NCBI GenBank assembly: GCA_030523555.1
Contig: JAUNIH010000014.1
Location: 1-33,524, forward strand
DNA: 33,524 nt
Direction: 5' to 3'
Origin: Erysipelotrichaceae bacterium
GTDB lineage: Bacteria > Bacillota_I > Bacilli_A > Erysipelotrichales > Erysipelotrichaceae
The stretch's first letter is position 1. The number at the start of each line of letters is the position of its first letter. Shown here in pieces: positions 1 to 33,524 of this stretch. Both the position numbers and the translations under genes were made by a program. Below the pieces are notes generated by a model. The model did not search any database, had not been told where the DNA came from, and worked only from the letters and a program-made list of their open reading frames with translations.

Positions 1-52
1 AATAAGATACTTTCAGGTATCTTAATTAACCACACGATTGTAGAGTGTTAGA
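1..52. repeat. Left copy of a 52-bp terminal inverted repeat
   Basis: Bases 1-52 are identical to the reverse complement of 33473-33524; the match stops at position 53. Inside it is an 8-bp stem (3-10 with 17-24, loop of 6) that can form a hairpin on either strand. It lies outside the terminator that closes the minus-strand truB operon, so it is not that operon's terminator. I saw no third copy in the window by eye. It may mark a contig break at a genomic repeat or one arm of an invertible segment; the sequence alone cannot decide. Confidence 0.95.
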
Positions 53-78
53 AAAATAAAAAGCGATATGAATCGCTT
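53..78 (-). terminator. Intrinsic terminator of the truB-ribF-rsmF-asp23 operon
   Basis: On the minus strand a 7-bp stem AAGCGAT/ATCGCTT (72-78 with 61-67) with a 4-nt loop is followed by a U-rich tail (TTTTTATTTTT). The stem begins inside the stop codon of the Asp23-like gene, so the gene ends directly in its terminator. Confidence 0.88.
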
Positions 79-382
79 ATTTACTGGTAAATCCCTGAAT
101 ATCGATGTTGATATTGGCACATTCAACACCCGCCATCAGATTAAGATTGTCTTTGATATTATCCTGAAGTCTGCTGCAGGTCTTAATGACATCACATCCC
201 TGTTTAAGACGCAATGACACATTGACGGTCAGATTATCATTATCATCAAACTTAATTCCGATATAATCATCCTTTTTTCCAGGACATACATCAGGATTAT
301 TATCTAATGATATTTGTGCAATATCCTTAAATACTTTAGGGGAAATCGTATAGTTTCCTTTTTCGTTTTCAATAACTTTCAT
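77..382 (-). CDS. Asp23/Gls24 family (DUF322) small protein
   Basis: A 101-residue protein spanning the single Asp23/Gls24 domain: an opening G-x-Y-x-I-S segment, an amphipathic V-F-K-D-I-A-Q-I helix, a central strand rich in V/L (L-T-V-N-V-S-L-R-L), and a closing V-x-x-A-N-I-N-I-D-I-Q-G stretch. Family members in Bacillota are cytosolic or membrane-tethered envelope-stress and cell-envelope proteins (known of the family); no membrane segment is visible here, so this one is probably soluble. It starts 7 nt after the rsmF stop, and its ribosome site (AAGGGTGG) lies within the last codons of rsmF, so it is the last gene of the truB operon. Two internal Cys pairs (around 33 and 63-69) are unusual for so small a member. 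The exact role is not known. Confidence 0.75.
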   Translation of the reverse strand: MKVIENEKGNYTISPKVFKDIAQISLDNNPDVCPGKKDDYIGIKFDDNDNLTVNVSLRLKQGCDVIKTCSRLQDNIKDNLNLMAGVECANINIDIQGFTSK

Positions 383-389
383 AAAATTA

Positions 390-1685
390 TTATACCACCC
401 TTCTGAGTCCCTTAGGATACTTATTTTTTATCTGATGATTAGAACACTTACCGTATCCTAACGAATATCCCTTATATGTAATGAGATAGTAATGATTATC
501 GGTTTCAGCGTGAATTTCATTACCGCTGATATATCTGTCATATTCTTCATCACTCAGATCATATACGTATCTGAAATAAGACCTCAGATGATTACTGCGG
601 TAGAAATGATGTGAAGGTTCAAATCTCTTATTGATAATTTCGCCAACCTGTACTCCGTATTTAAGCACATTATGTTTCATATCAGGTAAAGGCATAAATG
701 AGATATAGAATTTATCATTATGTTTATAAAGATAATATTTACTGATATCCGTATTTTCTTTAATAAAATCATCCACCAGTTTTTCTTTTACAGGTTTGAG
801 ATATTTTATTCTGTTATCCTTAACTTCACCGTTCTTTCTTAACATGACCATAAACTGTCCTTCAGTATTATCAAGAGGACTTAATTTAATGGCACCTTCA
901 AGCTTTGAACCTTTAGAATCTTTATAAGGTATAAGTTCCATATCTTTATGTCTTTCCAGAAATGAAATAATCTGATCTTCATCCTCTTCAAAGGCATATG
1001 TACATGTGGAATAGATAATCATTCCCTTGTTTTTACAGATTTTATAGGCATCTTCCAGAATCTTTTTCTGAATATCAGAAAGTTCATATATATTATTCAG
1101 ATTATAGTTATCGATAATCTCCGGATATTTTCTGACCATTCCTTCTCCGGAACATGGCGCATCAAGTATTACCAGATCCGCAAAGCCTTCAAGCTCTTCA
1201 GCGAGCACAGAAGTTTCTTTATTGGTCACAATCACATTATCAAAACCCATTCTTTCAATATTGGAAGATAGAATTGATGCGCGTAAATGCGAATTATCAT
1301 TACTTATCAGTAAAACTTCTCTGTTTAACCTGTTGATGATATTGATGGTCTTGCCGCCTGGTGCAGCGCAAAGATCGACAACGGTATTTATCTCATCAGG
1401 ATTAATATCTTTGGTGGTTAAGGATGCCGCTATCTCCTGAGGATAGATAAGACCTAGTTCATAGGCTTTAGTCTTACCGATATTTTCTTCATCATGGTAA
1501 TAGCTTTCTTCACTCAAATCACTTGGAAAATAATCAAAATCAATAATCTTTTTTATATCTTCAGTACTCCCTTTAAGGTGATTTATGAAAAATCCCTTTG
1601 TACAGGGTATATTCAGACATTCCAGATATTCATTGTATTTATGAGGAAAATACTCTTTGATTCTTTTAAGAAATATATCGTTCAT
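390..1685 (-). CDS. rsmF: RsmF-type rRNA cytosine-C5 methyltransferase (NOL1/NOP2/Sun family)
   Basis: SAM-dependent RNA m5C methyltransferase of 431 residues. Motif I is V-V-D-L-C-A-A-P-G-G-K-T at about 102-113. Motif IV D-A-P-C-S-G-E-G-M (175-183) carries the release cysteine C178, and motif VI S-T-C-T-Y-A-F-E-E (226-234) carries the nucleophile C228. The C-terminal 130 residues end in a PUA-like RsmF tail with the typical S-L-G-Y-G-K ... K-N-K-Y-P-K-G-L-R ending, which separates it from RsmB. Family members methylate 16S rRNA cytosines; the target nucleotide cannot be read here. The start codon overlaps the ribF stop by one base (TGATG), so translation is coupled. Catalytic residues are all present; length is normal. 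Confidence 0.9.
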   Translation of the reverse strand: MNDIFLKRIKEYFPHKYNEYLECLNIPCTKGFFINHLKGSTEDIKKIIDFDYFPSDLSEESYYHDEENIGKTKAYELGLIYPQEIAASLTTKDINPDEINTVVDLCAAPGGKTINIINRLNREVLLISNDNSHLRASILSSNIERMGFDNVIVTNKETSVLAEELEGFADLVILDAPCSGEGMVRKYPEIIDNYNLNNIYELSDIQKKILEDAYKICKNKGMIIYSTCTYAFEEDEDQIISFLERHKDMELIPYKDSKGSKLEGAIKLSPLDNTEGQFMVMLRKNGEVKDNRIKYLKPVKEKLVDDFIKENTDISKYYLYKHNDKFYISFMPLPDMKHNVLKYGVQVGEIINKRFEPSHHFYRSNHLRSYFRYVYDLSDEEYDRYISGNEIHAETDNHYYLITYKGYSLGYGKCSNHQIKNKYPKGLRRVV

Positions 1686-2422
1686 CAGAGTTTGATTTTA
1701 AGTCTTTTACCTTTCTTTATTCCGGAATCAGAACTGATAAAGATATTATCATTATCAATACAGATATCATTAAGGATATATTTATGCGGCAGAAGTATAT
1801 CTTCTTCAGCAGTATGCGCCTCTATAAGCCATTTATCTTCCATCTGAACACATTTATCGGTTATTACTTCTGCATAATACTCAAATCCCAGAAGCTTCTC
1901 TGCGAGCCTTATATTGCCTTTATATATTGCATCTCTTATTCTTGTAGAAGATATCTTTTTACCGTAATATGTATATTCTTCAATTACTTCTGTATTAAAA
2001 GTTCCATATTTCTTCAGTAATCTGGAATTGCCTTTTCCTTTATATCCAAAAGAATAATCAAAACCGCATACAAGTGTATCAATATTCATGACATTAAGAT
2101 AATCATTGATAAATACCTTCGGTTCAGATTTCATGAACTCTTCATCAAAATGAATAATATAAACGATATCTATACCAAATGATTCCATCAGTTCAGTGCG
2201 CTGATTAAAACTGAAGATATGTTTCTGTTTCTTACCCGTAATAACATCTGTCGGATCAGGCTCAAAACATATCAGCCCGGCTTTAAGATTTTTTGAATGT
2301 GAAAGTTCTACTGTTCTTTTTATGAGTTCCTGATGTCCTTTATGAAGCGCATCAAAATAACCTATGCAGCACACGGTTTTTTCGTATGAATCAGTATTTT
2401 TATCAGTATATATAATCTTCAC
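1685..2422 (-). CDS. ribF: RibF-like FAD synthetase lacking a recognisable riboflavin-kinase domain
   Basis: The FMN adenylyltransferase half is clear: the nucleotidyltransferase motif G-Y-F-D-A-L-H-K-G-H (21-30), V-C-G-F-D-Y-S-F-G (118-126) and S-S-T-R-I-R (158-163). Bifunctional RibF is usually about 305-315 residues, with a kinase domain of about 120 residues containing G-x-P-T-A-N. Here only about 65 residues follow the adenylyltransferase part and no PTAN motif is present, so riboflavin kinase activity is probably missing. The GTG at 2422 is preferred as start: AGAGG lies 6 nt upstream and the product then begins V-K-I-I-Y-T like other RibF proteins. An in-frame ATG at 2440 has no ribosome site. 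It overlaps the truB end by 4 nt and the rsmF start by 1 nt. Confidence 0.82.
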   Translation of the reverse strand: MKIIYTDKNTDSYEKTVCCIGYFDALHKGHQELIKRTVELSHSKNLKAGLICFEPDPTDVITGKKQKHIFSFNQRTELMESFGIDIVYIIHFDEEFMKSEPKVFINDYLNVMNIDTLVCGFDYSFGYKGKGNSRLLKKYGTFNTEVIEEYTYYGKKISSTRIRDAIYKGNIRLAEKLLGFEYYAEVITDKCVQMEDKWLIEAHTAEEDILLPHKYILNDICIDNDNIFISSDSGIKKGKRLKIKL

Positions 2423-3261
2423 CACATACCTCTGATACATCTGTATGTATCATTATCTTTTCCATATACTGCCAGAAGTTTATTGTCATGAGTAATAATC
2501 ACCATTTCATCATCACAATCAAGTTTTATTTTTTTACCGTTTTTAATATCCGCTTCATTATCAGTTTCTATTTTTTTGTATCTTAAAGAAAGCAGTTCAA
2601 GAAGATCATGTGTGTGATAATTACCGTTTAAGACATCTTCAAGTTCATCACAGTCATCAATAGAAATACTGTCAATCATATCTCTTCTCAATTCCATTAC
2701 CGTACCTGCAAGATCAAGTTTCTTGAGAATATCTCTAACAAGCGCTCTGACGTATGTACCTGAAGACACAGTACATGAAAAAGAAAAACCGTCTTCATAC
2801 ATTTCTATAAGATCAATCTGATATACATTTATATCTCTTACAGGTATTTCTACTTCTTTTCCTTCAAGCTGATACTGATATAGTTTTTTACCGTTTATTT
2901 TAATGGCGCTCGTCATAGGTACTTCCTGTCTTGATTCACCCATAAATGAATTTAAAACGTCTTTAAGAGTATTTATATCAGGAAGAGTATATTCAGACTT
3001 CTTAATGATATTGCCGTCTAGATCAAGTGTATCGGTTTCTATTCCAAAAAGAACTCTGGTCGTATATTTCTTGGTGTCGGATACCAGAAACTGATTGGCT
3101 TTGGTGGCATTATCATAAAGAATGATCATCACACCTGTTGCGTTGGGATCAAGGGTTCCGGTATGTCCGATACGTTTTGTTCCAAGAACTTTTCTCAGTT
3201 TAAAACATATATCAAAGGAAGTAATTCCCTTAGGTTTATTAATGTATAATACGTTATTCAC
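2419..3261 (-). CDS. truB: tRNA pseudouridine-55 synthase TruB
   Basis: Isomerises U55 of the tRNA T-loop. The TruB active-site segment G-H-T-G-T-L-D-P-N-A-T-G (32-43) contains the catalytic aspartate D38. The N-terminal I-N-K-P-x-G-x-T-S and the central S-G-T-Y-V-R-A-L-V-R-D motif are also typical. At 280 residues it is close to the usual length; the C-terminal PUA-like part is short. The start codon is GTG at 3259-3261. There is no Shine-Dalgarno; instead an extended -10 (TGT-TATAAT) ends 6 nt before GTG, so the mRNA is probably leaderless. First gene of truB-ribF-rsmF-asp23. Confidence 0.93.
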   Translation of the reverse strand: MNNVLYINKPKGITSFDICFKLRKVLGTKRIGHTGTLDPNATGVMIILYDNATKANQFLVSDTKKYTTRVLFGIETDTLDLDGNIIKKSEYTLPDINTLKDVLNSFMGESRQEVPMTSAIKINGKKLYQYQLEGKEVEIPVRDINVYQIDLIEMYEDGFSFSCTVSSGTYVRALVRDILKKLDLAGTVMELRRDMIDSISIDDCDELEDVLNGNYHTHDLLELLSLRYKKIETDNEADIKNGKKIKLDCDDEMVIITHDNKLLAVYGKDNDTYRCIRGMW

Positions 3262-3286
3262 AAAAAGATTATAACACAGGTATAAT
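3257..3286 (+). promoter_or_regulatory. ttcA promoter, predicted leaderless
   Basis: TTCACA (3257-3262), 18-nt spacer, TATAAT (3281-3286), then six bases to the ATG at 3293. The -35 differs from TTGACA by one base and overlaps the truB start codon. No Shine-Dalgarno lies between the -10 and the ATG, so transcription would begin at the start codon. Confidence 0.7.
3262..3276 (-). promoter_or_regulatory. truB promoter, extended -10, predicted leaderless
   Basis: On the minus strand TATAAT (3273 to 3268) is preceded by TGT (extended -10) and followed by six bases (CTTTTT) and then the GTG start. A transcript starting 7 nt after the hexamer would begin at the G of GTG. The -35 region overlaps the ttcA start and is weak, as expected with an extended -10. 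Confidence 0.7.
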
Positions 3287-3292
3287 GTTCAT

Positions 3293-4057
3293 ATGTCGTG
3301 CCAGAAACTGCTGAGTGATATGCGTAAAGCCGATGAAATGTTTAACCTGATTAACGATGGTGATTATATCGGCGTAGGTTTATCAGGAGGTAAAGATTCG
3401 AGTCTGCTGATGTATATGCTGAAGATGTATCAGTATCTTTTTAATAATGTCTATGGCGGTAATTTTAAGATAATCGGTATTCATATCAATCTTAATTTCG
3501 GTGAAGATGATATGAGTGATCTGTGGAAATGGTTTGATGAAAATGAACTGGAATATTACAGTGAAGATTCTGAAATTGCCGATATTCTGGGATATCATCT
3601 CAAAAATGATCGAATTGACTGTTCGCTCTGTTCAAAACTCAAAAAAGGTGCAGTTATAAAAGCGGCTAAAAAACTGGGCTGTAATAAGGTAGCCTTTGGT
3701 CATCACGCTGATGATGCCTTAGAAACCATGATGATGAATATGATATACGGAGGAAGAATTGCGACATTTGATCCAAAGATGTATCTTGATGATTCAGGCA
3801 TAACTTTTATCAGACCATTCAGTATGTCATTTGAATCTGATATTTCAAAGACGGCAAAAGAACTTCAAATTCCGGTAGTATCATCGGGCTGCCCAAATGA
3901 CGGATACACAAAAAGAGCCGATATGAAGGAAATGCTGCACCATGTATATCACAATTATCCCGGCTCTAAAGAAAATCTGTTGAAGAGTATATACAATAAA
4001 GAACAGCTTAATCTTTATATGGATAAGATAGAAAAAAAGCCTAATCATCACGATTAA
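3293..4057 (+). CDS. TtcA-family PP-loop tRNA thiolation protein
   Basis: An N-type ATP pyrophosphatase of 254 residues. The PP-loop S-G-G-K-D-S is at 31-36, the C-S-L-C pair is at 110-113, followed by K-L-K-K-G, and G-H-H-A-D-D-A-x-E-T is at 136-145. This combination is typical of TtcA (2-thiocytidine-32 in tRNA, Fe-S dependent) rather than TilS. Some Bacillota members of this family lack a tested function, so substrate is inferred. It stands alone, divergent from truB across 31 bp and converging with rnr with a 17-bp overlap. The last codons and stop are part of a terminator hairpin. A second in-frame ATG at 3320 also lacks a ribosome site, so the first ATG is kept. Confidence 0.82.
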   Translation: MSCQKLLSDMRKADEMFNLINDGDYIGVGLSGGKDSSLLMYMLKMYQYLFNNVYGGNFKIIGIHINLNFGEDDMSDLWKWFDENELEYYSEDSEIADILGYHLKNDRIDCSLCSKLKKGAVIKAAKKLGCNKVAFGHHADDALETMMMNMIYGGRIATFDPKMYLDDSGITFIRPFSMSFESDISKTAKELQIPVVSSGCPNDGYTKRADMKEMLHHVYHNYPGSKENLLKSIYNKEQLNLYMDKIEKKPNHHD

Positions 4058-4064
4058 GCTTTTT
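4034..4064. terminator. Bidirectional intrinsic terminator inside the ttcA/rnr overlap
   Basis: Stem AAAAAGC-c-TAATC (4034-4046) pairs with GATTA-a-GCTTTTT (4052-4064) around a 5-nt loop. Both strands therefore end in a U tract. The ttcA stop (TAA, 4055-4057) and the rnr stop (TAG, 4041-4043 read on minus) both lie within the stem. Confidence 0.85.
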
Positions 4065-6071
4065 CACTAATACAAAATCAATATTTCTGCGAATAAGATC
4101 TACCTCATTTAATTTTACTTTTACCTTATCTCCAATATGGAATTCGGAATTTCCATCCGTAAAGACATCATTATTATCAAGATAGAATCCTTCACTGAGA
4201 CTTGTTTTATGGACAAGACCTTCAACGGTATTTTCCAGTCTTACAAAGAAACCGAACGGTACTGTACTTGAAATTACACCGATAAAGCTCATACCCTTTT
4301 TGTCCAGCATGTATTCAGCTTTTTTGAGATCAAGGATATCCCTTTCGACCTGAACAGCTTTCTTTTCGTTTTCATTACACTTTTCCGACATATAGCCGTT
4401 TCTTACATTATCAGTTTCAATATCATTGTAATTATCAGAACTGAAGACATACTTATGCAGCATACGATGGACTATCAGATCGGGATATCTTCTTATTGGT
4501 GAAGTAAAATGACAGTAATGTTCAAGTCCTAAACCATAGTGGATATCGCTTGTAGAACTGTATACAGCTTTGGACATCGTTCTGAGCATTGTTTCCGATA
4601 CTACCGAAAATTCGGGTTTACCTTCAAACTCTTCAAGACACTTCTGCAGCTGAGTACTTCTCATCTCATAGATATTGCCTTTAAAAGTATAGTTGAGATT
4701 TTCCATCATCTCTACAAACTTTTCTATCCTTTCACTCTTTGGATAATCGTGATTTCGATATATGAGAGGAAGATCAAGATAGAACATATGGGTAGCCACG
4801 GTTTCATTGGCGATAATCATGAAGTCTTCAATAAGGATTTCTGCCTTATCCTGAATACGCTGTCTGATATCAACTACTTTACCGTCTTCTTCAACGATTA
4901 CAGGTTCATTTGAATCAAACTCAATACCGCCCTTTTCTCTTCTTTTCTTATTGATGATTCTTGATAATTCATATGCCGTATAGATCATCGATGTTATATC
5001 TGAATATTTATCACACTCTTCTGCATCGTGATTGATAATCTTATTGACTGATTTATAGGTCATACGGTGTTTTGAATTGATTAGCGATGGATAGATATCG
5101 TAATCAAGAACAGTTCCTTCATAGTCGATATGCATACGACAGGTGATTGTATAACGGTCAACTTTTTCTTTCAAGGAACAGAGATTATTGCACAGTATAT
5201 CCGGCAGCATCGGTATGACATGCCCTGGATAATAGATGGATGTACCTCTAAGATATGCCGATTTATCAAGTTCGGTATCTTCTTTTACATAATGGGATAC
5301 ATCAGCTATCGATACATAGAGTTCATATCCGTCTTCTTTTCTGATTACACATATCGCATCATCAAAGTCTTTGGCATCATCACCATCAATAGTAATGATT
5401 GGAAGATCTCTAAGATCTTTACGATCGCCCAATTCAACAGTATCGTCGATCTTTTCAATTTCTTTTAATACCGCTTTTGGAAATGAAGTAATAACACTGT
5501 TTTTCAAGAGAATTGATTCAATGAGTGTTTCTTCGTTATTGCCGGGACCTAATACCTTATCGATTTTGAGTTCTTTAAACCTGTAGTCGCTGATATAGGT
5601 ACGTACACGGTAGTTTTCCTTTAAACTGTGTCTGTATTCATTCAGATTAACAACGTTATATGAACTGAAGACTTTTTCATCAGAGAAGAAATACAGACAT
5701 CCCTGTCGGAAAATCATCGTTCCATAGACATAGGTCGTCTTTCTGGATAATACATGAACACATTCTGCAGAGCGTTTGAAAAGACGGTAATATATTTCAT
5801 CGCCATCAAGAAGTCCATAGCCTGTATCATTGGCTATTTCCATATTATCTACAAAGGCGTATCCGTTTTTATAGTGAACAGTACCCTTTAGATACATTTT
5901 TGCAAGATGTATCTTTCCTTCATCTTCAAAACATATCCCTTCTTCCAGCATTTCATTTACGGTTTTATTTAGTTCAGTAAAATCATAGCCGGATCTGATC
6001 TTGAGATATTTGGCTATGTCTGATACATCGTAGGGATTGTTTTTTAATAAATCGATAATTTTATCTCTCAT
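4041..6071 (-). CDS. rnr: Ribonuclease R (RNB-family 3'-5' exoribonuclease)
   Basis: Processive 3'-5' exoribonuclease that degrades structured RNA. In order: an N-terminal winged-helix segment (1-50), a cold-shock/OB region (about 60-200), the RNB catalytic domain with the acidic cluster T-I-D-G-D-D-A-K-D-F-D-D-A-I (227-240), the Y-L-R-G-T-S-I-Y-Y-P-G stretch, H-Y-C-H-F-T-S-P-I-R-R-Y-P-D typical of RNase R, and a C-terminal S1 domain (about 595-672). At 676 residues it is shorter than most Bacillota RNase R (700-800), lacking the basic tail. Usually near secG/smpB; here it stands alone. No Shine-Dalgarno precedes the ATG at 6071, and TAAAAT ends 6 nt upstream, so it may be leaderless. Confidence 0.92.
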   Translation of the reverse strand: MRDKIIDLLKNNPYDVSDIAKYLKIRSGYDFTELNKTVNEMLEEGICFEDEGKIHLAKMYLKGTVHYKNGYAFVDNMEIANDTGYGLLDGDEIYYRLFKRSAECVHVLSRKTTYVYGTMIFRQGCLYFFSDEKVFSSYNVVNLNEYRHSLKENYRVRTYISDYRFKELKIDKVLGPGNNEETLIESILLKNSVITSFPKAVLKEIEKIDDTVELGDRKDLRDLPIITIDGDDAKDFDDAICVIRKEDGYELYVSIADVSHYVKEDTELDKSAYLRGTSIYYPGHVIPMLPDILCNNLCSLKEKVDRYTITCRMHIDYEGTVLDYDIYPSLINSKHRMTYKSVNKIINHDAEECDKYSDITSMIYTAYELSRIINKKRREKGGIEFDSNEPVIVEEDGKVVDIRQRIQDKAEILIEDFMIIANETVATHMFYLDLPLIYRNHDYPKSERIEKFVEMMENLNYTFKGNIYEMRSTQLQKCLEEFEGKPEFSVVSETMLRTMSKAVYSSTSDIHYGLGLEHYCHFTSPIRRYPDLIVHRMLHKYVFSSDNYNDIETDNVRNGYMSEKCNENEKKAVQVERDILDLKKAEYMLDKKGMSFIGVISSTVPFGFFVRLENTVEGLVHKTSLSEGFYLDNNDVFTDGNSEFHIGDKVKVKLNEVDLIRRNIDFVLVKKLNRDD

Positions 6072-6077
6072 AACTAA

Positions 6078-6083
6078 ATTTTA
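6078..6083 (-). promoter_or_regulatory. Candidate -10 of rnr, predicted leaderless
   Basis: TAAAAT on the minus strand, followed by TTAGTT and then ATG. It lies directly after the terminator of the upstream ATPase gene. No good -35 is visible because that position falls inside the terminator hairpin, so this is weaker than the truB/ttcA cases. Confidence 0.45.
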
Positions 6084-6086
6084 AAT

Positions 6087-6118
6087 AAAAAAGCACTGTG
6101 CTGTATACAGCCAGTGCC
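6087..6118 (-). terminator. Intrinsic terminator of the P-type ATPase gene
   Basis: On the minus strand GCACTG (6117-6112) pairs with CAGTGC (6098-6093), with an internal CTGTA/TACAG palindrome, followed by TTTTTT (6092-6087). Confidence 0.88.
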
Positions 6119-6125
6119 TAATAAA

Positions 6126-8843
6126 TTACTGAGCTTTGTTGTGGCTTCTTCTGATAAACTTTCCAAGTTCAAATACAGGGAAAGTAGATAAGGCAAGAAG
6201 TACACAGATAATAAGTTCATTCATCTGGAAGGTGCCAGGTACAATATCAAATACCTGACATAATCCAGGAACATAGATAGCAGCTAAAGTAATCGCAACA
6301 GTAATGACGGTTGAACCTACAAGCCACCAGTTCATATTGTCAAACATCTCTTTGGTAAAGATGGACTTGGTCTGAGAACGCATGTTGATAGCGCAGGCAA
6401 TTTCCGCAAAGTTTGTAGTAAGGAAAGCCATAGCCATCGCATTTACACAGGCATCTGAACCAAAGAAACCATTTAATGAACCTGTTTCCAGATAGAAACC
6501 GATGAAGTATGCAGCAAGTTCAATAATCGCAAGATAAATACCCTGCCATACCATATCTACACCTGCACCATTGGAGAAGATGCCGTCACTTGATTTACGA
6601 GGTTTACGGTTCATGACATCACCTTCGGCTTTTTCCATACCGAGTGATAAACCTGGAAGTGAGTCGGTTACCATGTTGATCCACAACAGATGAACAGGAG
6701 TAAGAATTGTAAAGTTGAGTAATGATGCCACAAACATGATTATGACTTCACATAAGTTGGTAGATAACTGGAACTGAATAACCTTACATACGTTATCAAA
6801 GATTTTTCTTCCTTCTTCTACCGCATTGACGATAGTCGCAAAGTTATCATCTGCCAGTACCATATCCGCAACAGACTTTGTAACATCTGTACCGGTAATA
6901 CCCATACCGATACCGATATCGGCAGCCTTGATTGATGGCGCATCGTTTACACCATCACCGGTCATGGCTGTAACCATGCCTTTAGCCTTCCATGCATTGA
7001 CAATCTTAGTCTTATGTTCAGGCTGAACACGCGCGTAAACGCTGTATTTAGGCACGATATCCAGCATTTCTTCATCTGTATATTTATCAAGTTCATGACC
7101 TTCAATAGCCATGGATTCATCACTGATGATACCTAAGTCCTTACCAATGGCGATAGCTGTATCCTTATGGTCGCCGGTAATCATAACCGGAGTGATACCA
7201 GCTTCACGACACTTGGAAATCGCATCATATACTTCAGGACGGCAAGGGTCAATCATACCCACAATACCGATGAAGATAAGATTATTTTCAAGATCTTCAG
7301 GTTCGTTGGATTCAGGTTTTGTATCATAGATCTTATATGCTGCACAAAGAACTCTTAATGCCTTATCAGCGAATTCCTTGTTCTTTTTCATGATCTGATC
7401 TTTTAGATCAGAAGTCATTTTAACTGTACCGTTATCATCAAGATATTCAGTACATAAGTCAAGCATTACATCCAAAGCACCCTTGGTATACTGAATGTAT
7501 TTGCCATCAAGTGGATGAACAGTAGACATCATCTTTCTGTTTGAATCAAAAGGTGCTTCACCTACACGTGGTTCTTTTTCCTTAAGTTCATACTTAGGTA
7601 AACCGAGTTTATTGGCGTAATTGACTAATGCACATTCAGTTGGTTCACCATCAGAGAATTCTTCACCAGGTTTGATTTCCGCATCTGAACATAAAGCCAT
7701 GGCCTTAGCCAGAAGATTCTTATCGGTAGTGAATTCATCTACGACAGTCATCTTGTTCTGGGTTAAAGTACCAGTCTTATCAGAACAGATAACATTTGTA
7801 CAGCCCAGTGTTTCTACAGCTGTAAGCTTTCTTATTAAAGCCTGACGCTTGGCCATAGAAGATACACCAAGAGAAAGGATAATTGTAACAACTGCAGGCA
7901 ATCCTTCAGGAATAGCGGCAACCGCTAAGGCGATCGCAGCGATAAAAGTATCAAGCGCAACAGATCCTAATAAGCTAAATGAGAAGCCATCAGCTGTAAA
8001 GAACATCTTTTCAACCAGACCTACCACAAATACCAGTACACAGATTCCTCCAACCAGTTTGGTCAGGAATTCAGACAGTTCAGCCATCTTCTTCTGTAAT
8101 GGTGTAAGTTCATCTTCAGCCTGATTTAAGGCATCAGCGATTCTGCCCATTTCAGTATCCATACCACACGCTACAACAACCGCCTTACCTCTGCCATAAA
8201 CGATAGTCGAACCGTTATAGACCATATTCTTACGGTCACCTAATGTAATATCATCCTTTGATTCTTCGAGCATCAGTACATCAATGATTTTATTGACAGG
8301 TACTGATTCACCGGTTAAGGCTGCTTCTTCAGCTTTCAATGAATGGGATTCCAGAATTCTGCAGTCAGCAGGAACGGTATCACCGGCCTCAAACAGAATC
8401 ACATCACCTACGACTATATCTTCTGATTTGACTACTTTAACTTCGCCATCTCTTAAAACTCTTGAAGTAGAAGCGGTCATCTGCATCAGAGCTTCCATAG
8501 CACCTTCAGCTTTTGATTCCTGAATCAGGGACATAATGGTATTGATTATAACAACTACCAGAATGACTATAACATCCGCAAATTCTGACAGCTTGAAGCC
8601 TTCAGACATTGATAAGACATTTACCACTGCCTGTAAAGCTGCAGCTACCAGCAGCATAATAATCATCGGATCGGATATAGATCCGATAAATTTTTCAAAT
8701 AAAGTTTCTTTTTCAGCTTCCTTAAGTTTGTTCTTGCCGTTTTTCTCTAATCGGTCTGATGCTTCTTTACTGCTGAGACCATCTACACCTGAATCAACGG
8801 ATTTCAGAACATCTTGGCTGTCTTCCAGATAAAATTTCTCCAT
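6126..8843 (-). CDS. P2-type cation-transporting ATPase (Ca2+/Mn2+ exporter)
   Basis: Membrane pump of 905 residues that couples ATP hydrolysis to cation export. Visible motifs: actuator T-G-E-S (177-180), M4 ion site P-E-G-L (312-315), phosphorylation D-K-T-G-T (355-359), M-T-G-D-G-V-N-D-A-P hinge, and M6 N-M-V-T-D-S-L-P. This places it in the PMR1/SERCA/PMCA-like P2 group, annotated as calcium ATPase. The Mn2+ riboswitch in its leader argues that Mn2+ is the physiological substrate or a co-substrate, as for yoaB/mgtA-type pumps under the same riboswitch class. The ATG at 8843 is chosen: AAAGGA sits 7 nt upstream. In-frame starts at 8873 and 8930 lie within the riboswitch terminator and antiterminator and are not credible. 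Monocistronic, closed by its own terminator. Confidence 0.93.
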   Translation of the reverse strand: MEKFYLEDSQDVLKSVDSGVDGLSSKEASDRLEKNGKNKLKEAEKETLFEKFIGSISDPMIIMLLVAAALQAVVNVLSMSEGFKLSEFADVIVILVVVIINTIMSLIQESKAEGAMEALMQMTASTSRVLRDGEVKVVKSEDIVVGDVILFEAGDTVPADCRILESHSLKAEEAALTGESVPVNKIIDVLMLEESKDDITLGDRKNMVYNGSTIVYGRGKAVVVACGMDTEMGRIADALNQAEDELTPLQKKMAELSEFLTKLVGGICVLVFVVGLVEKMFFTADGFSFSLLGSVALDTFIAAIALAVAAIPEGLPAVVTIILSLGVSSMAKRQALIRKLTAVETLGCTNVICSDKTGTLTQNKMTVVDEFTTDKNLLAKAMALCSDAEIKPGEEFSDGEPTECALVNYANKLGLPKYELKEKEPRVGEAPFDSNRKMMSTVHPLDGKYIQYTKGALDVMLDLCTEYLDDNGTVKMTSDLKDQIMKKNKEFADKALRVLCAAYKIYDTKPESNEPEDLENNLIFIGIVGMIDPCRPEVYDAISKCREAGITPVMITGDHKDTAIAIGKDLGIISDESMAIEGHELDKYTDEEMLDIVPKYSVYARVQPEHKTKIVNAWKAKGMVTAMTGDGVNDAPSIKAADIGIGMGITGTDVTKSVADMVLADDNFATIVNAVEEGRKIFDNVCKVIQFQLSTNLCEVIIMFVASLLNFTILTPVHLLWINMVTDSLPGLSLGMEKAEGDVMNRKPRKSSDGIFSNGAGVDMVWQGIYLAIIELAAYFIGFYLETGSLNGFFGSDACVNAMAMAFLTTNFAEIACAINMRSQTKSIFTKEMFDNMNWWLVGSTVITVAITLAAIYVPGLCQVFDIVPGTFQMNELIICVLLALSTFPVFELGKFIRRSHNKAQ

Positions 8844-8857
8844 ATATTTTCCTTTCT

Positions 8858-8886
8858 CAAAATAAAAACCCATGTCAATACATGGG
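8858..8886 (-). terminator. Riboswitch-controlled intrinsic terminator
   Basis: On the minus strand CCCATGT-attg-ACATGGG is followed by TTTTTATTTT, 15 nt before the ATPase start codon. Its 5' arm (with the preceding pairs) can instead pair with TACATGGG at 8914-8907, forming an antiterminator. Confidence 0.87.
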
Positions 8887-9014
8887 TATTCTTCTAAAGA
8901 TATCTGCCCATGTAGAACTAAAAAAGTCATACATGAGTCTCGTTTTTTAAGACAAACCAGGTTTTACCCGGGTTGTTGGCTTGTCACGCTAGTGCGAAAA
9001 CTACTCCCTCACAA
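8858..9014 (-). promoter_or_regulatory. yybP-ykoY family Mn2+ riboswitch with expression platform
   Basis: Read on the minus strand. The class core G-G-A-G-U-A-G is at 9007-9001 and C-G-A-G-A at 8942-8938. P1 forms between GUGAG (9012-9008) and CUCAU (8937-8933). Inside are a CGC-acta-GCG hairpin and a long arm GACAA...UUGUC capped by CCGGGU-aaa-ACCUGG. The platform has four strands: CUCAUGUA (P1 3' arm, 8937-8930), UACAUGGG (8914-8907), CCCAUGUA (8886-8879) and ACAUGGG (8875-8869). With P1 formed (Mn2+ bound) strand 2 is free to pair with strand 3 and blocks the terminator. Without Mn2+ strand 1 can pair with strand 2, and 3 with 4 makes the terminator. The family is known as an Mn2+ ON switch; the fit supports that. 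Confidence 0.88.
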
Positions 9015-9049
9015 GAGATATCTTACTATAAATATATAATCTTTTCAAA

Positions 9050-9055
9050 TAAAAT
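9050..9055 (+). promoter_or_regulatory. Candidate -10 of the radical SAM gene, predicted leaderless
   Basis: TAAAAT at 9050-9055 is followed by ATAGTT and the ATG at 9062. The spacing and sequence nearly repeat the rnr start (TAAAAT-TTAGTT-ATG). No ribosome site and no clear -35 are visible. The gap 8931-9061 to the divergent ATPase is otherwise filled by the riboswitch aptamer and its AT-rich promoter region. Confidence 0.45.
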
Positions 9056-9061
9056 ATAGTT

Positions 9062-9889
9062 ATGAAACGTATCTATCTGGAAATTACCAATGCCTGCAAT
9101 CTCAACTGTTCTTTCTGCACAAATTCCAAGGGAAAGAGCTTTATGTCATTGAAAGATATCGATAAGTGCCTGAAAGATATTAAACCGGTATGTGATTATA
9201 TATATCTTCATATTCTCGGTGAACCTTTACTTCATCCTGATTTTGAAAGAATACTTGATCTTCTGGATGAACATGACCTTAAACTGCAGCTTGTCACCAA
9301 CGGTACACTCTTACATAAATATCCAGATATCCTTAATCATAAATGTATGCGAAAACTTTCCATCTCTGTCCACAGTATCAACAATCACCCCGTAGACGAT
9401 ATCTATTTTGATACCCTAAAGAATCTCATCGAAAACAGTAATAACTCAACTATTGAACTGCGTTTCTATGACCATGAAAACCTTGATAAAAAAATCAATA
9501 ATTTTCTAGACGAACTTAGAAGCGCATATAATGTGACTTCAACCAGAAGAAATGATTCCTATAAACTGAAAGACAATGTCTATATCTATTTCCAGAAACT
9601 TTTTAGGTGGCCGAATATCAATGATGAAGTGATTGGCTATAAAGGCAAATGTCATGGGGGTAGGGATATGCTGGCGATTAATTCCGATATGGATGTAACA
9701 CTCTGCTGTCTTGATCCATATGCACACAATAAATTAGGCAATCTGAAAGAAAACTCATTATCAGAAATAATGAGTTCAGAAGAATATAAAGAAATAATAA
9801 GTAATTTCCGTAACGGTAAAATTATTAAGGAATTATGTGCTAAATGTTCCTACCGTTTAAGGTTTGATGGTAAATCCTTGAAAGAATAA
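9062..9889 (+). CDS. Radical SAM/SPASM domain protein
   Basis: A 275-residue radical SAM enzyme. C12-x3-C16-x2-C19 binds the 4Fe-4S cluster, I-L-G-E-P-L-L-H-P is the SAM-contact GEP-like motif, and V-T-N-G-T-L-L is the usual third strand. The C-terminal 80 residues carry cysteines in a SPASM-like pattern: C-H-G-G, then C-C-L-D, then C-A-K-C, with L-G-N-L-K-E-N-S-L-S-E-I-M between, as in SPASM proteins. It therefore likely holds at least one auxiliary Fe-S cluster. No precursor peptide or partner maturase gene is adjacent, so the substrate is unknown. It is divergent from the Mn2+-regulated ATPase and its last 50 bp overlap the opposing SPOUT-like gene. It could be a general SPASM enzyme of unknown substrate. 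Confidence 0.82.
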   Translation: MKRIYLEITNACNLNCSFCTNSKGKSFMSLKDIDKCLKDIKPVCDYIYLHILGEPLLHPDFERILDLLDEHDLKLQLVTNGTLLHKYPDILNHKCMRKLSISVHSINNHPVDDIYFDTLKNLIENSNNSTIELRFYDHENLDKKINNFLDELRSAYNVTSTRRNDSYKLKDNVYIYFQKLFRWPNINDEVIGYKGKCHGGRDMLAINSDMDVTLCCLDPYAHNKLGNLKENSLSEIMSSEEYKEIISNFRNGKIIKELCAKCSYRLRFDGKSLKE

Positions 9890-10553
9890 TCGATGATCTG
9901 ATAGATAATGATATCTCGTCGAGCTCATTGTGCTTAAGATAATATCCTTCATCAAATATTTCATCAAGAGCGTCATATTTTTCGCTGATCACAATACTGT
10001 AAGGTTCTTTTAAAGAGATATCTCTTAATTCAATGTTTCCTTCAGACAGAAACGGATACAGATTCTGATCTGGATATTCATTAAGATAGGTTTCAATACT
10101 GCTGAATCTTTCAATATTCACATGAAACAGTGAACCCATAGAAGCTCTTACACAGGCAGGATCGAAATAATCTATATCACTGCCGATAAGGACAATATCC
10201 TTAAAGTTAAACGAAACAGAAGATCTTAGGATAGTACCCAGATCTCCATAATCAGTAAAACCATACAGAACGATATGGTTTCTGTTTTCTAAAGAAGTAT
10301 AAAATTTATCAAATACGCCTATACAGTAACAGTTCTCTTTTAATGACAGTTTATCGATAAGATGATCATCATAAGTTACATTAATCTGATATTCATCACA
10401 TAAACCCAAAAGATAATCCAGTTCCTTATTTCTGTTGGCTTTGGTACTTAATATAACTTCTTTTATATACTCATGACGGTGCTTAAGAGCTTCAACAGTC
10501 AAAGACATCCCCAGACAGTATGAGTAGTTTTCATTGAACGAGTACTTATTCAT
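9840..10553 (-). CDS. SPOUT (TrmH/SpoU-like) RNA methyltransferase homologue with degenerate motif 3
   Basis: A 237-residue protein with a TrmH-family layout: an N-terminal substrate-binding part and a C-terminal trefoil-knot part. Motif 1 is recognisable (D-Y-G-D-L-G-T-I-L-R-S-S, 101-112, R110), and motif 2 is good (D-P-A-C-V-R-A-S-M-G-S-L-F, 131-143). Motif 3 (187-222) is eroded: the glycine-rich G-S-E-G is replaced by I-S-E-K-Y and the S-L-N-V-S segment is replaced by S-L-S-I-R. Family members 2'-O-methylate rRNA or tRNA; activity here is doubtful. It is the last gene of the tetR-ABC-FAD operon, starting 8 nt inside the FAD gene, and its tail overlaps the radical SAM gene by 50 bp on the other strand. 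Confidence 0.7.
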   Translation of the reverse strand: MNKYSFNENYSYCLGMSLTVEALKHRHEYIKEVILSTKANRNKELDYLLGLCDEYQINVTYDDHLIDKLSLKENCYCIGVFDKFYTSLENRNHIVLYGFTDYGDLGTILRSSVSFNFKDIVLIGSDIDYFDPACVRASMGSLFHVNIERFSSIETYLNEYPDQNLYPFLSEGNIELRDISLKEPYSIVISEKYDALDEIFDEGYYLKHNELDEISLSIRSSIILSRIYHQTLNGRNI

Positions 10554-12051
10554 ATTTTGATATTAACGCATTTGCGATTCTTATGCCATCAAGGGCACAG
10601 GACATGATACCCCCGCCATATCCAGCCCCTTCACCCATCGGATAAAGATGTTTTAAAGATACAGATTCATAATCAGCGTTTCTTTTCATCCTGATAGGAC
10701 ATGATGATCTTGTCTCAGGTCCTACCATAATACCTTCGCTAATAAATCCAGGTATTTTACGGTCAAAATCATTAAAGGCTTCTTTGATGATATTTATATC
10801 TTTTTCCGGAAGGAAATTATTAAAGTCGTATAAAACAGTGCCTAAGGAATATGTTGATTCTCTTATTAACGGATTAAGTTCATTATTCATAAAATCCTTT
10901 ATATTCTGAGACAGAGCCTTATAAGAGTCTGAATAGTTATAGGCATTTCTTTCGATATTATGAAGATATTCATAGCCATCGACAAATTCTTCTTTGAATA
11001 CCTGAATCAGAATAGCGCTGTTGGCTGTACCGGAGTCTCTTTTGGAATAGGACATGCCATTGGTGACTATGGTATTTGGATCAGACATAGCCGGTACGAC
11101 AAGTCCTCCAGGACACATACAGAAAGAATAGACGCCCTTTTCTCCTTTATAGCGCAAGAAATACTCATTGGCTTCTTCGATCATATTGGATGTCTGTCTT
11201 GAATCTATAAGTAATTGGGGATGTTCTACTCTAAAACCGATGGATATATCTTTGGATTCGGTATATAGACCTCTTTCTATAAGTTTCAGGACTGTTTCAT
11301 AGGAACTGTGTCCAATACCCAGAAGTACTTCATCGCCGTAATATTCACCTTTATCAGTAATAATACCTTTAACTTTCTTATCTACAGTGATGATATCTTT
11401 TAAAGCTTCATCAAAATGAAATTCCACACCATTTTCAATAAGATAATCAGTAATACTCATAATTATCTTTCTTATTTCATCAGTTCCGATATGGGCATGA
11501 GAAACATATTTTATACTTTTATCTGCACCATGTCTGATAAAGATATCGGAAATATATTCAATGTATTTATCCTTGATTCTCGTTGTCAGCTTGGCATCAG
11601 AAAAAGTGCCAGCTCCCCCTTCGCCAAACTGGACATTAGATTCGGGATTCAGTATCCCAGTTTTAAAGAAAGTTTCGACATCCTTTTCTCTTGAATGAAT
11701 GCGGGATCCCTTTTCAAAGACGATAACCTTAAATCCGGCTTTGCATAAACGGTATGCTGAAAAGATACCTGAAGGTCCATAACCCACTACAATAACTGTT
11801 TTATTTCTGTCTTTGTATAGAGGTTCAAGGTTTTCCTTATGATAAAGATGAATATCTTTACTTGCATACTTTTCTTCATTATCGACATCCACTAAAACAC
11901 TGTAGACATATACAGGTTCTTTTCTGGCATCGATAGATTTTCTTTTTATTTCAAATGAATTGATCTTTGCCTTAAGTTTTTTCTCAATTAGTGATTTAAG
12001 CTTTGATTCATCTTCATCGATATGCAGTTTTATCTCATTAATCAGTAACAT
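10546..12051 (-). CDS. Uncharacterised FAD-dependent dehydrogenase (COG2509-like)
   Basis: A 501-residue flavoprotein. The N-terminal domain (1-65) has the family's D-E-D-E ... R-K-S-I-D-A-R-K segment. A Rossmann dinucleotide site follows (V-V-G-Y-G-P-S-G, 88-95), then the F-G-E-G-G-A-G-T-F-S-D-A-K-L-T-T-R signature, and near the end G-E-G-A-G-Y-G-G-G-I-M-S-C-A-L-D-G. The family is widespread in Bacillota and conserved in sequence, but its substrate is not established. The start codon overlaps the permease stop by one base (TAATG), so it is co-translated with the ABC exporter genes. The operon link may be only positional. Confidence 0.82.
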   Translation of the reverse strand: MLLINEIKLHIDEDESKLKSLIEKKLKAKINSFEIKRKSIDARKEPVYVYSVLVDVDNEEKYASKDIHLYHKENLEPLYKDRNKTVIVVGYGPSGIFSAYRLCKAGFKVIVFEKGSRIHSREKDVETFFKTGILNPESNVQFGEGGAGTFSDAKLTTRIKDKYIEYISDIFIRHGADKSIKYVSHAHIGTDEIRKIIMSITDYLIENGVEFHFDEALKDIITVDKKVKGIITDKGEYYGDEVLLGIGHSSYETVLKLIERGLYTESKDISIGFRVEHPQLLIDSRQTSNMIEEANEYFLRYKGEKGVYSFCMCPGGLVVPAMSDPNTIVTNGMSYSKRDSGTANSAILIQVFKEEFVDGYEYLHNIERNAYNYSDSYKALSQNIKDFMNNELNPLIRESTYSLGTVLYDFNNFLPEKDINIIKEAFNDFDRKIPGFISEGIMVGPETRSSCPIRMKRNADYESVSLKHLYPMGEGAGYGGGIMSCALDGIRIANALISKYE

Positions 12052-14918
12052 TATTCAACACTCTTCAATGATTCTATCATATCTATCTGTTTAAGAGGTT
12101 TCTTCATAAACTGGAAGACAATGAGCGCAAAGATAATTGTTATGGCAAATGAATATACATATGAATAAACAGTAATATTCATACCAAACATCATCATATC
12201 CATATTGATGATATTCATAATAACGTGATGTTCAACAAGACCTAAAGGAAGACCTATGACGGCACCCAGTATCGTCAGAATGAATATTTCCTTAAAGATA
12301 TATGAGTTGACTTCCTTGTCTCTGAAACCAAGCACTTTGAGTGTCGCGATTTCTCTTACACGTTCAGAGATATTGACCTGTGTAAGATTGACAAGTACTA
12401 CAAAGGATAATGAACCTGCTGTAACGATAATTACCGCAATAATGAGATTTAAAGCCTGAATCATTATATTGAACTGGGCAATAAAGGAATTGAAATCATT
12501 TATGGCCGTAAAATCCTGAAGACTGTCCAGCTGGTCCATCAGGGTATCACCATTGGAATTTGATACACCAAGATAGTCATAGTTCACGTTTTCATCAAAT
12601 ACTTTCTGATAATAGGCATTGGAGATATACATATAGTGCTGGAAATACATTTCACATACCGCTGTTACGGTAACTTCAGCCTTGATACCGTTGGCAGATT
12701 CAATGATTATCTTGTCTCCGGCTTTGATATTGTTGTTGATGGAGAACTTTTCAGAGATAATAACCCCGTCATTTTCCAGCAGTAGAGGTGTCTTTTTATC
12801 AGTAGCTCTAAGTCTGAAGGCATAGTTGGCATCTCTAGGATCAATAACGATCGCATTTATCGTATCATCAGTATCAGAAAGATAGACTTTGGATGTATAG
12901 GTAGTAAATTTAAAGATAAGATCATTATCAAAATTCTCTTCAAGTACTGTAATGTTTTCATCCATATGATGATCATTTTCAAACTTGAGCTGATAATCAT
13001 AATTAAAGATATTGCCGTACTGGATATTGACGATTTCAGAGATGGAATCCTTTACACCGAAGCCTACAACCAGTAAACCCGTACAACCGGCAATGCCGAT
13101 GACCGTCATCAGGAATCTTGATTTATATCTGAATATATTTCTTGCCGTAATCTTGGAAGTAAAGCCAAGAGAATTCCAGATAAAAGGTATCTTTTCAAGA
13201 AGAATAGCTTTGGCACTCTTTGGAGCTTTAGGTCTCATGATGGCTGCCGGTATTTCTTTTAGAGTATTGTGTACAACATAGGCTGTAACGCCCATCATCA
13301 GAAAGACAAAGGCGCAAAGGCATATTGCCGCAAGATTAAGCGGGAACATAACCTTCATATCAGGCAGTTCATACATCAGTTTCCAGGTCTCGTAGACTAC
13401 TGTCGGGAATATCAGCATTCCTGCCCCGAGTCCGAGAACCCCACCGGTAATAGAAGCCAGGAAGGCATAAACCATATACTTGCAGATGATCTGGAAATTG
13501 GTATAGCCAAGGGCAACAAAGATACCTATCTGACCTCGCTGTTCATCGATAAGACGGGTCATAGTTGTAAGACAAACAAGCGCTGCTACAAGATAGAACA
13601 GAACCGGTAAAGAATAACCGATAGCCCCCATCTGTTTGGCGTTGTTTTCGTACATATAGCTTGAATAGTGGCTATCTCTATCAAGCAGAATCCACTGTCC
13701 CTTAGGGAGTTCATCAAGATCCTGCTGGGCTTTTCTTAATTCATTCTGCGCTTTTTCGATTTCATCATTAAAAGTCATCAGCGCTTCTGAATAATCGATT
13801 ATTCCCTGCTGATACTGTCTTTTGGCCCAGGCCAGCTGTCCTTTTAAGGAATCGTACTGCTCCTGAGTCTGGTCAAGGGTCTGCTGAAGATAGTCCTGAA
13901 CCATTTTCTTGACGGATGAATTTATTTTTACACCGGTACTTGCGGCGTATTCTTTCGCATCGTTATATAAGGTGTTGAAATCATCAGAATTGCCGTCTAT
14001 GGCACTCTGAAGCTGATCTATCGTAGCCTCTAGAGTCTGCAGCTGTGCCTCATAGGTTACAATCTGAATATTGGCATCATCGAGCTGCTGCTTGGCATCA
14101 TCAAGCTGTTTCTGACCTTCTTCTTTCTGTTTATTGAATTCTGCATAACCATCATCAAGTTCCTTCTGATATTTTTCCTGGATACTGGTCTTTAGAAAAT
14201 CCTGATAATAGAAAGCTGTTGTTTCGACATTCTTTTTGATACTTTTGACCTGAGCCTTGTATTCATCGGAATAGGATATTGCTTCCTTGCAGCCATCAAA
14301 TGTCAGAAGAATAGTCGTATAGTATTCAAGCACAAAGTTTTCATTAGGTATATAGACATAGACGTCAATATCCTTGTTGTTAAGATTTGATGTACCAAGT
14401 ATTTTGGTCATACATTCAGGAGATTTGACAACACCTACAACCTTGTATGTCTTATAGTCAAGATAATCGTCGATATTATCAAGGTCAAAATGTACGATAT
14501 CTCCAACCTTATATGAACCGTTTGATAATACGACACATTCATCTTTGGCACTTGGCATTCTTCCTGATATGAGTTCAAGTTTATTGATATTTCTGTCTAC
14601 CTCCTGAACTCTTGCAACATCCGAATCAGAACCGTATTTTGTCAGATAGACATCAACCATCCTTGAGGCAAAGACATCTTTAACCCCTTCTGTTTTCATC
14701 AGCCTGTATACATCCGCATTACAGAAACCGTATTGTGAATAAAGCTGCAGATCCTGCAGATTATACATATCGTTATAATCATCAACTGATTCAATCATGA
14801 CGCTCTTGCAGGACATTAAGCCCATCATAAAAGCGACACCTATAAAGACAATCAGGCATAATGATAAAAATCGTTTGCTGGTTTTTCTGATAAGACGGAA
14901 AGTATCAAGACGGAACAT
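12051..14918 (-). CDS. FtsX-type ABC transporter permease with extracellular coiled coil
   Basis: A 955-residue membrane protein with two FtsX/MacB-type halves. TM1 is at about 17-36. A large extracytoplasmic region follows, with a Gln/Asp/Lys-rich coiled coil at about 245-405. Three membrane segments lie at about 433-555 (first FtsX domain). A further TM is at about 612-632, then a second extracytoplasmic domain, and three C-terminal segments at about 830-945 (second FtsX domain). Such permeases are mechanotransmission or export systems rather than classical importers (known of the type VII ABC superfamily). The ATPase is the next gene upstream, overlapping by one base. Substrate unknown; the TetR upstream suggests a toxic or envelope-active compound. 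Confidence 0.86.
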   Translation of the reverse strand: MFRLDTFRLIRKTSKRFLSLCLIVFIGVAFMMGLMSCKSVMIESVDDYNDMYNLQDLQLYSQYGFCNADVYRLMKTEGVKDVFASRMVDVYLTKYGSDSDVARVQEVDRNINKLELISGRMPSAKDECVVLSNGSYKVGDIVHFDLDNIDDYLDYKTYKVVGVVKSPECMTKILGTSNLNNKDIDVYVYIPNENFVLEYYTTILLTFDGCKEAISYSDEYKAQVKSIKKNVETTAFYYQDFLKTSIQEKYQKELDDGYAEFNKQKEEGQKQLDDAKQQLDDANIQIVTYEAQLQTLEATIDQLQSAIDGNSDDFNTLYNDAKEYAASTGVKINSSVKKMVQDYLQQTLDQTQEQYDSLKGQLAWAKRQYQQGIIDYSEALMTFNDEIEKAQNELRKAQQDLDELPKGQWILLDRDSHYSSYMYENNAKQMGAIGYSLPVLFYLVAALVCLTTMTRLIDEQRGQIGIFVALGYTNFQIICKYMVYAFLASITGGVLGLGAGMLIFPTVVYETWKLMYELPDMKVMFPLNLAAICLCAFVFLMMGVTAYVVHNTLKEIPAAIMRPKAPKSAKAILLEKIPFIWNSLGFTSKITARNIFRYKSRFLMTVIGIAGCTGLLVVGFGVKDSISEIVNIQYGNIFNYDYQLKFENDHHMDENITVLEENFDNDLIFKFTTYTSKVYLSDTDDTINAIVIDPRDANYAFRLRATDKKTPLLLENDGVIISEKFSINNNIKAGDKIIIESANGIKAEVTVTAVCEMYFQHYMYISNAYYQKVFDENVNYDYLGVSNSNGDTLMDQLDSLQDFTAINDFNSFIAQFNIMIQALNLIIAVIIVTAGSLSFVVLVNLTQVNISERVREIATLKVLGFRDKEVNSYIFKEIFILTILGAVIGLPLGLVEHHVIMNIINMDMMMFGMNITVYSYVYSFAITIIFALIVFQFMKKPLKQIDMIESLKSVE

Positions 14919-15619
14919 CAGTATTCAATATCCTCTACATCCATCGGATTTTCATTTATCGTTACAGATTCAATCTTACCTGAACGTACACGTATGACTT
15001 TATTGGCCATAGCAGCTAAAGCTGCATTGTGGGTAACAATAATAACTGTCGCATTTTCATTGAATGACATATCCTGTAAAACCTTTAAGACCTGTTTACC
15101 TGTCACATAGTCAAGTGCACCTGTTGGTTCATCACATAGTAATAGTTTTGGATTTTTGGCCATGGCACGGGCTATCGCAACTCTTTGCTGTTCACCACCT
15201 GATAACTGAGATGGGAAATTATCCATACGATCCTGAAGACCTACAAGTTTTAAGACCTTCACAGGATCCAAGGGAAACTTGCATATCTGTAAAGCCAGCT
15301 CAACATTCTCTTTAGCTGTAAGATTCTGTACCAGATTATAGAACTGGAAGACAAAACCTATATCATTTCTGCGGTATTCACATAAGTGTTTACGGTCAGC
15401 TTTGGAAATATCATCTTCATCAACGATAATCTTTCCATCAGTTGCCACATCCATACCACCCAGTATATTCAGAATTGTTGATTTACCGGCACCGGAAGCA
15501 CCCAGAATAACCACAAATTCACCTTTATCAATACTAAAAGAAACACCATCAAGTGCTTTGATTTCTACTTCACCCAGCTGATATATCTTTCTTACATCCT
15601 TAAATTCAATAAAACTCAT
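14918..15619 (-). CDS. ABC transporter ATP-binding protein (MacB/LolD-type)
   Basis: A 233-residue nucleotide-binding subunit. Walker A is G-A-S-G-A-G-K-S-T (40-48), the Q-loop is F-V-F-Q-F (89-93), the signature L-S-G-G-E-Q-Q-R-V is at 139-147, Walker [13 protein letters not shown] follows at 159-170, and the H-loop is I-V-T-H-N. The sequence class is that of ATPases paired with FtsX-type permeases (MacB, LolD, FtsE), which fits the adjacent permease. It starts one base after the tetR stop and overlaps the permease start by one base. Confidence 0.94.
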
Positions 15620-15620
15620 A

Positions 15621-16244
15621 TTATCCTACAAACCTCTTTATATCGTTATCAAGAATTGACATATAGGAACGGAAATATATCTTGAACAGTTTATTGAGGT
15701 CGGTATTATCATCAGATGCTGCAACTATATCTGTCAGACCTGATGCGATAGATACCGCAAAAGAATGAGAAACAATTTTCTTATCAGAATAATAAGCACC
15801 CTTATTGTATTTCTGATCAATTATCGAATAAATGATATCCGAGAACCACTCAATCAGTTTCTTACTGAGATCTGAATGCATAAGAACCAGTTTGAACTCC
15901 AGTTTATGTTCCTTATAGATATCCACAAGCTGATCAGCTAGTTCATCAAGTATCTTTTCAAGCTGATTGACATCCGGTTCTATCGCAAAAACCCTGGTTT
16001 CCATCGAAACAGAATTACTTGTAAGACTTTTAAGTACACTGTTTAACCTGTTTAATACCGGAGAAACAATAAACATCAGAATATCTTCCTTACTTTTGAA
16101 ATAACGATACAGATTGCCCACTGTCATTTTTGAATTACGGGCAATATTACGCATTGTCGTGTTTCTGTATCCCTTAGCCAGAAACTCATTTACTGCAGAA
16201 TTAACGATAAGTGTTCTCTGTTCTTCTTTTAATACCTGTGCCAT
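15621..16244 (-). CDS. TetR/AcrR-family transcriptional regulator
   Basis: A 207-residue repressor. The helix-turn-helix (about 25-45) reads T-M-R-N-I-A-R-N-S-K-M-T-V-G-N-L-Y-R-Y-F, followed by K-S-K-E-D-I, as in TetR family proteins. The C-terminal ligand domain has no recognisable specificity. It heads the operon with the ABC ATPase and permease, and a partial inverted repeat lies over its promoter, so autoregulation and control of the exporter are likely. AGAGG lies 7 nt before the ATG. Confidence 0.9.
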   Translation of the reverse strand: MAQVLKEEQRTLIVNSAVNEFLAKGYRNTTMRNIARNSKMTVGNLYRYFKSKEDILMFIVSPVLNRLNSVLKSLTSNSVSMETRVFAIEPDVNQLEKILDELADQLVDIYKEHKLEFKLVLMHSDLSKKLIEWFSDIIYSIIDQKYNKGAYYSDKKIVSHSFAVSIASGLTDIVAASDDNTDLNKLFKIYFRSYMSILDNDIKRFVG

Positions 16245-16263
16245 AAGTAAACCTCTGTTTATT

Positions 16264-16300
16264 ATTTTAACATAATCATTAAATAATGAACATTCGTTTA
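16264..16300 (-). promoter_or_regulatory. tetR operon promoter and candidate TetR operator
   Basis: An extended -10 (TGT-TAAAAT, hexamer at 16269-16264) faces tetR; TTCATT at 16290-16285 is a weak -35 with a short 15-nt spacer. An imperfect inverted repeat TGAAC-attc-GTTTA is at 16287-16300, and a TCATT-aaat-AATGA repeat overlaps the -35. Either could be the repressor site. Confidence 0.45.
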
Positions 16301-16311
16301 CTGTAAAAACA

Positions 16312-16337
16312 TAAGAAAAAGCAGGATAACCTGCTTT
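16312..16337 (-). terminator. Intrinsic terminator of rpsO
   Basis: On the minus strand AGCAGG-ttat-CCTGCT (16335-16320) is followed by TTTTCTTAT. It lies 8 bases beyond the rpsO stop codon. Confidence 0.88.
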
Positions 16338-16344
16338 CTTGAAA

Positions 16345-16611
16345 CTATTTTCTTAAACCTAATTTAGCTACCAGATCTCTGTATCTGTTGATATCTTCCC
16401 TCTTCAGATATTCCATCAGTTTCTTTCTCTTACCAACCATCATCAGTAAGCCTCTGTTGGAATGGAAGTCTTTTTTGTTGGCGTTCATATGAACTGTAAG
16501 TTTGTTGATAGTAGCTGTAAGTAATGCTACCTGAACTTCTACAGAACCAGTATCACCTTCAAAACGGGCGTAATCATTAATGATCTGTGCCTTTTCTTCT
16601 TTAGTCAGCAT
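16345..16611 (-). CDS. rpsO: 30S ribosomal protein S15
   Basis: An 88-residue primary 16S rRNA-binding protein of the small-subunit platform. The body shows the S15 signature: [13 protein letters not shown] near 20-32, [16 protein letters not shown] at 51-66 and the closing [11 protein letters not shown]. Length is normal. AAGGAG is well placed before the ATG. In many Bacillota rpsO follows truB-ribF; here it is unlinked and has its own promoter, leader and terminator. Confidence 0.97.
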
Positions 16612-16686
16612 AATTTCTTTCTCCTTTTCTTTTATCGATTATATCCGTGTATGAATTCGGAGACTTTCCAAACTCAGACATAATGC
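16612..16686 (-). promoter_or_regulatory. rpsO 5' leader, possible S15 autoregulatory region
   Basis: About 75 nt lie between the predicted transcription start and the ATG. A GGA...TCC hairpin and a CCG...CGG hairpin can be drawn just upstream of the ribosome site. S15 represses its own mRNA in several bacteria through differing leader structures, so this is plausible, but no known class was recognised. Confidence 0.3.
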
Positions 16687-16692
16687 TTATTT

Positions 16693-16720
16693 AGTATAAC
16701 ACAGTAAGATTAATAATCAA
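16693..16720 (-). promoter_or_regulatory. rpsO promoter
   Basis: TTGATT (16720-16715), 16-nt spacer ending in TGT, TATACT (16698-16693): a sigma-A promoter with an extended -10. It lies just beyond the hemW stop codon. Confidence 0.75.
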
Positions 16721-16732
16721 TATAAATATTTA

Positions 16733-17815
16733 CTAATCCATAAAATCCATCAGAACCTGATTAAGTAAGGCTCTGTTAGTACAGTAACAGATACCGTTTT
16801 CAATGCTTATAAGCTCATTTTTTAAAGCTTCTTTATATTCTTCTCTGAAATCACATTCATATCTCTTATTGAATTCATTGATATTTAACCCATATACAGT
16901 TCTTAATGACATCATGATATTTTCAAACATCATTTCCCTTTTACCCAGAATAATATCCTCATCATAAATGTGATAGTCTTCAAGATATTTATGTATATTC
17001 CCTGTTATCTGATAACGTCTGTTTCCTATCTTGGAGGCAGCACCTGCAGATATGCCTAAAAAATCCTCATAATTCCAGTATCCAAGATTATGTCTGGATA
17101 TCTTATTGTTTCTGGCAAAATTAGATATTTCATAATTGATATAGCCATTGTCTTCTAATGTCTTAATGATATATTCATACATTTCCCCTTCTGTATCATC
17201 ATCGAGTTTCTCAATATTTTTCTTACCGAAAACGGTATTTTCTTCAACAGTCAATGAATAGATAGAAATGTGATCTGTATCTAACGAAAGAATATCATCT
17301 ATACTCTTCTTCAATATTTCCATCGTCTGACCAGGTAAAGAATACATAAGATCAACCGAAATATTATCTATACCATTATCTTTTAAAAGACTTATACATC
17401 TGACAACGTCTTCAAAGGTATGTTTACGGTTAAGTGATTTCAGTAAATCATTATCTGAAGTCTGTACGCCTAAGGATATCCTGTTTATATGATGATTCTT
17501 GAGAATATTAATTTTATTTTCATTTAGAGATTCAGGATTGGCTTCAATTGTATATTCGCTTACATCATTCGCATAAGGATCAATCATTGATAAAAGACGA
17601 TCAAACTGTTCATCACTTAAACAGGTCGGTGTACCGCCACCGATATAGATCGTCTCATAATAATCCTTACATTCTTCTCTGATCTCATTTCCCATCTGTT
17701 TAAGCCATCTGTTACATATTTCATCGTTATATGTAATATGACAGAAATCGCAATAGTAACAGATGCTCTTGCAGAATGGTACGTGAAGATAGAGATGTTT
17801 AATTCTTTTCATCAT
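16733..17815 (-). CDS. hemW: HemW-type radical SAM protein (HemN-like)
   Basis: Radical SAM protein related to oxygen-independent coproporphyrinogen oxidase. HemW members bind heme and act as heme chaperones (family knowledge). The cluster motif [11 protein letters not shown] is near the N terminus (14-24), and Y-I-G-G-G-T-P-T and E-A-N-P-E-S-L follow as in all HemW proteins. The absence of the N-terminal HemN extension and the C-Y-Y-C-D-F form favour HemW over HemN. The ATG pair at 17815/17812 is preferred: from there the product begins [14 protein letters not shown]. An upstream in-frame ATG at 17860 would add a stretch with no family match deep inside lepA. It overlaps lepA by 17 nt, and lepA-hemW adjacency is conserved in Bacillota. 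Confidence 0.9.
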
Positions 17816-19607
17816 CAAGGGATAATACAGCCATGAAAGCTTCCTGTGGTATTTCAACACTGCCCACAGACTTCATACGCTTCTTTCCTTCCTTCTGTTT
17901 CTCCAGAAGTTTCTTCTTACGTGAGATATCACCACCATAACACTTGGCCAAAACGTCTTTACGCAGAGATTTGATATTGGTACGTGCCAGTACTTTATTT
18001 CCGATTGCGGCCTGAATAGGTATTTCAAACTGCTGTTTAGGAAGTATTTCTTTTAATTTAACCGTTATTGCCTGACCACGGTTATAGGCAAAGTCACGGT
18101 GTACAATAAAGCTCAAGGCATCGACTATTTCACCATTAATCAGAATATCCATCTTGGCAAGATTTGATCTTCTGTATCCGCATAATTCATAGTCTAAAGA
18201 TGCATAACCTCTTGATACGGATTTGAGCTTGTCAAAGTATTCAAAGATGATTTCTGATAAAGGCATCTCATATACCAGTTCATTACGGTTGTCATCGATA
18301 TAGATCATTTCCTTATAGATACCTCTTTTACTCTGAGAGAGTTCCATAATCGGACCTATATATTCATTAGGTACCATGATACTTGCCTTGACATAAGGTT
18401 CTTCAATAAAATCTATGACATTGGCATCTGGCATCATACTTGGATTATCAATATATCTGACACTGCCATCAGTCAAAGTTACCTTATATATTACTGAAGG
18501 AGCTGTCGCAATAAGATTTAGGTTGTATTCTCTTTCAAGTCTTTCCTGAATAACTTCCATATGGAGTAATCCCAGGAATCCAAGACGGAAACCAAAACCC
18601 AGAGCTTTAGAAGATTCTGCTTCAAAAGTAAGACTTGAATCATTGAGTTGAAGCTTTTCCAAAGCATCTCTTAAATCGTTATATTTATTATTGTCAGTCG
18701 GATACATACCGCAGTATACCATCGGATTCATCTTGCGATATCCTGGTAATGGTGAATCACATGGATTATCAAGATTGGTGATGGTATCACCGATATGAAT
18801 ATCCTGGATAGATTTAATCGCTGCACACAGATACCCTACTTCACCAGCCTGTAAAAAATCTTTTTTGACTTCTTCAGGTTTTTTTACACCAAGTTCGGTA
18901 ACTTCATAGACATTATCCGACTGCATAAATCTGATATGATCACCAACTTTGACTGTTCCATCTTTAATACAGATAAAGACGACAACACCGCGATATGAGT
19001 CGTAGTACGAATCAAAGACCAGCGCCTTTAAGGGATTAGAGTCATCCCCTTTTGGTGCTGGAATATTATGAACTATAGCTTCCAGGACATCTTCAACATT
19101 AAGCCCTGTCTTGGCTGATATACATGGACATCCAGACGCATCTAATCCGATAATATTTTCAATTTCGTTTTTGGTCTTTTCAATATCGGCACTTGGTAGA
19201 TCAATTTTATTGATGACCGGAACTATTTCAAGGTCATTATCTAAGGCAAGATAGGTATTTGCCAGGGTCTGAGCTTCAATACCCTGGGTAGAGTCAACGA
19301 CTAGCACGGCGCCATCGCACGCCGCTAAGGATCTTGACACTTCATAGGCGAAGTCGACATGTCCCGGAGTATCTATTAAATGTAAGGTATATTCATTACC
19401 ATCCTTGGCATTATAAAGAAGCTGAACGACATTCAGTTTTATGGTGATTCCTCTTTCTCTTTCGAGGTCAAGAGAATCAAGTATCTGATCCTGCATCTTT
19501 CTTTTTTCTACTGTTCCCGTAAGCTCTAATATTCTATCGGCCAGTGTTGATTTACCATGGTCGATATGAGCTATGATGGAAAAATTACGTATATTTTCTT
19601 TCTTCAT
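17799..19607 (-). CDS. lepA: Elongation factor 4 (LepA)
   Basis: A ribosome-bound GTPase of 602 residues. G1 A-H-I-D-H-G-K-S-T is at 13-21, G3 D-T-P-G-H is at 79-83, G4 N-K-I-D-L-P and G5 S-A-K-T-G follow. The C-terminal LepA-specific domain is present ([20 protein letters not shown] region). Length is typical (about 600). It overlaps the fmt stop by 4 nt (ATGA) and hemW at its 3' end. Confidence 0.97.
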
Positions 19608-20551
19608 ACTATCTTTGTTTCTGGATATAAACCCACGAGGTTTCTTCCATTGCCGTTATAAAAACTCTTGGCATCCATAATATTCTTGCCTTCAGGCTGA
19701 ATCTTATAGATTTGTATATAACCATTGAGACATGATATCTCAAGGTAATTATTCTTTAAACCAATGAATTTGTTAGGTTCTGATACTTCACATTCTTCAT
19801 AGAAAGCTTCGATAATCTTATATTTCTTACCATTAAGGATGAAAAAAGCACCTGGATTATCCAGTAATCCTCTGATATGGTTATAGACCCTTAAAACATC
19901 CTTATCAAAACTGATAAACTCATCCTCTTTCTTAAGATTATATGAATATGTCGCTTCTTCATGATTCTGTTTAACTGGATTTATATTCCCAGTGAATAGT
20001 TCAGGTAAGAATTCCAGCAGCATCTCCAGACCCATATCACTCAGCTTTTTGAATAATGTCGCATTTGTATCATGAATATCGATTGGAAGAGTTTTCTGAT
20101 AAAGAATATCCCCTTCATCCATCTTTTCATTCATGTACATTATTGTCATACCTGTTTCTTTTTCACCACTTATAAGACATCTCTGTATAGGGGCTCCACC
20201 TCTATACTTTGGTAATAAAGATCCATGGGTATTGATACATTTATATTTTGGATAATCAAGTACTTCCTTAGGTAAAATCTGACCATAGGCAGCCGTAATA
20301 ATAAGATCAGGTTCATATGATAATACTTCTTCATATTCATATCTGATTTTAATGGGTGTAAGAACAGGAAGATCGTATTTTAAAGCCATAGCCTTGCATT
20401 CACAGGGCCTTAATTCTTTCTTGCGGCCAAAGGCCTTATCAGGTTGAGTTACAACCGCTACGATATTATATCCGTTAATTATGAGCCCCTCCAGGATATG
20501 CGCTGCAAACTCAGGAGTACCCATAAAAACTATTCTCTGATTCTTGTCCAT
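19604..20551 (-). CDS. fmt: Methionyl-tRNA formyltransferase
   Basis: Transfers formyl from 10-formyl-THF to initiator Met-tRNA. The N-terminal M-G-T-P-E-F-A and the catalytic segment [15 protein letters not shown] (N107, H109) are diagnostic. The C-terminal OB-like tRNA-binding domain completes a normal length of 315 residues. First gene of fmt-lepA-hemW and divergent from rpsT. No Shine-Dalgarno precedes the ATG; TAATAT ends 7 nt upstream, so the mRNA may be leaderless. The usual partner def is not in the window. Confidence 0.95.
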
Positions 20552-20558
20552 ACTAATA

Positions 20559-20564
20559 ATATTA
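20559..20564 (-). promoter_or_regulatory. Candidate -10 of fmt, predicted leaderless
   Basis: TAATAT on the minus strand ends 7 nt before the fmt ATG. The -35 position is poor. It is placed here because no ribosome site lies between it and the start codon. Confidence 0.4.
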
Positions 20565-20575
20565 CACTATTTTTA

Positions 20576-20603
20576 TTGCATTTTTGACTTGTTTTGATAT
20601 AAT
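20576..20603 (+). promoter_or_regulatory. rpsT promoter
   Basis: TTGCAT (20576-20581), 16-nt spacer ending in TGA, TATAAT (20598-20603): consensus -10 with extended element. A strong AAGGAGG (20619-20625) lies 5 nt before the rpsT ATG. Confidence 0.75.
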
Positions 20604-20630
20604 AATAAGGCGTTAAAGAAGGAGGATAAT

Positions 20631-20894
20631 ATGGCAAATATTAAATCTCAGAAGAAGAGAGCGATTACAAACGCTGTTGCAAACCGTAAAAATTCTGCAG
20701 AAAGATCACAGTTAAAGACAGCTATCAAGAAAGTCAATACTGCTGTTGCTGCTAATGATAAAGAAGCTGCTGTTAAGGCATTCAATGATTGTAACTCGCT
20801 GTTAGACAAGGCTGCTGCTTCTAATCTTAAACATTCAAACTATGTTGCAAGACAGAAGTCACGTCTGGCTAAAGCTGTTGCTTCATTAGGCTAA
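20631..20894 (+). CDS. rpsT: 30S ribosomal protein S20
   Basis: An 87-residue, very basic, Ala/Lys-rich three-helix 16S rRNA-binding protein. The N terminus M-A-N-I-K-S-Q-K-K-R-A is the S20 signature, followed by N-R-K-N-S-A-E-R-S and the closing N-Y-V-A-R-Q-K-S-R-L-A-K-A-V. Length is normal. It is monocistronic with its own promoter, strong ribosome site and terminator, and runs against the surrounding minus-strand genes. Confidence 0.97.
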   Translation: MANIKSQKKRAITNAVANRKNSAERSQLKTAIKKVNTAVAANDKEAAVKAFNDCNSLLDKAAASNLKHSNYVARQKSRLAKAVASLG

Positions 20895-20908
20895 TAGTTA
20901 TAAATATC

Positions 20909-20931
20909 AGCTCCAATGGAGCTTTTATTTT
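20909..20931 (+). terminator. Intrinsic terminator of rpsT
   Basis: AGCTCC-aat-GGAGCT (20909-20923) followed by TTTATTTTT. Confidence 0.9.
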
Positions 20932-20940
20932 TATATTAAT

Positions 20941-20969
20941 AAAGGGTTAATCATAACGATTAACCCTTT
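20941..20969 (-). terminator. Probable terminator of the glgP transcript
   Basis: A perfect 12-bp stem AAAGGGTTAATC/GATTAACCCTTT around a 5-nt loop lies 25 bp beyond the glgP stop. The U tail on the minus strand is short, so it may act weakly or in both directions, also backing up the rpsT terminator. Confidence 0.68.
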
Positions 20970-20993
20970 CATGTTGTTTACTGGTAAATGATA

Positions 20994-23417
20994 TTACATC
21001 CTGATCTTATCAAGGTGCCAGATATCATCTACGTATTCCTGAATAGTTCTGTCTGATGAGAAGTATGCTGATTTGGCAATGTTCACAAGACACTTCTTTG
21101 CCCATTCATGTTTATCAGCGTAGTATGCATATACTTTATCATGTGCTTCTCTGTAGGCATCAAAGTCTGCGAGAACCATATATTCATCACCCTTAACCAG
21201 GAATTCATCAACGATTTCCTTGAAATCATCTTTTTCATCAGACCATGTATTGTTCATCAGAGAATCAATAACCTGTCTGATTACATAATTATTTGTATAG
21301 TATGAATACGCGTTGTAACCTCTTGCCTTATAGTCAAGAACTTCATTTTCCTTCATACCGAAGATAACGATATTATCATCACCTACTAAACCTGAGATTT
21401 CTACGTTTGCGCCATCAAGTGTACCTAATGTCAGAGCGCCATTCATCATGAACTTCATATTACCGGTACCAGATGCTTCTTTACCAGCCAATGAGATCTG
21501 TTCAGATACATCGGTTGCAGGCATCAGTTTTTCAGATACAGTTACACGGTAGTTAGGAATAAATACGACATTGATAAACTTGTTTACTTCAGGATCGTTG
21601 TTTACCTTGTCAGCTACACAGTTGATCAGTTTGATCATATTCTTCGCAAACTTATACGCAGATGCCGCCTTGGCCGCAAAGAAGAATGTTGTCTTAGGCA
21701 TTGTAAAGTCTTTATCTTCCTTGATACGGAAGTATAAGGACATTACATAGAAGATATCCAGAGACTGTCTCTTGTATGCGTGAAGACGCTTGGCAATTGT
21801 ATCAAATACAGAATCAGGATCAACAGTAATATCGTAATTCTTCTTTAACCAGTCAGCAAGCTGAACTTTCTTCTGATATTTAACCTTTAAGAAATCTTCC
21901 TGGAGTTTCTTGTTGCCAACATATTTCATCAGATCTTCAATCTTAGGCATATCAGAACGCCATTCCTTACCGATCTTTGAATCAATGAGAGAACAGAGTT
22001 CAGGGTTGTTGTACTGTAAGAATCTTCTTGGTGTAATACCGTTTGTCTTGTTGTTGAACTTATCAGGATAGATCTCATAGAAATGAGCGAATGTCTGATT
22101 CTTGATGATGTCAGAATGAATCTTGGCAACACCGTTTACAGAATAGCTTCCGACAATTGAAAGATATGCCATACGTACATTACCATCATGAATAATCGCA
22201 ACACTTTCAATAAAGTCAGTGGATTTACCCATATCAGCTAGATACTGACGGAATCTTGAGTCAATTTCCTGAATAATCATATAAACACGAGGAATAATGG
22301 TCTGCAGATATGCGATAGGCCATTTTTCCAGAGCTTCCTGTAATACTGTATGATTTGTATAGGCAAAGGTATGTTTAGTAATATCCCACGCCTTTTCCCA
22401 TGAATAATCATGTTTATCCATTAATATTCTCATGAGTTCAGGAACAGCCAGTGCAGGATGAGTATCATTAAGCTGAATAACAACTTTTTCAGCAAGATTA
22501 TCCAGGTTATCATATGAAGCCAGATGGTCATTGATAATGCCCTGTAAACCGGCAGCTACAAAGAAATATTCCTGTTTGACTCTTAACTTTCTGCCTTCTT
22601 CTGTTGAATCATCAGGATAAAGGTTAAGAGTTATATCATCGACATTTGAAAGATATTTACGGTAATCTGTTCCTTCTGGAAGATCATCAGATGGTTCAGC
22701 GTTCCACATTCTCAGATTGTTTACTGCCTTACCGTCTTTGGAAATAATAGGCATATCATATGGAACAGCCAGCACATGTTCAGTGTTTTTACGATGGAAT
22801 TCGAGATTTCCTTTTTCTTTACGTTTTACTTCTACTTCACCATAGAATCTTACATCAACAGTACGGTGAGCCTTTCTTACTTCCCATGGGTTACCGTATT
22901 TGAGCCACTGATCAGGAACTTCAACCTGTTCATTATCCACAATCAGCTGTTTAAATAAACCGTTACGGTATCTGATGGTATTACCATTACCTGCGTAATC
23001 AAGATTGGCAATAGAATCAAGGAAACATGCGGCAAGTCTTCCTAAACCGCCATTACCTAAACCTGGGTCAGTTTCAAGATCTTCAATTTCTTCAAGATCA
23101 ATATTGATATCCGCAAGAGCTTCTTTAACAACGTCATAGCATCCTAAGGACATCATATTGTTTCTCAACATTCTTCCCATCAGGAATTCCAGAGAGAAAT
23201 AATAGAGTTCTCTGGTATGGTTTTCAATAATATAGTATTTTGTTTCCATATTCTGCTGAACTATGGCAGATCTTACCATAAGTGCCAGAACTGTATATCT
23301 TTCAATAGTACCGGCATCTTCAACAGCCTTACCATACTGGCTTCTCATAGTCAGACGGTAGTTATCCATAAATTCACGTTTGTTCGCAAAAATATTTTCA
23401 CGCTTAAGTTTAATCAT
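20994..23417 (-). CDS. glgP: Glycogen (alpha-glucan) phosphorylase
   Basis: PLP-dependent GT35 phosphorylase of 807 residues, releasing glucose-1-phosphate from glycogen or maltodextrin. N-terminal Y-F-S-L-E-F-L-M-G-R and L-G-N-G-G-L-G-R-L-A-A-C-F-L-D-S are conserved, Q-L-N-D-T-H-P-A is present, and E-A-S-G-T-G-N-M-K-F, with the PLP lysine, lies at about 650. Length is typical (about 800). GAGGT lies 8 nt before the ATG. It follows trmK by 20 nt at the end of the glyS-dnaG-rpoD-trmK run; no glg synthesis genes are nearby. Whether it is GlgP or MalP type is not decided by sequence reading. Confidence 0.95.
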   Translation of the reverse strand: MIKLKRENIFANKREFMDNYRLTMRSQYGKAVEDAGTIERYTVLALMVRSAIVQQNMETKYYIIENHTRELYYFSLEFLMGRMLRNNMMSLGCYDVVKEALADINIDLEEIEDLETDPGLGNGGLGRLAACFLDSIANLDYAGNGNTIRYRNGLFKQLIVDNEQVEVPDQWLKYGNPWEVRKAHRTVDVRFYGEVEVKRKEKGNLEFHRKNTEHVLAVPYDMPIISKDGKAVNNLRMWNAEPSDDLPEGTDYRKYLSNVDDITLNLYPDDSTEEGRKLRVKQEYFFVAAGLQGIINDHLASYDNLDNLAEKVVIQLNDTHPALAVPELMRILMDKHDYSWEKAWDITKHTFAYTNHTVLQEALEKWPIAYLQTIIPRVYMIIQEIDSRFRQYLADMGKSTDFIESVAIIHDGNVRMAYLSIVGSYSVNGVAKIHSDIIKNQTFAHFYEIYPDKFNNKTNGITPRRFLQYNNPELCSLIDSKIGKEWRSDMPKIEDLMKYVGNKKLQEDFLKVKYQKKVQLADWLKKNYDITVDPDSVFDTIAKRLHAYKRQSLDIFYVMSLYFRIKEDKDFTMPKTTFFFAAKAASAYKFAKNMIKLINCVADKVNNDPEVNKFINVVFIPNYRVTVSEKLMPATDVSEQISLAGKEASGTGNMKFMMNGALTLGTLDGANVEISGLVGDDNIVIFGMKENEVLDYKARGYNAYSYYTNNYVIRQVIDSLMNNTWSDEKDDFKEIVDEFLVKGDEYMVLADFDAYREAHDKVYAYYADKHEWAKKCLVNIAKSAYFSSDRTIQEYVDDIWHLDKIRM

Positions 23418-23437
23418 AAATTTTTACCTCAACTACT

Positions 23438-24076
23438 TTAGTATAATATATTTTTTATTTCATTTATAGTAGAGAGAATCTCACTGTTACCTGATTTTAC
23501 ATAGATATCATTCAGTTTATATACCTGCTTTTCAAGATATTCCAGAAATACTTTATCTCTTCTTTCCAGAAGTATCGGTCCATATTTAATCTCTAAATCA
23601 GTATAAGCTTCATGTTTAAGGGAATTAAACTTGATAATCTGATAATAGAATCCATCATAAATGATATTTTCATCCATAATAGTATATCCATGATCACTGA
23701 TATATTTTCTTAAAAGATCATTATCAGTATTACTCTGAATAATAAAGCAGTCATATTTATCAATATCACAATTATCAAGTATATGTTCAATGGTATAGTA
23801 TCCCATACCGGATATGATTACCTGTTTAACATCATCAGGTGCATTATTCAGACCATCAGATAATACAGGTATGACTTTACCTTCAAGATGTAACTTATCA
23901 ATATTCTTTTTTGCACTGTTTAAAGGACCTTCGGCAATATCACCTGCATAGGCCTTATCTACTATTCCTTCTTTCAGTAAAAAACAAGGCAGCTGAGCGT
24001 GGTCAGAACCTACGTCAAAAACTACCTTATTTTTTTCTACCATTTTACTTATTTCTAAAAGTCTATTGGATAACAT
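23438..24076 (-). CDS. trmK: tRNA (adenine-22-N1)-methyltransferase TrmK
   Basis: SAM-dependent methyltransferase of 212 residues. The opening R-L-L-E-I-S-K-M-V, the SAM motif F-D-V-G-S-D-H-A-Q-L-P, the I-S-G-M-G-Y-Y-T-I-E-H-I-L segment and Q-S-N-T-D-N-D-L-L-R-K-Y-I match the TrmK family, which makes m1A22 in tRNA. Position directly downstream of the major sigma factor gene is conserved in Bacillota. The start overlaps the rpoD stop (TAATG). Confidence 0.92.
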   Translation of the reverse strand: MLSNRLLEISKMVEKNKVVFDVGSDHAQLPCFLLKEGIVDKAYAGDIAEGPLNSAKKNIDKLHLEGKVIPVLSDGLNNAPDDVKQVIISGMGYYTIEHILDNCDIDKYDCFIIQSNTDNDLLRKYISDHGYTIMDENIIYDGFYYQIIKFNSLKHEAYTDLEIKYGPILLERRDKVFLEYLEKQVYKLNDIYVKSGNSEILSTINEIKNILY

Positions 24077-25452
24077 TAATTTTTGGAGTCTACAAATTCC
24101 TTTAAACGTTTACACTTGGTAGGATTCTTCAGTTTTCTTAAAGCCTTGGCTTCAATCTGTCTGATTCTTTCTCTTGTAACATCAAACTCTTTACCTACTT
24201 CTTCAAGCGTTCTTGTTCTGCCGTCTTCAAGACCGAATCTTAAACGCAGCACCTTTTCTTCTCTTTCAGTTAAAGTAGATAAAACGAGATTGATTTCATC
24301 TTTCAGCAATTCATTATTGGCATACTGATCAGGAGAAATCGCATCTTTATCTTCAATAAAATCACCTAAATGTGAATCATCTTCTTCACCGATTGGTGTT
24401 TCAAGTGATACAGGGTCTAGAGCGATCTTCTGAATTTCTCTTACCTTGTCAGCTGACATACCATTACCCATTCTGGCAGCAATTTCTTCAGCACTAGGAT
24501 CTCTTCCGAGTTCCTGAACAAGCTGTCTCTGGATACGGGTCATCTTGTTGATGGTTTCTACCATATGTACAGGAATACGGATGGTTCTTGCCTGATCGGC
24601 AATAGCACGGGTAATAGCCTGTCTGATCCACCATGTAGCATAAGTAGAGAACTTGAAACCCTTAGTGTAATCAAACTTGTCTACAGCCTTGATTAAGCCC
24701 ATATTGCCTTCCTGAATGAGATCCAAGAACAGCATTCCTCTGCCTGTATATTTCTTCGCAATAGCTACTACAAGTCTCAGGTTGGCACTGATCAGTTCGT
24801 TCTTGGCTTCCATACCATCCTGAACATATTCAGGATTATCCGGATTTTCAATACCTCTTTCAATTCTCTTGGCGATTTCAACTTCTTCATCAGCCTTCAA
24901 AAGAGGAACTCTGCCGATTTCCTTAAGATACATCTTTACCGGATCATTGATCTTGGTATAGGTCTGTGCTGCTTCATAGTTGATGATGATATTCTTTTCA
25001 GAATCTTCATCTTCTTCTGATTCATCTGACTCACTGGCGAGATAATCATCATTTTCCAGATCCTCATCATCTTCTACATCATTTATCAGTTCAATTCCTG
25101 AAGCGGAAATCCAGCCATAGAACGCATCTGTATCTTCATCGCTCATTTCAAAACGGTCTAAAGCGTTAACTACTTCAGCTTCCGCAATCTCTACACCCTG
25201 TTTATTGAGTTCCTGAAGGTCATTTTTAAGATCATCAAGATCGTTATACTTCTTTTTTAAACCTAATGATGACTTACTGTTTTTCTTTACAGCCTTGATA
25301 GTCTTTCCGTTAGAAGATACAACTTCCTTAACCTGTTTTGTTTCAGCTTTGGTTTCTGTATCTTTCTTTTTTCTTCCCTTTTTCTCAGGTACTTTAACTG
25401 TTTCTGTACTATCTGTAGCTTCCACTGTCTTTTTCTTCTTAGTGTTTGCCAT
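24076..25452 (-). CDS. rpoD: Primary sigma factor RpoD/SigA
   Basis: Housekeeping sigma-70 of 458 residues. Region 1.2 is [15 protein letters not shown]. Region 2 contains [12 protein letters not shown] and [12 protein letters not shown], which recognises the -10 and melts DNA. Region 4 has [21 protein letters not shown]. The first 60 residues are strongly Lys/Thr/Glu-rich with no visible domain, and an acidic linker rich in Asp/Glu lies around 125-155, so it is longer than the 370-residue Bacillus SigA. It overlaps dnaG by 14 nt. The region 2.4 helix is standard, in keeping with TATAAT-like -10 elements seen in this window. Confidence 0.97.
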
Positions 25453-27175
25453 CGTTTCCTCCTAATTCTCTAATAAGATCTTCATACTCACGAAGATACT
25501 CATCTCTTTCTTTACCATCAAGAGATTTCTCTATCGTTTTCTTTAAAGAATCAAGTTTTCTCTTCTTTAATTCCTGTTTGATCCTGTCTATTGAACAGTT
25601 AAGGTCTTCTTCTTTAAACTCTTTAGGTAAAAACTCACTTACAGCCAGAGTGGTAATAAGATTCCTGATGTCTTCATCGGTAGTTTCATCATACAGTCTT
25701 GGTAGTGAACATTTTCCATTTTTGCGATAGTCATCAATTATCATCATTGCCAGCTTCTGGTTAACCCCGTCAAGAAGATATCCCAACTGTTTCTGGTATA
25801 TATCTAATGCCCTTTTGGACATTACAATATCAACTAATATAGTATACTCCGCCTTCGTCAATCCATCAATGGAATAAGATATTTTTGAAGTATAATCTTT
25901 ATGTTCTTCTGTTTTAACAGTATTTTCCGTTCTTTTTCTGATCTTTGTCAGTTCATAAAGCTCATTGTAATAATTTTCCCTGTCATATTCATCAGGAAGT
26001 TTATCAATCAGAGAACCTACAAGCAGTGTCATCTGTTTACGGTCATTATAGTTTGAAAGATTGAATCTGTTCTTATAATACTTGATCACAAAATCAATAA
26101 ATGTGATTTTCTTTGTCTCCAGATCTCTTAAAGCGTTCTTTCCGTGCTGAGAGATGATTTCATCTGGGTCCAGATCGGTATTGTTGTCGATAACGGATAC
26201 CTGTAATCCGGCATCAAGAAGTAAAGTACCTATCTTGAGATTTGCAGCCTGACCTGCCGCATCACCATCATATGATAAGACGATATGTCTTGATAAAGAG
26301 GATAAAAGTTCAACCTGTTTTCTGGTACACGCTGTACCTAAAGTAGCTACAACATTATCCTTATCAGCCTTATGATACGCAATAACATCCATTACCCCTT
26401 CGCACACGATGACATATGCCTGTTTGCGTGCTGATTCTTTTGCACGGTGATAATTGTAAAGGTTATCTCCCTTTGTATAGATAAGACCTTCAGATGAGTT
26501 TATATATTTGGAATTGGTTTTTTCTTTGAATTCTCTGGCAGTAAAGCCGATAGGTTCCCCTTCTGCATTATGTATAGGGAAAACAATTCGGTTATAGAAG
26601 ATATCCGCCATCCCGTTATCGAGCATTCTGCAGGCACCGGCCTTAATGATATCCTCATCCTTAAAGTTATGATTCTTAAGATAATCATAGATCTTGTTGT
26701 TTGAAGGATTATAGCCGATATTGAAATAATCGATCAGGTCTTTATCCATACCTCGATTATTGAGATATGTCATCGCTTCTTCGCCCATCTTTGATGCGGT
26801 CAATAGATAATTACAGTAGGTAATCATTGAATTAAGCACATCATAATAAGGTTGAAATCTGGATACTCTTTTAGGAGCAGTATCTATTTCAATAGGTTTG
26901 CCTATGATATTGCTTACTTCCTGAACAGCTTCAGGAAAGGATATCTTTTTGAAATTGGAGACAAAAGAAAAGACGTTACCACCATTTCCGCAGACAAAAC
27001 ACTTGTATATCTGTTTATCCTGGGAGATGGATAAAGATGGGTCATGGTCATCATGAAAAGGACATACGGCTGTATAACCTTTACCCTTTTTGATTAAGGG
27101 AATATAGTGACCTATAACATCAGCTATATCCGCACTGTTACGGATATCATCTATAACGTCTTGAGTTAATTTCAT
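25439..27175 (-). CDS. dnaG: DNA primase DnaG
   Basis: A 578-residue primase synthesising RNA primers at the replication fork. The CHC2 zinc finger is C38-x2-H41 ... C59-x2-C62. The core has the primase R-I-V-F-P-I-H segment and a TOPRIM domain with V-C-E-G-V-M-D-V and S-Y-D-G-D-A-A-G. The C-terminal helicase-interacting part is Lys/Leu-rich and short. Overlaps with glyS (1 nt) and rpoD (14 nt) put it in the macromolecular synthesis operon. Confidence 0.97.
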
Positions 27176-28551
27176 TAAAATTTGATTCTGGATTTAATAT
27201 ATTCTTTTAATTCATTTATATTGACACGGACCTGTTCCATAGTGTCACGGTCTCTAACCGTAACACAGTTGTCATTTTCCGTATCAAAATCGTAGGTGAT
27301 ACAGAATGGTGTACCGATCGCGTCATTTCTTCTGTATCGTTTACCGATAGAACCGGCTTCATCATATTCGCAATGGAACTCTTCACATAGATCCTGGAAT
27401 AACTTTGTAGCAGGTTCAGAGAGTTTTTTGCTTAATGGACATACACACGCTTTTACTGGCGCAACGGCTGGATGCATATGCATGACGATTCTTTCATCAT
27501 TTTCCCCTACCATCTCTTTAGCGTAGGCATCGCAGCAGATCATAAGGAAAAGTCTTTCTACACCTACAGAAGGTTCTACGCAATATGGGATATATTTTTC
27601 ATGAGTTTCAGGATCGAGATAGCTAAGTTCCTTGCCTGAAACTTCTGAATGTCTTGATAAGTCATAATCAGTACGATCAGCTATACCCCAGACCTCACCC
27701 CAGTCAGTAAATGGGAAGGCATATTCAATATCTGATGTACCCTTTGAATAGAAACTGAGTTCTTCAGGATCATGAGCTCTTATTCTTAACTTATCTTCAT
27801 TGATACCCAAACGTTTTACAAAGTCATAGCACTTGTCTACCCAATACTTGTACCATTCAAGGTCAGTATCAGGTTTGCAGAAGAATTCGAGTTCCATCTG
27901 TTCAAATTCTCTTACACGGAAGATAAAATTTCCTGGTGTAATCTCATTACGGAATGATTTACCGATCTGTCCGATACCGAATGGTATTTTCTTACGTGAT
28001 GTTCTTGCGACATTATTGAAATTGACAAATATACCCTGAGCTGTTTCGGGTCTCAGATATACAACCGATTTCGCGTCTTCTAAAGTACCAATATAGGTCT
28101 TGAACATCAGATTGAATGGTCTGGCATTGGTAAAGTTGTGTTTACCGCAGTTAGGACAAGAAATATTGTTTTCTTCAATCATCTGATCCATTTCTTCGGG
28201 AGTCTTGCCTTCAGCTGATAAGCCTGTAGCTTCCTGAATCATATTGTCAGCTCTGAATCTTCCCTTACATTCCTTGCAGTCAACCATGGAATCAGAGAAA
28301 CCCTTAAGGTGTCCTGATGCTTCCCAGGTCTTTGTATTCATTAATATCGCACTGTCAATTCCGACATTGTATGGTGATTTTTCAATAAACTCTTTCCACC
28401 ATAAGTCTTTAATATTTTTCTTTAACCAGCTGCCAAGAATACCGAAATCCCAGGAGTTTGATAAACCACCATAGATTTCAGAACCCTGATAGACATAACC
28501 GGATGATTTAAGATGTGTAACTATTTCTTCAAATGTATATTTATTATCCAT
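27175..28551 (-). CDS. glyS: Glycyl-tRNA synthetase, single-chain class II
   Basis: A 458-residue homodimeric GlyRS of the eukaryote-like type. Visible: [13 protein letters not shown] near the N terminus, the paired cysteine motifs of the insertion (C-K-E-C and C-P-N-C), [11 protein letters not shown], the motif-2 arginine in F-R-N-E-I-T-P, and the motif-3 G-V-E-R-L-F-L. Many Bacillota control glyS with a T-box; the 37-nt gap upstream is far too short for one and holds only a -10-like TATAAT and a GAAGGTG ribosome site. Confidence 0.97.
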
Positions 28552-28573
28552 ATTCTTTCACCTTCGTTTTTCT

Positions 28574-28579
28574 ATTATA
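28574..28579 (-). promoter_or_regulatory. Possible internal -10 for glyS-dnaG-rpoD
   Basis: TATAAT on the minus strand in the 37-nt gap after the phosphatase gene, about 22 nt before the glyS ATG. The -35 is poor, so it may be fortuitous. Confidence 0.35.
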
Positions 28580-28588
28580 CAATATTTT

Positions 28589-29140
28589 TTATACCTGATA
28601 TTCAACTTTTACCAGTTCACAGTTTTTTGTGAAATGCTGCCAGTAATTTTCTACAGGAATATCAAAAATACTGCAGTATAATCCTGAAAACATAGCCCCA
28701 TGCCCAATAAGAAGAATATCCCTGTCCTTATAGGGATAAACACATTCTTCAAGAAATGATCCTGTTCTTTTTATAACATCTTCAAGTCTTTCTCCGCCAA
28801 TTCCTGGAACAAACTTTTCCGGACTGTCAAAAAGAATGGTCATGGGATCATCTTTATCATCCTTATTGACATATCTTCCTTCATATTCACCGAAGTTCAT
28901 TTCTCTTAATCTTTCATCTGTGATTATCTGAATATCTCTTCCTTCAAGAACTATTTCAGCCGTCTTTCTGGCTCTAGATAAAGGTGAAGTATAACAGATA
29001 TCAAAGTGAACATCCTTATACTTTTCCTTAGCTTCCTTAGCCTGAAGAATACCCTCATCACATAAAGGGATATCCGTATTTCCCTGATATCTTCGATTAA
29101 TATTCCAGGAAGTTTTTCCGTGTCTCATCAGATATAACAT
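28589..29140 (-). CDS. Histidine phosphatase family protein (phosphoglycerate mutase-like)
   Basis: A 183-residue cytosolic phosphatase. The phospho-accepting R-H-G is at 6-8 in L-Y-L-M-R-H-G-K-T-S-W-N, the middle S-P-L-S-R-A-R-K-T-A motif supplies the second arginine, and the second histidine is in L-L-I-G-H-G-A-M-F. The R-x-M-N-F-G-E-Y-E-G segment carries the general-acid glutamate. Substrate specificity (GpmB, CobC or PhoE-like) cannot be told. AAGGAG lies before the ATG. It follows the phosphofructokinase terminator by a few bases with no visible promoter, so it may depend on read-through. Confidence 0.9.
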   Translation of the reverse strand: MLYLMRHGKTSWNINRRYQGNTDIPLCDEGILQAKEAKEKYKDVHFDICYTSPLSRARKTAEIVLEGRDIQIITDERLREMNFGEYEGRYVNKDDKDDPMTILFDSPEKFVPGIGGERLEDVIKRTGSFLEECVYPYKDRDILLIGHGAMFSGLYCSIFDIPVENYWQHFTKNCELVKVEYQV

Positions 29141-29155
29141 AAAATCTCCTTCAAT

Positions 29156-29182
29156 TAAAAGTGCATCGTTTGATGCACTTTA
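29156..29182 (-). terminator. Intrinsic terminator after the PPi-phosphofructokinase gene
   Basis: On the minus strand AAAGTGCATC-aaac-GATGCACTTT followed by TAATT; 10-bp stem with a modest U tail. Confidence 0.78.
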
Positions 29183-29185
29183 GTT

Positions 29186-30847
29186 TTATTCACCTTTTTC
29201 TAAGGCAAGAGTTCTAGTGGTGATATCACACACAGAACTTGGTCCATAGTACTGAATCGCACCAGGATATGTATAGGCTGTTTCTACAGCCCATGCGTCA
29301 CGATGAGCCTCGAAGTATTTGAATGGTTTGCCATCGAGTTCTACCAAGGCTTTTCTGATAACCGGTTTATCTTCACCATGTCTTCTTTCGATATTCATCA
29401 TCTTGGTGATTGGCATACCGCCTGCTACCCATTCTTCAGCAGGTTTAGACAGATTTGATACCTTTGAAAGATATCCGTTATAGCCATACTGAATCAGCAT
29501 GAACGCATTGTAACCTAATGAATAACAGTAGTCAGCGTCAAAGTTTGATGGGAATGCACATCTTCCTTCATAACCGAAGAAGTGATGTAATGGAGAGAAT
29601 TTACCCTTATATGTGCCAGCTTTCTTTCTCGCATCAAGTTTATCCTTAACTAATGCTGAGAAGAGTTTTTCAGATTCAATCAGTGATACCTGAACATTAC
29701 CATGAGGATCTCTTTCTAAGAACAGCTGCTGCTGAATACCCTGGGGAAGGATAGCGAATACAGTCATCGATTCAGGAGTCAGACCCTTTTCGATAAAGGC
29801 ATATTTATCAGCCCATGATGGTAAAGCGTTAAACGCATCAGCTTTTTCACCTGCCAGCAGTTCATTGATTTCATGAATCAGAACTGAGAATTCAGGTACA
29901 AATTCAACTACACCTTCAGGAATGATAGCTACACCAAAGTTCATACCATTTGCTGCGCGTTTTTCTACAGAATCAGCAATATAGTCAGCGATTGAAGATA
30001 ATGACATCTTTTTAGCCGCAACTTCTTCTGAGATAAGACAGATATTAGGTTGCGTTTCTAGTGCACATTCAAGGGCAACATGAGATGCAGAACGTCCCAT
30101 CACCTTTACAAAGTGCCAGTACTTTTTAGCAGAATTGGCATCTCTTTCGATATTGCCGATAACTTCTGAATAAGTCTTGGTAGCTGTATCAAAACCGAAT
30201 GAACATTCAATATCTTCGTTCTTTAAGTCACCATCAATTGTCTTAGGACAGCCGATTACCTGTACACCGGTATTATGAGCAGCGAAGTATTCAGCCAGAA
30301 CGCACGCGTTTGTGTTGGAATCATCACCACCGATAATAACGATAGCGGTAATGCCGTGTTTCTTGCAGACATCAGCAGCTACTTCAAACTGAGCTTCAGT
30401 TTCCAGCTTTGTACGTCCAGAACCGATAATATCGAAACCACCGGTATTACGGTAGGCATCAATATATTCATCATCAAAGATAAGATAGTTGTCTTCGATA
30501 AGTCCTGCAGGACCGTTCTTGAATCCATACAGTACATTTTCAGGATTGGTTGCCTTCAAGGCATCATATAAACCACAGATAACGTTATGTCCGCCAGGTG
30601 CCTGTCCTCCGGATAAGATAACACCTACTACCTGTTTTTTAGGAGTAGAAGTGTTAGTACCCTTTTCAAAAGTAATTTCTTTCTTACCGTAAGTATTAGG
30701 GAAAAGTTCTTTGATCTTGGCCTGATCAGCTACTGATTCAGTCTCTTTTCCTTCTTTAACACAGATCTCATTAATGCCGTTTCTGAGCATTCCTGGAAGT
30801 TTAGGTGCATACTTGTACCTTTCTTTCTGTAATGGGGATAAATTCAT
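29186..30847 (-). CDS. pfp: Pyrophosphate-dependent 6-phosphofructokinase
   Basis: Glycolytic enzyme of 553 residues converting fructose-6-phosphate and PPi to fructose-1,6-bisphosphate reversibly. The site that distinguishes PPi from ATP enzymes reads G-G-D-D-S-N (173-178), with Asp in place of the Gly of ATP enzymes, and the catalytic loop is [10 protein letters not shown] (201-210). Length fits the long PFP group. The ATG at 30847 is preferred over 30892: AAGGAG lies 8 nt upstream and the product then starts [10 protein letters not shown]. It is closed by its own terminator. No ATP-type pfkA is in the window, so PPi-based glycolysis is possible but not proven. Confidence 0.93.
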
Positions 30848-30925
30848 TATGTTTCTCCTTTTTGTTGTCAATTGTATTTTATGATAATTCACGCTTTTTT
30901 TAAATATGAAAAGCGCATAAAAATA

Positions 30926-32065
30926 CTATTTAATTCTCGTCATACATACTACAGTTTCAATATGTTCCGTATATGGAAACATATCTACTGGCTGTATGTC
31001 TTTAATTTCGTAGAATTTAGTAAGATATTTCAGATTATCAGCCAGAGTTACAGGATTGCAGGATATATAGATTACTTTATCAGGTGACATTTTAACCAGC
31101 GAATTCATAAACTTCATATCACTTCCGCTTCTTGGAGGATCCATAATAACTGCTGAATATCTTTTATCATTATCACTGAGATATTTCATATATTTACCTG
31201 CATCATCAGCGATAAATTCAATATTCTCAATATTATTAATTTTCTTATTAGTTGCTGCGTCTTTTACAGCTTCCTTATTCAGTTCTATACCCAATACATT
31301 CTTAACCTTTTTAGAAGCACATAAACCGATAGTTCCTGTACCGCAATAGGCATCTATAACAGTATCTTTATCATTTAATTCAGCTTTATCAATAGCGTAA
31401 TTATACAGAACTTCTGTCTGCCTCTTGTTTACCTGATAGAAAGATGATGCGGATATCTTAAAATCAAGACCACATAAACTATCCGTAATATATCCTTTAC
31501 CGTATAATGTGTAATTTCTGTTACCCAATACCTGAGAACCAGGTTTACTGTTAACATTTAATACAATTGTATTTATTAAAGGATTGTATCTTATAAGATC
31601 CTTTACAAGATTATCCATACTTTTGAACCTTGATACACTGCATACCATCACCAGCATATATTCACCCTTATTGGATGTACGGATTATCGCGTGTCTTAAA
31701 ATACCCTTCTTAGTTCTTTCGTTATAGACAGATACATGATATTTAATCAGCAGTCTTTTTAATGATTCAAAGATCTTATAGGCATTTTCATCACACAGCA
31801 TACATTCATCTATCTGTAATAACTGATGAGTTTTAGGAATATAGTTTCCATAGATGAAATGTCTAGATTCATCATATCCAAAAGATACCTGAACCTTATT
31901 ACGGTAATGTAAAGGATTATCCATACCGATAATAGGATTTACCTTATGATATTTACCTAAAAGCTTATCCGCTTTTCCCTGTTTAAGTTTAAGCTGTTCA
32001 GAATAATCTATGCCCTGATAGGTACAGCCTCCACACAGTTCGCTATATTTACATTTCTTCATCAT
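30926..32065 (-). CDS. RlmCD/RumA-type 23S rRNA uracil-C5 methyltransferase without TRAM domain
   Basis: A 379-residue SAM-dependent U-methyltransferase. An iron-sulfur cluster site is present: C5, C11 and C14 in C-x5-C-G-G-C, with C88/C91 in E-C-M-L-C-D. The SAM motif D-A-Y-C-G-T-G-T-I-G is at 238-247, M-D-P-P-R-S-G near 308-314, and the catalytic cysteine C336 is in S-C-N-P-V-T-L-A-D-N-L. Most Bacillota RlmCD proteins (about 450 residues) begin with a TRAM domain; here the Fe-S cysteines start at residue 5, so TRAM is missing. Target uridines (747/1939 in 23S rRNA) are inferred from the family. It overlaps the Nim-like gene by 4 nt (ATGA). Confidence 0.88.
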   Translation of the reverse strand: MMKKCKYSELCGGCTYQGIDYSEQLKLKQGKADKLLGKYHKVNPIIGMDNPLHYRNKVQVSFGYDESRHFIYGNYIPKTHQLLQIDECMLCDENAYKIFESLKRLLIKYHVSVYNERTKKGILRHAIIRTSNKGEYMLVMVCSVSRFKSMDNLVKDLIRYNPLINTIVLNVNSKPGSQVLGNRNYTLYGKGYITDSLCGLDFKISASSFYQVNKRQTEVLYNYAIDKAELNDKDTVIDAYCGTGTIGLCASKKVKNVLGIELNKEAVKDAATNKKINNIENIEFIADDAGKYMKYLSDNDKRYSAVIMDPPRSGSDMKFMNSLVKMSPDKVIYISCNPVTLADNLKYLTKFYEIKDIQPVDMFPYTEHIETVVCMTRIK

Positions 32066-32538
32066 TTTACAGGATTTATCTTACAACTTATACTGCTTAC
32101 TTTAAGTTCATATACGGCCGTATTATCAAGTACAGATTCTGATAACCCACATTCAAAGTCCTTTGTCTTTTCATAAGAACTCATCAGATAATTAAGAGCC
32201 ATTATCTTATCTTCATTATCAAGTTCTCTGATAATACCTTTACCCATAACTGATTCATATCTTGTCGTAACAGACTTTGAATCATATAAAAGATCTATCA
32301 TCAGTTCATTATCCATTTCAAATGAACATTTATTATTCTTTTTTATAAGTTCATATTTTTTACCGGCTTTAGCTCCATGAAAGTACAGAATGATATCTTC
32401 ATCAAAACGGTATCCGAAATTAACAGGTACGATATAAGGATATTCTCCATCATATAATCCCAATCTTAAAACATCACATCTTCTGATAACTTCATAAATG
32501 ATATTGAGATCAGTTACTTCTCTGTCGGCTCTTCTCAT
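32062..32538 (-). CDS. Pyridoxamine 5'-phosphate oxidase-like flavoprotein (NimA-related)
   Basis: A 158-residue split-barrel protein. The opening M-R-R-A-D-R-E-V, then L-R-L-G-L-Y-D-G-E-Y-P-Y-I-V-P-V-N-F-G, and Y-F-H-G-A-K-A-G-K-K are the signature of the NimA-like group, some members of which reduce 5-nitroimidazoles. Most genomic homologues have no tested resistance role, so none is claimed. The ATG has no Shine-Dalgarno; TATAAT lies 10 nt upstream, giving a leader of only about 4 nt. It is co-transcribed with the rRNA methyltransferase. Confidence 0.82.
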   Translation of the reverse strand: MRRADREVTDLNIIYEVIRRCDVLRLGLYDGEYPYIVPVNFGYRFDEDIILYFHGAKAGKKYELIKKNNKCSFEMDNELMIDLLYDSKSVTTRYESVMGKGIIRELDNEDKIMALNYLMSSYEKTKDFECGLSESVLDNTAVYELKVSSISCKINPVK

Positions 32539-32548
32539 AATTAACTTT

Positions 32549-32554
32549 ATTATA
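32549..32554 (-). promoter_or_regulatory. -10 of the Nim-like/rlmCD operon
   Basis: TATAAT on the minus strand, 10 nt before the ATG, no ribosome site in between. It overlaps a TATAAT on the plus strand (32551-32556) that could serve the pilin gene, so the two divergent genes may share this AT-rich core. Confidence 0.5.
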
Positions 32555-32619
32555 ATGCCTATCCTGATAAGTCATAAATGATGAATAATGTTAAAATTAA
32601 ATTAATAAAGAAGATTAAT

Positions 32620-33456
32620 ATGTATAAAAACAGAATAAATAAAGGTTTTACATTAGCGGAACTTTTAATCGTTATTGCGATAATCGCTGTACTTGTCGGA
32701 ATCATGTTTCCGGTTTTTTCAGGTTCTATAGAAAAAGCCGCTGAAGCCAAAGATATTTCAACTGCAAGATCAATATATGCTGAACTAAGAGTAGAGGCAT
32801 TGCTGAATGATACAAGTCAGGATTATGATGACACTAACTGGACAAGAAGTTTTGCACTATCACAGTCTCAGGATGACTGGCAGACAAGTAATGTCGTAAT
32901 CGGTGAATACAGTCCAACCGATAAAGATAACTGGATAGGTACCCCTAAAAAAGGCGGAACCTGTAAGATTGTTGTAGAAAAAGATACATATAACACTATC
33001 TTTTATTGGGAAGGAAGTGGCAGTAGCTCTGGAGGTTCAGGAAGTTCAGGTACACCATCAACACCATCTTCCAGCAGCCTGTATAGCACTGCAAGTTTAA
33101 ACTCAACCACTTATCTACTAAACGATTCGAATAACTGTATAGCGGGCAATATATATTCTGATGGTACTACAATCTATGTCTGTAACACAGATAATACCTC
33201 TGATTATGCGAGCTTATCTGGTCATTGGGAATTTGTTGAATTAACTGAGAGTGCACTCAATTCAGGAAATATTCTTACTAATGATAATTCAGTGCCACGA
33301 AGCCAATGGGATAATACTCAGATCTTTATTGGTATAACAAGAGGAACGATATATTTTGATGGGACAGATTATTATATTTTTAATCAACCAGGGCCTTCTG
33401 ATTCAGGACTTCCTGTAAGTGAGCCTACACTCTGGCAGAAAATCAATTTAAATTAA
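32620..33456 (+). CDS. Type IV pilin-like protein with two CBM5/12-like C-terminal repeats
   Basis: A 278-residue class III signal-peptide protein. A short basic leader (M-Y-K-N-R-I-N-K-G) is followed by F-T-L-A-E-L-L-I-V-I; a prepilin peptidase would cut between G9 and F10, with Glu5 of the mature protein at E14. The hydrophobic helix runs to about 32. A pilin-like body (33-130) leads to a Ser/Gly/Pro/Thr linker (131-156). Two similar repeats follow, about 176-208 and 242-276: G-x-I-Y-x-D-G-T-x-x-Y ... W-x-x-I/V, recalling CBM5/12 chitin-binding modules. The start at 32620 gives a standard leader and has AGAAG upstream; ATGs at 32578 and 32581 would add an atypical extension. No assembly genes are in the window. 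A surface adhesin or minor pilin is the likely role. Confidence 0.8.
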   Translation: MYKNRINKGFTLAELLIVIAIIAVLVGIMFPVFSGSIEKAAEAKDISTARSIYAELRVEALLNDTSQDYDDTNWTRSFALSQSQDDWQTSNVVIGEYSPTDKDNWIGTPKKGGTCKIVVEKDTYNTIFYWEGSGSSSGGSGSSGTPSTPSSSSLYSTASLNSTTYLLNDSNNCIAGNIYSDGTTIYVCNTDNTSDYASLSGHWEFVELTESALNSGNILTNDNSVPRSQWDNTQIFIGITRGTIYFDGTDYYIFNQPGPSDSGLPVSEPTLWQKINLN

Positions 33457-33472
33457 ATTATTTAAAAAATTA

Positions 33473-33524
33473 TCTAACACTCTACAATCGTGTGGTTAAT
33501 TAAGATACCTGAAAGTATCTTATT
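33473..33524. repeat. Right copy of a 52-bp terminal inverted repeat
   Basis: Perfect reverse complement of bases 1-52. It starts 16 bp after the pilin stop codon. The internal stem (TAAGATAC with GTATCTTA, within 33501-33522) could serve as the pilin terminator if a U tract follows beyond the end, which cannot be seen. Confidence 0.95.

Follow-up and report, generated by a model that had tools for sequence, protein, structure and literature searches.

Mn2+ riboswitches in front of P-type ATPase genes are already documented in Lactococcus lactis, Streptococcus pneumoniae and Clostridioides difficile. The yoaB leader of L. lactis is an ON switch of transcription with a P1.1 switch helix and an L1/L3 core, followed by a P-type ATPase gene (PMC11087558, PMC9190785), and the 3' arm of its P1.1 lies within the terminator stem in a two-strand arrangement (PMC11087558). 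In S. pneumoniae, mgtA can be likened to the present locus by its description as a Mn-sensing yybP-ykoY leader that activates a P-type Mn/Ca ATPase (Martin et al. 2019, as cited in PMC11434433 and PMC9331361). The Mn riboswitch and P-type ATPase of C. difficile CD2503 represent the same gene arrangement in a different family, and the ATPase has been treated in review as an orthologue of the L. lactis one (PMC11477304). For the mntP leader of Escherichia coli, translational control has been described (PMC11647493). In the class as a whole, P1.1 stabilised by Mn2+ is the established determinant of the ON state (PMC6754395, PMC11087558).

The locus analysed here lies in a stretch of 33,524 nucleotides from an Erysipelotrichaceae bacterium of the gut, which is called the window throughout, and it is an ordinary, well-supported member of this group. 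It is very probable that its leader is a transcriptional ON switch of the yybP-ykoY Mn2+ class working through a relay of four strands (A to D), and that the pump encoded behind it is most likely a Mn2+ exporter, possibly of Ca2+ too, acting alongside MntP. The proposed control is thus transcriptional, unlike that of E. coli mntP, and in contrast to L. lactis a B:C antiterminator is placed between strand A and the terminator, which makes four strands instead of two.

The leader and its aptamer

The aptamer and the four-strand terminator platform occupy positions 8859-9015 on the minus strand, in the intergenic region between the gene of a P2-type Ca/Mn-like ATPase, which they precede, and a divergent radical SAM/SPASM gene (9062-9889, plus strand). 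The first-pass annotation had listed the motifs GGAGUAG and CGAGA and the four switch strands without giving a strand; all of them are present, and they belong to the minus strand (Table 1). The longest open reading frame of the ATPase starts at ATG 8930, inside strand A. This start is probably wrong, as the homologues and the ribosome-binding site favour ATG 8843, and an automatic gene call at ATG 8930 would mask the leader. The promoter boxes were not significant as pattern matches compared to shuffles, and a -10 box resembling TAAAAT or TATGAT recurs at the same place in relatives. Some 14 bases separate the pump's -35 box from the radical SAM/SPASM start codon (9043-9062), leaving a very short control region common to the two genes.

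Table 1. Features of the leader and the pump gene, with positions in the window.
Feature	Position	Strand	Basis
-35 box TTGAAA of the leader promoter	9043..9048	-	pattern scan; 17-nt spacing to TAAGAT
-10 box TAAGAT	9020..9025	-	pattern scan and recurrence in relatives
P1.1 switch helix, 5' arm UGUGAG	9008..9013	-	pairs with 8932-8937 (CUCAUG of strand A); 5 inner positions are conserved pairs
GGAGUAG: L1 5' strand (GGAGUA) and first P1.2 base	9001..9007	-	GGAGUA invariant in 56/56 aligned leaders
P1.2, 5' arm GUUU	8998..9001	-	pairs with 8942-8945; both-sided changes in 3/4 pairs
P2 hairpin CGC-ACUA-GCG	8987..8996	-	56-leader comparative structure
P3.1, 5' arm GACAAGCCA	8977..8985	-	9 pairs, both-sided changes in 8, 56 leaders
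L3 metal-site loop ACAACCCG	8969..8976	-	contains A8974, invariant in 56/56
P3.2 GGU-AAA-ACC	8960..8968	-	56-leader comparative structure
P3.1, 3' arm UGGUUUGUC	8951..8959	-	56-leader comparative structure
P1.2, 3' arm AAAC	8942..8945	-	56-leader comparative structure
CGAGA motif	8942-8938	-	sequence
L1 3' strand GAGA	8938..8941	-	AGA invariant in 56/56
Strand A CUCAUGUA: P1.1 3' arm and 5' arm of the anti-antiterminator A:B	8930..8937	-	complementarity in leader comparison
Strand B UACAUGGG: partner A (OFF) or C (ON)	8907..8914	-	complementarity in leader comparison
Strand C CCCAUGUA: partner B (antiterminator) or D (terminator)	8879..8886	-	complementarity in leader comparison
Strand D ACAUGGG (8875-8869) and U tract UUUUUAUUUU (8868-8859): 3' half of the intrinsic terminator	8859..8875	-	terminator scan
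Ribosome-binding-site-like GAAAGG	8851..8856	-	sequence
P2-type cation ATPase, 905 aa from ATG 8843	6126..8843	-	Pfam E1-E2_ATPase, Cation_ATPase_C/N

Upstream of the ATPase homologues, GGAGUAG and a GAGA-type motif recur about 70 bases apart, and within the genus both stand at a near-constant distance from the start codon. The alignment of 56 distinct leaders of these homologues (A1) has GGAGUA, AGA, and the C and CA of CAACA as invariant positions. A structure of P1.1, P1.2, P2, P3.1 and P3.2 was drawn on A1 by hand and compared with 500 shuffles and with slid versions of itself. It paired 89.1% of the cells, against 77.4 +/- 0.6 in the shuffles (none of the 500 as high) and 23-44% when slid; double changes were found in 21 of 25 pairs, and there were 178 double-change cells compared to 57 in the shuffles. 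The shuffle tests are inflated by kinship among the sequences, which the slid controls retain. The P1 helix of the first-pass annotation was recovered as UGUGAG pairing with CUCAUG of strand A, with both-sided changes in four of the five P1.1 pairs across the 56 leaders. The fold of the leader taken singly lies 3.1 sd below its own shuffles (0/200 as good), and since its minimum-energy form mis-pairs P3 it was replaced by the comparative structure.

The aptamer thus has the L1 consensus of the class (GGAGUA...GAGA between P1.1 and P1.2), the P1, P2 and P3 helices of the four-way junction, with covariation, and an L3 in which the discriminator adenosine is A8974 (alignment column 56). In our alignment this base corresponds to A48 of Xanthomonas oryzae and A41 of L. 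lactis; the role of the L3 discriminator adenosine in the class has been described (PMC6754395). Counting against the assignment, column 60 of L3 holds C in the window and U in 30 of the 56 leaders, and it may be the position of the metal-contacting U52 of X. oryzae (PMC6754395).

Genes behind the aptamer and the substrate of the pump

A covariance model (R1) was built from A1. Its score on the window, 85.6 bits (E 2e-18), is high by construction because the window is a training member. In the whole genome of the window R1 gave exactly two strong matches, of 85.6 and 81.3 bits, the next having an E of 1.6, and the second copy lies 5' of an MntP gene (PF02659, E 1.1e-40) and carries the same four strands. 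The aptamer is therefore placed, as in the class generally, 5' of metal-efflux genes, here a P2 ATPase and MntP in one genome. Matches to R1 were found in the genomes of 82 of 101 relatives and at 64 of 77 named ATPase loci, some of them outside the training set, for example in Terrisporobacter (L087, L115); inspection of the homologue and R1 listings gave no adjoining R1 match for P-type ATPases of less than 40% identity. Most of the sampled copies in relatives that do not precede an ATPase precede MntP. These MntP-linked copies are the best available evidence pointing to Mn2+ as the ligand and to a role of the pump in Mn2+ export, and the ATPase and MntP copies together make a putative two-gene Mn2+ efflux regulon directly testable.

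In relatives, R1 also matched the leaders of other genes (L181, L182, L184, L185, L187, L188, L189, L157, L183, L186, L190), among them genes for flotillin (Band_7/Flot), PiT-type phosphate permeases (PHO4), Na/Ca exchangers and a CitMHS permease. No link between the aptamer and flotillin was found in the literature searched. Several of the non-ATPase leaders have A-U, not G-C, as the first pair of P1.2 (GGAGUAA...UGAGA). A further match, in a genome of the same genus (L167, G025:C162:54908-54996), lies 5' of a TetR-type regulator gene divergent from an ATPase homologue.

The pump itself is by Pfam a complete P2-type cation ATPase with the catalytic DKTGT, as in the SERCA/PMR1-like family. The best NCBIfam model was the PMR1-type TIGR01522, at 618.9 bits and below the curated cut-off of 798, so that PMR1-type is the nearest subfamily and the pump is not a TIGR01522 equivalog member. 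Both Mn2+ and Ca2+ are substrates of PMR1/SPCA pumps. The nearest solved structure is that of Listeria LMCA1, followed by SERCA and SPCA. The aligned motifs of the pump (AAIPEGLP in TM4, STNLCEV in TM5, NMVTD in TM6) retain the acidic and amide residues that serve as ligands in SERCA, and the residues of both SERCA-type metal sites in TM4-TM6 are largely present (E314, N697, E700, N724, T727 and D728, numbered in the ORF translation). The sequence of the pump would equally allow Mn2+, Ca2+ or both, and it is from the regulon and the known cases that Mn2+ export can reasonably be inferred.

It is possible, although rather unlikely in our judgement, that with the same aptamer and switch the pump carries mainly Ca2+, or both ions, Mn2+ being the signal or the aptamer responding to Ca2+ as well. 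The nearest solved relatives are Ca2+ ATPases, the residues of both metal sites are largely kept, some relatives have the aptamer 5' of Na/Ca exchangers, and in S. pneumoniae Mn/Ca sensing has been ascribed to the mgtA riboswitch, with MgtA classed as a Mn/Ca ATPase (PMC11434433). Against this, the one further strong match of the genome is found 5' of the gene of MntP, a Mn exporter, MntP also stands behind most of the sampled non-ATPase copies, and the best subfamily model is of the PMR1 type, whose pumps carry both ions.

The four-strand platform

The exclusive pairing claimed by the first-pass annotation held in the window, where A:B and B:C each form 8 pairs and C:D forms 7, all without a mismatch; since A resembles C, it is also complementary to D over 7 bases. 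The terminator scan placed a site at 8887-8868 followed by TTTTATTTTG, while shuffles yield 0.1 such sites. When the 71-base platform was shuffled with dinucleotides preserved and A fixed, the combination of A:B, B:C, C:D and a U tract was seen in none of 20,000 shuffles, compared to 2.4% for A:B alone and 8.3% for such a terminator alone. An alignment of 22 leaders (A2), consisting of 21 ATPase leaders of the genus and the mntP leader of the same genome, had strands A-D conserved in all 22: A:B was paired at 12/12 positions in 21 leaders and 11/12 in the window, B:C at 8/8 in every leader and C:D at 6/7 or more in all. For C:D, none of 500 shuffles had as many double changes.

With these pairings the switch would work as follows. 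At low Mn2+, strand A would leave P1.1 and take B once B is made, C would be left free to pair with D, and transcription would terminate just 5' of the ribosome-binding site. At high Mn2+, docking of L1 on L3 would hold P1.1, A would be unable to take B, and B:C could form before D is synthesised, allowing readthrough into the pump gene. Without P1.1, D could pair with either C or A (7 pairs), both of which would stop transcription, and only P1.1 would remove A:D. The pump would export excess Mn2+, possibly Ca2+ too, together with MntP, whose gene lies behind the second copy of the switch. The logic of OFF by default and ON with Mn2+ is inferred from the conserved exclusive pairings. In energy calculations the window hairpins had -11.3 (A:B with its inner helix), -9.6 (B:C) and -9.0 (C:D), and the whole leader -46.3 kcal/mol with A:B and C:D, -38.3 with P1.1 and C:D and -32.1 with P1.1 and B:C. 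OFF is thus the computed default, as A:B with C:D is lowest. Against the ON state at equilibrium, C:D is favoured over B:C even when P1 is forced, and therefore ON must rely on the order of co-transcriptional folding and on Mn2+ and tertiary energy absent from the model.

An improbable alternative would accept the aptamer but give a role to the A:B and C:D hairpins alone: C:D would act as a simple attenuator, and the complementarity of B to C would have come about through hairpin duplication. A and C, like B and D, are near-copies, the A:B changes in A2 are one-sided only, and C:D is computed as more stable than B:C in context. Against it, B:C is fully paired in all 22 leaders and has 6 double-change cells, a number reached by 3 of 500 shuffles. 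In 10 of the 22 leaders there is one position at which C retains its pair with B while mismatching D, which suggests that B:C is under selection. In other genera B:C persists although the strand sequences differ, for example CUGUGCA/UGCACAG in L025 and UUGUCUAUGC/GCAUAGAUGA in L028.

The four-strand reading extends to relatives to different degrees. The relay logic was present in 20/20 distinct leaders of the genus (1.7 expected from shuffles) and in 16 of 40 other leaders (2.0 expected), 16 distant leaders had only the two-strand form with A in the terminator stem, and 8 leaders were left unclassified. The wider proposal, in which our confidence is evenly balanced, is that Mn2+ riboswitches of the Erysipelotrichaceae lineage and related Clostridia use a four-strand relay with an anti-antiterminator, in which D could terminate by pairing with either C or A and is freed only by P1.1. 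Unlike the two-strand L. lactis switch, this architecture would persist as the sequences composing it change, and it would be common to two genes of one genome. No description of such a platform was found in the literature searched, although one may exist. The conserved relay offers a natural contrast to L. lactis when asking how a single aptamer can be coupled to different platforms.

The Rfam model and the class assignment

The RF00080 search, which the first-pass annotation had named as a check and whose failure it would have taken as refuting, gave no match in the window at the gathering score (45), and none was obtained in a permissive search (E<=10) of stretches of 301 and 121 bases or in the whole genome of the window. 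This silence does not refute the assignment because RF00080 is insensitive: with RF00080 (Rfam 15) in the same tool, the proven mntP leader of E. coli scored 40.9 bits, below the gathering score, and the proven E. coli alx leader was not listed at E<=1 (loci L117 1774-1870 and L118 3874-4003). The printed consensus of RF00080 lacks P1.1 and leaves a long stretch unpaired at its 3' side, where P1.1 and GAGA would be expected, which suggests the reason for the insensitivity. The threshold is a property of the model and does not define the class.

R1 found the E. coli mntP leader, which is outside the model, at E 3.7e-4, and within 9 kb around E. coli alx its top site was the alx leader, although weak (E 0.12). 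All six RF00080 matches in relatives, each below threshold, coincide with R1 matches (G031:C165, G066:C1, G051:C11, G100:C20, G086:C79 and G055:C43), and the one in G051 is directly 5' of an ATPase homologue. The yybP-ykoY assignment of the first-pass annotation is thus borne out by covariation in 56 leaders, the recovery of E. coli mntP, the overlap with RF00080 and the mntP copy in the same genome. It is supported that the aptamer is an additional member of the class, on comparative evidence stronger than an Rfam match. That the leader is no metal riboswitch at all but a chance resemblance or a class-like, protein-bound attenuator agrees with the lack of an Rfam match in the window, yet it is extremely improbable given the covariation, the recovery of E. 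coli mntP by R1, the coincidence of R1 with sub-threshold RF00080 matches, and a platform that 20,000 shuffles failed to reproduce.

Automatic pipelines would miss this annotation, Rfam being silent on the leader and the pump being named a calcium ATPase. Among other metal riboswitches, NiCo/czcD and M-box gave no matches, and the leader has the core motifs of yybP-ykoY; the permissive Rfam search returned only chance-level matches to other families. One family matched in the window was RF02617 (SSRC10, 'Streptococcus sRNA 10') at 8917-9013, the consensus of which, AGGGAGuag...AGCgaGaCcuGu...aCagGuCucUUU, resembles a yybP-ykoY aptamer with a terminator, and judged by this likeness what is listed as an 'sRNA' could be the terminated leader of a Mn riboswitch.
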